Shown one piece after another: positions 1 to 64,000 of a DNA stretch of 64,000 nucleotides. The position numbers were made by a program, and so were the translations under genes. Source of the DNA: Thermodesulforhabdaceae bacterium (lineage in GTDB: Bacteria > Desulfobacterota > Syntrophobacteria > Syntrophobacterales > Thermodesulforhabdaceae). The notes beneath the pieces were generated by a model, which saw nothing but the letters and a program-made list of their open reading frames with translations, had not been told where the DNA came from and searched no databases. The first letter of the stretch is position 1. Each line of letters starts with the position of its first letter. The DNA lies in assembly GCA_037482015.1 (NCBI GenBank), contig JBBFKT010000001.1, positions 310,001 to 374,000 on the forward strand. Reading direction: 5' to 3'.

Positions 1-869
1 AGGTTGCTCATAACCGTTGCTACTACCGTGCGGTTTGGAAGCTTATCCTCTCGGATCATTTGTTCAGCGCATATAGCCATTAGAAAATCTCCATCGAGAA
101 TGTTACCCTTTTCATCCGCCATGATAACTCTGTCCGCATCGCCGTCAAAGGCAATACCTGCATCGGCACCATGTTGTCTGACTAGTTCAGCCATGTGCTC
201 TGGAAATAGTGCTCCACAACGGTCGTTTATGTTTCTTCCATCAGGCTGGACTCCTGTAGCGATGACTGTAGCTCCAAGTTCCTGAAACACAAGCGGAGCT
301 ACTCTATAAGAAGCTCCGTGAGCGCAATCTACCACCAGCTTTAAACCTTCAAGGCTCAACTCGGAAGGAAAGGTGTGCTTCAAAAAAACAATATAACGTC
401 CCTGGACATCCTCGATCCGTTTGGCTCTCCCAATATGATCAAAGGAAGCAAAAGCAATGGAACCGAAATTAAGAACTATATTTTCAAGTTTTTCTTCAAT
501 CTCATCAGGCAATTTGTAGCCATCGCTTCCAAAGATCTTTATGCCGTTGTATTCGTATGGATTATGGGAAGCGGATATAACTATCCCGGCGTCGGCTCTC
601 ATGTCCCTTGTTATGAAAGCAATACCTGGTGTAGGGAGAGGACCCACCAGGAATACATCAACACCCATGGAACATATTCCGGACGTCATGGCATATTCTA
701 ACATATAACCAGAAAGCCGAGTGTCCTTACCGATGAGAATTTTGGGGTGATGGGTATTATTTCTTAGCACTGAAGCCACAGCGGATCCCACCTTCATGGC
801 GATTTCTGCAGTGATAGGGTAAGCATTAGCAATGCCTCGAATTCCATCCGTGCCAAACAATTTCCCCAT
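1..869 (-). CDS. glmM: phosphoglucosamine mutase, 3' part outside window
   Basis: GlmM interconverts glucosamine-6-phosphate and glucosamine-1-phosphate in the cytoplasm on the way to UDP-GlcNAc for peptidoglycan and LPS. The reading frame begins [12 protein letters not shown], the standard GlmM N-terminus, and carries the phosphoserine loop [12 protein letters not shown] at about residues 98-109, where the catalytic Ser is phosphorylated. About 289 of the usual 450 residues are present; the end visible at the window edge reads TVVATVMSN, as in the family. The start has only a modest upstream GGAG-like stretch (AAAGGAGAT). It is the last gene of an ftsH-folP-glmM run, the order known from many proteobacteria. 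The identification is safe; the C-terminus cannot be judged. Confidence 0.95.
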
Positions 870-1007
870 TGTTTATCTCCTTTGGCTCTTTTTGCACTGC
901 GATTTAGCATCCGTTGAATAAGGAAAATGGTTGCTTCCCACTGGGAAATTCAGAATAAACAAGCATAGAGATAAATATAGAATTTCCACTCCCCATAGAA
1001 GGCCTTT

Positions 1008-1886
1008 TTACGTATTCTCCTCGAAAAAACCTGCCCGAATGGCATCAGCCATTCTAATGGCATCTATCTGAAAGGCTACGTCATGGACTCTAACAATGTG
1101 AGCCCCGGCTATAATCCCAACAGTGTTGGCTACAGCAGTTCCTAGTTCTCGTTCTTCTACTGAACGGTTCAGAACAGTTCCGATGAATCTTTTTCTTGAA
1201 AGTCCTAACAGTATCGGTCTTTCTAATGTGTTAAAAACGGCAAGATCTCTAATAAGTCGTAAATTATGGGTTACCGTTTTGCCGAAACCAATACCAGGGT
1301 CAATAATTATTTGTTCTCGCGCTACACTGTTTTTTGCCGCATACTCAATCCGTTCCTGTAAAAATCCCAAAATTTCGCCAAATAGACAGTCGTAATGAGG
1401 CTTCTGTTGCATTGTTTTAGGTGTTCCGAGCATATGCATAAGCACTACCGGAACACCGTATTCAGCAACCACTTTAACCATCTCTGGATCAAACCTGAGA
1501 GCGCTAACATCGTTTACTATATCGGCTCCTGCCGCAATGGCTCTTTTAACCACTTCTGCTTTGGTGGTGTCAATGGAAATAGGAATATCCGAAAATTCTC
1601 TTATAGCTTCAATAACCGGGATAGTTCTGGCGAGTTCTTCTTCAAGCGTTATTGGATCGGAAAAGGGACGGGTAGATTCGCCCCCGATATCGATTATGTC
1701 TGCTCCCGCATCGATAATTTCTCGGGCCCTTTCTACGGCTCTATCAATTCCATAAAATTTTCCGCCATCTGAAAAGGAATCGGGAGTAACGTTCAGAACA
1801 CCCATGACATAAGTTCTATCGCCAAGAGCTAGTTCTCTTCCTCTAGGGAGACTTATCTTGTAAGACTTTCTCTCCGCAATGAACAA
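1008..1886 (-). CDS. folP: dihydropteroate synthase
   Basis: FolP condenses 6-hydroxymethyl-dihydropterin pyrophosphate with p-aminobenzoate to dihydropteroate, in cytoplasmic folate synthesis. The 292-residue frame has the family signatures GVLNVTPDSFSDGG (about 29-42), DIIDIGGESTRP (about 63-74), IIDPGIGFGK (about 193-202) and GLSRKRFIG (about 228-236), in the correct order for the TIM barrel. The start is a TTG, eight bases after AAGGAGGG, which is a much better ribosome site than any downstream ATG has. It lies between ftsH and glmM on the same strand with short gaps, so co-transcription is likely. No anomalies were seen in the conserved motifs. Confidence 0.95.
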   Translation of the reverse strand: MFIAERKSYKISLPRGRELALGDRTYVMGVLNVTPDSFSDGGKFYGIDRAVERAREIIDAGADIIDIGGESTRPFSDPITLEEELARTIPVIEAIREFSDIPISIDTTKAEVVKRAIAAGADIVNDVSALRFDPEMVKVVAEYGVPVVLMHMLGTPKTMQQKPHYDCLFGEILGFLQERIEYAAKNSVAREQIIIDPGIGFGKTVTHNLRLIRDLAVFNTLERPILLGLSRKRFIGTVLNRSVEERELGTAVANTVGIIAGAHIVRVHDVAFQIDAIRMADAIRAGFFEENT

Positions 1887-1967
1887 CTTTTTGTCCCTCC
1901 TTGTTTAGATTCATTATCGGCCTTCAGAAATCCAATACCGCGGGAAAGATTCTTGCCTTTGTTCATC

Positions 1968-3803
1968 CTACGCAGATTGAGAATCTTCCTTGGATGTTGC
2001 CGAAATGAGACCTGGTTTTATGCTTTCAATTATTCGATCGATGTCTCTCTTTTGAAGCGTTTCCTTTTCCAGTAGTTCTTGAGCAATAGCATGGAGGATG
2101 TTCAAATTTTCAGTAAGAAGATTCTTCGCTTTTTCGTAACAACCTTCCACGATGGATCGCACTTCTCGATCGATTTCTATAGCTGTCTGTTCGCTGTAGT
2201 CTTGGTGTCGGGCGATTTCTCTTCCGAGAAAGATGTGCTCTTCACGTTTTCCGAATGTAAGCGGTCCGAGTTTTTCACTCATGCCCCATTCGCACACCAT
2301 ACGTCGAGCTATGGAAGTTGCTCGCTCAATGTCGTTAGCGGCTCCTGTGGTCTGCTTGTTCAGCACAATTTCTTCGGCAACTCGCCCCCCCATAAGAATA
2401 CAGATGCTGTTAAAAAGGTATTCTTTCGAATAGGTGTGTCGATCATTTTCTGGCAACTGTTGAGTAAGTCCCAAAGCCCGTCCTCTTGGGATAATTGTAA
2501 CCTTGTGTATTGGGTCTGTTTCGGGAAGGAGTCTTGCCACCAGAGCGTGTCCTGCTTCGTGATAAGCTGTAGTTTTCTTCTCTTCTTCACTCAGCACTAT
2601 GCTCTTTCGTTCAAGCCCCATTAGCACCTTGTCTTTCGCCTCTTCAAAATCTTCCATTTCAATTACTTCCTTGTTCTTGCGAGCAGCCAAAAGCGCCGCT
2701 TCGTTGACGAGGTTTTCCAGGTCGGCGCCGGAAAATCCGGGAGTGCCTTTAGCTATGGTTCGCACATCCACATCTGGTGCAAGCGGTTTATTCTTGAGAT
2801 GAACCTTAAGAATGCTTTCTCTACCGTTAATATCCGGCACAGGAACAACAACCTGGCGATCGAACCGCCCTGGTCGAAGAAGAGCAGGATCGAGAACGTC
2901 AGGTCTATTGGTTGCCGCTATCAAGATTACGCCTTCGCTAGATTCAAACCCGTCCATTTCAACAAGGAGTTGGTTTAGAGTCTGCTCTCGTTCGTCATGA
3001 CCACCACCAAGTCCTGCTCCACGCTGGCGCCCTACAGCATCGATCTCATCAATAAATATGATGCAAGGAGCATGTTTCTTTCCTTGATAGAAAAGATCCC
3101 TTACTCGAGCGGCGCCAACTCCCACAAACATCTCCACAAAGTCCGATCCGCTTATGCTAAGAAATGGCACACCAGCCTCACCAGCAATGGCTTTTGCAAG
3201 AAGAGTTTTACCTGTGCCAGGAGAACCCACGAGAAGTACACCTTTGGGAATTCTTCCACCGAGTTTGGTAAATTTCTTGGGATCTTTGAGAAATTCGACA
3301 ATTTCCTGGAGTTCCTGTTTGGCTTCATCAACTCCCGCCACGTCTGCAAAAGTTACTTTTGTCATTCCTTCGTGGACGAGGCGAGCTCGGCTCCTTCCAA
3401 AACTCATTGCCTTACCACCACCTGCTTGCATCTGGCGCATGAAGAAAACCCACACTCCAATAAGCACAATCATAGGGAGCCAGCTCACAAGGATTGTCAT
3501 ATACCATGGAGAATCCTCTTTCGGTTTGGCGGTAATCTCCACGGAATGTTTCCTCAGGATGTTAATTAGCCCAGCATCTTCAGGGGCGTAGGTCTTAAAT
3601 GGTTTCCCATCAATGAAGGCTCCGGATACGTTATTACCCTGGATCGTCACCTGCACAACTCGACCCTTTTCCACAGCATCAAGAAAAGCGCTATAGGATA
3701 CTTCAAAGTCGCTATGCTGGGGCTTGTTAAACACATTGAAAAGAAATACCACCATAAGAGTGATGGTTAACCAGAGAGCAAGATTCTTATAGAACGGATT
3801 CAA
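1968..3803 (-). CDS. ftsH: ATP-dependent zinc metalloprotease FtsH
   Basis: FtsH is the inner-membrane AAA+ protease that extracts and degrades membrane and short-lived cytosolic proteins. The protein shows an N-terminal membrane helix ([15 protein letters not shown]), a periplasmic segment, a second helix (about 100-120), Walker A GSPGTGKT (about 195), Walker [12 protein letters not shown], the SRH region with [21 protein letters not shown], and the zinc site HEAGH near residue 418. An open frame extends 44 codons further upstream, but the TTG chosen here (protein begins LNPFYKN) is preceded by AAAGGAGG nine bases away and matches the family N-terminus; the extension looks like leader sequence. 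First gene of the ftsH-folP-glmM group. Confidence 0.93.
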
Positions 3804-3968
3804 AGCGTAAAACCTCCTTTTCGTTTTTGCTTTTGCTGTGTCCTTTACGGACTCCTTACATATAATATCATAATGCTTTTCCAGCACACGAGCCAAGAGG
3901 ATGGTGTTTCTGGAAAAACTAATTTTAAGCGCCAAAGATGAAACTCTTCAATGATTTTTTACTGCATA

Positions 3969-3990
3969 AAAATTGTAACCCAACAATTTT
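3969..3990. promoter_or_regulatory. inverted repeat between ftsH and the DUF6125 gene
   Basis: AAAATTG and CAATTTT form a 7-bp inverted repeat with an 8-base gap in the divergent region between ftsH and the gene at 4098. It could be an operator for either gene. No protein can be assigned to it, and AT-rich repeats of this size also arise by chance. Confidence 0.25.
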
Positions 3991-4097
3991 ATAGCTTCTT
4001 TCTTGACGACCGTTCAGAATCTTTTTACTTTGAGCAAAACGAAGTTTGTCAAGGTCGAATTCGTTTGAAACTAACCTGACAGGATAGGAGAGTGGCT

Positions 4098-4841
4098 ATG
4101 AGCGAGTATGAGTATCACAAAAATGTTTCGAAGGATGTTTTGATTCGATGGATCATGGACGGATTGAGACGAACCATTGTTCACTATGGTTGCTGGTTCC
4201 GTGAAGTGGATTATCAGGTCGGTATAAAAAAAGCCGTGGAAGTAGAACATGAAGCGGGAGATCTTTCCTGGAGCATTACCGTCCAGAGACTATCGAAAGT
4301 GCTTGGTTTTGAAGTGGAAGATGGTGTTCCTGTGGCTCTTAAAAACAAGACAGAAAAAGAACTCTGGGAGATCCTTGATGCTGTCTGTGTCAATTGGCTT
4401 GCAAATGACGGGGTCTGGTTTCAAGCTGTAGAAAAGGTTTACGGAATGGATTATGCGAAGCGCTGTAACGATACTTGCTGGACGCGATTTTCGCCCTATG
4501 AAGCCTATCGTATCAAAAAACTTATCGGACTTTCTGACTTGCCAGGGCTTGACGGGTTGAAGAAGGCTCTTAGTTTCAGACTCTATGCTCGGATTAATAA
4601 ACAGTCCATCGAGGATGTGGATGAAAAAAGCTTCATTTTCCGCATGAATGAATGTCGGGTTCAAGTAGCCAGAAAACGTAAAGGACTTCCAGACTATCCC
4701 TGCAAATCTGCTGGTCTTGTTGAGTATCCTACCTTTGCTGAGATGATTGATCCACGGATCCGCACAGAGTGTGTTGGTTGCCCACCAGATGAACACCCCG
4801 AAGACTGGTGGTGCGCCTGGAAGTTTACGCTCGTGGAATAA
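4098..4841 (+). CDS. DUF6125-like cytosolic protein of unknown function
   Basis: About 247 residues, rich in Trp and Cys, with no signal peptide or membrane segment. The N-terminal half (LIRWIMDGLRRTIVHYGCWFREV) and the C-terminal CVGCPPDEHP followed by WWCAWKF resemble the DUF6125 family, whose members often sit beside fatty acyl-CoA ligases in delta-type proteobacteria; the function is not known. The CxxC plus later Cys might bind a metal or Fe-S cluster, which is inference. The ATG at 4098 is chosen over the GTG at 4092 because GGAG lies seven bases before the ATG. The acyl-CoA ligase follows about 100 bases later on the same strand, so a shared pathway is plausible. Confidence 0.7.
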   Translation: MSEYEYHKNVSKDVLIRWIMDGLRRTIVHYGCWFREVDYQVGIKKAVEVEHEAGDLSWSITVQRLSKVLGFEVEDGVPVALKNKTEKELWEILDAVCVNWLANDGVWFQAVEKVYGMDYAKRCNDTCWTRFSPYEAYRIKKLIGLSDLPGLDGLKKALSFRLYARINKQSIEDVDEKSFIFRMNECRVQVARKRKGLPDYPCKSAGLVEYPTFAEMIDPRIRTECVGCPPDEHPEDWWCAWKFTLVE

Positions 4842-4945
4842 TCGTTCTACAGTCTTAATAAGCTGTGAGGAAAAAGGGTTTTTATGAGCAAGATTTGTAA
4901 AAATAGATGGCATCTCTTGATGACTAAAAAGATGGAGGAGCCACC

Positions 4946-6601
4946 ATGAAAGAATTTCCGCCTTTTACATCTAAAGAGCGTGAACTTTTTAATTCCCTTG
5001 GCCCAGAAACAGTTCAGTTTTTAAGACGCCGCTACAATAGGATTACTCGCTGGGTTGTGGCAGATCTTGTTCACAGAAGTGCCTATCGCTATCCAAACAA
5101 ACCTGCTCTTATCTTCGATGATACAACTTTTACTTATTCTCAACTCGACGAAGCCATAAACCGTGTAGCCAACGCTTTGCTTTCCCTTGGGCTTAAGCGA
5201 TACGACCGTGTTGCTATCCTGGCTCACAATACCACACACCATGTTCTCACCTGGCTTGGAACCGCAAAAGCTGGCGGTATTTATCTCGCCATCAATTATC
5301 TTCTGCGAGGAAAAGATATTGCCTACTGTATAAACCACTCGGAAGCCGAAATTTTTATTGTAGAAGATGCTCTTTACGATCTTGTAGCGGAGGCTCGCGA
5401 TCAAATGCCCGGTGTGCGCCACTGGATTTGGTCGAATCAGGGTTCGAAAATCCCCGCTCCGGATGGCTGGATAGATTTTGATTCCTGGATGGCGGGAGCG
5501 TCTTCCGAAGAGCCGGATGTTGATCTTTACATCGAGGACCCTGTGCAACTGGTTTACACGAGCGGAACGGAAGCTCTTCCAAAGGGAGTGGTGCTCACCA
5601 ATCAGTCACTCCTTGCAGAATATATGGGTTGTATAGTGGATGGAGAATACTCTACGGATGACATAAATCTCAACGCTCTTCCCATCTTCCATTGCGCTCA
5701 AAGGGATGTCTTTCTTACGCCATTTTTCTGGGTTGGAGCAACCAATATTTTGCTTCCCAAGGCTGACATTCCCGTAATTCTGGAATCTATAGAAAAATAC
5801 CGCGCAACGGTTTTCTTTGCACCACCCACCGTATGGATAGGAATGCTGAGACATCCTGACTTTGATAAACGTGATCTCTCTTCGCTTCAAAAAGGCTATT
5901 ATGGAGCATCAATTATGCCCGTTGAAGTGCTTAAAGAAATTCAGCGGCGTTTGCCTTCCTGTCAGCGACTTTATAACTACTACGGTCAAACAGAACTATC
6001 ACCTTATCACACTATCCTCAAACCGGCTGATCAGCTTCGTAAACCCGGTTCTGCGGGAATGGGTGGGCTTAATATGGAAACTGCTCTTCTTGATGATTTT
6101 TGCAATCCGATTGAAGGACCGGGCATTCCGGGAGAAATCTGCGGTAGGGGACCCCACGCGATGCTTATGTATTTCAAGGATCCCGATAAGACCGATGAGG
6201 CTATGAAAGGCGGCTGGTTCCATTCGGGAGACGTGGGCGTTTATGATGAGGATCGCTACATTACGGTGGTGGATCGCAAAAAAGACATGGTAAAGACGGG
6301 CGGCGAAAATGTTTCTACTCGCGAAGTAGAAGAGGTCATATACAAGGATCCCAGAGTCTCCGAGGTTGCGGTTATAGGACTACCTCATCCCAAATGGGTT
6401 GAAGCCGTTACAGCCGTTGTTGTCCCAAAACCTGGTCAGACGATTCGTGAGGAAGAAATTTTCGAACTTTGTAAGAAAGAGCTTGCTGGCTTTAAGGTTC
6501 CAAAGGCTGTTATTGTTATGGAATCGCTTCCAAAGACTCCAACTGGAAAAATCTTGAAGAGAGACCTTCGCAAAGCCTATCAGGATTTCTTTTCTAAGTA
6601 A
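4946..6601 (+). CDS. long-chain fatty acid--CoA ligase (AMP-forming)
   Basis: Member of the ANL adenylating superfamily: activates a fatty acid with ATP to the acyl-AMP and then forms the acyl-CoA thioester in the cytosol. Of the 551 residues, the A3 phosphate loop YTSGTEALPKGV lies near 206, the A5 region NYYGQTE near 347, the A7 region GWFHSGDVG near 426, the hinge VDRKKDMVKTGGENVS near 446, and the A10 lysine motif PTGKILKRDLR at the C-terminus. The A3 loop has EALPKG in place of the more usual TGxPKG, a variant I associate with ligases of sulfate-reducing and syntrophic bacteria. A clean GGAGG precedes the ATG. The neighbour at 4098 suggests a two-gene unit. Substrate chain length cannot be read from sequence. 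Confidence 0.88.
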   Translation: MKEFPPFTSKERELFNSLGPETVQFLRRRYNRITRWVVADLVHRSAYRYPNKPALIFDDTTFTYSQLDEAINRVANALLSLGLKRYDRVAILAHNTTHHVLTWLGTAKAGGIYLAINYLLRGKDIAYCINHSEAEIFIVEDALYDLVAEARDQMPGVRHWIWSNQGSKIPAPDGWIDFDSWMAGASSEEPDVDLYIEDPVQLVYTSGTEALPKGVVLTNQSLLAEYMGCIVDGEYSTDDINLNALPIFHCAQRDVFLTPFFWVGATNILLPKADIPVILESIEKYRATVFFAPPTVWIGMLRHPDFDKRDLSSLQKGYYGASIMPVEVLKEIQRRLPSCQRLYNYYGQTELSPYHTILKPADQLRKPGSAGMGGLNMETALLDDFCNPIEGPGIPGEICGRGPHAMLMYFKDPDKTDEAMKGGWFHSGDVGVYDEDRYITVVDRKKDMVKTGGENVSTREVEEVIYKDPRVSEVAVIGLPHPKWVEAVTAVVVPKPGQTIREEEIFELCKKELAGFKVPKAVIVMESLPKTPTGKILKRDLRKAYQDFFSK

Positions 6602-6638
6602 GGACCTGAAGTTTTTCGCCCCTTGAAATCACTCCCTG

Positions 6639-6672
6639 GAGGCAATCGCTAGCGGTTGCCTCTAACGTTTTA
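6639..6672 (+). terminator. possible intrinsic terminator after the acyl-CoA ligase
   Basis: GAGGCAA and TTGCCTC form a 7-bp stem around a CGCTAGCG core, followed by TAACGTTTT. The U-tract is interrupted, so termination may be weak. Confidence 0.45.
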
Positions 6673-6687
6673 TAAGTAGCATAATTG

Positions 6688-6711
6688 CAACATAAAGTGA
6701 TTACTATGTTG
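6688..6711. promoter_or_regulatory. inverted repeat upstream of the NifX/Fe-S cluster
   Basis: CAACATA and TATGTTG form a perfect 7-bp inverted repeat with 10 bases between the arms, about 120 bases before the first gene of the cluster. The spacing fits a dimeric regulator's operator. No regulator is identified. Confidence 0.3.
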
Positions 6712-6827
6712 TCGTTATGCGACTATCTCTTTCTAAAAAACCTTTAAAATCCTACACTGGCCGTCTTGGCACAAAATATGCCTTCACATGTTTACGCCAG
6801 AAGATCAACAAAAAGCGAGGTTATCTT

Positions 6828-7475
6828 ATGGTCGAAACTTTAACTCAAAAGGTGGTAACAAAAGGAGCTTTTACGGTATGGAACGGGATCATCTCTCCGG
6901 TTTGTGACGTCGCTAAGATAGCAATCCTCGTGGGATTGTCTTCTGATAGACACATTGTGGAACAGGAAGAAAGAGATCTACCAGAAGAAAGCTTCAGCAA
7001 GGTAAAGTCTCTCTTGGAATGGAACGTAAACGAACTTATCTGCGGTGCTATCTCAAAACATCTTTACTGGCTTATTGAATCTCACGGTATTCGGGTTATT
7101 CCTTTCATTTCGGGATCCTACGAAGAAGTGGTTGCCGCCTGGGTTGAAGGGAAAATCAGGAGTAACCGTTTTGTTATGCCGGGCTGCTGTAAAAAACGGT
7201 GGATGTGGAATGTAGCCTGGGGTGTGAGTGTTCCCGGAAAGGAGAAGACAATGCCTAATGGACAGCAGGGTCAGGGGGGTAGAGGAAGAGGAATGGGTAG
7301 AGGACGAGGGCAAGGTGGAGCAGGAAGCGGTCCTCGACGGCAGGGAATGGGAGGTGGACCTGGTGGCTTTTGCATATGCCCTAAGTGTGGCCACAGAGAA
7401 CCTCACAAACGAGGTGTTCCCTGTGTTGAAGAAAAATGCCCTGTTTGTGGTTCGGAAATGGTTAGAGAAATGTGA
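6828..7475 (+). CDS. NifX/NifB-type domain fused to Gly/Arg-rich linker and zinc ribbon
   Basis: The first ~140 residues resemble the dinitrogenase iron-molybdenum cofactor (NifX/NifB C-terminal) fold, ending in a region like other cluster members ([21 protein letters not shown]). A glycine/arginine-rich stretch of about 40 residues follows, then a four-Cys ribbon CICPKCGH ... CPVCGSEM with an extra Cys pair between. The ATG at 6828 has GAGG eight bases upstream; the open frame extends 37 codons earlier without a ribosome site. At 7251 an in-frame ATG is preceded by AAAGGAG, so the Gly-rich/zinc-ribbon part may also be made separately. First gene of the cluster that includes two MinD-type Fe-S ATPases, as in ORP loci of sulfate reducers. 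Confidence 0.7.
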
Positions 7476-7534
7476 TCGAAATTGCTCCTGGGAAGAGAGG
7501 AGCGCAAATATAAATCGATAGGAGGTGGCAAATT

Positions 7535-7888
7535 ATGCCAGGAGGAGATCGCACGGGTCCATGGGGACTTGGTCCCATGACGGGTAGAGCAGCGGGCTTT
7601 TGTGCCGGTTATGGAATGCCCGGTTTTATGAATCCCATACCTGGAAGAGGCTTCTGGGGATGGGGCTGGCGAAGAGGCGGTCGTGGATTAGGCTGGGGAA
7701 GAGGTTTTAGACATCGATGGTTCTACCGTGGGTGGTATTCTTCCCCTTTCGCCTGGGGCTGGGGAGAAGTTTCTTCCCCAGAAGATAGGAAGGCGTTCCT
7801 GAAGGATCAACTCCAAGCGCTAAATGATGAAATGGAAGCTATTCGCCGGGAACTAGAATTGCTCGAAAAAGGTGCTGAAGAAAAGTAG
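7535..7888 (+). CDS. DUF5320 domain protein
   Basis: Small protein of 117 residues starting MPGGDRTGPWGLGPMTGRAA, the typical DUF5320 opening (PxGDxTGPxGxGPxTGRxxGxC), followed by a Gly/Trp/Arg-rich middle and a charged helical tail (residues about 85-117) likely to form a coiled coil. The biochemical role of the family is unknown; members recur next to NifX-type proteins and MinD-like Fe-S ATPases, which is also the setting here. Ribosome site GGAGG lies eight bases before the ATG. A strong hairpin with a T-run follows, so this gene closes the first transcription unit of the cluster. Confidence 0.8.
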   Translation: MPGGDRTGPWGLGPMTGRAAGFCAGYGMPGFMNPIPGRGFWGWGWRRGGRGLGWGRGFRHRWFYRGWYSSPFAWGWGEVSSPEDRKAFLKDQLQALNDEMEAIRRELELLEKGAEEK

Positions 7889-7897
7889 ATAAGCTTT

Positions 7898-7940
7898 GGG
7901 TAGAGGCGATCACCAAAGTCGTCTCTACCCGTTTTGTTTT
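7898..7940 (+). terminator. intrinsic terminator
   Basis: GGGTAGAG ... CTCTACCC forms a GC-rich stem, extended inside by GCGA/TCGT, followed by GTTTTGTTTT. It lies just after the DUF5320 gene and before the next NifX-type gene. Confidence 0.75.
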
Positions 7941-8004
7941 CGGTGAGACGTAATTATTGGTTAGCGAATTGTAGCATACACCTGGTCAGAAGGAGAAGAC
8001 CGGC

Positions 8005-8364
8005 ATGAAAATCGCCATTACGACAACAGGAAAAGATCTTAACTCACCCTTGTGTGAACGCTTTGGAAGAACCCCGTTCTTCATGGTTTATGATACGGAA
8101 TCGGACTCCTTTGAGGTCTTTGATAACTCCGTAAATCTCAATGCACCCCAGGGAGCCGGCTTGCAGACTGCTCAAAACATAGCCCGTCAAGGGGTTTCCT
8201 GTGTTATCACGGGGCATTGTGGTCCCAAGGCTTTCTTCGTTCTGCAAAAGGCTGGCATTAAGGTCTTCCTTGCTCAGAATGTAACAGTAAAGGATGCAAT
8301 TGCCGCCTTAAAGGATGGTAAGCTTCAGGAAGCTAAAGCTCCCGATGTGGAGGGACACTGGTAA
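8005..8364 (+). CDS. NifX/NifB family Fe-Mo cofactor-type protein
   Basis: A stand-alone 119-residue NifX-like domain: MKIAITTTGKDLNSPLCERFGRTPFFMVYD, then QGAGLQTAQNIARQGVSCVITGHCGPKAFFVL. Family members bind metal-sulfur clusters; the orange protein ORP of sulfate reducers belongs here. The ATG overlaps nothing upstream and has AAGGAGAAGACCGGC before it. The TAA shares one base with the ATG of the next ATPase (A of TAA at 8364), so translation is coupled. What metal cluster it carries cannot be inferred. Confidence 0.85.
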   Translation: MKIAITTTGKDLNSPLCERFGRTPFFMVYDTESDSFEVFDNSVNLNAPQGAGLQTAQNIARQGVSCVITGHCGPKAFFVLQKAGIKVFLAQNVTVKDAIAALKDGKLQEAKAPDVEGHW

Positions 8365-9224
8365 TGGTTATCGCTGTAGCTTCCGGAAAAGGAGGAACAG
8401 GAAAAACAACCCTTGCAGTGAACCTGGCTTTCGTGGCTAATCCCAGACCTGTTCAGGTGCTCGACTGCGATGTGGAAGAACCCAACGTTCACCTCTTTCT
8501 GAAAGGACAAACGCTCGAAAGCAAGACCGTTTCCGTTACGATTCCATCAGTAGATGAAGAAAAATGTTCGGGTTGTGAAGAATGCAGTAATTTCTGCCAG
8601 TTTAAAGCTCTCGTTGTTATCGGGAAGACAGTCCTTGTCTTTCCAGAGCTATGCCACAGTTGTGGTGGCTGCCGGCTTATCTGTCCCGAAAAGACTATCG
8701 ACGAAGTGCCTCGCCCTATTGGCAAAGTAGAGACATTACAGGTTCAGAATGACCTGTTACTTATCTATGGAACTCTTTCTATCGGTGTTGCCATGGCTAC
8801 GCCCCTTATTAGGGAGGTTAAAAACTCAAGAGATCACGGTGCACCTCTTACTGTAATTGATTGTCCACCCGGGACTTCCTGTCCGGTTATAGAGTCCATC
8901 AAAGGGGCGGATGTGGTTCTTCTCGTGACCGAACCGACTCCTTTTGGGCTCCACGATCTAACTCTAGCCGTTGATACAGTCCGAGTTTTAGGAATTCCTT
9001 TTGGAGTGGTGATCAACAGAGCAGGCCAAAACTATCCTTCTCTTTACGAGTATCTTGAGAAAGAAAAAATTCCTCTTATTGGTGAAATCCCTCTGAATCG
9101 TGCTGTAGCTCAGGCTTATGCCAGAGGTGATTTAATAATCAACTCTGTGTCGGGTTACAGGGCTAAGATTGAAGAAATTTTTAGCAGATTAATAGATCTG
9201 GCAGAAAAGTCCAAAAGAGTGTGA
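8364..9224 (+). CDS. MinD/NBP35-type P-loop ATPase with inserted 2[4Fe-4S] ferredoxin
   Basis: SIMIBI-class ATPase of 286 residues. The deviant Walker A GKGGTGKTT is at about 8-16, followed by LDCDVEEPNVHLFL, then an inserted ferredoxin segment with CSGCEECSNFC (about 68-78) and CHSCGGCRLIC (about 96-106), then DCPPGTSCP (about 170) and the adenine-binding VVINRAGQNY. Such proteins are thought to load or move metal-sulfur clusters onto NifX-type partners and form part of the ORP complex in Desulfovibrio; that role is transferred by analogy. It directly abuts a NifX gene upstream and a paralogous ATPase downstream, suggesting a heterodimer. Confidence 0.88.
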   Translation: MVIAVASGKGGTGKTTLAVNLAFVANPRPVQVLDCDVEEPNVHLFLKGQTLESKTVSVTIPSVDEEKCSGCEECSNFCQFKALVVIGKTVLVFPELCHSCGGCRLICPEKTIDEVPRPIGKVETLQVQNDLLLIYGTLSIGVAMATPLIREVKNSRDHGAPLTVIDCPPGTSCPVIESIKGADVVLLVTEPTPFGLHDLTLAVDTVRVLGIPFGVVINRAGQNYPSLYEYLEKEKIPLIGEIPLNRAVAQAYARGDLIINSVSGYRAKIEEIFSRLIDLAEKSKRV

Positions 9225-9227
9225 ACT

Positions 9228-10118
9228 ATGGATGAGAAAATTAAAGAAATCGTAATCATCAGTGGAAAAGGCGGGACGGGAAAGACAACCCTTACTGCAG
9301 CTTTTGCTCTTCTGGCGGGACAGGTCGTGGTTGCCGATTGTGACGTTGATGCTGCTGACCTGCATCTACTTTTGAACCCTCAGGTGCTTGAGCGGCATGA
9401 GTTTTGGAGTGGGCACGAGGCATTTATAAATAAGGATCGATGTTCAGGCTGTGGAGTCTGTCAGGAACTCTGCCGCTTCAGGGCAGTGGTTCAAAAAGAT
9501 GGCGGGTTTGTTGTTGATCCCTTTTCTTGCGAAGGGTGTGGGCTTTGTGTTCGATTTTGCCCTGAAGGTGCCATCGAATTCCCTGAAAGACTTTGCGGAG
9601 AATGGATGGTATCGCAAACTCGGGTGGGTCCTATGGCTCACGCTCGACTTTTCCCCATGGCAGAAAATTCAGGAAAGCTGGTTGCTGTAGTTAGAAAGGC
9701 ATCTCAGGATCTTGCTAAGACTCACGGAATTTCACTTGTTTTGGTAGATGGGCCTCCCGGGATTGGTTGTCCGGTCATCTCATCTCTGACTGGCGCTCAT
9801 GCGGTTGTTGTGGTTGCTGAACCTACTCTCTCCGGTGAACATGACGCCGAACGTGCTCTCAGTCTTGCTCGACACTTTAATATTCCCGCTTTCCTTTGTG
9901 TAAACAAATGGGACATTAACCCCGATGGGGCTGATCGCCTTGAAAAAATGGCCCTTGACAAAGGTGCAACTCTACTTGGAAGAGTGGCTTACAATGCCGC
10001 TGTAGTGACCGCTCTCATTAACGGCCTTACCGTCTTTGAAATAGAAGGGGAAGAATTTCGCCGAGTAGGTGAAGAAATAGAACAACTGTGGGACTCACTT
10101 TGTAAATTTATAAGCTAA
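9228..10118 (+). CDS. MinD/NBP35-type P-loop ATPase with inserted 2[4Fe-4S] ferredoxin (second copy)
   Basis: Paralogue of the preceding gene, 296 residues, beginning three bases after its stop. It has Walker A GKGGTGKTT (about 13-21), DCDVDAADLHLLL, the inserted ferredoxin CSGCGVCQELC and CEGCGLCVRFC, and DGPPGIGCP. The two ATPases share layout but differ in many positions, so this is an old duplication retained as a pair, as in other ORP-like clusters. Cytosolic. It is followed after 15 bases by another NifX-type gene. A heterodimeric ATPase serving two NifX scaffolds is a reasonable model but is inference. Confidence 0.88.
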   Translation: MDEKIKEIVIISGKGGTGKTTLTAAFALLAGQVVVADCDVDAADLHLLLNPQVLERHEFWSGHEAFINKDRCSGCGVCQELCRFRAVVQKDGGFVVDPFSCEGCGLCVRFCPEGAIEFPERLCGEWMVSQTRVGPMAHARLFPMAENSGKLVAVVRKASQDLAKTHGISLVLVDGPPGIGCPVISSLTGAHAVVVVAEPTLSGEHDAERALSLARHFNIPAFLCVNKWDINPDGADRLEKMALDKGATLLGRVAYNAAVVTALINGLTVFEIEGEEFRRVGEEIEQLWDSLCKFIS

Positions 10119-10133
10119 ATGGAGGGGATACAC

Positions 10134-10493
10134 ATGAAAATAGCCATTCCTGTTACTGATGGTCGACTTTCTATGCATTTTGGTCATTGTGAAAGATTTG
10201 CATTCTTTGATGTAGATCCTCAAACTGGTCAGATATTGAAGAAAGAAGAAGTTTTGGCGCCACCACATCAACCGGGCTTTCTGCCTCAATGGATGGCTCA
10301 ACAGAAGGTTGATTTAGTGCTTGCTGGAGGCATGGGAGGGCGAGCTCTTGGTTTGTTCGCTCAGTATGGTATTCGGGTAATTACAGGTGCGCCATCTCTC
10401 GAACCGGAACAGATAGTCCGTTCCTACATCAACGGCACTTTGCAAACTGGTGCCAATGTGTGTGATCACGGACCAGATCATCGTTGTGGGTAA
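10134..10493 (+). CDS. NifX/NifB family Fe-Mo cofactor-type protein
   Basis: 119 residues: MKIAIPVTDGRLSMHFGHCERFAFFDVD at the start, AGGMGGRALGLFAQYGIRVITG in the middle and a His/Cys-containing tail (CDHGPDHRCG). The HFGHCE motif and His-rich tail suggest metal or cluster binding. The ATG at 10134 is chosen over the upstream in-frame ATG at 10119 because GGAGGGG lies just before it and the upstream ATG abuts the previous stop. Last gene of the Fe-S/NifX cluster. It resembles the other NifX gene at 8005 in length and layout. Confidence 0.85.
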   Translation: MKIAIPVTDGRLSMHFGHCERFAFFDVDPQTGQILKKEEVLAPPHQPGFLPQWMAQQKVDLVLAGGMGGRALGLFAQYGIRVITGAPSLEPEQIVRSYINGTLQTGANVCDHGPDHRCG

Positions 10494-10505
10494 CCCCCAC
10501 CTCAT

Positions 10506-10527
10506 CCCTCCCCGTCAATGGGGAGGG
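10506..10527. repeat. short palindromic repeat module
   Basis: CCCTCCCC ... GGGGAGGG, the same module as at about 21.55, 38.61, 48.77 and 48.96 kb, where it reads CTCCCCGTTGACGGGGAG. Here it lies alone in the 76-base gap between two convergent genes. Confidence 0.6.
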
Positions 10528-10540
10528 TGTACTGGCTGGT

Positions 10541-10575
10541 TAAAGGGACATCTTTTAAAGGATGCCCCTTTAAAG
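10541..10575. terminator. possible bidirectional terminator between convergent genes
   Basis: AAAGGGACATC and GATGCCCCTTT pair around TTTTAAAG. It lies at the end of the convergent NifX and HD-GYP genes and overlaps the latter's last codons. The T-run is weak on both strands. Confidence 0.4.
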
Positions 10576-11694
10576 CCTTTCGGAACAAGGTTCGGAAAGT
10601 TTTGACTGTTTCTCGCTTTTGTTGTCTTCCCAGTATTTCCATGATGGTTCTATTAATCTAAATTCAAAGCCGCGGGATTTAAAAGCCTCAACACAAGCTG
10701 ATGTTACGATAGGATCATAGAGTTTTCCTGCGTTACGACAAATTTCCTCAAGGGCCGCTTCCTTTCCAAGAGCAGGTCTATATGGACGATGGGACATCAT
10801 AGCTTCAACAACATCGGAAACAGCCAGAATTCTGGCTTCTAGCCTGATCTTGTCACCTTTTAGTCCTTCAGGGTAGCCGGATCCGTCAAGACGTTCGTGG
10901 TGCTGATAAGCAATTTCGTGGATAGGAAAAGGGAAGGGAATGTTTTCAAGGATCTTGAAAGCTACTCGTGGATGGCGCTTCACAAGTTCGAATTCGATAG
11001 CGTCCAATTTGCTTGGTTTTGTTAGAATTTCCGCTGGCACCGCTATTTTACCAATATCGTGTAAAAGAGCGCTTAAATAAACGGCATTTATTGTTTCTTG
11101 GGGGAGTCCAAGGACTTGAGCTATACTCATAGCAAGAGATGCCACTCGGCGTTGATGCCCTGCTGTATAAGGATCACGAACTTCTACAACTTCTCCAATC
11201 GCTTTAACTATGCCCTCGATAATTTTATGTTGAAGATCTAGGGATGTTCTGAGACCTTCTGTTTTTTCACTGATTGTCTTCTGAAGATTATCTTCGTAAT
11301 TGTCTCTTAAATCTTCTAATCGCCGTCTTCTGATATTTCCTTCAATGTTTACAAGTAATTCAAGCAAGCTGAAAGGTTTTGATAGATAGCCATAAGCGCC
11401 CACATCCAGAGCGAGACGTGCTGTTTTTTCGTCTTCAAAACCTGTAATAACAATGCATGGAAGTTTGGGGTAGCTTTTCCTTAAAATTTGTATAAGATCT
11501 ATGCCCGACTTTTCGCCCAGAATAACATCCACAATCGCTATATCAATGTGGTTTTGATGGACGATGTTAAGGGCTTCGTCAGGGTTAGATGCTAAAAAAC
11601 ACATGTAGCCTTTGGAAGTTAAGAAGGCGTTGATCATTTTGAGAATGAGGGGGTCATCATCCACAACTAGCACTTTAGCTACAGGGGCTTCCAA
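10570..11694 (-). CDS. response regulator with HD-GYP domain
   Basis: Two-component output protein of 374 residues. Residues about 5-120 form a receiver domain (VLVVDDDPLI, phospho-acceptor Asp in IAIVDVILGEKSG, KPF near 107). A helical linker and an HD-GYP domain (about 160-350) follow with LLHDIGKIAVP, HPRVAFKILENIPF and HHERLDGSGYPEGLKG. Domains with the full HD and GYP signatures usually hydrolyse cyclic di-GMP, so the protein probably lowers c-di-GMP on phosphorylation. The start is a TTG with AGGAG eight bases upstream. No sensor kinase lies next to it. A PilZ protein occurs elsewhere in the window (41151), but no direct link is shown. Confidence 0.88.
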   Translation of the reverse strand: MEAPVAKVLVVDDDPLILKMINAFLTSKGYMCFLASNPDEALNIVHQNHIDIAIVDVILGEKSGIDLIQILRKSYPKLPCIVITGFEDEKTARLALDVGAYGYLSKPFSLLELLVNIEGNIRRRRLEDLRDNYEDNLQKTISEKTEGLRTSLDLQHKIIEGIVKAIGEVVEVRDPYTAGHQRRVASLAMSIAQVLGLPQETINAVYLSALLHDIGKIAVPAEILTKPSKLDAIEFELVKRHPRVAFKILENIPFPFPIHEIAYQHHERLDGSGYPEGLKGDKIRLEARILAVSDVVEAMMSHRPYRPALGKEAALEEICRNAGKLYDPIVTSACVEAFKSRGFEFRLIEPSWKYWEDNKSEKQSKLSEPCSERL

Positions 11695-11787
11695 AGCTGT
11701 TGCTCCTATTTGGGGTTATCAATTGGTCAAAAGATTTTGTGTCTTTTGAAATTTAAGCACTTTTTTTAAAAAAGCAATAGTAGAATG

Positions 11788-12008
11788 ATGGTGTTCTAAA
11801 GCTTCTCTTATGATGTGGCAAAGTAGCATAAACTATAGGAAATACCGGGATAGAACTCAACTTGGAGAATCTTTCCAGATGCAAGCAGCTAAGAAACGAC
11901 TCAATATGTGATTTGCCAGAAAATGTAATGGCGACGCATGCGTCGCCCCTACAAACTGTTAGGCTATTACCAGGATAACCCTGCGTGGGAAAAATTTTCG
12001 AGCACTCT
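11788..12008 (+). mobile_element. MITE-like non-coding element, copy 1
   Basis: About 220 bp with inverted ends: left GGTGTTCTAAAGCTTCTC, right AAAATTTTCGAGCACTC. The interior has GGCAAAGT-CATAAAC, a CTCAA-TTGGA segment, the palindrome GCGACGCATGCGTCGC (11931-11946) and CTATTACCAGG-TAACCCTGC. The same order is seen, partly, at 21.2, 41.8, 48.2 and 58.1 kb. No transposase frame is present, so it would be moved in trans. It fills most of the gap upstream of bioB, ending about 65 bases before the start codon. Confidence 0.65.
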
Positions 12009-12072
12009 TGTAGTAAAGTAGAATGTTCGAATATGGTTCTTCGAAGAAGTAGAATTAAAGGAGGCAATCTCA

Positions 12073-13032
12073 ATGGAATTATCTGGAATTGGAAAAGATG
12101 ACGCCTTGAAGTTGATAAAAGTATCCGATAACGAACTGGAACTGTTGTTAGAGGAAGCTCGACAGATAAGGTATCGATTCTGTGGAGCCAAAATACACAT
12201 GTGTGCTATTATAAATGCCCGTTCAGGCAAATGTTCTGAGAACTGCGCCTTTTGCGCTCAATCCTCCTGGTATCGAACTGGTGCTCCAGAATATCCTGTC
12301 ATTCCCGTTGGTGAGGCTATCGCTAAGGCAAAGATGATGACAAATGCAGGAGTAGAGCGTTTTTCTCTCGTTACCAGCGGAGGAAAGCTAAGTAAAAGAG
12401 AGTTTCTACAAATTATCGATATTGTGCGAGCTTTGAGAGAAGAAATTCCATCGCTTGCTATCTGTGCCTCTCTTGGAAGCCTTGATGAAGAAAGAGCCTA
12501 TGCTCTTAGAGAAGCGGGCGTTACCACTTATCATCATAACATTGAGACATCAGAAAAATTCTATCCCAGCATTTGCACTACTCACACATTCTCTTCCCGA
12601 CTCGAAACTATTCGTATTGCTCAAGAAGCTGGTCTTAAAGTCTGCTCTGGAGGAATTCTCGGAATGGGCGAAAGCCTGGATGATAGAGTTGATATGATGT
12701 TTACTTTGCGAGAACTGGACGTTTCATCTGTTCCTATAAACATTTTGAACCCAATTCCCGGCACTCCTCTGGAAAAACAGCCTCCTCTTCCCAAAAACGA
12801 GATTATGAAAACTCTTGCGGTTTTCCGGCTGGTTTTTCCCGACGGGGAACTGAGGCTCTGTGGAGGGCGAGAGCGAGCTCTAGGGACATTACAGAAGCGA
12901 GCCCTTGAAACTGCCATAAACTGGCTTATGGTTGGACATTACTTGACCACTAAAGGAAATCCGCTGGAGGATGATCTTACAGTGATTCGAGAAGCGGAAA
13001 GCTCGTTTCAAGAGATGAAAGTGACCTTGTAA
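12073..13032 (+). CDS. bioB: biotin synthase
   Basis: Radical-SAM enzyme that inserts sulfur into dethiobiotin, using one [4Fe-4S] cluster for SAM cleavage and a second Fe-S cluster as sulfur donor. The 319-residue frame has the cluster motif CSENCAFCAQSSWY (about 55-68), YHHNIETS (about 156), CSGGILGMGE (about 193), LNPIPGTPLE and RLCGGRE, all standard for BioB. GGAGG stands eight bases before the ATG. No other bio genes are nearby. Its 3' end overlaps by 25 bases with the radical-SAM gene on the opposite strand. Confidence 0.93.
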   Translation: MELSGIGKDDALKLIKVSDNELELLLEEARQIRYRFCGAKIHMCAIINARSGKCSENCAFCAQSSWYRTGAPEYPVIPVGEAIAKAKMMTNAGVERFSLVTSGGKLSKREFLQIIDIVRALREEIPSLAICASLGSLDEERAYALREAGVTTYHHNIETSEKFYPSICTTHTFSSRLETIRIAQEAGLKVCSGGILGMGESLDDRVDMMFTLRELDVSSVPINILNPIPGTPLEKQPPLPKNEIMKTLAVFRLVFPDGELRLCGGRERALGTLQKRALETAINWLMVGHYLTTKGNPLEDDLTVIREAESSFQEMKVTL

Positions 13033-14819
13033 GGAACGTCTTCTGAAATGCCCAGAAGCTCACTTGATCGGTAAAGAGCGTATTTTTCAGGAAAGGATGC
13101 TTCATCGCAAGTTGTAAGAAACCATAGTTCGTCGTTTTGCCCCGAGATAAGTTCAAGGGTAATCCATAAAAGGGTGATACCGTCGCAAAGAGATTGGTGA
13201 GATATTTGAACGAACACCTGGGACGACTTCATTGAACTTGAAGTGGAAAACAATTCCCTGTCTTTATAGTGGTTCCGCTTGGGAAAGAATTTTTCGAAAA
13301 TTCTTAGTCTCATTTTTAGGGGAACAGATGTTATGGTTTCTTCGGGGATGACCCAGGAAACAAGCATGAATGGATCTTGTTGTAGAAGATTCTCAAAAAA
13401 CTTTGCAAACTCTTCCTGATATGTCCACCAGTCGTTCCTTTCCAGCCTTAAAGTTACTGCCTGTCCCAAAAAAGAGTTTTTCAAAATAATCTGGCTCCAG
13501 CTAGATACATCATCTTTTGCAGTAAGCGACCATAAATGAGATAGCTCACCAGGGATGGGGTGGAGGCGAGGGAATTCCGGAGGAAAGTAGTCAATACCTG
13601 TTAAATCTTCAGCATAGCGTAAAATCTGTCTCACGGCTTCCTCGTCCATCCACAGAGTTTTCTTTACGTAGTATGGTGGGTAAGGATCATAGAAGATGCC
13701 CAGTTCTCCGGATCGCTTTTTCAGTTCTGTGCCGGGGAGAATGCTGAGTGGATAAATGCTGAGTTCGTCCGATAAGTCTTCCGACACACAAAAATTTACG
13801 GCTTGAATAAAGCTTTCCGGTGTTTCTTCTGGAAGTCCCACAATAAGATCGACCATAACCTTGATACCGTATTTTCTAAGAGCTTTTACACCTTTTACGA
13901 AGGCATCAATCCTTACTGGTCGGTTGATGGCTTTGAGAGCCTTCGAGTTGATGCTCTGTAGCCCCACTTCCACATGATTGAATCCGGCTTTGCTTAGCAT
14001 CCTCGCAAGAGCATCATCGCAAAGCTCAGCGTTTAGCTCTGCCGAAAAGCTGAAAAATCTGTCGGAATTTATCTCAGAAAGCACATCAAGAAACTTTGAA
14101 AGGTTACGCCTTGAAGTAAAGCTGGGATCCACAAAAGTTATTTTTTTTAACCCTTGCTGGCGTGCCCACCGTATTTCTTGAACTGTCCGTTCTATGGGAA
14201 ATTCAGCCATTCGTGACACATTGTGATGATAGTAGCAGTAAGCACAGTGGTATGGGCAACCACGAGAAGTTTCAATTAGTAAGTTTCCTTCTGGTGATGG
14301 AGGTAGAATACCCATTAGGTATGGAGATGGGATTTCCAGTAGAGAGATCGGATCAGCTTTTACGAAGGAACCTTTTTCAAATCCAGATTCACACCCTAGA
14401 GCAGAAATAATCCGATATAGGGCTCTTTCGCCTTCCCCTGTAACCAGTATATCAAAGGGACAACTCGGATCGAAAAGTAGGGAATTATCTGGATGGATTT
14501 CAGGCCCTCCAGCTATCATCAGAGACTTAAGCCCCTGCTGACGTAAAGTGCGAGCTATAAAAATTGACCTTTCTATGTTCCACAGATAGCACCCAAAAGC
14601 GATTATGCTTGGATCAATGCTCAGGATGTGGTTAATCAGGGTAGGAGTGCTTGCACAGGAAGTAAGGAAATTATCCAGGATAATAACTTCCACATCTGGT
14701 AAGCGATGTTTAAGAAATGCCGCAAGAACTCCCGACGCTAGAGGAACATGGCCAAGGTTGTAGTAATAATCGTGGGATTGAACAGGAAGCTGGATAAACA
14801 GGATTCTTGGTTGAGTCAT
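13008..14819 (-). CDS. B12-binding-domain radical SAM protein
   Basis: 603 residues. The N-terminal ~165 residues look like a cobalamin-binding Rossmann domain (MTQPRILFIQLPVQ, LASGVLAAFLKHRLPDVEVIILDN, MIAGGPEIH, ILVTGEGE). The radical-SAM core follows with the cluster motif RGCPYHCAYCYYHH (about 186-199) and VEVGLQSI and VDLIVGLPEET. The C-terminal ~200 residues match no family I recognise. The substrate is unknown; relatives act in methyl transfer or rearrangement. It begins at the base following the TAA of the XRE-cupin regulator gene, so the two are co-expressed, and the regulator may control it. Its tail overlaps bioB. Confidence 0.82.
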   Translation of the reverse strand: MTQPRILFIQLPVQSHDYYYNLGHVPLASGVLAAFLKHRLPDVEVIILDNFLTSCASTPTLINHILSIDPSIIAFGCYLWNIERSIFIARTLRQQGLKSLMIAGGPEIHPDNSLLFDPSCPFDILVTGEGERALYRIISALGCESGFEKGSFVKADPISLLEIPSPYLMGILPPSPEGNLLIETSRGCPYHCAYCYYHHNVSRMAEFPIERTVQEIRWARQQGLKKITFVDPSFTSRRNLSKFLDVLSEINSDRFFSFSAELNAELCDDALARMLSKAGFNHVEVGLQSINSKALKAINRPVRIDAFVKGVKALRKYGIKVMVDLIVGLPEETPESFIQAVNFCVSEDLSDELSIYPLSILPGTELKKRSGELGIFYDPYPPYYVKKTLWMDEEAVRQILRYAEDLTGIDYFPPEFPRLHPIPGELSHLWSLTAKDDVSSWSQIILKNSFLGQAVTLRLERNDWWTYQEEFAKFFENLLQQDPFMLVSWVIPEETITSVPLKMRLRIFEKFFPKRNHYKDRELFSTSSSMKSSQVFVQISHQSLCDGITLLWITLELISGQNDELWFLTTCDEASFPEKYALYRSSELLGISEDVPYKVTFIS

Positions 14820-15419
14820 TTACGGTTTGTTCCAGACCACAATAACTGCTTTGGCGGTGTCTTCGTCAAGAGAGCGAAAGGCATGTCCCTGGGCGGCGTC
14901 GAAATAAAGCGAATCGCCCGATTTCAGAATGATTGTAGTGTTAGCTGTTCGAAACTCAATAGTCCCATCAAGTACATATACAAACTCTTCTCCCTCATGG
15001 CTTGTAAATACCATTTCTTCCACATCCATAGGGGGAAATTCGACATAGAAGGGTTCCATGTGTTTGTCGTGCTTTTTGGTTTCAAGAGCTTCGTATATGT
15101 AGTTGACCTCGCCTTCCTTATGGTGCTGGCGTCTATCTACTCTAAGGCGTTCGTCGGCTCGAGTAACATAAATGGATTGTCCTTTTACTTCATCCTGGAA
15201 AAAGTAGCTGAGACTTACTTCCAAAGCTTTAGAAAGCCTAAGAAGGGTGGCAATTGGAGGAATTACACGATTGTTCTCTATTTGGGAAAGAAGAGCTTTA
15301 GAAAGACCGGTTTTTGCCGATAATTCTTGAAGAGTATAACGTCTCCTGTCTCTTAGCTCCCTTATCTTGTTGCCCAATTGGAGAGCTCGGACAGCGGATT
15401 GAAGATCTTGATCGCTCAT
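14820..15419 (-). CDS. XRE-family transcriptional regulator with C-terminal cupin
   Basis: An N-terminal helix-turn-helix of the Cro/C1 type (IRELRDRRRYTLQELSAKTG, SKALLSQIENNRVIPP; about residues 10-65) is joined to a cupin barrel (EPFYVEFPP, TSHEGEEFVYVLDGTIEF, LKSGDSLYFDAAQGHAF). This is the HipB/PuuR/SutR style of one-component sensor. The inner ATG at 15419 is chosen because AGGAG stands five bases before it; an open frame extends 12 codons further. The gene abuts the radical-SAM gene, which it may regulate along with itself; a 15-bp palindrome about 90 bases upstream is a candidate operator. Confidence 0.88.
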   Translation of the reverse strand: MSDQDLQSAVRALQLGNKIRELRDRRRYTLQELSAKTGLSKALLSQIENNRVIPPIATLLRLSKALEVSLSYFFQDEVKGQSIYVTRADERLRVDRRQHHKEGEVNYIYEALETKKHDKHMEPFYVEFPPMDVEEMVFTSHEGEEFVYVLDGTIEFRTANTTIILKSGDSLYFDAAQGHAFRSLDEDTAKAVIVVWNKP

Positions 15420-15507
15420 TGCATCTCCTATTCCAGTTTGAATGGGTTTTCTCAACTCGCCGTAAATTAGAATATCACAACCAGGTGGGAAGTATAAATG
15501 AAATTTA

Positions 15508-15522
15508 TTTAGTTTGTCTAAA
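15508..15522. promoter_or_regulatory. candidate operator of the XRE-cupin gene
   Basis: TTTAG-TTTGT-CTAAA, a 5-bp inverted repeat with 5-base centre, lies in the only gap upstream of the regulator gene. Autoregulation through such palindromes is common for XRE-cupin proteins. Only position and symmetry support it. Confidence 0.35.
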
Positions 15523-15535
15523 CAATCTTTTTAGG

Positions 15536-15579
15536 CTTTTAGGATAGGGGTTAGTGTAACTCACCCCTACCCTAAAAAA
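15536..15579. repeat. long inverted repeat between nifU-like and regulator genes
   Basis: CTTTTAGGATAGGGGT pairs with ACCCCTACCCTAAAA around an 11-base loop with one mismatch. Neither strand has a T-run after the stem, so a classical intrinsic terminator is doubtful. It separates the NifU-like gene from the XRE gene. Confidence 0.5.
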
Positions 15580-15630
15580 TTGATGTGAAATAAACGGGAT
15601 GTCTTATAACCAAATCTTCTTCAGTGGATT

Positions 15631-15852
15631 TTACATCACTGCAACAACCTGAGAAACCTCAGGAACTTCCTGCTTTATGATTCGTTCAATGCCCGCCTTA
15701 AGAGTCATCTGGCTCATGGGACATCCGTGACAGGCTCCCGTGAGTCGAACCTTGACCGTTGTTCCATCTATTTCGACGAGTTCTACGTTACCGCCGTCTC
15801 GCTGAAGCATCGGTCTGATTTTTTCCAGAACCTTTTCTACCTTTTCCTTCAT
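15631..15852 (-). CDS. NifU C-terminal-type Fe-S scaffold protein
   Basis: 73 residues corresponding to the NifU C-terminal (Nfu) domain alone: VLEKIRPMLQRDGGNVELVEID, then the cluster-binding GACHGCPMSQMTLKAGIE. The CxxC pair (about 40-43) bridges a [4Fe-4S] cluster between two subunits for delivery to apo-proteins. The length is that of the stand-alone domain. GGAGG stands seven bases before the ATG. It lies downstream of the FG-GAP gene on the same strand with a 90-base gap. The many Fe-S and radical-SAM enzymes in this window are plausible clients. Confidence 0.9.
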   Translation of the reverse strand: MKEKVEKVLEKIRPMLQRDGGNVELVEIDGTTVKVRLTGACHGCPMSQMTLKAGIERIIKQEVPEVSQVVAVM

Positions 15853-15941
15853 TGTTTTGCCTCCATCTTTTTCTGTGTTTTAATCATCCTGTTGGATGGT
15901 AAATTCACTTTAAGCATTTTGAGGTGCTGTGACCAGAGCCT

Positions 15942-17735
15942 TTATCTGGATTCTTTGGCTTTGTTCTTCACTTTTCTATCCACGTTAAGATCGTAGGCAA
16001 AGATTACACTTTCGGATTTCCAAACTTGCAGGAGTTCCTTGCCAAGCACCACGCTTACGACAAGTTCTGGTGTTCCGTCGTTGTTGGTGTCGGCAATGCG
16101 AAGACTTGTCACCATTCCGCTGAGTTCCCTGGTAGCCCAGTTTTCAATAAGTCCAATTTGATCCCAGGAAAGGGAAACTACCTGTCCTGCTTCGTAGTAT
16201 TTGAAACCTGCAGGAAGCAAGCGGCTGTATTCAGGGGAACGATTAACAACGATTTCCTTTTGGTTGTCTTTGTTCAGATCTGTTACCAGCATTGGTGGGG
16301 GAATATAATAGTAATCTTGTTGATTGTATCTTAGATCTTCGGCTTTTCCCAAAATGTAGTTAGTTGTAGCTCCAAACCGATGACGGCTTTTCCACATAAC
16401 AGAACCGTTTGCTCGAGTGAGTATCATGCGATTGTCTGGAAGTATAATGACATATTCTGGTTTGCTGTCTCCATCTGCGTCAAACTCAGCGCAGTTAAAC
16501 ACATTGCATTTAGATGGAAGATGAATTTCCTGTAAAGGTTCAAGCTTTTGACCTTGAAGTCGCATTTCATGGATGTTAGGGGCAAATCCCTTTTCTGTTG
16601 CTTGTCTCTGACCAATAAGGATTTTTTCTCCAGTGGCGGTGGTGAATGTATTCAAAAAGAAGGGAATTTTTGTTGCTATGGGTTGAAGAGTTGTCCCCTG
16701 AAGAGAAAAGATTACGGAGGAAGGAATTTCATGTCCTGTTGCTACCCCCGTCATACTTTCCATGTAACCCCCAGAGGTTACATTCTTTTGTACCATCGCT
16801 GTAACGACAATTTCCGCTCGTTTGTCACCATTAAGGTCGATTACCGAACACCACACAAGCCGTTGAAGTTTATCGGCTTCGTAAGTTGCAATGAGTTTAA
16901 GAGCCGTTCCAATACGCTTATACACACTTAGTTTTTTGTAACTTAAAGTAACTATTTCTGGAATGCCGTCACCGTCCACATCCCCGACATCCATCCCAAC
17001 GATACCTTCAGAGATAGTCTGACTTCGCCATACACCTAAATTTTGAAGGGATTCTTCTGGGGTAATCTCAATAAAGTTGGGATTAAGGTAGGAAATTTTT
17101 TGTTCTTCTAAAAGGGGATTTGCTAGCACTTCCATGACTCTAGACTGAGCTCCTTGCTGGGGCTGAGCAGTTGCTACGGGAGCTTGAGATAATTGGGTGG
17201 GTGTGGTTGTTGCAACAGGGGTTGCCCCTAGGGCACTGCCTATCTCCTTTGCCATCTGGTCAACCTGAGGAATTACCTGGCTAATCGTTCCTCCTTGAAC
17301 AGAGAACTTTTTTGGAGCTCCGCCCGATAATAGATCATATAACCAGGCATCAATGCTTACCGATTCGCCAATGGCGGTTATAGTCCCAACAATGAGATGG
17401 GTTCCTCCAACTGTGCTGGAGATTTTTTTAGTCTCTTCGGGATTAAGAGATGCTCCTGGTGTAAGCCCGGAAGGTGTCGAATTTATCGGGATTGTATCAA
17501 TCTTTCCAGGCACATTAACTCTAGAAACCAGCAAATTCTGCACTCCTTTTTGAAGATAAGCAAGATCAGGAGGTGCTTGAATTGAGAAGGGAGCTACAGC
17601 GATTCGCGAAGAACTCTGCTGAGCAGCAGCCAGGTTATTTTCAGACACCGTCCAAGTTCCCCATCCAAAGAATAGAATTCCTATGATCGCAAAAATAAAG
17701 CTAAAGGTGCTCAAAAGTTTGATTGGTTTTCGCAT
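15942..17735 (-). CDS. exported FG-GAP/VCBS repeat protein
   Basis: 597 residues with an N-terminal signal or anchor segment (LLSTFSFIFAIIGILFFGWGTW). Residues about 42-185 form a small domain (RIAVAPFSIQAPPDLAYLQKG, GTHLIVGTITAIG) resembling the fold of periplasmic TolB/CsgG/FlgO-type N-domains. At least five calcium-binding integrin-type repeats follow: DVGDVDGDGIPEIV, DLNGDKRAEIVV, DADGDSKPEYVI, DLNKDNQKEIVV and DTNNDGTPELVV. They suggest a beta-propeller outside the cytoplasm. A Gln/Thr/Pro-rich linker (about 188-210) joins the parts. GGGGAGG precedes the ATG. The function is unknown; a surface or envelope binding role is inferred. Confidence 0.75.
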   Translation of the reverse strand: MRKPIKLLSTFSFIFAIIGILFFGWGTWTVSENNLAAAQQSSSRIAVAPFSIQAPPDLAYLQKGVQNLLVSRVNVPGKIDTIPINSTPSGLTPGASLNPEETKKISSTVGGTHLIVGTITAIGESVSIDAWLYDLLSGGAPKKFSVQGGTISQVIPQVDQMAKEIGSALGATPVATTTPTQLSQAPVATAQPQQGAQSRVMEVLANPLLEEQKISYLNPNFIEITPEESLQNLGVWRSQTISEGIVGMDVGDVDGDGIPEIVTLSYKKLSVYKRIGTALKLIATYEADKLQRLVWCSVIDLNGDKRAEIVVTAMVQKNVTSGGYMESMTGVATGHEIPSSVIFSLQGTTLQPIATKIPFFLNTFTTATGEKILIGQRQATEKGFAPNIHEMRLQGQKLEPLQEIHLPSKCNVFNCAEFDADGDSKPEYVIILPDNRMILTRANGSVMWKSRHRFGATTNYILGKAEDLRYNQQDYYYIPPPMLVTDLNKDNQKEIVVNRSPEYSRLLPAGFKYYEAGQVVSLSWDQIGLIENWATRELSGMVTSLRIADTNNDGTPELVVSVVLGKELLQVWKSESVIFAYDLNVDRKVKNKAKESR

Positions 17736-17943
17736 TTGAAAAACCTCCCCTATTAAGGTTAAAGCCGGTTTATGATACCAGAAAAACAGAGGTGCTCAAA
17801 CAATAATTCTTTTATGTTGGGAAAGGTGAGTTATTATTGAAGATGTAATTTTGTAGGATCCTGTGATTTAATGGGAGCCAGACAGATTTAGTGATGTTAT
17901 GCTAATTTACTGGTATTATCAGGATGCATGAGAGGGATAAGAA

Positions 17944-18840
17944 GTGGAAACATCGTCTTCCCAATACAACCACCGTGTTTTTATAGGACCAGCAGGGTGG
18001 AGCTACGCTGATTGGCGAAATACGGTTTTTAGTGGAATTGGGGGAAGAGTTGATGCGTTGAAGTTTATAAGTTCCTATTTTGATGCGATAGAAATAAACA
18101 GCACTTTCTACCGCATTCCATCCCGTTCCACTGTAGAGTCATGGACAAAACGAGTCCGCCGTGAAGGTTCTTTTCTTTTTTCTGTGAAGCTCTACCGCGG
18201 TTTTACTCACGATCCCACAATTACAACTTATAAAGACCATCATTCTATGATGGAAGTGGTGGAAGTGCTTAGAGATAAGGCACTCCTGGGAGCTGTGCTG
18301 GCTCAGTTTCCATACCGTTTCCACAATACGCGTGACAACAGAAAATATATTGCTGAACTCCGAGCAAAATTTCCTGATATACCTCTGGTTGTTGAATTTC
18401 GTCATAGATCATGGCTACATCGAGCCGTTGAGACTTTTCTCAGGGAACTTAATCTGGGATTCTGCAATATTGACCAACCTCAAGTATCCTTCTCGCTCCC
18501 CCTGACCGATATTGTAACTACATCCGTTGGTTATTTAAGATGCCATGGGAGAAATAAAAACACCTGGTTTGGGGAAAAGAGTAATCGAGATTCCCGCTAC
18601 TTTTACCGTTATCGATATGAAGAACTTCGTGAACTTGTTGATACGGCTCAAAGTATAGCATCCAAGGCTGAGAAAACTTTTGTGATCTTTAACAACCACT
18701 TTAAAGGTAACGAAGTTTTCGATGCTATGGAATTTGCCGATATGCTTGGTTTAGGGAATAAGCCCTGGCCTGAATGGTGGCTGTCTGCATCTAAGTTGAG
18801 CCGTGAGGATGAAACCCATGTATATGAAAAAAATTTGTGA
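17944..18840 (+). CDS. DUF72 domain protein
   Basis: 298 residues with the DUF72 (YecE-like) TIM-barrel signatures: FIGPAGWSYADWRNTVF at the start, FDAIEINSTFYRIPS, FLFSVKLYRGFTHD, PLVVEFRHRSWLH, YLRCHGRN and a C-terminal FVIFNNHFKGN (the family's NNHxxG motif). The family is widespread and its biochemistry unknown. The start is a GTG with a weak AGGGATAAG upstream. Its 3' end overlaps the following J-domain gene by 23 bases, so the two are translated together. No membrane or export signals were seen. Confidence 0.85.
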   Translation: METSSSQYNHRVFIGPAGWSYADWRNTVFSGIGGRVDALKFISSYFDAIEINSTFYRIPSRSTVESWTKRVRREGSFLFSVKLYRGFTHDPTITTYKDHHSMMEVVEVLRDKALLGAVLAQFPYRFHNTRDNRKYIAELRAKFPDIPLVVEFRHRSWLHRAVETFLRELNLGFCNIDQPQVSFSLPLTDIVTTSVGYLRCHGRNKNTWFGEKSNRDSRYFYRYRYEELRELVDTAQSIASKAEKTFVIFNNHFKGNEVFDAMEFADMLGLGNKPWPEWWLSASKLSREDETHVYEKNL

Positions 18841-19855
18841 GGGGAAGTTTTACCACTACATTATCAGAGAATCTTACTGGGATGGAAGGAATTGGACTCA
18901 TCGTGATCTTTTTGATTTAGGATCGGATCCAGGCTCCTACATTCATTACGTTGGCGGAACCGGGTTTTATTTTGATGAGTTATTAGAAGAAGAACTTGAA
19001 AAGGCAGGAGTTAATTTTTCCTCGGAAGATCTTGAAGCTCTCTTTTTTCCCTTTCTAGATCCACACATACGTAGAATTATCATGAGTTTTCAACATGGCT
19101 TCAAAATACATCGCATTTCCCCCGATATTCCTCATTCTGATGAAGAACTTTTAGTAAAGCAGCAACAACTTCATTCTTTCGATAAGCGCCGAATGCATTT
19201 CCTTAGATGTGGACGAGTAGATATTGGGAAGCTTGATAACCGACCGTGGAAATTTCTCAATATCCTTATAGATAAGTGCCGGGATGAGCGTGAAACGATT
19301 ATAGATGAAATGGAGCGGCATCTTAAACCGAAAGAAATCAAGTCCTATGTTTACACAGCTTTTAATCTCCAGAATTATTTCGAGGATTCCATTATCAAGA
19401 ACCATCCCTTTGCTCTAAATCAGGATCGGGTGGATGAAGCTTTCCTCGATGCTATTTGTGCTTTGAATAGAGATTCAGACTTTTTTAGAGGTGTTCCAGA
19501 TCATGATTCTGCTAACCTTCATCCCTATCTTCGCAAATATCTTGTGATGTATTTTGATTCGATTTTTGAGCCACTTTTTAATTGGGAGGAGTTTATTAGG
19601 GGCATTTTTGGCGCCAAAGAGCAAAGTGCCTACAGACGTTGGATGCAACGATCCACTGTATCCGTGTCTGAAGCCTGTTCTCACCTCGGAATTGATTCTG
19701 AGCGATGGAAAGAGCTTTCTATAAAGGAAATTACCAGGATTTATCGTCGTAAGGCAAAAGTTCTTCATCCCGATGCAGGGGGTGATCACGATGCATTTAT
19801 TAAGCTCACCGAAGCTTATCGGGCTCTTGTTGCCACGAAACTTCGGCGAGCCTAG
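18818..19855 (+). CDS. protein with C-terminal J domain, otherwise unknown
   Basis: About 345 residues. The last ~65 residues form a J domain: WKELSIKEITRIYRRKAKVLHPDAGGDHDAFIKLTEAYRAL in pieces, including the HPD tripeptide needed to stimulate DnaK-type ATPases. The first ~280 residues (YWDGRNWTHRDLFDLGSDPG, FPFLDPHIRRIIMSF) are unlike known DnaJ parts; no Gly/Phe region or zinc centre is present, so this is a specialised co-chaperone. The frame is open from a GTG at 18803; the ATG at 18818 is preferred because GAGG stands nine bases before it. Translationally coupled to the DUF72 gene. Confidence 0.75.
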   Translation: MYMKKICEGKFYHYIIRESYWDGRNWTHRDLFDLGSDPGSYIHYVGGTGFYFDELLEEELEKAGVNFSSEDLEALFFPFLDPHIRRIIMSFQHGFKIHRISPDIPHSDEELLVKQQQLHSFDKRRMHFLRCGRVDIGKLDNRPWKFLNILIDKCRDERETIIDEMERHLKPKEIKSYVYTAFNLQNYFEDSIIKNHPFALNQDRVDEAFLDAICALNRDSDFFRGVPDHDSANLHPYLRKYLVMYFDSIFEPLFNWEEFIRGIFGAKEQSAYRRWMQRSTVSVSEACSHLGIDSERWKELSIKEITRIYRRKAKVLHPDAGGDHDAFIKLTEAYRALVATKLRRA

Positions 19856-19866
19856 GAATGCAAATA

Positions 19867-21066
19867 CTAGCCTTCCTCGTCCAGTTCTGCTTTGGGTGGG
19901 TATGGCACGGCTTCTGGTTTGGGTAGTAGATGACGTGGCGTAAAGGCTACTCCAGCAATCCAGGTTGGAACTACTGCACTGGCAATTACCGCTGCCACGA
20001 GGAAAGAATATTGAGACTGAGTTACAATGTTATGGGTAAAGCCATAAAGAGCCGATATCGTTCCAAAAGTAAGACCCGTGGACATAAGGAGAGTATAATA
20101 CCACCGTTCATTGTGTTCCTTGCGAAAGAGCGAGATAAATGGGTAAAGTCCAAAAATTTTTGAGAACACTTTTCCACCTAATAGAGCAAGAAATACAAGA
20201 GGCGCTGAAATAAGTGCCGGAAGAGACACGAATGTTCCCGCTCTCAGAAAGTAGAAAGGTGCTAGGAAACCCACAGTAAGCGTTCTTAATCGTCTTAACC
20301 AGAAGGTGTCACTCTGGGAAAACTGAGCAAGCACCATACCTGCCAGGTATGCCGGTAAAACAGGTTCGCTACCTGACCATAAAGCCAGTGCACCAAGGAG
20401 AAAAAGAATGAAGACCACCCATTTGGTTCTTATAGCCGCTGTGCGGTAAGCATAAATTTGGGTGATAAATCTGGTGGTGCGTGGGAGCACTATTAGGACA
20501 ATAATGGTTACAATGACGAAAACAACCGTTTTATAAGTAAACGGTGCGAAAATAAGCCCTAGAGCTATAACTGTTCCAAGATCGTTTATAAAACAGGCGC
20601 CCAGGATCCCTTTTCCAAATTCGGTTTCATTGAAACCAGTCTCAATCATGACTGCATAAACTACAGCCATTGATGTTGTGGAGAGAGCTACTCCAGCGAG
20701 CAAACTGGCTCGAAAATCCCATCCTAGAATGTAGTAAGCGATGGCGGCACAACCCAGGAATGGAGAAAGAAAGCCTATCAAACCGACGATACTTACTTCT
20801 TTTGCCTTCTCCTTCAGTGTTTCCGGTTCAAGTTCGGCTCCAGCAAGGAACGTAAGTAACACCGCGCCTGTTGAAGCAAGGAAGCGAAGCCATTCGGAGT
20901 TTGCTCCGAGCAAATCGGCTTTTCCTAAATACCCTGCTATAGCTGCTACAACCACCCCCACGCAAATCTCGATGAGAGCAATTGCAACTCGTAGATGGTA
21001 AGCAATAACTGCTGAAATAACTGCTAAAACCAACCAGGCTGTAGCAACAACATACACCTGTTCCAT
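19867..21066 (-). CDS. cation:proton antiporter (CPA2/Kef-type membrane domain)
   Basis: 399 residues, almost wholly hydrophobic with about 11-13 membrane helices, from MEQVYVVATAWLVLAVISAVIAY to PTWIAGVAF. The family's LTFLAGAELEPE (helix 3) and the discontinuous-helix region CFINDLGTVIAL (around 160) carry the acidic residues that bind Na+, K+ or H+ in NhaA/KefC-like exchangers. No C-terminal RCK/TrkA_N domain follows, so it is a short type. AGGAGG stands close to the ATG. Ion specificity cannot be told. It is convergent with the J-domain gene, 11 bases apart. Confidence 0.82.
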   Translation of the reverse strand: MEQVYVVATAWLVLAVISAVIAYHLRVAIALIEICVGVVVAAIAGYLGKADLLGANSEWLRFLASTGAVLLTFLAGAELEPETLKEKAKEVSIVGLIGFLSPFLGCAAIAYYILGWDFRASLLAGVALSTTSMAVVYAVMIETGFNETEFGKGILGACFINDLGTVIALGLIFAPFTYKTVVFVIVTIIVLIVLPRTTRFITQIYAYRTAAIRTKWVVFILFLLGALALWSGSEPVLPAYLAGMVLAQFSQSDTFWLRRLRTLTVGFLAPFYFLRAGTFVSLPALISAPLVFLALLGGKVFSKIFGLYPFISLFRKEHNERWYYTLLMSTGLTFGTISALYGFTHNIVTQSQYSFLVAAVIASAVVPTWIAGVAFTPRHLLPKPEAVPYPPKAELDEEG

Positions 21067-21227
21067 TTTGGAAGACCTCCTGATTTGAAAAAGTTTTTTT
21101 ATGTGGCAGTATAAAAGACCAGTTCAATGGTAGGAGTCATCAACCTGCGGGAGCAGGTGGTTAAAGGGGGACTCCATCCCCCAAGAATCTTCGGCTACAC
21201 TCTGATAAATTGAAAGTCAAGGAAAAT

Positions 21228-21800
21228 TAGAGATTGTTCGAAAACTTCCCTTATTGAGTGGCAAAGTCACATAAACCATAGAAACGCAGGAATGAAACTC
21301 AATTTGGAAGACCTTGCCACACTCAGTATATGGCTCGTCAGAATTGGATAGGGGCGGTCAGTATGACCGATCCCCTCCCACACCACCCGGCATGCGGGTT
21401 CGCACCGGGCGGTTCGATAAGATAAGTGTAGGGGCAATCCCTTGTGGTTACCCCGTAACCAGGATTGTAGGGGAAACCCCCGTGGTTGCCCCGTAATCGG
21501 GCAGGCACAAGGCCTGCCCCTACGGGACGGTTATCGTTAGCACCTCCCCGTTGACGGGGAGGGGTCCGGTTCTTGTTCATCGGCTCACAGTTTCGTTCCA
21601 CGCTTCCTCCCCACACTCGGTCACCCTCGCGCAGTTACGCTTCCCTTCGTTCGCTGTGATCAATCGACGGGAGGACTTTCACCTCCAGGAGCACGCCCAT
21701 GCCGGGCGCACTAAATCGCATGCGTCGCCCCTACAGATTGTGTGCCTATTGCCGAACATGTCCGATGGTATGTGAGAGTTTTCTAAAAAGATTGTGGAGA
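21228..21800. mobile_element. MITE-like element, copy 2, carrying a miniature group II intron
   Basis: The left end GAGATTGTTCGAAAACTTCCC (21230) and GGCAAAGT-CATAAACC-ATAG plus CTCAATTTGGA match copy 1 at 11.8 kb in the same order. After this the copy is interrupted by intron-like sequence (21348-21711) and then resumes with GCATGCGTCGCCCCTAC (21717-21733). Palindromic modules GTAGGGG-CAATCCC, GGGCAGGC-GCCTGCCC and CTCCCCGTTGACGGGGAG sit inside. The right end is not clear. Together with flanks this explains most of the 815-base gap between the antiporter and the sigma54 activator; the ORFs read here are not believable. Confidence 0.55.
21348..21711 (-). ncRNA. ORF-less degenerate group II intron
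   Basis: On the minus strand the segment opens GTGCGCCCGGCATGGGCG, matching the GUGCG 5' end of bacterial group II introns, followed by GGAGGTGAAAGTCCTCC, GGAAGCGTGGAACGAAAC and GAGCCGATGAACA, stretches I recognise from intron domain I. It closes with a hairpin like domain V (ACCGCCCGGTGCG...CGCATGCCGGGTGGT, two-base bulge, CGC triad as in class C) and a domain VI-like hairpin ending CCCCTAT. At about 364 nt there is no room for a reverse transcriptase, and palindromic repeats occupy the middle. Splicing ability is unknown. Confidence 0.5.
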
Positions 21801-21881
21801 ATAAACCTTAATAATATTGTAAAGACACATTGCAAAATACCCCTAAATATAAGAACTTACGAAAAAACTTTCTTCTGGATT

Positions 21882-24095
21882 TTAACTTGCAAGTCCATAA
21901 CGTTTAAGCTTGCTGTAAAGAGTGCTTCGGCTAATGCGTAGTCTCCTGGCAGCTTCATGTTTATTGCCTTTACATTCTTCTAGTATCTTTTTGATGAGCG
22001 TTTTTTCCTGTTCGTAAAGAGAGACTTGATCATCGTTGATTTTCTGAGACCTTAAAAAGCTTGGAAGATGGGAAGCCGTGATAGATGTTTCTTCGGGTTG
22101 AGCGAGCACGACTGCGTGACTTATAGCATTTTCTAGCTGCCTTACATTGCCAGGCCAATCATATTCTAGAAGCAGCTTCATGGCATCGGAGGTAATATTT
22201 TTCAGCGATTTTTTTTCTCTATCACTGTATTTTTCAAGAAAATACCTAGCAAGGAGAGGGATGTCTTCTTTTCGTTCTCTTAAAGGCGGTAGATGGATAG
22301 TTATAACATTAAGTCTATAAAATAGATCGTCTCTAAAACGACCTTTCTGCACTTCTTCGTAAAGATCGCGATTGGTTGCGGCGATAATTCTTACATCGGC
22401 TGTGAGAGTCTTTTCACCCCCCACTCGCTCGAAGCGTTTATCCTGTAAAAATCGAAGAAGAAGCACCTGAGTAGCCGGGGCGATGTCTCCAATTTCGTCT
22501 AGAAACAGGGTTCCTCCCTGAGCACGTTCTATGCGGCCTTTTTTCTGTTTGATAGCCCCGGTAAAGGCTCCACGTTCGTGTCCGAAAAGTTCGCTCTCAA
22601 GCAGAGTAGGGGAATAGGCTGAGCAGTGAGCAACCACAAAAGGACCGCTTGCTCTGGGGCTTCGGCTGTGGATTTCCAGGGCTACAAGTTCTTTTCCTGT
22701 CCCGTTTTCACCCGTAATAAGAACGGTTGCTTCAGATGGAGCTACCAGTTCTATGAGTTCGTAAACGGCTTGCATTTTTTCGCTTTTTCCTATGATGCGA
22801 CCAAATCGTTCAGGAATATCTTGTTCGCTACCTGCTCTTCTAGCCATTTGTTCTCGCAAAACTAGTTGTCGTATGTGTCCTGCCATCTGACTTATGAACC
22901 CGTAGAAGAAATACATTCCTTCACGGAATTGGGGCACTAAGTCCGTAAACCCCATGAAGAAATACCCTAGAGCTCGCCTGTGAGTTGTAATAGGAAAACC
23001 AAACCACTCTGAATAACTGCTCGCCAAAGGTATCATTAGGCTCGGGAGAGAAGATGGATCGCCTGAATGAGCCAACCGCATTTGTGATTCGGCTCCATAA
23101 AGGGATGCGTTGAAGAGAGAGAATTTCTCGTGACCAGAAAGAAGAGACCTGATCTGTTGTTGAAATTTATCCGGCTGCTCTTTATCGTCTATCCATATGA
23201 AGTTCTTGTGTTCTTCATTCAATAATATCATGACCATATCAAGAGACACCCGGAATCTCTCCCTAGCAAGCTTATTTACAAAAGCTGCGAACTCTTGAAG
23301 AGTTTCTTTGTGGGAAGCTTCCCGGCATATTTCAAAGAAATATTCCATTTCGTAGTGAGGATAGTGAGTTGGAATGCCTGGTTGCCATTTTTTCAGTATA
23401 AATCCAACATGACCCGTCACTTTGCCATTGTGTCCAACAGCATAAAATCTAACATTACATTCTTCTTCTGGGTTACGGCTTAGCCTGGCTCTTAGAAGCA
23501 CTCGCTGTCCTGTTTTAGTCAGTCCGTATGTGTCCTGTTCTCCTAATTTTATGACGTCCCACAGAGAGCGTCCAATGATATGGGAATAGGGAATCTTAAC
23601 GAACTTTTCAAAAAACCTGTTTATGCCAACAAGGCGGAAATGTTCATCGGTAACGAAAACAGGAATATCAAATAGTTCCAAAAAACCATCAATTATGAGT
23701 TTCTTGAGTTCTACTTCTCTCGCAAGAGAATACTCCTTTGAAAGATCTTTCCAAATTTCCACCAAAATGTTTTTCCCATTGATAGGCCACAGTGAGACAT
23801 GTCTGTTGAATAGTTTACGTTGCCCATCGGGAAGGATCACCTCTCCTTCAATTGAAAAATCCTGGTGATTTCGTTTGACCTTTTCATAAACACAAAGATT
23901 GCAGGCTTTCTTGCTGGAATGAGATTCTCCTACTATTTCACAGGCTTTTAGATGACTTATGTCGTTGAATGTTCTGAGAATTTGTGATCTGCCTTTACTG
24001 TTTGTTGCTAAAATGTGACAGGCAAGGTCATAACAGATTATAGGATCTGGGACGGATTCAATAAAGACTCGCACCGCATCTGTAATTTGTCCCAT
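21882..24095 (-). CDS. PAS/GAF sigma-54-dependent transcriptional activator
   Basis: 737 residues. Two PAS-like domains (about 8-110, with a CxxC at CNLCVYEKV, and about 130-240), a GAF-like region (about 255-410), the sigma54-interaction AAA+ domain (about 430-660) and a Fis-type helix-turn-helix (about 697-735, HEAARRLRISRSTLYSKLKRYG). The AAA+ part has Walker A GENGTGKE, the sigma54-contacting GAFTGA loop, and GGTLFLDEIGD. It should activate RNA polymerase-sigma54 on sensing a small ligand or redox state through the N-terminal domains. No receiver domain is present. It stands alone, flanked by long gaps, so its target genes are not evident. Confidence 0.88.
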   Translation of the reverse strand: MGQITDAVRVFIESVPDPIICYDLACHILATNSKGRSQILRTFNDISHLKACEIVGESHSSKKACNLCVYEKVKRNHQDFSIEGEVILPDGQRKLFNRHVSLWPINGKNILVEIWKDLSKEYSLAREVELKKLIIDGFLELFDIPVFVTDEHFRLVGINRFFEKFVKIPYSHIIGRSLWDVIKLGEQDTYGLTKTGQRVLLRARLSRNPEEECNVRFYAVGHNGKVTGHVGFILKKWQPGIPTHYPHYEMEYFFEICREASHKETLQEFAAFVNKLARERFRVSLDMVMILLNEEHKNFIWIDDKEQPDKFQQQIRSLLSGHEKFSLFNASLYGAESQMRLAHSGDPSSLPSLMIPLASSYSEWFGFPITTHRRALGYFFMGFTDLVPQFREGMYFFYGFISQMAGHIRQLVLREQMARRAGSEQDIPERFGRIIGKSEKMQAVYELIELVAPSEATVLITGENGTGKELVALEIHSRSPRASGPFVVAHCSAYSPTLLESELFGHERGAFTGAIKQKKGRIERAQGGTLFLDEIGDIAPATQVLLLRFLQDKRFERVGGEKTLTADVRIIAATNRDLYEEVQKGRFRDDLFYRLNVITIHLPPLRERKEDIPLLARYFLEKYSDREKKSLKNITSDAMKLLLEYDWPGNVRQLENAISHAVVLAQPEETSITASHLPSFLRSQKINDDQVSLYEQEKTLIKKILEECKGNKHEAARRLRISRSTLYSKLKRYGLAS

Positions 24096-24570
24096 TTTCC
24101 TTCTCCCCGAAAGAATTGTGTGATGTTTAACGATTTATAAGGTAACTTTCCTTCCACTCCCTCTCAGGAGATCAATCTATTCCAGGAGAAGGAAAAGGAG
24201 AACACAAGGAAGGCATTACGAATAGCCAGAGATTCAGGTTGTAGAAAAAATTTCCAAAATTTCAGAAAGTCTAAACTTTTTCGGATTATAAAACTTCATC
24301 CTCCTGAGAGGAAAAAACTGTGAAAAAATATCCGAAATCGAAATATATATTTTACTTAAAACCTTTTTTTGTCAAGGAATTCCAAATGGTGTTAGAAGAC
24401 TATCACTTATTTGTACTGATATGGGTAAGCATACCTTGTTCCTACTATGTTGTTATAATCGCTAGAGTTATCACTATGATCTTTTTCGAACAACCTTAAT
24501 AGGAATCAGCTCAGAGTATTCTGTCGAATGCACTTGGCTGTGGTTCCATACCGAGTTCAAATATAAGAGT
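24096..24570. other. 475-base gap with no recognised feature
   Basis: AT-rich sequence between the sigma54 activator (divergent start side) and the end of the chelatase gene. I find no convincing ORF, RNA gene, sigma54 promoter (GG-N10-GC) or member of the repeat families. It must contain the promoter of the activator gene near 24100-24200, but no clear -35/-10 pair stands out. Confidence 0.5.
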
Positions 24571-26514
24571 TCAGCCGTTTCTAGAAATTAGCCTGTCTAT
24601 TGGAAGATATATCGCTTTCATTCTTTCAGCGATTAAGTAGCCATAACCCATAGCCATAGGATTTTGTTCGGTATCTACAAAAATGGCTTGAATACCTCGA
24701 CGCGCTATCTCGGTAGCAAAATCCAAAGTCTCGTCAATCGGATCTCTACCAAAACAACTTACATTTGGTCTGCCATCAGAAAAAAGCACAATGACAGGGG
24801 TGGCTTCAGGATTTTTGTATTTTTCCTGGTCAAGAAGTTTCAGGGCTGTGCTTAATCCCAGAGCTAAAGGAGTTCGTCCCCCTACTGGAATGTCTTCTAT
24901 TCTGGAACTGGCATCATGCATATTGGTTGTAATCGGTAAGATAACCTCTGTGTTAGTGTGTCTGAAAGTAATGATTCCGATTTTATCGCGTTTCAGATAA
25001 AGGTCCCTTAGCAGAGCTTCTATGATGCCCTTAGTTATAGACATACAGTCGTTTGTTCTCATGGAAGCGCTTGAATCGACGATAAGCATAACTGTGAGAC
25101 CTGTTTTGCGAAAACGCTTCTTCAGGCGGATGTCTTCCGGTTTAATCACTATTTTTCCATTATCAGATCTGACTTTTTGATGGGGTGCTGCCGCCCTAAG
25201 AGTCCCAATTATGGAAATATCTTTTAGAGGTTCATGAAGTCTAGGAAGACGAGTTCCCAGAGAAAAGCCATAACGGTCTTGAGAAGGTAAAGGAAATCTT
25301 CTTCCAGGGTGAGTGCCTAACATAAGGCGATGAAAGGGAAATACTGGATTAACAAAAGGCGGACGGCCGTTACATCGATGTGTTACGCAGGCTATGGGCG
25401 AAGTATAGGAAGTATTATCTTTTTTTTCTTTTAGGTTATGATTTGCGTGGTAAGCTTCCCATTGACCCGATTCTTCTTCAGAACTTTCTTTGTGCTCATC
25501 AAGAATTTTTTGAATCTTCTTTTCGTCGAGTTCCTTTTTTTCCAATGGATTTTTCTTCACTCTATGAGCAAGAGCTAATTTTGCAGCAATATGAATATCC
25601 TCCGGCAGAATGGAACTTCTTCCTTCAAGAGCGGCATTGGCTCGAGCTGCCTTGATCATCGTGATCTCGGCTCTATGCCCATCCGTTTCCATTGCAACCG
25701 ATATCTTTGCCGCAAGACTCACAATTTCGTCTGTTATTGTTACCAGGTCTAGAATCTCTCTTGCCTTTAAAATTACTTCTCGCAGTTTTCCTTCTTCCGC
25801 ATTCCATGCTTTTCTAAAACCTTCAGGATTTGCTTCGAAAGCAAGCCTTCTTTTTACAACTTCCATTCTGTCTTCAGCTGAAGCAAGACCTTTTACAGTA
25901 ACACAAAGTCCAAATCGGTCGAGTAACTGAGGACGCAAATCGCCCTCTTCTGGATTCATGGTGCCAACAAGCACGAATCTACTTGGGTGGGAAAAACTAA
26001 TACCTTCCCTTTCAACCACATTTACACCCGAAGCAGCAACATCCAGGAGCAGATCTACGATATGGTCATTTAGAAGATTTACCTCATCAACATAGAGAAT
26101 ACCTCTATGAGCTTCAGCGAGAAGCCCTGGTTCAAAAGCTTTTTTACCTTTCTTGAGAGCCTCTTCAATGTTTATGGTGCCAAGCAAACGATCTTCGGTA
26201 ATTCCGATAGGCAAGTTTACCAGTCGAATAGGTCTTTCTATTACCGGAAGAGTTTCGCCTCGCTCCATACGCTCCCGACAGAATACGCAGAGGTGAGATG
26301 GATCATCGGGATCGCATTGAAAAGGACAATATTCAACGACTCTTATGGGAGGCAAAAGATTGGCGAGAGCTCTAACCCCTGTTGACTTCGCTGTGCCTCG
26401 TTCGCCTCTTATGAGCACTCCCCCCACCGATGGATCTACGACATTTAGAAGGAGCGCTCGCTTCATCATTTCTTGCCCTACCAGAGCCGAAAACGGGAAA
26501 TTGACGCGTTCCAC
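24571..26514 (-). CDS. ChlI/ChlD-type chelatase (AAA+ plus VWA)
   Basis: About 647 residues fusing a magnesium-chelatase I-like AAA+ ATPase (Walker [10 protein letters not shown] near 35; [30 protein letters not shown]) to a C-terminal von Willebrand A domain ([11 protein letters not shown], the MIDAS DxSxS, and VLFSDGRPN). A four-Cys segment ([17 protein letters not shown]) lies after Walker A, as in cobaltochelatase-type members. Such proteins power metal insertion into tetrapyrroles with a large H/CobN subunit, which is not seen here. The GTG at 26514 ([14 protein letters not shown]) matches the family start and has GGAG five bases upstream; the frame is open 32 codons earlier. It is next to NikM, fitting a Ni/Co context. 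Confidence 0.83.
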
Positions 26515-26741
26515 AGTTACTCCAGTTCTCCTTAGCGTTATAAAATTAGAAGTATCACCTTCTTTAAGCAGCGAACCATCATCCATAAGAAAGTGAAAAC
26601 AAAGTCGCATTTATCTATCACCCAAAATTAACATGGGTCAAGGATAAGAAAAAACGTTCCAAGCGTATGTTCTTTCTCAAATATGCAGATGGATAATTGA
26701 AGTTGAATGATTTGAGACGAATGGTTTAGGTGGTATATGAT

Positions 26742-26782
26742 GGTTGATAGTTGATTGTTGATGGACCTATCAACTATCAACC
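26742..26782. repeat. 14-bp perfect inverted repeat
   Basis: GGTTGATAGTTGAT and its exact complement ATCAACTATCAACC flank a 13-base loop. The arms are themselves built from TTGAT units. It lies between the end of nikM and the chelatase gene. No T-run follows on either strand; it may stabilise the nikM mRNA 3' end or be a mobile palindrome. Confidence 0.6.
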
Positions 26783-26839
26783 ATTAACAATATCGATCCG
26801 GAAACACCTTGCTTCAGATGTTATCACAGAGCTTTCCCT

Positions 26840-27454
26840 TTATTGGGCTATTCCTATGCCTAGCAGTTCTGGTTTTGCCTTTCTCAAAAAAGTTGCCATG
26901 GCGGCTGCTACAATGCCTTCAATAATTGCAACGGGAATGTGAGCCAGCAACACGAGTTTGGCAACGTTAAGAAATACCTCGCCTGAAAGAAAAAGTAGTA
27001 GAGCGAGAATTGTTCCGGCTAAAATCACGCCCATCACACCGGCAATGCCTGCAATTAAGGCGATGCTAGTAGGAGATGATGTTTTCCTGGCTGTTGAATG
27101 AAAGAACCATCCTGAAAGTAGAGCCGGCAATCCCATCATTAGTGTGTTTGCTCCGAGTGCGGTAATGCCCCCGAATTGAAATAGAATACACTGTAGGATA
27201 AGCCCTAGAGTTATAGCGATAAAGCTCATTCCTCCTAACACAATAGCCACCACTCCGGGTAACAAAAGATGAACGCTCGTGGGACCGATTGGAATATGAA
27301 CAAGGGAAGCCACAAAGAAAGCCGAACTCATTAAGGCAATCTTTGGGTAATCTTCGTGAGAAATTTTTCTAAGACTTATGGCGAGAATTCCCCCGCTTAG
27401 AACATAACCTGCTACCGCAACCGACGTTGGCAACACTCCATCAGCTATGTGCAT
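26840..27454 (-). CDS. nikM: NikM/CbiM-type substrate-binding membrane component of a Ni/Co ECF transporter
   Basis: About 204 residues, six or seven membrane helices. The mature N-terminus MHIADGVLP is the critical feature: in this family the N-terminal amine and His2 coordinate Ni or Co. VHIPIGPTSVHLLLPG supplies the conserved internal His. The ATG at 27454 is chosen over an ORF start 33 codons earlier because GGGAGG stands nine bases upstream and because only this start gives the His2 terminus. It overlaps the preceding gene by 14 bases. Nickel rather than cobalt is favoured by the NikK and NikL-like neighbours. The ATPase (NikO) and T component (NikQ) genes are not in the window beside it. 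Confidence 0.85.
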   Translation of the reverse strand: MHIADGVLPTSVAVAGYVLSGGILAISLRKISHEDYPKIALMSSAFFVASLVHIPIGPTSVHLLLPGVVAIVLGGMSFIAITLGLILQCILFQFGGITALGANTLMMGLPALLSGWFFHSTARKTSSPTSIALIAGIAGVMGVILAGTILALLLFLSGEVFLNVAKLVLLAHIPVAIIEGIVAAAMATFLRKAKPELLGIGIAQ

Positions 27455-27827
27455 TGGATCTATCCTCCCGGGAGTTTCGGGAATTCCTTTTTTTCCTAGC
27501 GCTGAAATAAAAGGCAACCCCACATAACCCAAAGATATAGCCAATTCCAGCAAAAACTTCCTTCAGTCCTGGTTTTTCCATTGTATGGCGAAGCAGAGCA
27601 ATTTCTCTTTTAATTTGTCGCATTTCCTGGCTGAATTCCTGGGACTGTTGAGCGATTTGATCTTTTATTGCGGAAAGATCGCAAATGACTTGGTTCGAAG
27701 ATAGCTCAGGGGGTGCCTTCTGAATGTCTGAAACAGAGGGATTTTCCTGAGCCTTAAGTATTGATGCTAGCCCGAGCGTAGTAAACATGGCGGTAATAAA
27801 AAGCAAAATTCCTGCGATGATCTTCAT
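27441..27827 (-). CDS. NikL C-terminal-like membrane protein (split NikL, part 2)
   Basis: 128 residues: a signal/membrane segment (IIAGILLFITAMFTTLGLASIL), a periplasmic helical stretch predicted to coil (LSAIKDQIAQQSQEFSQEMRQIKREIALL) and a second membrane helix in EVFAGIGYIFGLCGVAFYFSARKK with a basic cytoplasmic tail. The GIGYIFGLxGxAxY helix is what I recall at the C-terminus of full-length NikL. Here it stands in its own gene, which begins inside the end of the gene for the NikL N-terminal half (4-base ATGA overlap) and ends inside nikM. Probably a small accessory subunit of the nickel ECF transporter. Confidence 0.65.
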   Translation of the reverse strand: MKIIAGILLFITAMFTTLGLASILKAQENPSVSDIQKAPPELSSNQVICDLSAIKDQIAQQSQEFSQEMRQIKREIALLRHTMEKPGLKEVFAGIGYIFGLCGVAFYFSARKKRNSRNSREDRSNAHS

Positions 27828-28159
27828 TTTCCTATGTCTTCCTTCTTGAGAACATATTCAGATTTGTGCCCCATTCCTGCGTCAAGGACGATTTTTGTTC
27901 CCACCGGGTCCTTGGGGATGTCAAAGGAAAAAGCGCCTTTATCATCCGTTGTGCCTTCAGTAATTTTAGATCCGTCTTTCCCGTAAACTTCGATTTTTCC
28001 GCCTTTTACCGGTGATCCATCTGCAAAGTAACTTTCGGTAAACACCTTGTCTTTTTCAACATAGGCTGCGATTTGAACTTTATGAGCAAAAACAAGGGAA
28101 GCAGAAAAAGTAAAGATGCTAACCATAACAGCCAAAAAAGCACATTTACGAGAAAACAT
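27824..28159 (-). CDS. NikL N-terminal-like periplasmic protein (split NikL, part 1)
   Basis: 111 residues: signal peptide (FLAVMVSIFTFSASLVFAH), then AHKVQIAAYVEKDKVFTESYF and ADGSPVKGGKIEVYGKDG followed by TDDKGAFSFDIP, the Ig/CNA-B-like repeat pattern of NikL. The mature protein would begin near AHKV, with a His available for metal. The ATG at 28159 has AGGAGG nine bases upstream and is preferred to the ORF start 14 codons earlier. It lacks the C-terminal helix of NikL, which is encoded by the next, overlapping gene. Acts at the periplasmic side of the nickel importer, by analogy. Confidence 0.72.
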   Translation of the reverse strand: MFSRKCAFLAVMVSIFTFSASLVFAHKVQIAAYVEKDKVFTESYFADGSPVKGGKIEVYGKDGSKITEGTTDDKGAFSFDIPKDPVGTKIVLDAGMGHKSEYVLKKEDIGK

Positions 28160-28272
28160 TTTCTTTGACCTCCTGGTTTTAGATTGTTGATGTTCATTCA
28201 AGAGGCGATCACTTGGCAGTATCTCTACAGCCTGTGTAATTTTATGTTAAGTAATCACCTCTATGATGTTTT

Positions 28273-29082
28273 TTACTTCATGTCCACCACGTGGACCCAA
28301 ATTACTCCGCCTATTTCAACATCTTTTTCCTGCCCATCTCGAGCGATTTTTTCAGGAGATTCAGTGAGGGCTGCAAATCCCCACCAGCCCGCTTTGGGCA
28401 TTGCGTAAGTAAAAACACCATTAGCGTCGGTTTTGATTACTTGAGTTACATAAGGATCAGCCGGGATGGATATTTTCTTTTTGTTTTCTGGAGAAGAGCT
28501 TAAATATTCCACTTCGACATCAATGAACGGAGCTGGTTTTCCATTGACTAGCACCTGACCTTGAAAAACATTACCAGTCCACAAACCGTAAGGGCGAGTA
28601 AGCGGAACGATTTCTATGGGAAGATTTGCCGGTTTGTCCCAGCCTTCCTCTTTTCCCAGAGCGTTAACTATGACTTTTGTATAGTGAATTATGAACTTAT
28701 CTTCTGAAGGTTCCCAGTATGGTGCCGGTTCTACCAGGAAGATGTAATCTCCAGCTTTTTTGACCGTGTAAGATGTTTCCCAGTAAGTATAAGATTTGTC
28801 CTGGGATTTGCCCTTACCTTTTTTAGCCACAAGGCTTTGAGTCAGGTTTTCCTCCTGTCCGCTATGAAATACAGTCACTTTCTTGGGTTTTTCCATTTCC
28901 ATGTAAACATCTTCCATGGGGTGGATAAATTTGATGTCAAGGATTATCTTCTTTGAATCTTTGGATATGATGATGTCATCCGATGGAATGATGACCCCAA
29001 AGTGAGCTCTGGCAGAGGACGCAATTAACACTCCGAAAATCACAATACCCAAACAAATGAAACAGAATTTTACTTTTTGCAT
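28273..29082 (-). CDS. nikK: NikK/DUF4198 periplasmic component of the nickel transporter
   Basis: 269 residues with a clear signal peptide ([23 protein letters not shown]) and the DUF4198 pattern: [49 protein letters not shown] and a C-terminal [18 protein letters not shown]. In nickel ECF systems NikK accompanies NikM and NikL and probably delivers or gates nickel in the periplasm. The His after the signal-peptide site may be the N-terminal ligand. AGGAGG stands six bases from the ATG. First gene of the nik run; it has its own promoter-like leader (29113-29222). Confidence 0.83.
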
Positions 29083-29112
29083 CTTTCTCCTCCTGTCGCT
29101 TAAGTGGTTGAC

Positions 29113-29155
29113 AAAAAATAAAGCCAGCTTCCCCTGTATGGAAAAGCTGGCCTTC
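29113..29155 (-). terminator. hairpin with T-run in the nikK leader
   Basis: On the minus strand AGCCAGCTTCCCC-type arms pair (GCCAGCTTTTCC with GGGGAAGCTGGC) and are followed by TTTATTTTTTG. It can end the HD-domain transcript or act as an attenuator for nikK, since a promoter-like pair lies between the HD gene stop and this hairpin. An alternative CTGG/CCAG hairpin just upstream would compete with it. Confidence 0.6.
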
Positions 29156-29192
29156 TGACCAGTATCACTTTAGCTTCAGCTAAAGCAGTAAT

Positions 29193-29222
29193 TGCATACA
29201 ACTTTACTTTTTATTTTGTCAA
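29193..29222 (-). promoter_or_regulatory. putative sigma70-type promoter of nikK
   Basis: On the minus strand TTGACA is followed after 18 bases by TATGCA. A 7-bp hairpin (CTTTAGC-TGAA-GCTAAAG) lies at the expected transcript start. No NikR consensus was recognised. Confidence 0.45.
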
Positions 29223-29245
29223 TAGAATCATCCTAAAGTTAGATT

Positions 29246-29851
29246 TTATGGATTTTCGCAGGCTTTTACCCACCAATCATCGTTGCCTTTGAACCACCAG
29301 TCGGTCCAGTCAGTTGCGAGAATGGATTCGGCTAAAAGTTTTCCTTGATGGGTATAAAGTCTCTTAAGAAGATACTCGATCCATTTAGAAGCGTAGGGAT
29401 TTCCAAGATCTTTCTGTTCTTTTAGTTCCAGCAAAAGATCAAGCTGATCGGCATCGTGAACGAGTTTGGCTGCTTCTGAACATCCAGTCCTGTATTCATT
29501 CCAGTAGGCTCTGTATAATTCCTTCCAGGGAAGGTTTTCTGTGGCGTCAATGAAGGCTTTTTCTTCGTTGACCGAGACGTATCTTTTGTGAACGTAATTG
29601 TGGTCACCGGTTCTGGCTTCCTGAATGTCGTGAAGCAAAGCCATTATAACTATTTTGGCTGGATCGGGATGTTCAGCCATAAGAGCGAGAACGTGAGATA
29701 TAAAGGCTACTCGAAATGAGTGATCTGCAATAGATTCTCCCCCCGAACCAAGAAAAGGATAGCCGAGGCGAGGCATTTTCTTAAGCATGCCCAGTTCAAA
29801 AAGAAATTTGGCTATGCCTTCTCTATCAGTTGACGTGGTAGTGGTGCCCAT
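29246..29851 (-). CDS. HD-domain phosphohydrolase (YfbR/HDDC2-like)
   Basis: 201 residues with the HD metal-binding signature: H in IADHSFRVA (about 43), HD in ALLHDIQEARTGD (about 74) and D in VHDADQLD (about 133). Relatives are 5'-deoxynucleotidases active on dNMPs. The protein is cytosolic and starts at ATG with GAGG upstream. It overlaps the 3' end of the SlyD-like gene by 26 bases, so the two are coupled. A nucleotidase has no evident link to nickel; the pairing may be only positional. Confidence 0.8.
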   Translation of the reverse strand: MGTTTTSTDREGIAKFLFELGMLKKMPRLGYPFLGSGGESIADHSFRVAFISHVLALMAEHPDPAKIVIMALLHDIQEARTGDHNYVHKRYVSVNEEKAFIDATENLPWKELYRAYWNEYRTGCSEAAKLVHDADQLDLLLELKEQKDLGNPYASKWIEYLLKRLYTHQGKLLAESILATDWTDWWFKGNDDWWVKACENP

Positions 29852-30329
29852 GATGATGCCTCGTTGTAGAAATAACTCTACCTTCCTGGAATTCTCTGAG
29901 AGTTGCCCATCTTACCGATTCTATCCGAATCTTAATCCATCGAGGTTCTTCATCGGCTTCGGTAATTTTTTTGCCAATTATGCCATCGGGAAGCACATCA
30001 TCTACTAAGATCATCTCAGTAGAACCGTTGCCTTGAATAACCGGAACTTTCATTCCTTTTTTAGGCTCAATGCCTTCAGGAAGAGACGAAAAGGGGAAGA
30101 ACTCAATTGCCTGATCGGGTGGCGATGATGGAGAAAGCTTTATGGGCAGAGTCGTTTCAGCACCTTCCTCCATGCCAATTACGGCAATTTCAATGTTTCT
30201 TGGTAGCATATCACGCCCGATAAGAACCTCCATTTTGTGTATCTTGCTAGGTTCTGGTTTACTGTCTTCCTCGGGAGAAGACAAAAAGTAATAAGAAAAG
30301 GTCACAACCGTGTTGTCACGAACCCTCAT
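29826..30329 (-). CDS. SlyD-like FKBP peptidyl-prolyl isomerase with His-rich tail
   Basis: 167 residues. The opening DNTVVTFSYYFL, then IGRDMLPRNIEIAVIGMEEGAETTLPI and LPEGIEPKKGMKVPVI fit the SlyD layout (FKBP halves around an insert-in-flap domain), though the family's FG/Y ligand residues are only partly kept. The C-terminus HHHGHHYHVN is a compact metal-binding tail like the His-rich end of SlyD, which stores and delivers nickel to hydrogenase in E. coli. Position between nickel uptake genes and a CnrYXH-like sensing set supports a nickel-chaperone role; that is inference. About 70 bases separate it from the CnrX-like gene's stop at 30422. Confidence 0.7.
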   Translation of the reverse strand: MRVRDNTVVTFSYYFLSSPEEDSKPEPSKIHKMEVLIGRDMLPRNIEIAVIGMEEGAETTLPIKLSPSSPPDQAIEFFPFSSLPEGIEPKKGMKVPVIQGNGSTEMILVDDVLPDGIIGKKITEADEEPRWIKIRIESVRWATLREFQEGRVISTTRHHHGHHYHVN

Positions 30330-30421
30330 TTTATCCCTGCCAATGATGATATTTTTATTATAAGGTTTTAGAAACCATCCGCTATATAGCAGTTCAGTGT
30401 ATGACCGTCAACCGCCCGGGT

Positions 30422-30859
30422 TTACTCTGGAGGAGGCGGTGGATGTGATTCGAGACGGTGTTTTCTGAAACGTTCTCTATCCTTAATAAGTTTATATTTG
30501 ATTTTGATCCAACGTTCTTTTTGTTCCTCGGTGAGAACCTTCTCAATCTTTTCCAGTCCCTCTCTGAATACAGCATCTTCTTCAGGGAAATGTCTTTTTC
30601 TGATCTCTTCTATTTTTTTTAGACTTTCGTAAACAATTTCGTCGACCGCTTTAAACTGATCTGGCGTAAAATTAAGTTCTCGGTCAAGCCTTTCTACTAT
30701 CAGCATATGCCGATCTTCCGGTTTTCGGCTGAAGATCTTGTGAATTTTATTCTTGGTGTAGTAAGTGCCCCAGGCCCATCCCCAGAAGAAACCGCATATA
30801 AATGCTATTAGCGTGAGTATCAGGACTTTACTATAGACGCTTTTTAGGAATTCCTTCAT
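30422..30859 (-). CDS. CnrX-like membrane-anchored periplasmic metal sensor
   Basis: 145 residues with one N-terminal membrane helix (VLILTLIAFICGFFWGWAWGTYY) and a helical periplasmic part: LNFTPDQFKAVDEIVYESLKKIEEIRKRH and LTEEQKERWIKIKYK, the LTxxQ pattern of the Spy/CpxP/CnrX superfamily. Size and topology match CnrX, the Ni/Co sensor that releases the anti-sigma factor CnrY. The C-terminus is a Pro-rich SHPPPPPE. It follows the anti-sigma and ECF sigma genes with a 12-base gap. His residues near the helices could bind metal; CnrX-type ligands cannot be confirmed by eye. A zinc-resistance (ZraP) relation is the alternative. Confidence 0.68.
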   Translation of the reverse strand: MKEFLKSVYSKVLILTLIAFICGFFWGWAWGTYYTKNKIHKIFSRKPEDRHMLIVERLDRELNFTPDQFKAVDEIVYESLKKIEEIRKRHFPEEDAVFREGLEKIEKVLTEEQKERWIKIKYKLIKDRERFRKHRLESHPPPPPE

Positions 30860-30871
30860 AAGTCTACTCTC

Positions 30872-31174
30872 TTACAAAATAATGTCCTGTTCTAATTCAA
30901 AAGCTAAACCCACTATATCAAGATTTAGCTGCTGCTGGACGATAAGAAGCATGACGAAACCTGAAAATAAGGCTAAGGCAATACCAATACTAAAGCGTTT
31001 GCTGATTGGGAATGGAAAGCCCCAGGAATATGGCAGGAAATCAGCAGTATTTGCTATGTCATAAATTTTCCGCATGAGGTTTTCTTGCCATTTATCGCTT
31101 AAGTTAACGTTCTGCTGAGCATTATACAGGCGCTTTAAAAGTCTAAAAAGTCTTTCTTCAGACTTTTTGTCCAT
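30872..31174 (-). CDS. small single-pass anti-sigma factor (CnrY-like position)
   Basis: 100 residues: a charged cytosolic N-terminus (about 1-58, MDKKSEERLFRLLKRLYNAQQNV) and one membrane helix (ISKRFSIGIALALFSGFVMLLIV, about 57-80) with a short periplasmic end. This is the topology of ECF anti-sigma factors such as CnrY. The gene starts 17 bases inside the end of the ECF sigma gene, so both are made together, which is the usual arrangement for a sigma and its inhibitor. No zinc-binding HxxxCxxC motif is present. The call rests on position and topology more than on sequence similarity. Confidence 0.7.
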   Translation of the reverse strand: MDKKSEERLFRLLKRLYNAQQNVNLSDKWQENLMRKIYDIANTADFLPYSWGFPFPISKRFSIGIALALFSGFVMLLIVQQQLNLDIVGLAFELEQDIIL

Positions 31175-31775
31175 GACCTCGCTTCCTTAGTTCTTTATCG
31201 ATCATTGATCTTAGTTTCCTTCTTGCTCGAAAAAGACGAATTTTTACTCCACCCCTTGTTGCTCCTATTAAATCAGCAACTTCACTGTGACTTCGATTTT
31301 CAAAATACACGAGTTCAACCACCATTCTATCCACAGGATTAAGCCGCCCCATTGCCCACTGGAGTAATTCTTGGAGTCTTTTGAATTCTTCTTCTGAAAT
31401 ATCCTCGTCATCTGAGTTATTTGCCGCTCCTACTAATTTTCGTTCCAGGAGATCCGCGTGTTCGTCTCCCAATTCTGAAAGTATTTGTTCCTTCTGTTTA
31501 CTTTTTTGCCGCCAGTAATTCACACATGCCCTTACAGCGATTCGGCTTAGCCAGCTTGAGAAAGCTTGAGGATCTTTTATTTTGGGGATATTGGAAAAGG
31601 CGCTGATGAAAACTTCCTGAGCCACGTCTTCTACATCCTGGTAGGGGACGTGGCGCGATAGGATTCGCGCCACATGGTCCCGGTATTTCAATACGAGAAT
31701 TTCAAAAGCTTGAATGTCTCCCGCAAGAACACTTTCAATTACCAGTTCGTCTGATATGGAAGAAAAATCGTTCAT
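31158..31775 (-). CDS. ECF-type RNA polymerase sigma factor
   Basis: 205 residues with sigma region 2 (FEILVLKYRDHVARILSRHV, DVEDVAQEVFISAFSNIPKIKDPQAFSSWLSRIA in pieces) and region 4 (LNPVDRMVVELVYFENRSHSEVADLIGATRGGVKIRLFRARRKL). Standard length for ECF sigma factors. It overlaps its probable anti-sigma gene by 17 bases, and a CnrX-like sensor gene follows, so the order is sigma, anti-sigma, sensor. A Spy-like protein gene lies just upstream on the same strand, a likely target or co-regulated stress protein. AAAGGTGC precedes the ATG. Confidence 0.9.
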   Translation of the reverse strand: MNDFSSISDELVIESVLAGDIQAFEILVLKYRDHVARILSRHVPYQDVEDVAQEVFISAFSNIPKIKDPQAFSSWLSRIAVRACVNYWRQKSKQKEQILSELGDEHADLLERKLVGAANNSDDEDISEEEFKRLQELLQWAMGRLNPVDRMVVELVYFENRSHSEVADLIGATRGGVKIRLFRARRKLRSMIDKELRKRGHGQKV

Positions 31776-31796
31776 GCACCTTTTTATATTTTTGGT

Positions 31797-32357
31797 TTAT
31801 TCATTTAGGAAACGCATTAATTCACCTTCCCATCTTCGATGGAATTTGTCAAATCGCTTCTGGATGCAGCTATCAAACTGGGTTTTTTGAGAGTCGGAAA
31901 GCAAATTTTTGATTTCCTTCAGCATGGACAACCTTAGAATTAGCATATTTTCCCTGACCTTGCTGACATCCTGAAAGGCTTTCCTGATAGTCTGTTCGTC
32001 TCCACTTTTTACGGCGTTTTGAAGAGCTTCCGATTTGTTGTCTAGCTCAGACCAGAGATTGTTAATTTCTGCTCTGTGAGATTCATAAATCTTTTTCAGT
32101 TCAGTTTTTTGCTTTTCGTCAAATTGTAAATTCGCCAGGCAAGATAGTTTGTGGGGCTTTGTCCCGTGAGGAGCTGCCATACCCATCTTTGGGCCCATCA
32201 TTGAACGATGCGGCTCCACCATTGGATGTTGTTGATCCTGAGCTTGGACCTGTGGTGCCGGTTTTGGTGACTGTTCTTCACTGAATCCATACCTTGCCAC
32301 CCCTAGAAAAGCAATTACTGATCCGATCACGATCAGTCCTTTCATTAGAGTTTTCAT
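31797..32357 (-). CDS. Spy/CpxP-type LTxxQ periplasmic protein
   Basis: 186 residues: signal peptide (LMKGLIVIGSVIAFLGVARYGFS), a Met/His/Pro-rich mature start (HPMVEPHRSMMGPKMGMAAPHG) and a helical bundle with LQFDEKQKTELKKIYESHRAEI and LLSDSQKTQFDS, the two degenerate LTxxQ motifs of the family. Members act as envelope chaperones or metal-responsive stress proteins. The Met/His-rich stretch suggests copper or nickel binding, an inference. AGGAGG stands nearby upstream. It leads the ECF sigma gene by 21 bases, so all four genes to 30422 likely form one operon. Confidence 0.78.
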   Translation of the reverse strand: MKTLMKGLIVIGSVIAFLGVARYGFSEEQSPKPAPQVQAQDQQHPMVEPHRSMMGPKMGMAAPHGTKPHKLSCLANLQFDEKQKTELKKIYESHRAEINNLWSELDNKSEALQNAVKSGDEQTIRKAFQDVSKVRENMLILRLSMLKEIKNLLSDSQKTQFDSCIQKRFDKFHRRWEGELMRFLNE

Positions 32358-33020
32358 CCTTACATCCTCCTGTTCACTTTTTGATCTGTTCGGTTTTTAC
32401 CCACCGAATTCGTTTTAATAGTCGGTAAGCCGTGAAAAAGTTACTAAGTTTTTAATCTCTTCTTACTTCACGATTTAATTTGTTTTTTTAAGAAAAAACG
32501 CCTTTAGGGGAGATTTACAGCTATCATACCCCTATCTTGCTTCTTAGAAATCCGCTAACTTCTCATTATGTGATACTTTTTCGTTTTTTTGAAAAAATGT
32601 GCTGAACCGAAGGGTTACCTTTCTCTCTTTTCTAACTTTCCGACTCGCTAGATGATTTTGAATGGGGATGTCCAAGTTGGAATTATCGAAAAGTTGCCCT
32701 CAATCGTTTTTGACCGAGCAGAAGTCTTTGGGGTAGTAATCCTGAGCAACACCGCTGGAATTTAGAATGGTGATAGCTCGTGAAGTAAAACAATAAGGCT
32801 AGTGGCGACAGAAGGTTCTTAGCTCGGCAGTCAAAGTTCTCTCTAGAGTGGTTATTAGAAATAATGATCTCTTGCATTGTTAGAAAAGGCGATCACGTGA
32901 CTTTTGGATACTCAATCAGTTTAGTGTGCTTAGTAACTGTATTTTTGGTTGGCAGGGCACAGCACCTTTGTGCCCTGTAGGCTGGGGCTAGGGTAGGGAC
33001 TAAGAAAGGAGTGTGTTCGA
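32358..33020. other. 663-base gap before dnaA
   Basis: Divergent promoter space between the Spy-like gene and dnaA. I see no DnaA boxes (TTATCCACA type), no AT-rich unwinding repeats and no tRNA. One palindrome (GGGCACA ... TGTGCCC) at about 32957-32979 lies 40 bases before the dnaA start. The only ORF inside (about 64 codons, minus strand) has no ribosome site or family resemblance. Confidence 0.5.
32957..32979 (+). repeat. palindrome in the dnaA leader
   Basis: GGGCACAGCACCTTTGTGCCC gives a 7-bp perfect stem. It resembles the palindromic modules followed by TGTAGG elsewhere in the window. It may form a hairpin in the dnaA leader transcript. Confidence 0.45.
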
Positions 33021-34448
33021 GTGTCAGGAAGTGTGCTGGACGCCGGTGTATGGCAGGACATCAGAACAAAGCTCGAGCAGACTCTTACGCGAGGGCAATT
33101 CGATTTATGGATTGCTCCTCTTGAATACTTTGGAACAGAAGGCGAAGTTCTTTTTCTTGGTTGTCAGAACGAGTTTCATGTTCAGTGGATGAGAGAGCGA
33201 CTTGAAAGGAAGATTCTTGGTGTCATTCAAACTGTTCTTCCCCAGGTTAGAAAAATCCGATATCAACTTGTAAATGACTATAAAAAAAATGATGTGCTCA
33301 ATAATAAGGGCGAAAACGAAGAAGAGCTGCCTGCTTCCAAACCAACTTCACCACTCCCACGACAACTGAGCATTGGCGATGTATATCCGGTAAGGGTTTC
33401 ACCTTTTAATCCTCGTTTTACCTTCGACGATTTTGTTACTGGACAATGTAACCAACTAGCTTATGCTTCCTCTCTTGCTGTGGCAACGGGGAAATACTAT
33501 AGCCTTCAAGCTCTTTACATAATGGCTGATTCAGGTCTTGGAAAAAGTCATCTTTCTCAGGCTATCGGTAATTACATTTTTAAGAACAATCCCCAGGTTA
33601 AGGTTTACTACACAACCGCAGAGCAATTCGCTAATGAGATGATATCGGCTCTTAAACAGGATCGTATGGAGGCTTTTAAGGAGAAGTATCGTTCCAACTG
33701 CGACATCTTGCTTTTGGAACGAGTAGAATTTTTCGGTGGCAAGGAAAAGATACAGTCTGAGCTTATCTACACTCTGGATGAACTAATGGATCGCGGCAAA
33801 AAGATCATCTGCACTTCATCTAAACTTCCACGTGATATATCCCGCCTACACACTGAACTTAAATCACGTTTTTCTGGAGCTTTTATTACTCCTATTGATT
33901 ATCCCGATTTTGAAACGAGACTGAACATTCTTAAAAAGAAAGCAACCAAAGAACGAGCTAAAATTCCTATCAAGGTCTTGGAATTTTTGGCAGAATACAT
34001 TGAAGGCGATGTAAGAAGACTTGAAAGTTCTCTCGTGGGTATAATTGCTAAAAGCAATATTCTTGGTGTCCCCATCACCATGGAACTGGCTAAGGACGTG
34101 GTGGCTACGGTCCAGGGCAATCTGCCACTTGTGAGCATTTCTCTAATTCAGGATCTGGTATGCGAAGCGTTCAACATTCGCAAAGAAGATCTTTTATCTG
34201 CAAGCAGAAAAAGGGAAATAATGATGGCTCGAAAGGTCGCTCTTTATCTTAGTCGTGAATATACAAGAGAAACTCTTCAGAGCATCGCTCGAGCTTTTAA
34301 TAGAACTCATAGCACCGTTCTTCACGCTCTTAAGGAAGTTCAAAAAAACATTAATTCTCAGAGTGATCCGTTGCGTAAATATATTGACTATGTTGCAGGC
34401 AAACTAAAAGCTCAGTGTGCCTTTGCTCGTTTTAATGTTCAGCTTTAG
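33021..34448 (+). CDS. dnaA: DnaA-family protein with altered Walker B
   Basis: 475 residues with DnaA layout: domain I (WQDIRTKLEQTLTRGQFDLWIAPLE), linker, AAA+ domain III (FTFDDFVTGQCNQLAYASSLAVA; Walker A ADSGLGKSHL; sensor I CTSSKLPRDI; arginine-finger box LKSRF; TRLNILKKKA) and domain IV (RKREIMMARKVALYLSREYT, RTHSTVLHALKEV). Walker B, normally LLIDDIQF, reads LLLERVEFF, so both acidic residues of the DD pair are changed, and the DNA-binding signature has Thr in place of the Asp of DHTTVLHA. The start is GTG with AAAGGAG nine bases upstream. No dnaN, recF or gyrB follow. It may be a second DnaA rather than the main initiator. Confidence 0.85.
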   Translation: MSGSVLDAGVWQDIRTKLEQTLTRGQFDLWIAPLEYFGTEGEVLFLGCQNEFHVQWMRERLERKILGVIQTVLPQVRKIRYQLVNDYKKNDVLNNKGENEEELPASKPTSPLPRQLSIGDVYPVRVSPFNPRFTFDDFVTGQCNQLAYASSLAVATGKYYSLQALYIMADSGLGKSHLSQAIGNYIFKNNPQVKVYYTTAEQFANEMISALKQDRMEAFKEKYRSNCDILLLERVEFFGGKEKIQSELIYTLDELMDRGKKIICTSSKLPRDISRLHTELKSRFSGAFITPIDYPDFETRLNILKKKATKERAKIPIKVLEFLAEYIEGDVRRLESSLVGIIAKSNILGVPITMELAKDVVATVQGNLPLVSISLIQDLVCEAFNIRKEDLLSASRKREIMMARKVALYLSREYTRETLQSIARAFNRTHSTVLHALKEVQKNINSQSDPLRKYIDYVAGKLKAQCAFARFNVQL

Positions 34449-35085
34449 AACCGTGGCACAACTCTTTAGCAAGTATTTCATAAAGTTCTTTACGAAAGGT
34501 TTTGGAAAGCTGCTCGGTGAGTTCTGTTATTTTTTGAGCAAAAGCCTCCGGATTGTTTGTGGATACTGGCTGGCTTTTCATTTCATAGTGCTTCTTAAAA
34601 AGAATGGAAGCCTTTGGCTGTTTTTGCCATACTGTAATAGTAACTTCCATTACGGCATAGTATCCTTTTTCGGTGTTTACCCAGCTCCAGCGTTCTACTA
34701 CTCCGCTTAACTCCATTCCTATCATTTTGCCGCTGGTTTCGATAGTTTCATAAGCCCCGGAAAACATACCGTCTCGGTCGATATCTTTTCGAATCCATTC
34801 GGCAAGAAGTGTTCCGGGTCTATCAATCCATTGGTGAGATCTAGAGACTGACACTTGGAAGTTGCCTGATTCTACAACCATTTCTGTGCTGTCAAAAGGG
34901 CTGGCGGCGTGAAATGACCATACTTTAAGAACCTTGTCTTGAATTGCTGAACAGGATAGTGGAGTAATCCCGTGGTAGGAATAATTTAATTGATGATATT
35001 CTATGGGAGGTGCTTTGGGTATGATCGATCCTCCACATCCCCAGATTATCAAGGCACACAGGATAAAAAGTAACGTTCTTTTCAT
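34432..35085 (-). CDS. ABC-type transport auxiliary lipoprotein (Mla/Mce operon)
   Basis: 217 residues with a lipoprotein signal (LLFILCALIIWGCGG; lipobox Cys at about 17). The mature part has the pattern of the PqiC/ABC-type auxiliary family (VLKVWSFHAASPFDSTEMVV, WIDRPGTLLAEWI). Such outer-membrane or periplasmic lipoproteins accompany MCE-domain lipid transporters. The ATG overlaps the stop of the MlaD gene as ATGA, so the two are coupled. The 3' end overlaps the convergent dnaA by 17 bases. Confidence 0.75.
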   Translation of the reverse strand: MKRTLLFILCALIIWGCGGSIIPKAPPIEYHQLNYSYHGITPLSCSAIQDKVLKVWSFHAASPFDSTEMVVESGNFQVSVSRSHQWIDRPGTLLAEWIRKDIDRDGMFSGAYETIETSGKMIGMELSGVVERWSWVNTEKGYYAVMEVTITVWQKQPKASILFKKHYEMKSQPVSTNNPEAFAQKITELTEQLSKTFRKELYEILAKELCHGSKAEH

Positions 35086-36053
35086 TTCGCCCTCTCAGAT
35101 GATTGTGCTTTGATCTTAAAAGCAAACGGATCGTTTTGACCTGGACTAACAATAAGCCTTCCCGGTTCACGCTTTATTTCTTCAACCGTTGCTTGAAGTT
35201 CTCTCAGGACTTTTTGGGTTTCTACGAGAGTTATGGTCATATTTTGGTCAAGGTCTAAAATGGTCTTTTGCATTGCTGCTATATTTTCATTCACGGCCGT
35301 GAGACTTTTATTTAGGTTTGTCCAATCAATATTTGCCAGCTTTGTATTCAGGCTCATTGCTGTGTTCTTTGCTTCTTTGAAAAATTCATCGGCCGAGCGA
35401 AGAAGTTTTTCAGGAGGTTCTTTCTTCAGAGCCTTATTTAGATCTTCTGTAAAGCTCTGAAGATTTCTTGCAGAAATAGATACAGCCTTTATAGAGTTTT
35501 CAAGTTCCGGGTTTGAGAGAATTTTTTGAGCTGATGAAGCTGTCTCTGTCCATGTTCTGGCGATGCCCTCGAAGTCTATGGAGACTATTTTTCCGTAGAG
35601 TCTCTCGAGAGCATCTTTTATGGCTTGCATTTCCGACGGGTAGGAGCGGATGATGGGGTAGGGTGTAGTGAAAGCAATCTGTGGGGTGAGTTTGTCCGTA
35701 TCTGGTGGGGCTTTGTCTATTTCGAGAAATCGAAGCCCCGTAATACCTTGTTCCCTTAACCTTACAATAAGAGTGTCATCGACAATAAAGTCTTCTGAAA
35801 TAGCAAGCACGACTTCAATGAGCCTTCCATCTGGGGCAATACCGATTTTTTTTACTCTTCCGACAGGAACCCCAAGGTAGTTCACCACAGCATCTTTTTG
35901 AAGTCCCTTTACTGATTCGGAAAAATAGGAAACATATAGTTTATTTTTTTCAAAAAGCTGTGATAGTCCAACCCAGAATGTAACCGCTAGACCCAGAAAA
36001 ATCGTAATGATCAGAAAAAGCCCGACGTAAAAGGCTTTAACTTTTCTTGGCAC
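35082..36053 (-). CDS. mlaD: MCE/MlaD-family substrate-binding protein
   Basis: About 323 residues: one N-terminal membrane helix (AFYVGLFLIITIFLGLAVTFWVG), the MCE domain (about 38-115, YFSESVKGLQKDAVVNYLGVPVGRVKKIGI with the conserved hydrophobic centre) and a long helical C-terminal region that may form a coiled coil or tunnel. It binds phospholipid between outer and inner membranes. The GTG at 36053 is preferred over the ORF start because AAAGGAG stands nine bases upstream; it then overlaps the ATPase gene by 17 bases. Third gene of the mla run. Confidence 0.87.
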   Translation of the reverse strand: MPRKVKAFYVGLFLIITIFLGLAVTFWVGLSQLFEKNKLYVSYFSESVKGLQKDAVVNYLGVPVGRVKKIGIAPDGRLIEVVLAISEDFIVDDTLIVRLREQGITGLRFLEIDKAPPDTDKLTPQIAFTTPYPIIRSYPSEMQAIKDALERLYGKIVSIDFEGIARTWTETASSAQKILSNPELENSIKAVSISARNLQSFTEDLNKALKKEPPEKLLRSADEFFKEAKNTAMSLNTKLANIDWTNLNKSLTAVNENIAAMQKTILDLDQNMTITLVETQKVLRELQATVEEIKREPGRLIVSPGQNDPFAFKIKAQSSERAK

Positions 36054-36834
36054 TTTTTGGTTCTCCTTTATGGATTGATCTTGATGATCTCTCAAAAAAG
36101 CTTCGGACTAACTCCTGTTCCGATGCTTTCATTTCTTCCAATGTGCCCTGAGCGACGATTCCTTTTACGGATCGATCAAGCATGATACACTGATCGGCGA
36201 TTCGTTCAATGCTAAGCAGTTCATGAGTTACAACAACAAGTGTAATCCCTAAAAGATCTCTGAGTTTAAGGAAGAGTTCGTCCAGTCCAGTTGCTGTTAC
36301 GGGATCTAACCCTGCCCCCGGTTCGTCGCAGAAGAGCAGAGGAGGATCCAGCACCATAGCTCTGGCAAGTCCCGCTCGCTTTTTCATACCGCCGCTTAAC
36401 TCAGATGGCATTTTGTGGGCGTGTTCTGCAAGATCCACCAGAGCTAACTTCAGCATTACAATTTCTTCAATCCACGATTCAGGAAGATTGGTTGATTCTC
36501 TGAGCGGGAGAGCCACATTGTCAAACACGGTGAAGGATCCGAGAAGCCCGCTTGATTGGAAGAGCACTCCCATTTTAGATCGTAGTGAAGAAGAATAACC
36601 GATTTTTGTTACTTCTTCTCCCAGTATGGTTATTGTTCCGGTCCGGGGAGGAATTAAACCGATTAGAGCTTTAAGAAGCGTGCTTTTACCACAACCGCTT
36701 GTTCCTAGAATAACTGCGATCTTGCTTTCTTTTACTGTAAAGGTGACATTTTTAAGTATTAACGTCTCGCCGTAGCCAACGCTTAAATCTTGCACTGAAA
36801 TGATGTCTTGAAGCTTTCTACCATTTGAAGACAT
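36037..36834 (-). CDS. mlaF: ABC transporter ATPase (MlaF-type)
   Basis: About 265 residues. Walker A LGTSGCGKST (about 42-51), Q-loop in GVLFQSSGLL, ABC signature LSGGMKKRAGLARAMVLDP, Walker B LLFCDEPGAGLDP and the switch VVTHE, all in order. The LSGGMKKR signature is that of MlaF/Ttg2A lipid ABC transporters. It drives phospholipid movement with the permease upstream. The start at 36834 gives MSSNGRKLQ; an ATG eight codons upstream is also possible, and neither has a strong ribosome site, fitting coupling with the overlapping permease gene. Confidence 0.9.
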   Translation of the reverse strand: MSSNGRKLQDIISVQDLSVGYGETLILKNVTFTVKESKIAVILGTSGCGKSTLLKALIGLIPPRTGTITILGEEVTKIGYSSSLRSKMGVLFQSSGLLGSFTVFDNVALPLRESTNLPESWIEEIVMLKLALVDLAEHAHKMPSELSGGMKKRAGLARAMVLDPPLLFCDEPGAGLDPVTATGLDELFLKLRDLLGITLVVVTHELLSIERIADQCIMLDRSVKGIVAQGTLEEMKASEQELVRSFFERSSRSIHKGEPKSAKKS

Positions 36835-37969
36835 GAGCCAGAACCGTAACAAAAGCATCAGCTATAATGATCAAAAATAGAGCCGCCACCACTGCTGCTG
36901 TTGTTTGTCTTCCCACACTTTCAGGGCTATGGCTGGTTTTCAGTCCCATATAGCATCCAACACTGCCAATGATTATCCCAAAGAGAATACTTTTTAGAAA
37001 TCCGACCCACAGATCAGACATGCTGAGGATTCCGTATGCCTCGCTCACAAACGAAGCTGGGGTAACATCAAGGCTTGCGAAGGCAACAAACATGGCTCCG
37101 AGAAGCCCTGTAAAAAAGGACCAAACGGTAAGTAGAGGGGATGCTAAAAGAGCTCCGGCAATGCGAGGGATTATAAGGAAGTGAGACACGTTAACATTCA
37201 TAACTTTTAGTGCGTCAAGTTCTTCATTGATATTCATTATGCCGATTTCAGCAGCGAAGGCAGAGGTTGTTCTTCCGGCCATGAGCACAGCCGTGATAAG
37301 CGGAGAAAGTTCTCTAGAAAGACCAAGAGCTGCCAAATCAGCAACAAAAATGTTTGCTCCAAACTGTCTGAGCTGAACAGCCGCCTGAAAGGCTGTAACT
37401 AATCCGATCAGAAAACTCATGATACCAACAATTGGCATCGCTCGAGATCCAGCATGTTCCACGATGAAAGCAAGTTCATGCCAGCGAATAATGCGGGGAT
37501 GTTGAATAGCTTTCACGAGAGCGGCTAAATGTTCGACCAGAAAATTTCCAACTTCTCTCCATCGTGACAAAGTCTGGATAGCGAAATCGCCAATTTTAAC
37601 AATAACTTGATCTTTCTCATGAGATGAAGGATAACTTGCGAGCCTTTCTTTTTGGTTAAACCAGTATCTGCCAATAATCTCAGCAAATTGACGGTCTTTT
37701 TCTCCTCCAATTATACATTCCACCGATACTTTGTAATGTCGGCATGTTTCTTCAATTTTTCTTATAAAAAGGAGAAATACCGTGTTAAGGTTTATCCCTT
37801 CATCAATATGGATACGCACTTTGCTGACAGAACGACTTTTAATTTTATTTTCTAGATTTTTGATAAGATCTACAAAAACTGACTGTGGGGGAATATCTCG
37901 AAATCGGTAGGATAAAATTCCCTCTATTTCTAAAATTTCGGGGATAGATGTCTGTGTTTTTGCTAACAA
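36818..37969 (-). CDS. mlaE: MlaE-family permease with N-terminal STAS-like domain
   Basis: 383 residues. The first ~110 residues (IEGILSYRFRDIPPQSVFVDLI, VRIHIDEGINLNTVFLLF) look like a STAS-type regulatory domain, joined to the MlaE membrane domain: GSRAMPIVGIMSFLIGLVTAFQAAVQLRQFG, LSRELSPLITAVLMAGRTTSAFAAEIG, VMNVNVSHFLIIPRI and a C-terminal GSVGCYMGL-TAAVVAALFLIIIAD helix. STAS-permease fusions are known for MlaE. The start is TTG, just after the ihf gene's stop, with a G-rich GGGGGCGG as ribosome site. Leads the mlaEFD-lipoprotein operon. Confidence 0.88.
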   Translation of the reverse strand: MLAKTQTSIPEILEIEGILSYRFRDIPPQSVFVDLIKNLENKIKSRSVSKVRIHIDEGINLNTVFLLFIRKIEETCRHYKVSVECIIGGEKDRQFAEIIGRYWFNQKERLASYPSSHEKDQVIVKIGDFAIQTLSRWREVGNFLVEHLAALVKAIQHPRIIRWHELAFIVEHAGSRAMPIVGIMSFLIGLVTAFQAAVQLRQFGANIFVADLAALGLSRELSPLITAVLMAGRTTSAFAAEIGIMNINEELDALKVMNVNVSHFLIIPRIAGALLASPLLTVWSFFTGLLGAMFVAFASLDVTPASFVSEAYGILSMSDLWVGFLKSILFGIIIGSVGCYMGLKTSHSPESVGRQTTAAVVAALFLIIIADAFVTVLAHVFKW

Positions 37970-37975
37970 TTGGGC

Positions 37976-38278
37976 TTACCGCCCCCTGTAGTGATTCATC
38001 CGTTTTTTCAGAACACCTGAACATCGAAATGTTATCACTTTTCTCGGTGAGAGCATGATGGACTCGCCTGTCTGGGGATTGCGTCCTCTCCGCTCATTTT
38101 TAGTTCTTACACAAAACTTCCCAAATCCACTAATCAGAACATCTTCGCCTTTTGCGAGTCCTTCTTTCATGAGCTCAAAAATGGTTTCCACAAAGCGAGC
38201 ACAATCGCCTTTTGTGATCTTAGGGTATTGTTGAAGCTTAGCGTAAAGCCGCTCTACTATGTGAGCCTTGGTTACTGT
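37976..38278 (-). CDS. integration host factor / HU-family DNA-binding protein
   Basis: 100 residues with the HU/IHF fold: MTVTKAHIVERLYAKLQ, an amphipathic helix pair, ISGFGKFCVRTKNERRGRNPQTGE and the DNA-intercalating arm motif GRNPQTGESIMLSPRKVITFRCS. The GRNPQTG element is the conserved turn of the beta arm; the LSPR pattern is closer to IHF than to HU, so IHF-alpha is likely. The ATG at 38278 has GGAGG seven bases upstream; the ORF is open 14 codons earlier. It runs straight into mlaE. Bends DNA for recombination, replication and sigma54 promoters. Confidence 0.9.
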   Translation of the reverse strand, partial: TVTKAHIVERLYAKLQQYPKITKGDCARFVETIFELMKEGLAKGEDVLISGFGKFCVRTKNERRGRNPQTGESIMLSPRKVITFRCSGVLKKRMNHYRGR

Positions 38279-38373
38279 CATCGGCGAACCTCCTCCTGTT
38301 TCTTCTCCTAATCCCCCCACCTGAAACTATCAGAAAGGAATTTAGTTTGCAAATAAAAACAACGCCTTAAATG

Positions 38374-38401
38374 AAAAAAGCTTTCCTTTACGGAAAGCTC
38401 C
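38374..38401 (-). terminator. intrinsic terminator after tRNA-Met
   Basis: On the minus strand AGCTTTCC-GTAAA-GGAAAGCT is followed by TTTTTTC, a complete Rho-independent terminator between tRNA-Met and the ihf gene. Confidence 0.85.
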
Positions 38402-38426
38402 CTTCGTGGGATTATTTCCAATTAGC

Positions 38427-38503
38427 TGGTGGCGGTGCAGGGCTTCGAACCCCGGACACTGCGGATATGAGCCGCATGCTCTGACCAACTGAGCTACACC
38501 GCC
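38427..38503 (-). tRNA. tRNA-Met (CAT)
   Basis: On the minus strand the acceptor GGCGGTG pairs with CACCGCC, followed by A and an encoded CCA. D stem GCTC/GAGC, anticodon stem TGCGG/CCGCA with loop CTCATAT (anticodon CAT), T stem CGGGG-TTCGAAG-CCCTG. All arms close. The acceptor's first pair G-C marks an elongator rather than initiator tRNA; a tRNA-Ile (lysidine CAT) cannot be fully excluded. Confidence 0.93.
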
Positions 38504-38517
38504 ACCTGGTGCTTATC

Positions 38518-38546
38518 TGATTAAACAAAATTTAAGTTCATGTCAA
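38518..38546 (-). promoter_or_regulatory. promoter of tRNA-Met
   Basis: On the minus strand TTGACA (consensus -35) is followed after 17 bases by TAATCA, placing the start about ten bases before the tRNA 5' end. Confidence 0.75.
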
Positions 38547-38557
38547 GAGAGCAAAGA

Positions 38558-38806
38558 GAGGGTGTTTTGAAAAGTGTAGGGGCGACCTGCCAGTCGCCCC
38601 TACAACTCCGCACCCCCTCCCCGTTGACGGGGAGGGCCGGGGAGGGGTCCGGTTTCTGTCCATCGGCTCGCAGGACGGCGAAGACGCCGTTCCTCCCGAG
38701 ACTGCAGTAAAATATTTGGGAGGGTCGCCGTCATCGGCGACCGATACATAGAGAATCACCCCCCATCCTCGGTGACCAAAGTAGGAGAAAAAATTTTTCA
38801 CACTTA
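38558..38806. mobile_element. MITE-like element, copy 3
   Basis: Left end GAGGGTGTTTTGAAAAGTG, right end region GAAAAAATTTTTCACACTTACC (inverse). Inside are palindromes GGGGCGACCTGCCAGTCGCCCC, CTCCCCGTTGACGGGGAG, GGACGGCG-CGCCGTTCC and GGGTCGCCG-CGGCGACC, and the segment CCGGTTTCTGTCCATCGGC also found near the intron remnant at 21.6 kb. The same series occurs inverted in the outer element at 48.2-49.0 kb. No clear target duplication. Together with flanks it fills the gap between tRNA-Met and the thioesterase. Confidence 0.55.
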
Positions 38807-38911
38807 CCGATCTATTTCTTAGAACAAGCTCAGAGATAGCAATAGGGGTTTGAGAAGGGTAAAAACGCTATGGATGCTTTTCACTCAATCCAAATACTTC
38901 CCGGGAACTGA

Positions 38912-39322
38912 TTAAATCGCCTTTTTAGATGTGAAAATTCTGTAAGAAGCTAGAGCGACAGCCACAAGAGATTCGTTAGAGTCGAAAACTTCAATAAAAG
39001 AAGTCCCGACGCTTGATCCGCATCGTAAAACTCGCCCATGAGCGCGCAAAGTGTTGCGAGCTGGTTCCAGGAAGTTAATGTTTAAGGAAATGGTGGGAGC
39101 GGCATGTTTAGGGGGATGCAAAGTATAAAGAGCTACTCCACCTGCGGCATCGGCAAGAGCCGTTACAAAACCGCCTTGAATATTCCCAAGGGAGTTACAA
39201 AATTCGGGTCTAAACGGCAATTCCAAAACGGCTAATCCTTCGGATATTTCTACAAGTTTCATTCCCAAAAAAGCCGCCGCTGGGATTCGAGACATCCTTT
39301 CTTCAATGACAGCCTTTGTCAT
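38912..39322 (-). CDS. PaaI-type hotdog thioesterase
   Basis: 136 residues with the hotdog pattern: FLGMKLVEISEGLAVLELPFRPEFCNSLGNIQGGFVTALADAAGGVAL in pieces, where the N-xxGG and following D/E mark the PaaI/YdiI acyl-CoA thioesterase active site (N in GNIQGG, D in ALADAAG). It hydrolyses acyl- or aryl-CoA, in keeping with the acyl-CoA enzymes of the window. Cytosolic, probably tetrameric. Gene stands alone; weak ribosome site. The true substrate is unknown. Confidence 0.85.
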   Translation of the reverse strand: MTKAVIEERMSRIPAAAFLGMKLVEISEGLAVLELPFRPEFCNSLGNIQGGFVTALADAAGGVALYTLHPPKHAAPTISLNINFLEPARNTLRAHGRVLRCGSSVGTSFIEVFDSNESLVAVALASYRIFTSKKAI

Positions 39323-39565
39323 AGCGCATTCCTTCTCGTCAGAAGTTTTGCTGTCAGCTTTGGTTTCTAGAATGAAATCTTCTTACAGTCAAACAAATAT
39401 GGGCAAGTCAGGGAATTGGATTAAAAATTTTAAGCTAGCCATCCGAGATTTCTTTTTATCGATTGAGATATTTAGCTCCTGGTGGCAAACATAGTAGAGA
39501 CATGTTGGGAATTATGCTCACAGAACAAAAGTGATTGGCTAGCATGAAAAGGAGATAGCGGATAA

Positions 39566-41146
39566 GTGAGATTATGGTCTAAATCTCAAGGTATGGGGCT
39601 TGCTGCGGTAATTGTCGGCACCAGTGTTCTTATTTCTCGGTTTATGGGTCTTGTTCGGGACAAAGTTATTTCTTACTGGTTTGGGGCTTCAATCGATTCC
39701 GATCTTTACTTTGCTGCCTTCGTAATCCCGGATTTCATCAATTACCTGCTTGCTGGAGCCTACTTTTCGATTACTCTGATTCCTATCCTTAGCAGGCTTT
39801 TCCAGGAAGACGAAAGGGATGGATGGAATTTTTTTTCGGCTGCCCTTTTCTGGGTTTTTTCCGCCATTACTATTCTCACTATTTTAGGAGAAATTTTTGC
39901 TGACCAAATTGTACCTTACGTTGCGCCTGGTTTTGGCTCCAACGATCTTTACAGGCTTACTCGTTTTGTTCGCATCATCCTCCCGGCTCAAATTTGTTTT
40001 CTCGTGGGTTCATGTTTCTCTGCTGTTCTTTATCTAAGAAAGCAGTTTGTTGTGCCATCTCTTTCGCCGCTTATTTACAACGGGGGCATTATCATACTGG
40101 GAATTTTTCTAAGACACCATGGTATTGAAGGTTTTTGCTGGGGCGTGCTTGTGGGAGCTTTCGGTGGGAATTTTCTCTTGCCTTTTTTGGCTGCAAAATA
40201 TGGAAAGAATAGCAGCATGAACCTATCCTTTCGCTTGTGGCATCGAGAAATGAAGCGTTTTATCGTAACGGCTGTTCCTCTCATGGTCGGGCAGTCCATA
40301 GTGGTTCTCGATGAACAGCTAGTTAGGGTCTTCGGTTCTTTCGCTGGTTCCGGCACTATAAGTCACATAAATTACGCAAGGCGTCTTATGATGGTGCCTG
40401 TTGGCATTGTAGGTCAGGCCGTTGCTGTGGCGTCCTATCCCTTTATGGCGGAACTTCTTGCTCAGAAAAAAATGAAGGAATTTTTTCAAACCATAAGAGA
40501 AGCCATTAAAAATACCATGCTGATTATTATCCCTCTTGCCTTTGGGATGGCAGCCGTTGCTGAACCAGCCGTGGGATTGATATTCCAGCAGGGCAAGTTT
40601 GAACTATCCGACACCGTAAAAACAGCTCGCCTTCTTCAACTTTATCTCACAGCCGTGCCTTTGTGGGCTTTTCAACAAATTCTTGGAAGGGGTTTTTATG
40701 TCGCAGGAGATACGTTATCACCCGTTGTTATAGGAACCATTACAACGATTATAGCGTTACCTATGTTTTTTGCTGGGAGTAGATATCTTGGCGGTGAAGG
40801 CGTTGTTGGCGCTAGCGTTATCGGTTTTTTGCTTTATTCTGTGGCACTTATCTTCTGGTGGATGCGGCGGTGGAATGGAAAAGAAACCTTTGAAGGACTT
40901 GCTAGAGACTTTTTCAAATACATCGTTGCAGGAGGAATAGCGTTTGTATTAAGCTCAAAATTCTCTGATCTTCTAAAGAACTTTTTCTCCTTTGGTTTTT
41001 CACTTTTTGACTATTTAATTACTGGTCTGGCTACGGGAATATTTTTTTGTATGGTGTGGTTTGGATGTGCTATGGTGCTTTTCAAAAACGAAATGTTTTG
41101 GCTTGTTTCTCGATTAACTAAAGGGCGTATTGGAATTCGGAGATAA
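39566..41146 (+). CDS. murJ: lipid II flippase MurJ
   Basis: 526 residues with about 14 membrane helices. Family motifs are SRFMGLVRDKVISYWFGAS, DLYFAAFVIPDFINYLLAGAYFSITLIPILS, and LAFGMAAVAEPAVGLIFQQGKF with following VAGDTLSPV. Charged residues in the central cavity (Arg and Asp of helices 1-2) are kept. MurJ flips undecaprenyl-linked peptidoglycan precursor to the periplasm. The start is GTG with AAGGAG about ten bases upstream. A PilZ gene follows four bases after its stop, so co-transcription is likely. Confidence 0.92.
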   Translation: MRLWSKSQGMGLAAVIVGTSVLISRFMGLVRDKVISYWFGASIDSDLYFAAFVIPDFINYLLAGAYFSITLIPILSRLFQEDERDGWNFFSAALFWVFSAITILTILGEIFADQIVPYVAPGFGSNDLYRLTRFVRIILPAQICFLVGSCFSAVLYLRKQFVVPSLSPLIYNGGIIILGIFLRHHGIEGFCWGVLVGAFGGNFLLPFLAAKYGKNSSMNLSFRLWHREMKRFIVTAVPLMVGQSIVVLDEQLVRVFGSFAGSGTISHINYARRLMMVPVGIVGQAVAVASYPFMAELLAQKKMKEFFQTIREAIKNTMLIIIPLAFGMAAVAEPAVGLIFQQGKFELSDTVKTARLLQLYLTAVPLWAFQQILGRGFYVAGDTLSPVVIGTITTIIALPMFFAGSRYLGGEGVVGASVIGFLLYSVALIFWWMRRWNGKETFEGLARDFFKYIVAGGIAFVLSSKFSDLLKNFFSFGFSLFDYLITGLATGIFFCMVWFGCAMVLFKNEMFWLVSRLTKGRIGIRR

Positions 41147-41150
41147 AGAG

Positions 41151-41777
41151 ATGAAAAAACTTCCCATTGAAATCGAACAGGAACTGACTCTTCGTCCTCT
41201 AGGCGAAAATATGCCCCATAAGGCCAAAAGCCGTATTATAGGAGCAAAACACGGAAGCTACATTATCATCGAGGAACCGGTAATTAAAATCAGTGACAGA
41301 ATTGTAGCTCTTATTGGACAAGCTGTACTATGCTGGTTTTTCCACGAAGGGGAGGTTTATCGCTTCGAAAGCGTAATTCGAAAATCTCTTGGAGAGGGTC
41401 TCTGCCTCTTGGAATATCCTTCGCATTTTCAGGTTGAATCTTTAAGACGTCACGTAAGAATAAAAGTAAATCTAGAAACCAAATTTAAAATTGGCTTTAA
41501 GCCAGATGTTTTCAGCGGAACCGTAGTTGATATAAGTGAAGGAGGATGCAGACTTGTAGCTGACTCGATTGTTTTTGCCGGAATAAATGACCGTATTGTG
41601 CTTTCCTTTAGTTTACCGGATGATCGATTAATTAAAGAAATCGAAGGTGTTGTTAGAAATATCCTTCACGATAGACTCAAAAAACGTAGTGAGCTGGGAA
41701 TTCAGTTTAAAGGGCCGGAGTCCGAACTTTCTAAAATCAACTCATTTTGCCAGTTTTGCCAATACTTTAAGGTTTAA
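41151..41777 (+). CDS. PilZ-domain c-di-GMP-binding protein
   Basis: 208 residues with a YcgR-like N-domain (about 1-95) and a PilZ domain: the first motif RRHVRI (about 100) and DISEGGCRL (about 132) are the RxxxR and DxSxxG elements that clamp cyclic di-GMP. The tail is Cys-containing (CQFCQYF). The ATG at 41151 has GGAG eight bases upstream; the ORF is open seven codons earlier into murJ. It follows murJ directly, hinting at c-di-GMP control of envelope or motility steps. Its stop lies inside the 11-bp direct repeat that flanks the MITE-like element at 41781. Confidence 0.85.
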   Translation: MKKLPIEIEQELTLRPLGENMPHKAKSRIIGAKHGSYIIIEEPVIKISDRIVALIGQAVLCWFFHEGEVYRFESVIRKSLGEGLCLLEYPSHFQVESLRRHVRIKVNLETKFKIGFKPDVFSGTVVDISEGGCRLVADSIVFAGINDRIVLSFSLPDDRLIKEIEGVVRNILHDRLKKRSELGIQFKGPESELSKINSFCQFCQYFKV

Positions 41778-41780
41778 TTG

Positions 41781-41883
41781 GGAGTGTTCAAAAATTTTTT
41801 CCTTGCAGGGTTGCCCTGGCAATAGAGCGACGCATGCGTCGCCATTACAATTAATCTCGTAAGAGAAGTTTTCGAACGATCTC
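41781..41883 (-). mobile_element. MITE-like element, copy 4 (short, with 11-bp target duplication)
   Basis: A 103-bp element: left end GGAGTGTTCAAAA, right end (inverse) GAGATCGTTCGAAAA. Inside, on the minus strand, TAATGGCGACGCATGCGTCGC and CTATTGCCAGGGCAACCCTGC match the right half of copy 1. Flanks AGGTTTAATTG (41770-41780) and AGGTTTAACTG (41884-41894) are 11-bp direct repeats with one mismatch, a likely target-site duplication. Inserted exactly at the end of the PilZ gene. Confidence 0.7.
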
Positions 41884-41897
41884 AGGTTTAACTGGGG

Positions 41898-43142
41898 TCA
41901 GGGTTCTAAAGTAATTAAAAAAACTGGAGTTAGAGGCTCAAAACGAAAGGATTCTGCAAGAGGAACGCTTCGGGCGATCTGAGCTTGAACCAAATTAGTT
42001 CTGAACCCATAATTTTGTGCAACTTGAAGAGCTTCACTTACAGAATGCCAGAGCACTGCTGAAATCAGGATGAGTGGCATGCCGTCTTTTCCAAAACGTT
42101 TTATGATGGCTTCTAATATAAGCCCCAGATCTTTGCCTGCTCCGCCTATAAAGATGCGATCAGGTGGTGGCAGTTTGTCAACGAATTCAAGGATATTCCC
42201 CAGATAAGGTATTATCTCTCCACAGTGAAAATTCCTAATGTTTGCCTTTAGTTGTTCAAACCGATGGGGATTCTTTTCAACAGAGTGAACTGCTCGCAAA
42301 GGAACTCTATAGCAGGCTTCGATGGAAACCGATCCGCTTCCAGCCCCTATATCCCACAATACATCTCCGGGGCGAAGCCTTAGAGCAGACACGGCAAGAG
42401 CTCGCACTTCCTGCTTTGTTATCATGCCTCGATCATGAAGAAATTCATCTTCTATCAAAAATCCACCGGTTTTTTCCGCTATGCATCTAGGTAGTATCGC
42501 CACAATGTTGGGAGATTCCCAGTGTTTTGATGTAGCTTCTGCTGGGATTAATGTAGTGATTTTTTCTTTATGTGTGCCCAAATTTTCTCCAATAACCATC
42601 TCCACCATTTCGCCCATCCTGTGATATTCAAGCAGTTCAGCTATGAAAGAAGGGGATCGAGCTGGACTTGTAAGGATAGCGATCTTTCGACCGAGTCTAA
42701 GCCAGTAGAAAAAGTCTCGCCGATCTTCTTTATGCAAGCTGAAAGGCAACACATCATCCCAGGGAAGAGCGAGTTTTGAAAACAGGTATTGTAGAGATGT
42801 AATGCCAGGGACCACCATGATTTGACTTCTTCCAAGTGTTTCGCCAATCTGGCGTCCTATACCGTAAAAAAGCGGATCGCCGGATGCCATGATAAGCACT
42901 TTCTTAATCTGTGATATTTCCTTGATTCGCTCTATAACGGGCTCCAAAGGAGATCGTATAATAATCTTCTCGCAATCAAATCGGCCTACCGCCTTTAAGA
43001 AAGATTCTCCACAAACAATCACATCGGCTTGCTTCAGCCAGTTTTCTAATTCTTGTGGGATCTGGAAGATCTCACCGATCATGCCCGTTCCGACAATAAC
43101 CACTAGCGGAGAAGCCCAATCTTCGGGCGAAACTGTTTTCAT
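41898..43142 (-). CDS. cbiET: precorrin-6Y C5,15-methyltransferase / decarboxylase (CbiET)
   Basis: 414 residues fusing CbiE (about 12-205; VVIVGTGMIGEIFQIPQELE, MASGDPLFYGIGR, VPGITSLQYLFSKL) to CbiT (about 215-414; VRALAVSALRLRPGDVLWDIGAGSGSVSIEAC with the SAM-binding loop DIGAGSGS, FIGGAGKD). The enzyme methylates C5 and C15 and decarboxylates the acetate chain of the corrin precursor (CobL in the aerobic route). Other cobalamin genes are absent here apart from the adenosyltransferase at 50129. No cobalamin riboswitch signature was seen upstream. Stop lies 15 bases past the MITE-like element. Confidence 0.92.
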   Translation of the reverse strand: MKTVSPEDWASPLVVIVGTGMIGEIFQIPQELENWLKQADVIVCGESFLKAVGRFDCEKIIIRSPLEPVIERIKEISQIKKVLIMASGDPLFYGIGRQIGETLGRSQIMVVPGITSLQYLFSKLALPWDDVLPFSLHKEDRRDFFYWLRLGRKIAILTSPARSPSFIAELLEYHRMGEMVEMVIGENLGTHKEKITTLIPAEATSKHWESPNIVAILPRCIAEKTGGFLIEDEFLHDRGMITKQEVRALAVSALRLRPGDVLWDIGAGSGSVSIEACYRVPLRAVHSVEKNPHRFEQLKANIRNFHCGEIIPYLGNILEFVDKLPPPDRIFIGGAGKDLGLILEAIIKRFGKDGMPLILISAVLWHSVSEALQVAQNYGFRTNLVQAQIARSVPLAESFRFEPLTPVFLITLEP

Positions 43143-43269
43143 GAGAGATGCTCCTTTACAGGTTAATGTAAGGTGTTTCCTACCAGCAGGGGGTTTTCAT
43201 CAAAAATCAGTATCATTGTGTTGTGTTTTCCTGCAACAGCCTTTTTGATTCAGTTAGATTGAAAGTAGT

Positions 43270-43297
43270 TTGACATAGTTATAATGGGTGGTATAAA
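43270..43297 (+). promoter_or_regulatory. promoter of the fumarase-sdh region
   Basis: TTGACA and TATAAA separated by 16 bases, about 60 bases before the fumarase alpha start. A second TATAAT-like hexamer lies inside the spacer. Confidence 0.6.
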
Positions 43298-43356
43298 AGT
43301 TTTGGTAGCTAATGGGAAAGATATTAAAGGAAGAAGGTTTAAGAAGGAGCCTGAAA

Positions 43357-44196
43357 ATGCGGGATGTTCATGTAGAAAAGATTGTGGATGCTGTCCGGGA
43401 TCTCGCCATCAGGGCGAATATTGAACTTGGCGATGATGTTATTACAGCTTTTGAGCGAGCGTTAGATCGGGAGGAATCTCCCACCGGTCGAGACATTCTC
43501 AAGCGCCTTATAGAAAACGCTCGGATTGCTCGAGAACAAAGGATTCCGATGTGTCAAGACACGGGTTTTGCCGTAGTTTTCGTGGAAATTGGGCAGGATG
43601 TTCATATAGTCGGCGGATCTTTAAGGGAAGCGATTGAAGAAGGCGTAAGGCGTGGATATCAGGAAGGTTATCTTAGAAAATCCATCTGCCACTGCATAAC
43701 CAGAAAAAACACGGGAGATAATACTCCACCTGTCATTCATTTCGATATCGTGCCGGGAGACAGGTTGAAAATCATTTTTGCTCCCAAAGGTGGCGGAAGC
43801 GAAAACATGAGTCGTGTAACAATGCTTACGCCGGCTGTGGGTATTGAAGGCGTTAGAGATTTTGTTATTCAGAGAGTTAAAGAATCAGGGCCTAATCCCT
43901 GTCCTCCTACCATCGTGGGGGTGGGGATAGGAGGAACTATAGAACAGGCAGCAATTCTCGCCAAGAGAGCTCTTTTAAGGCCTCTTGGATCACAGAATCC
44001 AGACGAAGAACTTAGAGCCCTTGAAGAAGATTGGCTTGAACGGATTAACCGCCTGGGCATTGGTCCTCAAGGACTGGGAGGACGCATCACTTCCCTTGCT
44101 GTCCACATTAATATGATGCCCTGTCACATTGCTAGCCTTCCTGTGGCGGTTAACATACAGTGTCATGCTGCAAGGCATAAAGAAGTGGAACTTTAA
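43357..44196 (+). CDS. fumA: class I fumarate hydratase, alpha subunit
   Basis: About 279 residues corresponding to the N-terminal half of class I fumarase, or TtdA of tartrate dehydratase. The [4Fe-4S] cysteines are in PMCQDTGFAVVFV, HCITRKNTGDNTPP and GPNPCPPTIVGVGIGGT. It hydrates fumarate to malate with the beta subunit. The ATG at 43357 (MRDVHVEKIVDAVRDLAI) is preferred to ORF start 15 codons earlier since AAGGAG stands seven bases before it. The neighbouring sdh genes make fumarase, not tartrate dehydratase, the likely role. Confidence 0.88.
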   Translation: MRDVHVEKIVDAVRDLAIRANIELGDDVITAFERALDREESPTGRDILKRLIENARIAREQRIPMCQDTGFAVVFVEIGQDVHIVGGSLREAIEEGVRRGYQEGYLRKSICHCITRKNTGDNTPPVIHFDIVPGDRLKIIFAPKGGGSENMSRVTMLTPAVGIEGVRDFVIQRVKESGPNPCPPTIVGVGIGGTIEQAAILAKRALLRPLGSQNPDEELRALEEDWLERINRLGIGPQGLGGRITSLAVHINMMPCHIASLPVAVNIQCHAARHKEVEL

Positions 44197-44209
44197 TAAG
44201 GAGTTTACC

Positions 44210-44767
44210 ATGTCAGAACCGATACGACTGACAACACCTCTTACCGACGATGATGTAAAGCGCCTTAGAATTGGTGATAGAGTGCTTCTTAGTGGCGTGA
44301 TCTATTCTGCCCGAGATGCTGCTCACAAGAGACTTGTTGCGCTAATTAAGGAAGGAAAGCCCCTTCCTTTTGATCTTCAAGGGCAGGTTATCTACTATAT
44401 GGGACCATCTCCGGCTCCACCGGGAAGACCTATAGGAGCGGCTGGACCTACAACAAGCTATCGTATGGATCCTTATGCTCCAGAGCTTATTGCAAATGGA
44501 CTGAAGGGAATGATCGGGAAAGGGGCTCGCAATGCTGAAGTTAAAGAAGCCATGAAAAAATACGGAGCAGTTTATTTTGCAGCCATTGGAGGAGCAGGTG
44601 CTTTGATGTCTCAATCTATCCTTTCTGCTGAAGTTATAGCCTATCCTGAACTTGGCCCTGAAGCAATAAGGCGCCTCGAAGTAAAAGATCTTCCCATTGT
44701 TGTTGCTAATGATATCTACGGTGGGGATCTTTACGAAGATGGAGTAAAACGATATGCGCTTTCTTAG
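44210..44767 (+). CDS. fumB: class I fumarate hydratase, beta subunit
   Basis: 185 residues of the TtdB/fumarase C-terminal type: LTTPLTDDDVKRLRIGDRVLLSGVIYSARDAAHKRL, GPSPAPPGRPIGAAGPTTSYRMD, MIGKGARNAEV and AAIGGAGALM. It provides substrate-binding residues and pairs with the alpha subunit 13 bases upstream. The ATG at 44210 has AAGGAG in front; the open frame reaches back into the alpha gene but without a ribosome site. After the stop comes a short hairpin (44784-44803), then sdhC. Confidence 0.9.
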   Translation: MSEPIRLTTPLTDDDVKRLRIGDRVLLSGVIYSARDAAHKRLVALIKEGKPLPFDLQGQVIYYMGPSPAPPGRPIGAAGPTTSYRMDPYAPELIANGLKGMIGKGARNAEVKEAMKKYGAVYFAAIGGAGALMSQSILSAEVIAYPELGPEAIRRLEVKDLPIVVANDIYGGDLYEDGVKRYALS

Positions 44768-44783
44768 CGTTTTGTTTGTGCTG

Positions 44784-44820
44784 TAAGGGATCACAATCCC
44801 TTAATGTTTATTTTGCGTTT
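44784..44820 (+). terminator. hairpin between fumarase and sdh genes
   Basis: TAAGGGAT-CACA-ATCCCTTA is a perfect 8-bp stem with a 4-base loop, followed by ATGTTTATTTTGCGTTTT. The T-rich tail is broken, so read-through into sdhC is likely. Confidence 0.45.
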
Positions 44821-44850
44821 TAAATATTCTTTGGAAGAAGGAGGGCGTTA

Positions 44851-45243
44851 ATGAAAAAGAAGGTTGTATTTCAACCGAAAGTGCGTTACCGACTTCATCC
44901 AGGTTATATAGCCTGGATTCTTCACCGTGTAACGGGAGTGCTTCTTGGTCTTTACCTCTTCCTTCACATCTGGGTGATCCATCATATAGCTAAAGGAGAA
45001 GAATCCTTTAATAGTGTGATGGCGGTTGTAAATTCGCCCTTTTTCCACTTGCTCGAGATCGGGCTTGTGGGAACAGTTGTCTATCATGCTGTGAATGGCT
45101 TGAGAGTATTTTTCATGGACTATGGGAACCTCGCTCGAAGAGATCTCTTCCGCAAAGCTACCTATGTGACCTTTGCAGTTTCACTCGTGCTTATGGCTAT
45201 CGGGGCGATTCCTATGGTTAAGGCTGTGCTATTTGGGCATTAG
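44851..45243 (+). CDS. sdhC: succinate dehydrogenase cytochrome b subunit
   Basis: 130 residues, three membrane helices: WILHRVTGVLLGLYLFLHIWVIHH, LLEIGLVGTVVYHAVNGLRVFF and ATYVTFAVSLVLMAIGAIPMV. The RxTG pattern in helix 1 and the conserved H in VYHAVNG (haem ligand) mark the SdhC family. Starts with a strong AAGGAGGG. It anchors SdhAB to the inner membrane and passes electrons to quinone. Four-gene order C-D-A-B follows. Confidence 0.9.
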   Translation: MKKKVVFQPKVRYRLHPGYIAWILHRVTGVLLGLYLFLHIWVIHHIAKGEESFNSVMAVVNSPFFHLLEIGLVGTVVYHAVNGLRVFFMDYGNLARRDLFRKATYVTFAVSLVLMAIGAIPMVKAVLFGH

Positions 45244-45261
45244 GAAAGGAGGGATTAAGTA

Positions 45262-45615
45262 ATGCTTGGAAAATATCAGGGGTCTGGACGTTCTGGAGCC
45301 TTTGACTGGTATTTCCAGAGAATTTCTGGAATTGCCTTGGTAATTGGGCTGTTTGTCCACTTTGTGGTGCTACATTTTCTTACCGAGCCTCCACTTAACT
45401 ACGCAAAAGTTATGGCCAGGCTTTCTTCACCTATCTGGAAGACTTTCGATATAGCTTTTCTCGTCTTCGCTATTTATCATGCTCTTAACGGTTTCAAGAT
45501 GATTATAGACGACTACGTTCATGCTCCAACTTTAAGGAGCCTTCTTATAGGAACATTGTGGGTAGTGGCTATTATTTTCTTCGTAATGGGGTTTTTGACC
45601 ATTATCAGCCTGTGA
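45262..45615 (+). CDS. sdhD: succinate dehydrogenase membrane anchor subunit
   Basis: 117 residues with three membrane helices: [50 protein letters not shown] and [24 protein letters not shown] and YHALNG motifs are those of SdhD-type anchors, with His residues for haem b. AAGGAGG stands before the ATG. Together with SdhC it forms the quinone site. The gene pair resembles the b-type anchors of E. coli-like succinate dehydrogenase rather than the single-peptide cytochrome of Bacillus type. Confidence 0.88.
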
Positions 45616-45640
45616 GGCTAAAGGAGGTTTGAAAAGAACC

Positions 45641-47422
45641 ATGGGAAACAACATGCCCGATGTAATTATTCATAAACACGATGTGGTGATTGTAGGAGCA
45701 GGTGGAGCGGGTCTCAGGGCAGCGCTTGAAGCATCCAAGGTGGTAAATACCGCTGTAATCAGCCAAGTTTTTCCTACCCGATCGCATACTGTTTCTGCTC
45801 AGGGAGGCATTGCCGCATCTCTTAGTAACATGGAACCTGATGATTGGCGCTGGCATATGTTTGATACCGTAAAGGGAAGTGACTACCTTGGAGACCAGGA
45901 TGCCATAGAATTCATGTGCCGTATGGCTCCGGAAATCGTTATCGAACTTGAACATATGGGTATGCCCTTTAGCCGAATTGAAAATGGAAAAATTTTCCAG
46001 CGACGGTTTGGCGGTCATACCAAGGAATTTGGTAAAGATGCTATACAGAGAACATGCGCTGCGGCAGACCGGACAGGTCATGCCATGCTGCACACGCTTT
46101 TTGAACAGTGCGTAAAAAATCAGGTGATTTTTTACAATGAATTTTTTGCCATCGATTTGATCAAGAACGAAGATCACGTGGTAGGCGTTTTGGCGTGGGA
46201 TATTGTAAACGGTGGTTTCCACATTTTCCATGCCAAAGCAGTAATGCTTGCTACGGGCGGTTATGGGCGGTGCTACAAGACCACATCGAATGCCCACATT
46301 TGCACAGGTGATGGCCTTGGCATGACGCTCCGGATTGGCCTTCCCGTGGAAGATCTCGAATTTGTTCAATTTCATCCCACAGGCATTTATGGCGTTGGTA
46401 ACCTAATAACAGAAGGTGCACGTGGCGAAGGTGGCTATCTTGTAAACAAAGAGGGTGAGCGGTTCATGAAACGCTACGCTCCCAGAGTTATGGATCTTGC
46501 TTCTAGAGACGTCGTCTCACGTGCTATCGCTGAAGAGATCAGAAACGGACGAGGTTGTGGACCCAGGGGAGACTATGTCCTTCTCAAGCTCGATCATATC
46601 GGCGCTGACGTTATTAATGAAAGGCTTCCGGGCATTTGGGAGCTGACTTATGTCTTTGCCGGTATTGACTGCACAAAGGAGCCTATCCCGGTCGTTCCAA
46701 CCTGTCATTACTGCATGGGTGGCATTCCTACTAACTATTACGCCGAGGTAGTAATTGAGAACATGGAAACCCCTGAAACCCCTGTTAAGGGATTTTACGC
46801 CGCCGGGGAATGTGCCTGTGTTTCTGTGCATGGAGCCAATCGCCTCGGATCCAATTCACTGCTTGATATTATGGTCTTTGGAAAAGTTGGGGGACAAAAA
46901 ATGGCAGAATTTGCCGAGTCCCTTCCGGAACATGTTCCTCTTCCTGAAAATCCAGGTAAAAACGGTATAGATAGAGTCATCAAGCTGTTCAATTCGGATG
47001 GAAAAGAGCGCATGGGACCCATCTGGGAAGAACTTAAAGAATCAATGGATGCAAACTGTGGGGTTTTCCGCACGGAGGAAACTCTTACCAAGCAAAAAGC
47101 CATAATTGATACGCTTATTAAGCGCTTCAAAAATGTGGGAATAGATGACAAAAGCAAGGTTTATAACCTGGATCTTGTGGAAACTCTGGAACTGGAAAAC
47201 ATGCTGGAATATTCAAAGGCGATTGTTGAAGGGGCCCTGGCTCGCACAGAAAGTCGAGGCGCTCATTACCGTGATGATTATCCCAAGCGTGACGATGTAA
47301 ATTGGTTAAAGCATACTCTTGCTTACCTTGAAGAAGATGGTTCTATTCGGCTTGACTACAAACCCGTTCGGCTTAAACCGCTCACTGTTGAAACAATTAT
47401 GCCTGCAGAACGGGTCTATTGA
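45641..47422 (+). CDS. sdhA: succinate dehydrogenase flavoprotein subunit
   Basis: About 593 residues. FAD-binding [18 protein letters not shown] near the start, [17 protein letters not shown] (the His of HTVSAQGG binds FAD covalently), [27 protein letters not shown] and RGGCGPRGD-like GRGCGPRGD, and the active-site region [15 protein letters not shown] and [16 protein letters not shown]. The [21 protein letters not shown] element is the SdhA type. The ATG at 45641 follows AGGAGG by 13 bases; an upstream TTG is too close. It oxidises succinate (or reduces fumarate) in the cytosol-facing domain. Confidence 0.93.
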
Positions 47423-47454
47423 TACTCAAAATGACACAAAGAAGGGGTGTATCG

Positions 47455-48165
47455 ATGGCAAAGAAAGTGACATTTACTATTTTTCGATACGATCCTGAGA
47501 AGGATAAAAAGCCTTATTACAGGGACTATGAAGTAGAAATCCGCCGTCCCGGCATGATGGTATTGGATGGCCTGAACCAAATTCGTTGGGAACAGGACGG
47601 AACTCTTGCTTATCGGCGTTCTTGTCGTGAGGGAGTCTGTGGATCTGACGGAATTAATATTAACGGTGTTAACATGCTGGGTTGCATAACCCACATTGAG
47701 GATCTAAAGCCTCCTATTGTGATCCAGCCACTTCCTTCCCTTCCCGTAATTAAAGATTTGGTGGTCGATTTTACTGATTTCTTTAACAAGTATTACATTG
47801 TAAGGCCTTACTTGATCACTAAAACACCTCCTCCCAGCGATCGAGAACGGTTACAAACTCCGGAAGAGCGAAAAAAACTTGACGGGCTTTATGAATGTAT
47901 CCTTTGCGCTTGCTGTAGCACGTCTTGCCCGAGCTTTTGGGCTGATCCGGATTACCTTGGTCCTGCGGCACTTCTCAAGGCATGGCGGTTCATCGCAGAT
48001 TCTCGCGACGAAGGAGCCGATGAGCGACTTGAAACTGTGAACGATCGCCACGGCGTTTGGCGTTGTCACACAATTTTGAATTGCATTGAAGCCTGCCCAA
48101 AGCAACTCAATCCTACAGAGGCTATAGCTAACTTGAAAAAGACGATAGTCCAGAGAAAGTTCTAA
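47455..48165 (+). CDS. sdhB: succinate dehydrogenase iron-sulfur subunit
   Basis: About 236 residues. N-terminal ferredoxin domain with SCREGVCGSDGININGVNMLGC ([2Fe-2S] Cys set) and C-terminal CILCACCSTSCPSFW plus CHTILNCIEACPK for the [4Fe-4S] and [3Fe-4S] clusters. It carries electrons from SdhA to the quinone site. The ATG at 47455 (MAKKVTF) has AAGGGG upstream; the ORF is open 12 codons earlier into the sdhA end. Last gene of the operon, followed by a strong terminator. Confidence 0.93.
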   Translation: MAKKVTFTIFRYDPEKDKKPYYRDYEVEIRRPGMMVLDGLNQIRWEQDGTLAYRRSCREGVCGSDGININGVNMLGCITHIEDLKPPIVIQPLPSLPVIKDLVVDFTDFFNKYYIVRPYLITKTPPPSDRERLQTPEERKKLDGLYECILCACCSTSCPSFWADPDYLGPAALLKAWRFIADSRDEGADERLETVNDRHGVWRCHTILNCIEACPKQLNPTEAIANLKKTIVQRKF

Positions 48166-48183
48166 CCTTTTAAGCCTTTTCTG

Positions 48184-48227
48184 CGGATCGCCTGGGAAGT
48201 TATTTGCTCCAGGCGATCCGTTTTTTT
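48184..48227 (+). terminator. strong intrinsic terminator of the sdh operon
   Basis: CGGATCGCCTGG pairs perfectly (12 bp) with CCAGGCGATCCG around a 13-base loop, followed by seven T. Confidence 0.95.
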
Positions 48228-48242
48228 AACTTTCCCATTGTT

Positions 48243-49009
48243 GAGCGTGTTCTAAAAAACGTCAATAAGGGTGGAGAGGGTGTTCTAAAAAGTGGGTGAT
48301 GTGTTCGTAGCACCGGCCATTTTACGATATTGGTTGGGGATATTGTAGGGGCGACCGGCCGGTTGCCCCTACATGTAAAACAACCTCACAGGGGGAGGAT
48401 GAAGTCTGTAGTCTGTAGGGGCAGGCCTTGTGCCTGCCCTATTATGGGGCAACCACAAGGGGTTGCCCCTACGATGATGCCTTGAATGACAAAATTCAGC
48501 TTGGAAAATCTTCCCAGACTCAGGTGGCTAAAAAACAACCTCAATATATGATTCACCACATAACTGTGGGACAACGTATGGGTTGCCCCCACAAATTATT
48601 ACGGAGTTTTTTAAAACACCCTCATAAGGGTGGAAAACTTTTCTTCTTACTTTGGTCGCCGAGGACGGCGACCCTCCCAATATTTTAACACCGTCTAGGG
48701 AGGGAGGGCGTTCTTGCGGTCTTTTTTTGAGTGTTGCGAACCTATAGACAGGAACCGGACCCCACCCCAACCCTCCCCGTCAACGGGGAGGGAGAAGAAG
48801 TCCCCCGTTGACGGGAGGATTTAGGGGGGTTAGTACTTCCGTGCCCTATGCGAACACAGGCTGGGTTAAATAGCAAGTTACTCGAGCCGGTAATTATAAA
48901 AGTGCGGTGCTCAACGGCCTTATGTTGGCAGGAGCAGCCTCTACCTAGATCATCCCTGTCAACGGGGAGGGAGTTTGGTAAGGGCGACCGGTCGGTTGAA
49001 CACACTCTC
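48243..49009 (-). mobile_element. MITE-like element, copy 5 (outer), interrupted by copy 6
   Basis: Left end GAGCGTGTTCTAAAAA at 48243, right end (inverse) GAGAGTGTGTTCAAC at 49009. With the inner element removed, the sequence reads in the same order as the inverse of copy 3: ACTTTGGTCGCCGAGG, GGCGACCCTCCCAA, GGAACCGGACCCC and CTCCCCGTCAACGGGGAG, then GGGCGACCGGTCGG. It ends 20 bases before the sfsA start codon, so it may provide or disturb that gene's promoter. ORFs inside have no family resemblance. Confidence 0.6.
48276..48623 (+). mobile_element. MITE-like element, copy 6 (inner), with perfect 11-bp target duplication
   Basis: Ends GAGGGTGTTCTAAAAA and (inverse) GAGGGTGTTTTAAAAA, a 16-bp terminal inverted repeat with one mismatch. 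It is flanked on both sides by ATAAGGGTGGA (48265-48275 and 48624-48634), a perfect 11-bp direct repeat. Contents: GTAGGGGCGACCGGCC palindrome, GGGGCAGGCCTTGTGCCTGCCC, GGGGCAACCACAAGGGGTTGCCCC-type palindromes and the CTTGGAAAATCTTCCCAGA-CTCAATATATGATT segment shared with copy 1. No ORF of note. Confidence 0.75.
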
Positions 49010-49029
49010 GGTTACGGGAGCTAATTCTA

Positions 49030-50172
49030 ATGTTCTATAGAGCGGTCTTTATAAGGCGAATCAACCGTTTTGAAGTGGAATGTCTTGTGGACGGAAGAAT
49101 CCTTGAAGCCTATCTTCCAAATCCCGGGAGACTCTGGGAGATTCTTCTTCCTGGTAAAGAACTATACCTGAAAGAGAGCGCTGGAACCGGAAAGCATCAA
49201 TTCACCGTTTGGGCAGCAAGGCGCTATGGATCCCCTGTTCTCTTGCATACTCATTACACCAACGACGTAGCTGAATTGTTTTTACGTAAAGGTATTATTC
49301 CGGGGCTGGAAAAATTTGTTATCAAATCCAGAGAAGTTCCAATAAAGGGTGGAAGGATCGACTTCCTGATGGAAAATCCCGCAGGAGTAAAGCTTTTACT
49401 GGAAGTTAAATCATGCACTTTGTTTGGCGACCGTATTGCTATGTTCCCTGATGCGGTAACAGATCGGGGTAAAAAGCATATTGAGAAATTAGCCGGCGTT
49501 ACGCTGGCGGATTCCAACGTAAAAGCTGGAGTGCTTTTTATGGTTCATGCTCCTCATGTGGATGATTTTTTGCCCGATTTTCACACCGATCCAGCCTTTT
49601 CACGAACTCTTTATGAAAATCGTCATACCCTTATGCTAAAGGCGATTTCAATCAGGTGGGATGATGATCTGCAACCCTGGTTTGTTAAAGATCTAAATAT
49701 CGCCTGGCCGGTTTATGAGAAAGAAGCCCGCGATAGGGGAAGCTACCTGCTTTTGGGATTTCTTCCGGAAAATCTCACACTATCCGTGGGAAGCATTGGA
49801 GAACGCTTTTTCAGGAAAGGCTTTTATGTTTATGTTGGTTCTGCCATGAATTCTCTTTCCCAAAGAATAAATCGCCATCTACGTCGGAAAAAATCCCTTC
49901 ACTGGCATATTGATATGTTGACACCTTTTTTGAAAAAGCTGACACCTCTTCGGATTGAATCTTCCGAACGGCTGGAATGCCTGATAGCCAAAAGGCTTTG
50001 TTCTATCGCAGACTCAACCGTTAGCCGTTTTGGCTCATCAGATTGTAACTGCCCGGGGCATCTTTTCTGGATGATATCAAATCCGCTATATCGCGAATCC
50101 TTTATCAAGCTTCTTGTTGATTTTCGTATCAATCGGCTTTTTCCGTGGCATCCAGATAACGCGCTAAAGTAA
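49030..50172 (+). CDS. sfsA: SfsA nuclease-like domain fused to DUF123 (GIY-YIG-like)
   Basis: 380 residues. N-terminal ~235 residues are SfsA: RRINRFEVECLVDGRILEAYLPNPGRLWEIL, PIKGGRIDFLMEN, LLEVKSCTLFGDRIAMFPDAVTDRGKKHIEKL (PD-ExK-like core EVKSCT). Residues about 238-370 match DUF123: GSYLLLGFLPENLTLSVGSIG, GFYVYVGSAMNSLSQRINRHLR, HWHIDMLTP and CxCPGHLF, a GIY-YIG-related fold. SfsA was named for a sugar-fermentation phenotype and later shown to be a nuclease. GGGAG precedes the ATG. The 3' end overlaps the convergent adenosyltransferase by 44 bases. Confidence 0.85.
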   Translation: MFYRAVFIRRINRFEVECLVDGRILEAYLPNPGRLWEILLPGKELYLKESAGTGKHQFTVWAARRYGSPVLLHTHYTNDVAELFLRKGIIPGLEKFVIKSREVPIKGGRIDFLMENPAGVKLLLEVKSCTLFGDRIAMFPDAVTDRGKKHIEKLAGVTLADSNVKAGVLFMVHAPHVDDFLPDFHTDPAFSRTLYENRHTLMLKAISIRWDDDLQPWFVKDLNIAWPVYEKEARDRGSYLLLGFLPENLTLSVGSIGERFFRKGFYVYVGSAMNSLSQRINRHLRRKKSLHWHIDMLTPFLKKLTPLRIESSERLECLIAKRLCSIADSTVSRFGSSDCNCPGHLFWMISNPLYRESFIKLLVDFRINRLFPWHPDNALK

Positions 50173-50671
50173 ACAGAAAATCGGCAAGCCGGTTAATATA
50201 AGATAGAGCTTCCTGCCTGATTTGTTCCCCTTCGTCCTTTATAGCCGCCATTCGTCTTTCGGCGCGCCTTACTATAGTTCTGGCGACATCTGTTACTGCT
50301 CCTACCAGTGTGGCTCCTGGGTGAACGAATTCTCTAGGCAAAGGAACTTCCAGTTGAAGATCCCTTATCCATTTTTCGATGCGCTCGATTGCTTCTGCAG
50401 AGATTTTGTATGGTGGATCCTGTTGAGTTGATGCCAGCTCTGCTCCCAGTATTACTAGATCGGATTGTATTGTATCTAGCATTTCTTTAACAAAAGAGCT
50501 ACGAGTCAGGGCTTTAACAACCCCTACCATGGAACTGGCTTCGTCTAGAGTTCCATAAGCTTCCGGGCGAAGATTTGCCTTTGAAATTCTCTCGCCTGAA
50601 AGAAGACTCGTTGTTCCACTATCGCCTTTTTTGGAAAAAACGAAAATCTGTTTAACCGGCTCTGTAGCCAT
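50129..50671 (-). CDS. PduO-type ATP:cob(I)alamin adenosyltransferase
   Basis: 180 residues: IFVFSKKGDSGTTSLLSGERISKANLRPEAYGTLDEASSMVG, then IQSDLVILGAELASTQ, FVHPGATLVGAVTDVARTIVRRAERRM and FLFTLARYLD, the PduO/MMAB signatures for ATP binding and the trimer interface. It makes adenosylcobalamin, the cofactor of methylmalonyl-CoA mutase. The ATG at 50671 follows GGAGG by 11 bases. Acts on B12 made or salvaged by the cell (CbiET is in this window). Confidence 0.9.
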   Translation of the reverse strand: MATEPVKQIFVFSKKGDSGTTSLLSGERISKANLRPEAYGTLDEASSMVGVVKALTRSSFVKEMLDTIQSDLVILGAELASTQQDPPYKISAEAIERIEKWIRDLQLEVPLPREFVHPGATLVGAVTDVARTIVRRAERRMAAIKDEGEQIRQEALSYINRLADFLFTLARYLDATEKAD

Positions 50672-50698
50672 TATTAGATTCACCTCCGCTGGAATAAT

Positions 50699-51004
50699 CT
50701 AATGTTTTGGGATGTCGTAAAGTTGCTTCATTACACTTTCGTCGTAGAGCTTGCCAACCTCTTCAAGAAGCTGATTTGTTGCTTCTTCTATTCGGCTTAT
50801 TTCTTTTTCATCTACCATGTCATCTTCAAGAAAAGCGAAGGAATTTCTGAGCTTCTTAAAATGCTCTACAATTTCCGCTCTTATCATTCCTTCTCCTAAA
50901 CGATCGCTTAAGTCTAAAATCGTTTCAATACAGCTTTGTAGTCGCCAACGAGCATGTTTTCCGCCTTTATAGTTCTTACTTTTCCAAAACATCTTGTTCC
51001 ACAT
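50699..51004 (-). CDS. hypothetical helical protein
   Basis: 101 residues, predicted helical, with an acidic middle (LEDDMVDEKEISRIEEATNQLLEEVGKLYDE) and a basic N-terminus (WKSKNYKGGKHARWRL). No signal peptide, membrane helix or motif I know. It ends 28 bases before the adenosyltransferase start and starts two bases past the stop of the PATAN gene on the same strand, so the three genes may be one operon. The ATG has a weak upstream signal and probably depends on coupling. Confidence 0.65.
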   Translation of the reverse strand: MWNKMFWKSKNYKGGKHARWRLQSCIETILDLSDRLGEGMIRAEIVEHFKKLRNSFAFLEDDMVDEKEISRIEEATNQLLEEVGKLYDESVMKQLYDIPKH

Positions 51005-51006
51005 TG

Positions 51007-52002
51007 TTAGCTTGCCCTCAATATCTGAAGTTCTTCTAAAAATGGTGCATAAAAACGTTTTTTTTGAGTTAGTGAGTAATGCAAAAGCTCATCTATCACT
51101 TCGAAAGAATTTTTGTTCACCACCAAGTCCACTCCAAGTCGAAAGGCTGCCCATTTGTCTCGCGTTTTCATAGAGCTACTTAACAAGCAAATGAAAAAGC
51201 GACGTCTTATATTCATGGGGAGTTTTTGCATATAGTAGAGCAGGATATTGTATTCATGTTGTTCTGTTTTTCCTATAGTTTCATCAATAATGATTATTTG
51301 GAAAGATCCTCCCTGAAGATATTTGAATGCATCTCTTCCGGTTCGGGCAACTTTTATGTTGTAGTCTTCCTGATTGAGGAATTTAGAAATTTGCTGAATA
51401 GACTGTTCATCCGATGAGCACAGGAGTACCCCTTCTCGCCCATCAAGAAAAAGCTCCTCAATCGAAGTTTCTTCTCGTTTCCACCGTTCAATTTCTACTT
51501 CGAATCCTTCCAGGATATCTTCATCTCGCACCAGTTCAATCGTGTTTTGACAATTTGGACATCGCACACGCACTTTTTTGCCGGCCGGGATTCGGTCTGA
51601 TGGAATGTAAAACCTTTTTTCGCACTTTTCGCAGTAAACTGTTAATTTTGACTGTTCCTGAGGTTTCAGGTGACCTTCGTCCTTTAAGCGAGCCGCTTCA
51701 AGAATAAGTTGCTGCCATGGCTTGTGGATTGATATCTTTCCTATCATTTCCGGTTCTGTTGGCACTACATTAAATTCCCCGTTCTGCCAGGAAAGAATCT
51801 CATAAAAAGCATCTTCGCCTTCTTTTTCTAGGGTCTGAGCATGAAGAATCTGCCCGCTGGATATGCAAATAGCTCCTTCGCTTGTATCGCTTCTTACTTT
51901 GATTTTGAGATTTTCTGTAGTAGATGTGCAAATTAGCTGAATTATGTCGTGCAACCCAATTCCTACTATACTTCCTCTGAATCCCTGAGCCTGGGTTTCC
52001 AT
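51007..52002 (-). CDS. PATAN (DUF4388), zinc-ribbon and receiver-like domain protein
   Basis: About 331 residues: a DUF4388/PATAN domain (GSIVGIGLHDIIQLICTS, GAICISSGQILHAQTLEKEGEDAFYEILSWQNGEF), a MJ0042-type zinc finger with two CxxC pairs (YCEKCEKRFYIPSDRIPAGKKVRVRCPNC in parts) and a C-terminal receiver-like domain (GVLLCSSDEQSIQQISKFL, IIIIDETIG). The receiver has Asp-Glu at the usual Asp position but may be degenerate. The arrangement suggests a signalling scaffold. The ATG at 52002 has AAGGGG upstream and the open frame begins 17 codons earlier. Confidence 0.75.
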   Translation of the reverse strand: METQAQGFRGSIVGIGLHDIIQLICTSTTENLKIKVRSDTSEGAICISSGQILHAQTLEKEGEDAFYEILSWQNGEFNVVPTEPEMIGKISIHKPWQQLILEAARLKDEGHLKPQEQSKLTVYCEKCEKRFYIPSDRIPAGKKVRVRCPNCQNTIELVRDEDILEGFEVEIERWKREETSIEELFLDGREGVLLCSSDEQSIQQISKFLNQEDYNIKVARTGRDAFKYLQGGSFQIIIIDETIGKTEQHEYNILLYYMQKLPMNIRRRFFICLLSSSMKTRDKWAAFRLGVDLVVNKNSFEVIDELLHYSLTQKKRFYAPFLEELQILRAS

Positions 52003-52136
52003 TGTATGTCCCCTTTTTGCAAAGTGAACATGGTGACTTAGCTTTATTAACATGATAATAATAACATCGGTATGTTCAAATCAGCAAGAGTTGGGAATCG
52101 CTTTTTTACAGTTTGGTTACGCTAGGAGCAAAAAGC

Positions 52137-53099
52137 ATGGGTGGAGAATATGTAATTTTCGGCAACACAGGATTGAAGGTTTCGCGATTGGTTTTTGGAA
52201 CTTGGGTGACGGGTGGATGGGCATGGGGCGGTTCGGATGAAAATGAGTCTCTTAAGGCTATAATTACTGCTTTTGAGAATGGCATAAACTTTATCGATAC
52301 TGCTCCCATCTACGGTTTTGGCAGAGCTGAGGAAATTGTGGGAAAGGCCATAAAAACCTGGGGAAAGCGAGAAGATGTTGTTATTGCTACAAAAGGTGGC
52401 CTTGAATGGGACGAAGGCGGAAAACGAATTCGTAGAAACTCTCGCCCCGAAAGGCTGGCTGAAGAAGTTGATCAGAGTCTGAAAAGACTCGGTGTTGATC
52501 TAATTGATCTTTACCAGATTCACTGGCCAGACGAACAGACTCCTTTTGAAGATTCTATGGAAATACTTGTAAAAATTCGGGATGCAGGGAAAATCAGGTT
52601 TATAGGTTTATCGAACTTTGCCCCCGATCAGATAGATCGCTGTATTAGTGTAGGTCCTGTCCATAGTTTACAGCCTCCCTATAACATGTTTGAACGGGAA
52701 GCCGAGAAGGAAATCCTTCCTTACTGTATAAAGCACGGAATTCCAACCCTTGTTTATGGTGGACTTTGTAGAGGACTTCTTACAGGTAAATTCAAGGGCA
52801 CTGAAACGTTTCCTAAAGGTGATTTAAGGCGACATGACGACAAGTTCAAATCACCGGCTTTTCAACAATATGTGCAGGTTATTGAAACTATTCGCCGGGA
52901 GATAGATCCCGAAAGGAAATACGGAAAAACAATGGCGCAGTTTGCTCTCAGGTGGGCTCTCCAACGGCCTGGAGTGACTACAGTCATTGCCGGAGCCAGG
53001 AATCCTCAACAGGCTCGAGAAAATTGTGGTGCTATCGGATGGGAAATAGAAGAAAAGGATATGGTTTTCATCGAAAGGGTTCTTTCTTCGTTGTCTTAA
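52137..53099 (+). CDS. aldo/keto reductase family oxidoreductase
   Basis: About 320 residues. N-terminal strand FGNTGLKVSRLVFGTW, NADPH-dependent AKR signature FIDTAPIYGFGRAEEIVG (catalytic Asp and Tyr in D-xxxx-Y), the Lys of IATKGG, IHWPD (catalytic His) and the C-terminal coenzyme motif RWALQRPGVTTVIAGARNPQQARENC. It reduces aldehydes or ketones with NAD(P)H. The ATG at 52137 has GGAG eight bases upstream. It stands alone; the physiological substrate is unknown. Confidence 0.88.
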   Translation: MGGEYVIFGNTGLKVSRLVFGTWVTGGWAWGGSDENESLKAIITAFENGINFIDTAPIYGFGRAEEIVGKAIKTWGKREDVVIATKGGLEWDEGGKRIRRNSRPERLAEEVDQSLKRLGVDLIDLYQIHWPDEQTPFEDSMEILVKIRDAGKIRFIGLSNFAPDQIDRCISVGPVHSLQPPYNMFEREAEKEILPYCIKHGIPTLVYGGLCRGLLTGKFKGTETFPKGDLRRHDDKFKSPAFQQYVQVIETIRREIDPERKYGKTMAQFALRWALQRPGVTTVIAGARNPQQARENCGAIGWEIEEKDMVFIERVLSSLS

Positions 53100-53217
53100 G
53101 GAGTGCAACTAAAAAATTTTCCTTTGAGTTATAAGCATTCTTAGAACAGACTTTGTCTCCATTTTTTAGATATACATTGTGTAGTGTCTTGGGATTTATA
53201 GGTAGTCTCGGTTTGCG

Positions 53218-53246
53218 TTTACAAAGCATGGTCTCTTTGTTATAGA
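53218..53246 (+). promoter_or_regulatory. promoter upstream of rlmE
   Basis: TTTACA and TATAGA separated by 17 bases, about 58 bases before the rlmE start codon. Confidence 0.55.
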
Positions 53247-53304
53247 GAAAACGCAATATTTTTATGGAAAACAAAGCGAATAGGAGTGGTAACTCAAAAC
53301 TGTT

Positions 53305-53940
53305 ATGAGTCGATGCAAGAAGTGCCACAGTGGGGGAGGGCGGTCAGGTTCGGGGAATCAACCCTATCAGGATCATTATTTTCACAGAGCCAAGAAAGAA
53401 GGATATCTCAGTAGAGCTGTTTACAAGCTGATGGAGATTCAGAAATCATACGGTATCTTAGCTAAGGGTATGAAGGTTCTTGATCTTGGATCGGCGCCGG
53501 GTTCATGGCTTCAATTTACAGCAAGTGTTGTGGGTGAGACAGGATACGTGGTTGGAGTGGATCTTCAACCCATTGATCATCCGTTCCCTTCTCATGTGCA
53601 TGTTATTCAGGGAGATATGAGGGATCAGGAGTTTATCGAAGGTCTTGCCAGTCAATTTGATGCTTTCGACGTAATTATGAGCGATATGGCGCCTGAGACT
53701 ATCGGAAATAAACATGCCGATTCGGCAAGATCTGCCTATCTTGTTGAGCAAGCCTTTGAACTGACCAAGAAAGTGCTTAAGCCGGGGGGACACTTTCTCG
53801 CTAAAATTTTTCAGGGAGAGGACACTCCTAGACTCATTCAAACTATTAAGCAATACTTCAAAAAAGTCAAAATAGTGAAGCCTATGGCGTCACGCAAGGA
53901 AAGCAAAGAAGTTTACATCCTGGCGATGTGCAGAAAATAA
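53305..53940 (+). CDS. rlmE: 23S rRNA (uridine-2552-2'-O) methyltransferase
   Basis: 211 residues of RrmJ/FtsJ type: YFHRAKKEGYLSRAVYKLMEIQ (first catalytic Lys), VLDLGSAPGSWLQFTA (SAM-binding), VIMSDMAPETIGNKHADSARS (catalytic Asp) and FLAKIFQGED (second Lys). The K-D-K-E set for 2'-O methylation is complete with the final Glu in SRKESKEVYI. The N-terminus MSRCKKCHSGGG has two Cys that are not in E. coli RlmE. No good ribosome site stands before the ATG. Confidence 0.92.
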   Translation: MSRCKKCHSGGGRSGSGNQPYQDHYFHRAKKEGYLSRAVYKLMEIQKSYGILAKGMKVLDLGSAPGSWLQFTASVVGETGYVVGVDLQPIDHPFPSHVHVIQGDMRDQEFIEGLASQFDAFDVIMSDMAPETIGNKHADSARSAYLVEQAFELTKKVLKPGGHFLAKIFQGEDTPRLIQTIKQYFKKVKIVKPMASRKESKEVYILAMCRK

Positions 53941-54005
53941 TAGAACTTTAACCGATTTCATAACAAGCACAGCATCAAAACATAAAAGGTAAGGAGGCGA
54001 AAACT

Positions 54006-54755
54006 ATGGCTGGACATTCCAAGTGGGCAAACATCAAACACAGAAAGGCTGCTCAGGATGCGCGACGAGGCAAAATATTTACCAAACTTATCAGGGAAAT
54101 AATGGTCGCTGCCCGTTTGGGAGGTGGAAACCCCGAATCGAATCCAAGGCTCAGAGCAGCCATTTCGGCAGCGAGAGCCGAAAATATGCCTAAAGATACA
54201 ATTGACCGCGCTATCAAGAAAGGCACTGGAGAAATTGAAGGGGAAACTTATGAAGAAATTACCTGTGAAGGTTATGCCGCAGGAGGAGTTGCTGTTCTTG
54301 TGGAGGCTATGACCGATAACAGAAACAGAACGATAAGTGAGCTTCGAAATATCTTTACGAGAAATGGAGGTAACCTGGGAGAAGCTGGCTGTGTATCGTG
54401 GATGTTTGAAAAGAAAGGTCTTATTGTGTTTCCAAAAGACAAGTATTCTGAAGATCAGATTATGGAAGTGGCTTTAGAAGCAGGGGCTGATGATGTAAAA
54501 GATCAAGGTGATCAGATAGAGGTGACAACCACGGTTTCCGATTTTAACGCAGTCAAACAGGTCTTCGACAATCGCTCAATGGCATACCTTTTTGCTCAGA
54601 TTACTATGATACCTCAAACTACCGTTCGTATCGACGACCCTAAGCAGGCTCAGCAGGTTATTCGCCTTATGGAGATGCTGGAAGATCACGATGATGTCCA
54701 GAACGCCTATGCAAACTTCGATATTCCTGATGAAATCTTGAAGTCTCTGGCATGA
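54006..54755 (+). CDS. yebC: YebC/TACO1-family protein
   Basis: 249 residues beginning [31 protein letters not shown], the constant YebC opening, then [55 protein letters not shown] and the C-terminal [10 protein letters not shown]. YebC family proteins act as DNA-binding regulators or help translation of polyproline stretches. AAGGAGG is eight bases before the ATG. It overlaps ruvC by four bases and so leads the ruvCAB operon, a common gene order. Confidence 0.93.
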
Positions 54756-55255
54756 TGTGCTGCGAATGTGTGCTCGGTATAGATCCCGGTTCGCTTTATA
54801 CAGGCTATGGGCTTGTTAAGTTTAAAGATCAACACTTCAAGGCCATAGATTACGGAACAATAAAGATACCCAGAAGTATGTCGCTTCCTGACCGCCTGGG
54901 GTTGATTTATCGAGAACTTGAAGCGATTATAGCCCGCACAAAACCTGAAGGGGTAGCGGTGGAAGATGTCTTTTTTGCTCATAATCCCAGAAGTGCACTC
55001 CAGCTAGGTCAAGCTCGGGGAGCGGCTATACTTGCGGCTGTAAACGCCGGCATTCCGGTTTTTGCTTATTCGGCTCTCGAAATTAAACAGGCCGTGGTAG
55101 GATATGGAAGAGCTACAAAAGATCAGGTGATTGCCATGGTAAGGCGTCTTTTGGCGGTAAAGGATACCGTGGATTCTCACGCTGCCGATGCCATGGCCGT
55201 CGCCATCTGTCATCTCAACATGTTCAGACTAAAAACGCTTGGAATCAAATCATGA
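54752..55255 (+). CDS. ruvC: Holliday junction resolvase RuvC
   Basis: 167 residues: [17 protein letters not shown] (catalytic Asp), [26 protein letters not shown] (second acidic residue Glu), [21 protein letters not shown] and [14 protein letters not shown] (D-x-x-D pair). The four acidic residues of the RNase H-like fold are present. It cleaves Holliday junctions on the RuvAB-bound complex. The start overlaps yebC stop as ATGA and the stop overlaps ruvA likewise. Confidence 0.94.
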
Positions 55256-55851
55256 TAGCTTATGTTAAGGGAACCTTAACCAGCAAAACTCCTTCCTCCG
55301 CTGTAGTGGACGTTAGTGGTATTGGTTATGACATAGCAATTTCTCTTCATACCTTTTACAGTCTTCCAGAACTCGGCCAGGAAGTGTTGATTTATACTTA
55401 TACCCATGTTCGAGAAGATGTTCTGCAACTATACGGGTTTAAGACTCTGGAAGAAAAAAAAGCTTTTCTTGACCTTATCGCAATAAACGGCGTAGGTCCG
55501 AAGCTTGCTCTAACTATCCTTTCCGGTATTGCTCCTGATGAGCTTGCGAGAGCCGTTTACGAACACAATGTGGGACGTCTTCAGAAGATACCAGGTGTTG
55601 GAAAGAAGACAGCAGAACGTATTCTCCTTGAAATGAAACACAGACTGAAACCGCCGGAAATGCAATCTTTTAGCGATGTTGTGGAAATGGAAGAAACATC
55701 TCCTTATGGGATAGCCTTTGCCGCCTTGATTCAGCTTGGATATAAATCTCAAGAAGCAGAAAGAGCTCTTGCAACCGCAAGGAAAAAGGTGGGCGATACG
55801 GCTTCGGTTGAAGATCTTCTGAAAGCATCTCTAAGAGTAATGGCAGGTTAA
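55252..55851 (+). CDS. ruvA: Holliday junction DNA helicase subunit RuvA
   Basis: 199 residues: [59 protein letters not shown] and [17 protein letters not shown] (two helix-hairpin-helix motifs) and a C-terminal helical domain ([19 protein letters not shown]) that touches RuvB. The length is typical. It holds the four-way junction for RuvB. Translationally coupled to ruvC. Confidence 0.95.
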
Positions 55852-55877
55852 GAGCTTATGGGTGGGGATATAAGAAT

Positions 55878-56897
55878 ATGACAAATAGATTAATCACCCC
55901 GGAACCGCGTGAAGAAGATCTTGTTGTAGAACAAAACCTTAGACCCAGAAGGTTGTCGGATTACATCGGGCAGGAGGAGATAAAAGAATCTCTTAGAGTA
56001 TTTATCGAAGCGACAATACAGCGCGGTGAAGCTCTGGATCATGTTCTTCTTCATGGTTACCCCGGGTTAGGCAAAACATCTCTTGCAACAATTATAAGTC
56101 ATGAATTGGGGGTAAATCTTAGAGCCACTTCAGGTCCTGTTATAGAACGTCCCGGGGATCTTGCCGCTATATTAACTAACCTGGAACCAAGAGATGTTCT
56201 CTTTATAGACGAAATTCATAGATTGAATCCCACCGTAGAAGAAATTTTGTATCCAGCAATGGAGGATTTTCAGATCGACATTATTATCGGTCAGGGACCT
56301 TCCGCTCGTTCGATAAAGCTGGATCTTCCGCCCTTTACTCTTGTTGGCGCAACTACTCGAGCAGGGCTTTTGTCGCCCCCTCTCAGGGATCGCTTTGGAG
56401 TGATACTGAGGCTCGATTTTTATAAGCCTGAAGAGCTTAAGCAGATTGTCCTTAGATCTGCTCGTATTTTAGGAATAGCTATCGAAGAAGCCGGAGCGAT
56501 GGAGATTGCAAGGCGATCTAGAGGAACTCCCAGAATTGCTAACAGGCTTCTCAGGCGAGTCCGGGACTTTGCCCAGGTGCGAGCCCAGGGAGTTATAACA
56601 GAAGATGTTGCTAGAAAAGCCCTCGAACTCCTGGATGTGGACGAAAAGGGATTTGATGCTATGGATCGGCGTATCCTTCAGCTAATTATCGATCATTACG
56701 ACGGAGGTCCTGTGGGGATAGAAACTCTGGCAGCAGCACTTTCAGAAGAAAAGGGCACTATAGAAGATGTTTACGAACCCTATCTTATCCAGCAGGGATA
56801 TATTAGAAAGACACCTCGAGGCCGAGTAGCGACCAGAAAAGCTTACGAACATTTTGGAAAACAGAAAATCACAGGAAAGCAATTAACAATATGGTGA
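55878..56897 (+). CDS. ruvB: Holliday junction DNA helicase ATPase RuvB
   Basis: 339 residues: [19 protein letters not shown], Walker [14 protein letters not shown] (about 59-70), Walker [12 protein letters not shown], sensor [20 protein letters not shown] with the arginine finger and C-terminal winged helix ([21 protein letters not shown]). It is the motor of branch migration. It follows ruvA by 26 bases with a weak ribosome site. Closes the yebC-ruvCAB unit. Confidence 0.96.
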
Positions 56898-56935
56898 GAT
56901 TTTTACATCAGGCTGGATATTTGTGGATTTCCTGC

Positions 56936-57961
56936 TCAAGCCTCACTTTGTTCCACCTGACTGTTAGTGACTCCAGCATTTATAACTTGAATATCTGGCA
57001 AGCATCGTCCACTCTTGTTTAATATGTTTCTATCCCAGAAAACACCATCCGAATAGCCCTGAATGTCTTTGCACATTTTAGCCATATCGATTCTTTTTTC
57101 TGCAATGCAGCAATAGTGTTCATCAATTTCAATGCCGATGTAATGACGTCCCAGTTTTGATGCTACTACACTTGTTGTGCCGGAACCGAGAAAGGGGTCG
57201 AGAATAACATCCCCGGGATTTGAACTTGCAAGTATAATTTTGGCGAGCAATTTTTCTGGCTTTTGAGTGGGATGCTCGGTGTTTTCAGGCATTGACCAAA
57301 AGGGCACAGTAATATCCGTCCATATGTTGGAAGGATAGGTTAATCGAAATCTTCCAGCTTTAGTCTCGATCCAGTCTTTCGGTTCCCCTTCTTCAGTTGT
57401 ATAAGGAGCAATGACTCGCCGCACCAGTTTTACACTTTCAACATTGAAAGTGTAGGTATCAGAAACCGTGAAAAACCAGATATCCTCAGAGCAATTCTTC
57501 CAGTTGGCTTTTGAACCTCTGCCTTTTTCCCGTTCCCAGGTGATGCGATTGCGAACCTTGAAGTATTTTTCTCCCACCCGGTGGATGGCTGATGATGAAC
57601 GCCAATCTCCGCAAATATAGACAGAAGCCGTGTCTTTTAAGACTTTAACGAGTTTTGAAAGCCAGGAATCCAGCCATTGTTCATAAAGTTCCAGAGGTTT
57701 TTCGGTAAACTTATGTCCGTTGAAGGATTTGTAAAGGTTGTATGGGGGATCAACAAAAAGAAGATCGACCGTGTTGGAAGGCAACCATTCCAAAATTTCA
57801 AATAGATCCTGATGAATGGTTTTGTCCAGTATAGTTTCCAGAGTTGCCGGACTGTTGAGTCTTATAAGCCGACGACGATAGTAGTTAAGCTCTTCCTCGG
57901 TCAAAGTTATAGTTTTGTTCCGTGATGCCCGTTGTTTGGTTTGATCAGTTTTATTTTGCAT
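56936..57961 (-). CDS. site-specific DNA methyltransferase (beta-type, DPPY)
   Basis: About 341 residues. The catalytic DPPYNLYKSF motif (about 70) comes before the SAM-binding ILDPFLGSGTTSVVASKLGRHYIGIEI (about 275), the order of the beta class; DPPY indicates N6-adenine or N4-cytosine transfer. No target-recognition or endonuclease gene lies next to it, so it looks like an orphan or a separated restriction-modification part. The start is uncertain: an ATG at 57961 (MQNKTDQTK) is used, but the frame is open from a TTG at 58018 and neither has a good ribosome site. Confidence 0.83.
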   Translation of the reverse strand: MQNKTDQTKQRASRNKTITLTEEELNYYRRRLIRLNSPATLETILDKTIHQDLFEILEWLPSNTVDLLFVDPPYNLYKSFNGHKFTEKPLELYEQWLDSWLSKLVKVLKDTASVYICGDWRSSSAIHRVGEKYFKVRNRITWEREKGRGSKANWKNCSEDIWFFTVSDTYTFNVESVKLVRRVIAPYTTEEGEPKDWIETKAGRFRLTYPSNIWTDITVPFWSMPENTEHPTQKPEKLLAKIILASSNPGDVILDPFLGSGTTSVVASKLGRHYIGIEIDEHYCCIAEKRIDMAKMCKDIQGYSDGVFWDRNILNKSGRCLPDIQVINAGVTNSQVEQSEA

Positions 57962-58053
57962 TTTCGGATCGAGTATTCCACTTAGGCTTTTTTCAAGAGC
58001 TAGACGTCGCCCACGCAAATTTTACTTTGAGCATTATGTATGGTCAATGTTTT

Positions 58054-58274
58054 CCAGGTGCTCGAAAATTTCCGCGGACAACTAGGAAACGACCCAATAT
58101 GTTATTCACCAAAATGTAGGGGCGACGCATGCGTCGCCCCTACATGCACTTCTCGAACCGCCCGGTGCGGACCCGCATGCCGGATGGTGTGGGATGGGAT
58201 CGGTCAAACTGACCGCCCCTATCCCAATTGGACCTATTGCAAAAACTGCTAGAAAAAATTTTTCGAGCAATCTC
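58054..58274 (+). mobile_element. MITE-like element, copy 7, containing a group II intron 3' fragment
   Basis: Left end GGTGCTCGAAAATTTCC, right end (inverse) GAGATTGCTCGAAAAATTTTT. Inside are CCCAATATGTTATTCACC, the palindrome GTAGGGGCGACGCATGCG with its complement (58116-58143), then an intron-like piece (58154-58222) and ACCTATTGCA-AACTGC as in copy 1. No target duplication is evident. It occupies the gap between the methyltransferase and the CDP-alcohol gene. Confidence 0.65.
58154..58222 (+). ncRNA. group II intron domain V/VI-like fragment
   Basis: Same sequence family as the end of the miniature intron at 21.35 kb, in opposite orientation: ACCGCCCGGTGCGGACC and CGCATGCCGGATGGT fold as a hairpin with a two-base TG bulge, then GGGATGGGATCGGTCAAAC with TGACCGCCCCTATCCC. 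Only the 3' end is present, as expected for an incomplete reverse-transcribed insertion. Confidence 0.5.
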
Positions 58275-58411
58275 TTGCTTTTCTTATGTTTGGTGGGACA
58301 GGGTGTGGCGTAAAATCTATCATTCTTGATCGGTTTAAGCTATATATGCAAGCTGTTTAGCAAGGCATAAACTCAGAGGGACAGTGATTAATAACATAGA
58401 GGAGAACTCTA

Positions 58412-59509
58412 ATGCGATGGCAGTATGCTATTATTTATCCGGATGATTCAGAATACGGCTGGGCGTGGCTCCATCACGAGACTTTTGGAAAATCTGCTTT
58501 TGAACGGATGGTAGTAACTTTGCAAAAAGCTGGCATTAGACATCTTAGGTTGTTTCCGGAGCCTGTAATAGAAGATGATCTGGTGCGTCGGCTTCTGAGA
58601 CGCCTGCCCTGGGATGATGAACCGGATCGATCAGAACCGATCCTTATAATCAAAGGCGGATTTATCTGGAAACCAGAACTTCTTTCCTGGTTTGATAAAA
58701 TTATGAACTCCCGTGATCAGGGAAGCATTTGTATTGAAAACAATAAGCCCATTATAGCTTCTTGCTCTTACGGCTTATGGGAAAGTCTGTGGGCTACTTC
58801 GGCGAATTTTCCCGAGATTGAAGTTATTGAGCATGTTCCGTCTCATTTGATGCCAGTTCCATCATGGGATGAAAAGGGAATTCTGGAATTAGCCGGCAAA
58901 CCATCTGACCGACCGCATGTCGTCTGGGTAAGACGTAAACTTTTGCCGTTTCTCAGATTTTGTGCTAACAAAGGCATCCATCCTAATACGATAACCTGGC
59001 TTGGTTTTGGAGTTAACCTAGCCGGTTGTTTTTTACTTCTCTTTAAGTCTTATCTTCTGGGCATTCTGGCTACTCTCGTCCTGGTCTTTTCCTGGGTGCT
59101 GGATTGTGCCGACGGAAGTCTTGCTCGAGTTGCCATGAAGGAATCGCCTCAGGGGAAGAAATTGGACACAGTCCTTGGAAATCTCTCAAATCTTACGGTC
59201 TTTACGGCGCTCATTGTAAGAGAATACGGCGATAGACCTTTCTTAGCCTTCTTGCTAGCTTTATTTATCGTCGTGGGAATACTTATAGCTTATACCATTC
59301 ACGAACGTGCGCCGGAAAAAACTTCTTATGGGAAATCCGCCGTCTCCGAATGGCTCACCAAGATAAATCACAGAGACTATACCATTTTTCTTTTTGTGCT
59401 TGCTCTGTTTGATGCACTGAAGGTTTTTATCTGGTTAAGCCTTGTAGGGGTTCATGTTTACTGGATTGTCGAACTGGCATTGAGAAAAGAGGTTTTTAAA
59501 AAGGCGTAA
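58412..59509 (+). CDS. CDP-alcohol phosphatidyltransferase-like membrane protein
   Basis: 365 residues. The N-terminal ~165 residues (LFPEPVIEDDLVRRLLRRLPWDDE, EPILIIKGGFIWKPELLSWF) look like a degenerate nucleotidyltransferase half, as in cytidylyltransferase-phosphatidyltransferase fusions. The rest has about six membrane helices with the CDP-OH-P motif DCADGSLARVAMKESPQGKKLDTVLGN. The motif usually ends D-x3-D; here the last Asp is Gly/Asn, so activity may be altered. GAGGAG precedes the ATG. The lipid or sugar alcohol substrate is unknown. Confidence 0.75.
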   Translation: MRWQYAIIYPDDSEYGWAWLHHETFGKSAFERMVVTLQKAGIRHLRLFPEPVIEDDLVRRLLRRLPWDDEPDRSEPILIIKGGFIWKPELLSWFDKIMNSRDQGSICIENNKPIIASCSYGLWESLWATSANFPEIEVIEHVPSHLMPVPSWDEKGILELAGKPSDRPHVVWVRRKLLPFLRFCANKGIHPNTITWLGFGVNLAGCFLLLFKSYLLGILATLVLVFSWVLDCADGSLARVAMKESPQGKKLDTVLGNLSNLTVFTALIVREYGDRPFLAFLLALFIVVGILIAYTIHERAPEKTSYGKSAVSEWLTKINHRDYTIFLFVLALFDALKVFIWLSLVGVHVYWIVELALRKEVFKKA

Positions 59510-60563
59510 GCAGCCTCACTATTTTATTTTTCTCTCCCTGTTCTAGAGGATAGGCTGAGAGTCTTCCAAGGCGGTTTCTCAGTATGAGTTCCTTTTCTGT
59601 AACGTCCACGATGGCAGATGGAACCAGGGGCACTTTGCCTCCACCTCCGGGAAGATCCACAACGAAGTGCGGGATCCCTATGCCTGAAAGCCTGTGACGT
59701 AGAGCCTGAAGAATCTCAAGCCCACGACTTACCGGAGTTCGAAAATGAGCCGTTCCTTTCATAAGATCCATCTGCAAAAGATAGTAGGGGCGCACTCTGT
59801 GTTTCAGTAAAAGCAGGAATAACTCTCTGAGCGTTTCCGGGTCGTCATTTACGCCTTTTAGGAGAACTGTCTGACTGCCAAGAGGGATTCCTGCCGAGGC
59901 CATAGCTTCTAATAGCTCTCTTGTGGGTGTTGAGAGTTCCAGAGGATGGTTCACATGTATGTTGACATAAAGAGGCTGGTGTGAGGCTAGTAGAGCAATT
60001 TTTGACGGCGTCACTCTTTTGGGATCGGCTACCGGAAGCCTTGTTCCAATTCGTAGAATTGCTACATGATCTATGGAACGTAAGGAGCGAAGAACTCGCT
60101 CAAGGGTTTCTTCTTCCAGAAGAAGAGGATCGCCTCCGGAAATAAGCACATCCCTTACTTCGGAGTGTTTTTTTATGTAATCGGTCACAGCCGAAATGAT
60201 CTTTTCTGAAAGATCGATTTTGTGTTTCCAGAGCCGTTTTCTTGTGCAGAAGCGGCATCGTGCAGCACATTGGGATGTTACAAGAAACAAAACTCTATCA
60301 GGATAGCGGTGCACAAGGTTTGGCACCGGCGAGAGATGTTCTTCTCCCAGAGGATCTTCCAGCCCACCGTCTTCTGTTAGTTCCAGTTCGGTTGGGATAA
60401 ATTGCCTTCCTATAGGGTCTTCAAGCGACTCCATGAGAGATGAAAGATGAGATGTGATTTTAAAAGGGTATTTTTTGTGAACTTCTCTTAGGGCTAGATT
60501 GGAACAGACCAGACGCAACAGCTTCTTTACGGTAAAACCTGGTTCAGAAGGTGCCGTAATCAT
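59496..60563 (-). CDS. KamA-family radical SAM protein (lysine 2,3-aminomutase-like)
   Basis: 355 residues with N-terminal RQFIPTELELTEDGG-LEDPLGEEHLSPVPNLVHRYPDRVLF, the cluster motif CAARCRFCTRKRLW (about 112-125), VRDVLISGGDPLLLEEE, RIGTRLPVADPKRVT and YVNIHVNHPLE. The family includes lysine 2,3-aminomutase and EpmB, which acts on EF-P lysine. The length of 355 is nearer to EpmB/KamA-like than to full aminomutase (about 415). PLP-binding Lys (in the C-terminal GGKVPL region, VPL-P) is probably present. Its C-terminal codons overlap the CDP-alcohol gene by 14 bases. Confidence 0.82.
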   Translation of the reverse strand: MITAPSEPGFTVKKLLRLVCSNLALREVHKKYPFKITSHLSSLMESLEDPIGRQFIPTELELTEDGGLEDPLGEEHLSPVPNLVHRYPDRVLFLVTSQCAARCRFCTRKRLWKHKIDLSEKIISAVTDYIKKHSEVRDVLISGGDPLLLEEETLERVLRSLRSIDHVAILRIGTRLPVADPKRVTPSKIALLASHQPLYVNIHVNHPLELSTPTRELLEAMASAGIPLGSQTVLLKGVNDDPETLRELFLLLLKHRVRPYYLLQMDLMKGTAHFRTPVSRGLEILQALRHRLSGIGIPHFVVDLPGGGGKVPLVPSAIVDVTEKELILRNRLGRLSAYPLEQGEKNKIVRLLTPF

Positions 60564-60572
60564 TGATGACTA

Positions 60573-61187
60573 TCAGACCACCGTAAAGACTTCTTCAAAA
60601 GTTTTTCTTTCAGGTCTTGGTAGAAGCGTTGCATCCGGTCGTTTTTTGCCTAAAGCGACCATCATAACGGGAAATTCTCCATCCCCAAGTTCTAAAAACT
60701 CTTTGACTTTTTCCACATCAAATCCATCCATGGGGTGAGTGTCCCAGCCTTCGGCTTCCGCAGCAAGTATAAATAACATGGCAAAGAGCCCCACATTTCT
60801 TGATGCAAAGGCTATCTCTCGTCCTTCGTATAGTCTGCGCACAGCTTCCTTAACTTTGTCCACAGCCTGTTCCGACATGTAGCCCTTTGCAATTCTATCC
60901 TGAAGAGTCTTATCAATGTCGGTTTCGTAAGCTTTACCTCGCCCTACAAACACAAGAATTGCTGACGCTTCTGTAACTTTCGGCTGATTCATTGCCATTT
61001 CTTTCAGTTGGGCTCTTTTCTCAGGCGTTCTTACCACAATGACCCGCCATGGCTGAAGATTAAAGGAAGAAGGTGCAAGTCGAGCGGTCTCGTAGATTTT
61101 TCTTAAATCATCATCGGTTATGGCAACCGAAGAATCGAAAAAGTTAACTGCTCGCCTTTTTTCGGCAATTTCTCTGACGCTCTTCAT
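60573..61187 (-). CDS. nitroreductase-family flavoprotein
   Basis: 204 residues: KRRAVNFFDSSVAITDDDLRKIYETARLAPSSFNLQPWRVIVV is the standard FMN-binding N-terminus (R-R-xx-R and P-SS-xN-QPW), with AFASRNVGLFAMLFILAAEAEGWDTHPMDGFD and MVALGKKRPDA at the end. FMN-dependent NAD(P)H oxidoreductase of nitro or quinone substrates; exact substrate unknown. AGGAAGAAA stands in front of the ATG. Ten bases separate it from the KamA-like gene on the same strand. Confidence 0.88.
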   Translation of the reverse strand: MKSVREIAEKRRAVNFFDSSVAITDDDLRKIYETARLAPSSFNLQPWRVIVVRTPEKRAQLKEMAMNQPKVTEASAILVFVGRGKAYETDIDKTLQDRIAKGYMSEQAVDKVKEAVRRLYEGREIAFASRNVGLFAMLFILAAEAEGWDTHPMDGFDVEKVKEFLELGDGEFPVMMVALGKKRPDATLLPRPERKTFEEVFTVV

Positions 61188-61231
61188 TTTCTTCCTCGCT
61201 TTCCAGGCTGCTTTCGTGATGGTAACGATCT

Positions 61232-61888
61232 TTATATCTCATTAAGGATAACAATTCTAGCATCAACCACAAGAACCTCATCCTGGGTTGCAACTATGGG
61301 ATTTAGGTCTATTTCTTTGAAGGATGGTTTTTCGTAAGCCCATTTAGAAAATCGGTTCAGGAACTGAACTACCATCTTTTCTTCTACGGGTGGTAGATGT
61401 CTAAAGCCTCGTTTAAGCTTTTCCCAGCCTTTCATTTTTCTGCACATGGAGAGGATATCTCTTTCGGAAGCAGGCAGCAGAAGAAAGTTAACTTCTTCGA
61501 ATAATTCAACAAAGATGCCCCCAAGTCCGAAGCTGAGCACGGGTCCGAATTGAGCGTCTCTTATAAATCCCGCAAAAAATTCCACTCCTTTAGGTGCCAT
61601 GGGTTCAATGACAATTTGAGCTTCGGGATCAAGATGTTTGCGGAGATGGTCAAGCTCAGAGAATGCTTCTTTGAGGGTTTCCTCTGAAGATATGCCAACT
61701 TTAACTCCTCCAATATCACTTTTGTGAGAATAACGGCGAGATACCAGCTTCAAAACGACCGGGTAGGACAATCTGTCAGCTTCTCCTTTGGTTTCCTCCC
61801 AGGTCTTAACGGCACGGGAAGGAACAACCGGAAATCCTTCATCGGCGAGCATTTTTTTTGCTTCCAGCATGTCTAATATTAGAGCCAT
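61232..61888 (-). CDS. acyl-CoA synthetase (ADP-forming) beta subunit, ATP-grasp
   Basis: About 218 residues: MALILDMLEAKKMLADEGFPVVPSRAVKTWEE, VVLKLVSRRYSHKSDIGGVKVGI (ATP-grasp Lys), FAGFIRDAQFGPVLSFGLGGIFVELFEEV and EIDLNPIVATQDEVLVVDARI. This is the ATP_grasp_5 half of the Acd/Acs ADP-forming enzyme that makes ATP from acetyl- or acyl-CoA, ADP and phosphate. The ATG at 61888 has GAGGTG eight bases upstream. It starts 20 bases after the alpha gene ends, so both form one complex. Confidence 0.88.
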   Translation of the reverse strand: MALILDMLEAKKMLADEGFPVVPSRAVKTWEETKGEADRLSYPVVLKLVSRRYSHKSDIGGVKVGISSEETLKEAFSELDHLRKHLDPEAQIVIEPMAPKGVEFFAGFIRDAQFGPVLSFGLGGIFVELFEEVNFLLLPASERDILSMCRKMKGWEKLKRGFRHLPPVEEKMVVQFLNRFSKWAYEKPSFKEIDLNPIVATQDEVLVVDARIVILNEI

Positions 61889-61907
61889 TTGTTGCCCACC
61901 TCGTTTT

Positions 61908-63341
61908 TTATAGTTCTTGATCAAGCTTAATTATTCCACGCCTGAAAGCCCTTTTCAGAAGGCTGTTCAAAGCTAGAGCTCCATCTTCCGGGGTAAGATA
62001 TCCGCATAGTCCCAGACGAGCCATTTCTCTTAGAAGCGGAACCCCTTCCTCAGCGTGAGCAATCATAACAAAGATCATGGATTTTTCTGGATAGCGTTCT
62101 CTAAAGGCTTTCCATTCCATTATGGGTGGTCGAATGAGCGGGTTTATGCCCCAGATAAAGAGATATGCGTCAAAATCCTCTTGAAGCACCTGTTCCATTA
62201 CCGATGCGTAGGTGTTTGGGACAAAGCCTGGTCCTGTTAAGTCTAAAGGATTCTGCAAATCAACAGGGGTATTCTCTCCTATGATTTTCCTTACTCGATT
62301 CAACAAACCCTGAGAAAGTGGAGCAAGATTCCATCCTGCTCTGACAGTTCTATCCATGGCAACGATGGCGGGACCTGCGGTGAATGTCATAATTGCCAGC
62401 TTGTTCCCTTTAGGAAGTGGCACCATACTTAAGGCTTTGGCTGCTACTGCAACATCACGAGCTGATTCTACTTCTACGGCACCGCACTGTTCAAACATGG
62501 CTCGGTAGAGCGCATAATTTCCAGCCATAGCGCCGGTGTGAGTCACAGTGGCTTTAGTTACGGCTTCATGTTTTCCCGCTTTGTAAACAACCACATGGTG
62601 AGACGAGTTGATTTCTGCGAGGACTTCATAAAGTCCACGGGGATATTCCATGCCTTCTATGAATAAACAAAATGTTGTGAGACGGTTATCTTCCCGAAGA
62701 ATAGAAATGTAGTCTTCGAAATCCACGACAGAACGGTTGCCTACCCCTATGAAAAAAGCCGGTTCTATACCGAGACTCTTTATATTTGATGCGATGGTAA
62801 GCCCAACACCACCGCTCTGAGACAAAATTGCTATGGATGGGGAAATGGGAGGCTTAGGGGAAACATCCAGGTGAGCAAAAATAGCATGAATGCCATCCAG
62901 GAAATTGCAAAAGCCCAAAGTATTTGGTCCTATAATGGGAAATTCGTGTTTAACTGCGCTTTCTACCAGGGCTTTTTCTAAACTTTTACCTTCTTCTCCG
63001 CTTATCTCCTTAAATCCTCCTGCCACAATGATTCCTGCAGAGCAGCCGTGCCTTGCGGCTGTGGGTATCATTTCGAGAGCAAGACGATGATTCACAAGGA
63101 AAACCACCAAATCCGGTGGGGGAACAATTTCTTCAAGGCTTTTATAACACTTTATACCCATTATGGAATCGTATTTCGGATTTATTGGGAAAACCGAGCC
63201 CTTGAATGGCCATCTGAGAATATTGTAAAGAGTCCCAAATCCTACGGCGAGTTGATCCGGCGATGCGCCTACCAGGGCTATACTTTTTGCATAAAGAGCC
63301 TTTTTTAATTTCTCTTTCATTACGGAAGAAAGCTTGGTCAT
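61908..63341 (-). CDS. acyl-CoA synthetase (ADP-forming) alpha subunit
   Basis: 477 residues: CoA-binding fold KSIALVGASPDQLAVGFGTLYNILR, ligase domains with GFCNFLDGIHAIFAH, LSQSGGVGLTIASNIKSLG and the phosphohistidine motif VTHTGAMAGNYALYRAMFEQCGAVEVES (His in THTGAMAG). The catalytic His relays phosphate between acyl-phosphate and ADP. Substrate may be acetyl-CoA or another acyl-CoA; energy conservation from thioesters is known for this type. First gene of the acs pair; a 17-bp palindrome (63401-63417) lies in its upstream region. Confidence 0.88.
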   Translation of the reverse strand: MTKLSSVMKEKLKKALYAKSIALVGASPDQLAVGFGTLYNILRWPFKGSVFPINPKYDSIMGIKCYKSLEEIVPPPDLVVFLVNHRLALEMIPTAARHGCSAGIIVAGGFKEISGEEGKSLEKALVESAVKHEFPIIGPNTLGFCNFLDGIHAIFAHLDVSPKPPISPSIAILSQSGGVGLTIASNIKSLGIEPAFFIGVGNRSVVDFEDYISILREDNRLTTFCLFIEGMEYPRGLYEVLAEINSSHHVVVYKAGKHEAVTKATVTHTGAMAGNYALYRAMFEQCGAVEVESARDVAVAAKALSMVPLPKGNKLAIMTFTAGPAIVAMDRTVRAGWNLAPLSQGLLNRVRKIIGENTPVDLQNPLDLTGPGFVPNTYASVMEQVLQEDFDAYLFIWGINPLIRPPIMEWKAFRERYPEKSMIFVMIAHAEEGVPLLREMARLGLCGYLTPEDGALALNSLLKRAFRRGIIKLDQEL

Positions 63342-63400
63342 GGCAATGTTCCTTCTGGGGGGTTGGTTCGTTGACTCTTGTGTTAGATCTAATACGCCTT

Positions 63401-63417
63401 TTGACCAATCCGGTCAA
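63401..63417. promoter_or_regulatory. palindrome upstream of the ADP-forming synthetase
   Basis: TTGACC-AATCC-GGTCAA, a 6-bp inverted repeat, lies about 60 bases before the alpha subunit start and 26 bases before the small ORF on the other strand. It could be an operator for a TetR/GntR-type regulator. No such gene is near. Confidence 0.35.
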
Positions 63418-63442
63418 CGGAAATGCTAAAAGGAGTCAAATC

Positions 63443-63541
63443 GTGAGCATTGTTGCACAGTTGCTCGCAGATTGTTCAGAACTCCTGGAAAGTCTTAAAG
63501 CCTGTATTTGTCAAGCCCAGTGTCCTGCCGCCTTTAGGTGA
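63443..63541 (+). CDS. possible 32-residue Cys-containing peptide
   Basis: GTG start with GGAG seven bases upstream, reading MSIVAQLLADCSELLESLKACICQ and ending in AQCPAAFR. It is short, has four Cys and no relatives I know. It is divergent from the acs genes and upstream of two tRNA genes. The good ribosome site is the only support; it may be a leader peptide or not be translated. Confidence 0.3.
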   Translation: MSIVAQLLADCSELLESLKACICQAQCPAAFR

Positions 63542-63585
63542 ATCGAAAGTCGGTATTGCTTTACTGGCACATTGTCAATAAGTGC

Positions 63586-63615
63586 TTGACTATTCTTGGG
63601 GGCTTCTGGTATGAA
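63586..63615 (+). promoter_or_regulatory. promoter of the tRNA-Gln/tRNA-Glu pair
   Basis: TTGACT and TATGAA separated by 18 bases, about 17 bases before the tRNA-Gln gene. Confidence 0.55.
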
Positions 63616-63631
63616 ATCTATTGTAAATGGT

Positions 63632-63705
63632 TGGGGGATCGTCTAACGGCAGGACGGCGGACTCTGGATCCGCTAGTCTAGGTTCGAATCCTAGTCCCCC
63701 AGCCA
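63632..63705 (+). tRNA. tRNA-Gln (CTG)
   Basis: Acceptor TGGGGGA/TCCCCCA, discriminator G and encoded CCA. D arm GTCT...GGAC, anticodon stem GCGGA/TCCGC with loop CTCTGGA (anticodon CTG), T stem CTAGG-TTCGAAT-CCTAG. All arms close. Confidence 0.95.
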
Positions 63706-63719
63706 TTATTTGTCATTGT

Positions 63720-63795
63720 GGTCCCATCGTCTAGCGGTCTAGGATACTGGCCTCTCACGCCAGAGACACGGGTTCGAGTCCCGTTGGGACTACCA
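63720..63795 (+). tRNA. tRNA-Glu (CTC)
   Basis: Acceptor GGTCCCA/TGGGACT, discriminator A and CCA. Anticodon stem CTGGC/GCCAG with loop CTCTCAC (anticodon CTC), T stem ACGGG-TTCGAGT-CCCGT. It follows tRNA-Gln by 14 bases and both probably come from one transcript. Confidence 0.95.
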
Positions 63796-63810
63796 CCAGA
63801 ACAAGATATC

Positions 63811-63845
63811 AAGCCCTGGCTCGTAAGTCAGGGCTTTTAGTTTTT
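63811..63845 (+). terminator. intrinsic terminator after the tRNA pair
   Basis: AAGCCCTG pairs with CAGGGCTT around GCTCGTAAGT, followed by TTAGTTTTT. Confidence 0.8.
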
Positions 63846-64000
63846 GTGGTAATGGGGATAGATAGCGTCCTTGCTGAATTTCTATTGATGGGCGTTAGAA
63901 GAGCAGGTAAGTAAGTTCTTCAACCACTTTTACTACAGCGATGAATTAAAACCATCATCATTGCCGAATGGATCATAAAATCCACTGTTTATGTAATCAG
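63846..64000. other. unassigned sequence at the window end
   Basis: No ORF, RNA gene or repeat family member can be recognised in these last 155 bases. Confidence 0.5.

Follow-up and report, generated by a model that had tools for sequence, protein, structure and literature searches.

The minus-strand sequence at positions 21343-21711 of the window, that is the whole 64,000-nt stretch analyzed here (G000:C1:310001-374000 of a 2.7 Mb draft genome in 32 contigs), most probably represents a dead deletion relic of a class IIC group II intron. It belongs to a family of ORF-less forms which would once have been spread in trans onto the palindrome of a MITE-like repeat. We assign this reading a probability of about 0.83. 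On its own the window copy is ordinary debris, and the real finding is the family. Some 40-50 class IIC-like members, copies and fragments taken together, are spread over a 2.7 Mb assembly without reverse transcriptase (RT), an unusually large colony for an element of known kind. Its target appears to have shifted from terminators to a MITE palindrome, and such palindromes were in turn built into the introns. The family forms a natural series from a nearly complete ribozyme to a relic and provides a test case for how far trimming still allows spread.

Judged from its sequence, the window element is a genuine class IIC-like derivative of a group II intron, and the earlier note on this DNA was right in recognizing a minus-strand derivative with both ends. 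The element comprises 369 nt without an ORF, begins with GTGCGCCCGGC and has GUGYG/AY termini, with GTGCG exactly at 21711 and ...CCAAT at 21343. The earlier note had placed the 3'-end at 21348, resulting in a length of 364 nt. This had to be corrected, since the other copies in the genome and the relatives terminate in ...CCCCTATCCC(A/G)AT. The Infernal search suggested in the note yielded matches to two Rfam models, of which RF02001 (group-II-D1D4-3) scored 32.3 bits and thus barely exceeded its gathering score of 32, whereas RF00029 (DV-DVI) remained with 35.7 bits (E 2.7e-5; 21343-21414) below the curated cut-off of 40. As also described there, DV folds with a two-base bulge and the CGC triad, closed by a GAAC loop, and DVI forms a hairpin with an unpaired branch-site region. 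The folding z-score of DV-DVI is -4.8. The 5' half of DI folds no better than shuffled sequences (z -0.05), so that no claim is based on its fold. Alignment of the window element with 40 other sequences revealed a common structure of DV and DVI, including an unpaired UA with the bulged branch-site A in the DVI consensus CCCCTATCC. In DV-DVI, four pairs carry changes of both partners in one sequence or more; one of these pairs is GC in 28 and CG in 13 sequences. The assignment as class IIC-like draws on sequence, type of DV and target habit.

BLAST searches of the own genome gave 57 matches with the window element and 73 with the longest copy. Grouped by place, these correspond to about 48 loci, a count in which some halves at contig ends may be one copy. 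Copies possessing both ends are between about 250 and 620 nt long. The longest one (C2:67793, 624 nt) retains DI-DIII and DV-DVI together with a remnant of the RT N-terminus, and its RT deletion leaving a stub is found identically in C2:1. A second deletion, from DIII to DV, is common to 6 copies (C5, C15:206, C21, C26, C3:196894, and C9). A third one, from DI to DV, characterizes forms of about 336 nt, represented by 5 copies (C1:409909, C4:24637, C3:31596, C10:1, and C15:30415) and a truncated sixth, which occupy differing MITE types and orientations. At family level the same ORF deletions thus occur at unrelated sites, and this recurrence of several internal deletions in the same form at separate sites speaks for spread in trans, whereas the internal junction of the window copy is unique and was found in no other copy. 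In many copies the interior of DII has given way at the same place to GTAGGGGC palindromes that differ from each other (e.g. L002, L005, L023, and C2:1-109 (L198)), and at about ten sites a block consisting of GATAACGATAACCGTCC and the GTAGGGGC repeat stands in place of DIII. The draft is fragmented and N runs lie within two copies (C1:388640 and C1:401770), hence some mosaic copies may be assembly artefacts. A twintron-like nest was seen at G000:C1:484640-485231 (L197), where C1:484937 sits behind the palindrome that replaced DII of C1:485231. A tmRNA gene (L039 1883-2243, minus strand) is located near the intron relic C6:137155-137410.

The palindrome GTAGGGGC...GCCCCTAC forms the center of the MITE-like repeat and occurs 71 times in the genome as an exact pattern. 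The repeat itself, represented in the window at 11830-12010 and 48492-48623, gave 66 BLAST matches in its own genome (G000). It was absent from G001 of the same genus, G038 and G417, and G211 of the same family had a single 28-nt match. Among 26 five-prime ends of the intron family, 22 lie a few nt after this palindrome or a decayed form of it, including the window copy with one arm lost. Three follow a GACGGCG..CGCCGTC hairpin and one (C20:1124) a classical terminator. At family level 25 of the 26 are preceded by a hairpin or decayed hairpin, and the 45 nt upstream of the five-prime ends in the own genome have a median folding energy of -23.8 kcal/mol, compared to -6.1 kcal/mol for random stretches of the window. 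Nine out of ten TGCCGTGCCCCTACAATCG sites run straight into intron sequence (4 of these at a contig end) and one is empty. For three other copies (C2:67793, C5:45406, and C1:426168) joining of the flanks revealed empty sites, i.e. intron-less repeats that match over the junction, and the best match of C5:45406 was the 11.8 kb repeat of the window. A candidate for EBS1 is UGAU in a loop of DI, which had the best mean pairing (3.12 of 4) of 45 positions tested on sites that are not independent. Together with the habit of the relatives described below, the family bears out the view that these ORF-less elements were inserted beside hairpins in the manner of class C introns.

Nearly all copies are found in MITE or palindrome surroundings, which could also mean that intron pieces were carried as passengers by the MITEs or palindromes, i.e. 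by DNA transposition, recombination or gene conversion instead of retrotransposition of intron RNA. The 5'-only and 3'-only fragments joined to palindromes resemble products of recombination, and two of the deletion families are missing essential parts of the ribozyme, both of which would fit such a transport. We nevertheless regard it as unlikely. Exact 5'-ends also occur after the other hairpin (3) and the intrinsic terminator (1), the empty sites match at the splice boundaries, copies with the same deletion reside in different MITE types and orientations, and the relatives share the geometry of a hairpin followed by the intron.

Searches of the assembled genome with PF00078, TIGR04416 or the RT protein of a relative detected no RT gene. 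The searches as such work, because they were positive in control genomes and, for TIGR04416, in 22 out of 39 genomes of the order. About 16 of the 64 contig ends fall inside intron copies, so that a copy carrying the RT could have dropped out during assembly or binning. Hence, the maturase in trans postulated in the earlier note has no counterpart in the assembly, and a helper RT can only be deduced. A full-length RT-bearing relative, which the note had asked for, does exist, but in other genomes. Among 395 genomes of the phylum, G325 carries an RT-bearing intron (L095) of about 1.84 kb with an RT ORF of 456 aa, whose ribozyme scores 110.9 bits with RF02001 and shares 85% DNA identity with positions 1-385 of C2:67793. 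Its RT has 485 relatives in genome_contigs, and the best 80 of these 485 are mostly proteobacterial. The RT-bearing relatives start with GTGCGCCC directly behind hairpins, mostly with a T-run as in intrinsic terminators, which is the class IIC habit; of 14 copies inspected in G325 and G133, 13 likewise lie behind hairpins of this kind. In G325:C1 (L097 2111-2322) two intron 3'-ends are inverted and abutting, possibly a scaffolding artefact.

We propose that the family descends from an ordinary class IIC intron with its own RT. It was probably acquired horizontally, since near-identical RT introns are common in Proteobacteria and one is present in a genome of the same phylum. Close relatives were rejected as donors: G001, G038, G211, and G417 are without a group II RT, and DNA searches detected no intron in G001, G038, and G211. 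In the host lineage most or all copies would have lost the RT gene, and the ORF-less forms may have multiplied by retrotransposition with the RT of a sister copy acting in trans, inserting just after DNA hairpins as class IIC RNPs do. The favored target would have shifted from intrinsic terminators to the central palindrome of a MITE that is abundant locally. Presumably these palindromes, like other hairpin repeats, also became lodged within the introns themselves, frequently in DII. Copies may then have been shortened when palindromes within an intron recombined with others outside it. The palindrome-joined fragments, among them the one at 58114-58228 of the window, would accord with such events. 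Counting against this explanation are the forms without DII and DIII at several sites, which are poorly explained by normal splicing and reverse splicing. It is conceivable, if doubtful, that the forms of about 336 nt, having lost DII, DIII, and part of DI, still behaved as SINE-like non-autonomous retroelements and reached new hairpin sites, with both an RT and the ribozyme functions they lack provided in trans.

The window copy retains the first 147 nt of DI as well as DV and DVI, with a GC hairpin and a repeat block in between (Table 1). In this scheme it would have been inserted into a MITE like that at 11.8 kb and then have lost the 3' half of DI, DII, DIII, and one arm of the palindrome. 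The earlier assignment of both flanks to the 11.8 kb repeat holds. The joined flanks align with it over the junction with a score of 82, compared to 35 for the best of 300 shuffles; BLAST gave no match spanning the empty site, which was found by gapped alignment. The alignment contains a 10-nt deletion that corresponds to the right arm of the palindrome. It is therefore literally true that the 5' exon is half of a palindrome, as had been noticed, but this most likely reflects later damage to a full palindrome. Alignment with relatives and own copies showed that one C of the basal stem of DVI is missing.

Table 1. Intron relic, host repeat and related fragments in the window (positions of the window)
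Feature	Position	Strand	Basis
DI 5' half, 147 nt, starts GTGCGCCCGGCATGGGCG	21565..21711	-	90% identical to positions 1-147 of C2:67793; conserved in RT-bearing relatives
GC hairpin repeat (CCCCTCCCCGTCAACGGGGAGG) replacing conserved DI piece	21540..21564	-	Same hairpin at same point in other copies
TAACGATAACCGTCC + GTAGGGGCAGGCC... hairpin repeat block in place of DI 3' half, DII, DIII, and ORF	21427..21539	-	About 10 further copies have this block between DII and DV
DV: CGC triad, 2-nt bulge, GAAC tetraloop	21382..21414	-	RF00029 35.7 bits; fold; structure common to relatives
DVI, bulged branch-site A, intron 3'-end CCCCTATCCAAT	21343..21381	-	Alignment with relatives and own copies
5' exon side: MITE-like repeat, left arm of GCGACGCATGCGTCGC palindrome; right arm deleted (10 nt)	21712..21753	-	Joined-flank alignment to 11830-12010
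3' exon side: rest of same MITE-like repeat	21246..21342	-	Joined-flank alignment
Intact intron-less host repeat copy (empty site)	11830..12010	-	Alignment
Second family fragment: palindrome fused directly to DV-DVI	58114..58228	+	
DI fragment with GC hairpin, beside a palindrome	38606..38673	-	
DI fragment with GC hairpin, near MITE copy at 48492-48623	48735..48792	+	

A repeat related to the TAACGATAACCGTCC + GTAGGGGCAGGCC... block was found at 48415-48475 of the window. The GC hairpin repeat CCCCTCCCC..GGGGAGGG is also present outside of intron copies, alone or in fragments, at 10495-10527, 38615-38647, and 48760-48794. The relic is flanked on one side by a sigma54-type regulator gene and on the other, about 150 nt downstream, by a fluoride riboswitch (54.3 bits, 21124-21190), which lies directly upstream of a gene for a 399-aa antiporter-like membrane protein (19867-21066). 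All of these are encoded on the minus strand, and the genes were named from their translations.

The copies of the family diverge in a nearly star-like manner from a single consensus by mostly private changes. In the own genome divergence from this consensus amounts to 5.7% in DV, 6.4% in DVI, and 4.2% in DI. Among 45 pair changes in DV 30 broke the pair, 15 were one-sided and kept it, and none was compensatory; the catalytic triad is altered in 7 of 29 copies. The copies now decay without constraint on DV. In the RT-bearing relatives most positions of DV are invariant, whereas here DV has drifted as far as DVI and DI.

The domain set of the window copy is incomplete, and it is on this ground classified as a relic and not as a working intron. 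The earlier note had envisaged a compact working miniature, an ORF-less intron that is spliced and mobilized by a maturase in trans. This is very improbable, even though the copy has kept its two ends, an intact CGC triad, and a DV and DVI that fold well. In place of DII, DIII, and the 3' half of DI, to which the likely EBS1 loop (GCTCTCGTGATCAAGG) belongs, it contains an unrelated GC hairpin and GTAGGGGC repeat. Furthermore, a basal pair of DVI and the palindrome arm next to the 5' exon are lost, and the assembly has no RT. In view of the missing ribozyme domains and of the unique junction, the copy was concluded to be unable to splice. It is almost certainly an inactive deletion relic as far as its sequence tells, and is probably without activity at present. 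Finally, a chance origin of the DV-like and DI-like similarities within a hairpin-dense repeat, to which the RF00029 score under the curated cut-off might point, can be dismissed as practically negligible, given the 57 matches in the own genome, the pairs preserved by two-sided changes, and the presence of this DNA at 85-91% identity both in an intron with RT from another genome and in introns of Proteobacteria that have matching ends.

Several known systems share features with this family. Bacterial class C (IIC) introns insert after intrinsic terminators or attC sites (PMC4424553, PMC8919778), and a class IIC intron has been visualized with a DNA stem-loop by cryo-EM (PMC10190682). The family resembles them in the type of DV, in insertion a few nt after a DNA stem-loop, and in having RT-bearing relatives of the same habit. 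In contrast to them, its main target is a MITE palindrome without a T-run, and the copies are ORF-less and mostly degenerate. Searches of the open-licence literature turned up no class IIC introns described as inserting at MITE palindromes. C.te.I1 of Clostridium tetani likewise is an ORF-less group II intron in a genome without detectable IEP gene, but self-splices within an expressed gene (PMC4424553), whereas our copies are in decay and come from a draft genome. A further parallel is offered by Thermosynechococcus elongatus with its ORF-less TeI3 introns (Mohr et al. 2010, PMC2882425), where the intron family includes 17 ORF-less members (PMC2882425). Both families consist of many dispersed copies with a common ORF deletion that leaves N- and C-terminal ORF remnants, and both show nesting in mobile elements and sister introns and mobilization in trans, the latter being deduced in our case. 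The TeI3 introns differ in belonging to another lineage (closest IEP relative EcI5), in their complete ribozymes, and in potentially active RT genes in the genome (PMC2882425), while the family described here is class IIC-like, has several deletion families and a hairpin target, and comes from an assembly without RT. By analogy, the family is taken to work like the ORF-less T. elongatus introns, with the hairpin targeting of class IIC introns redirected to a MITE.
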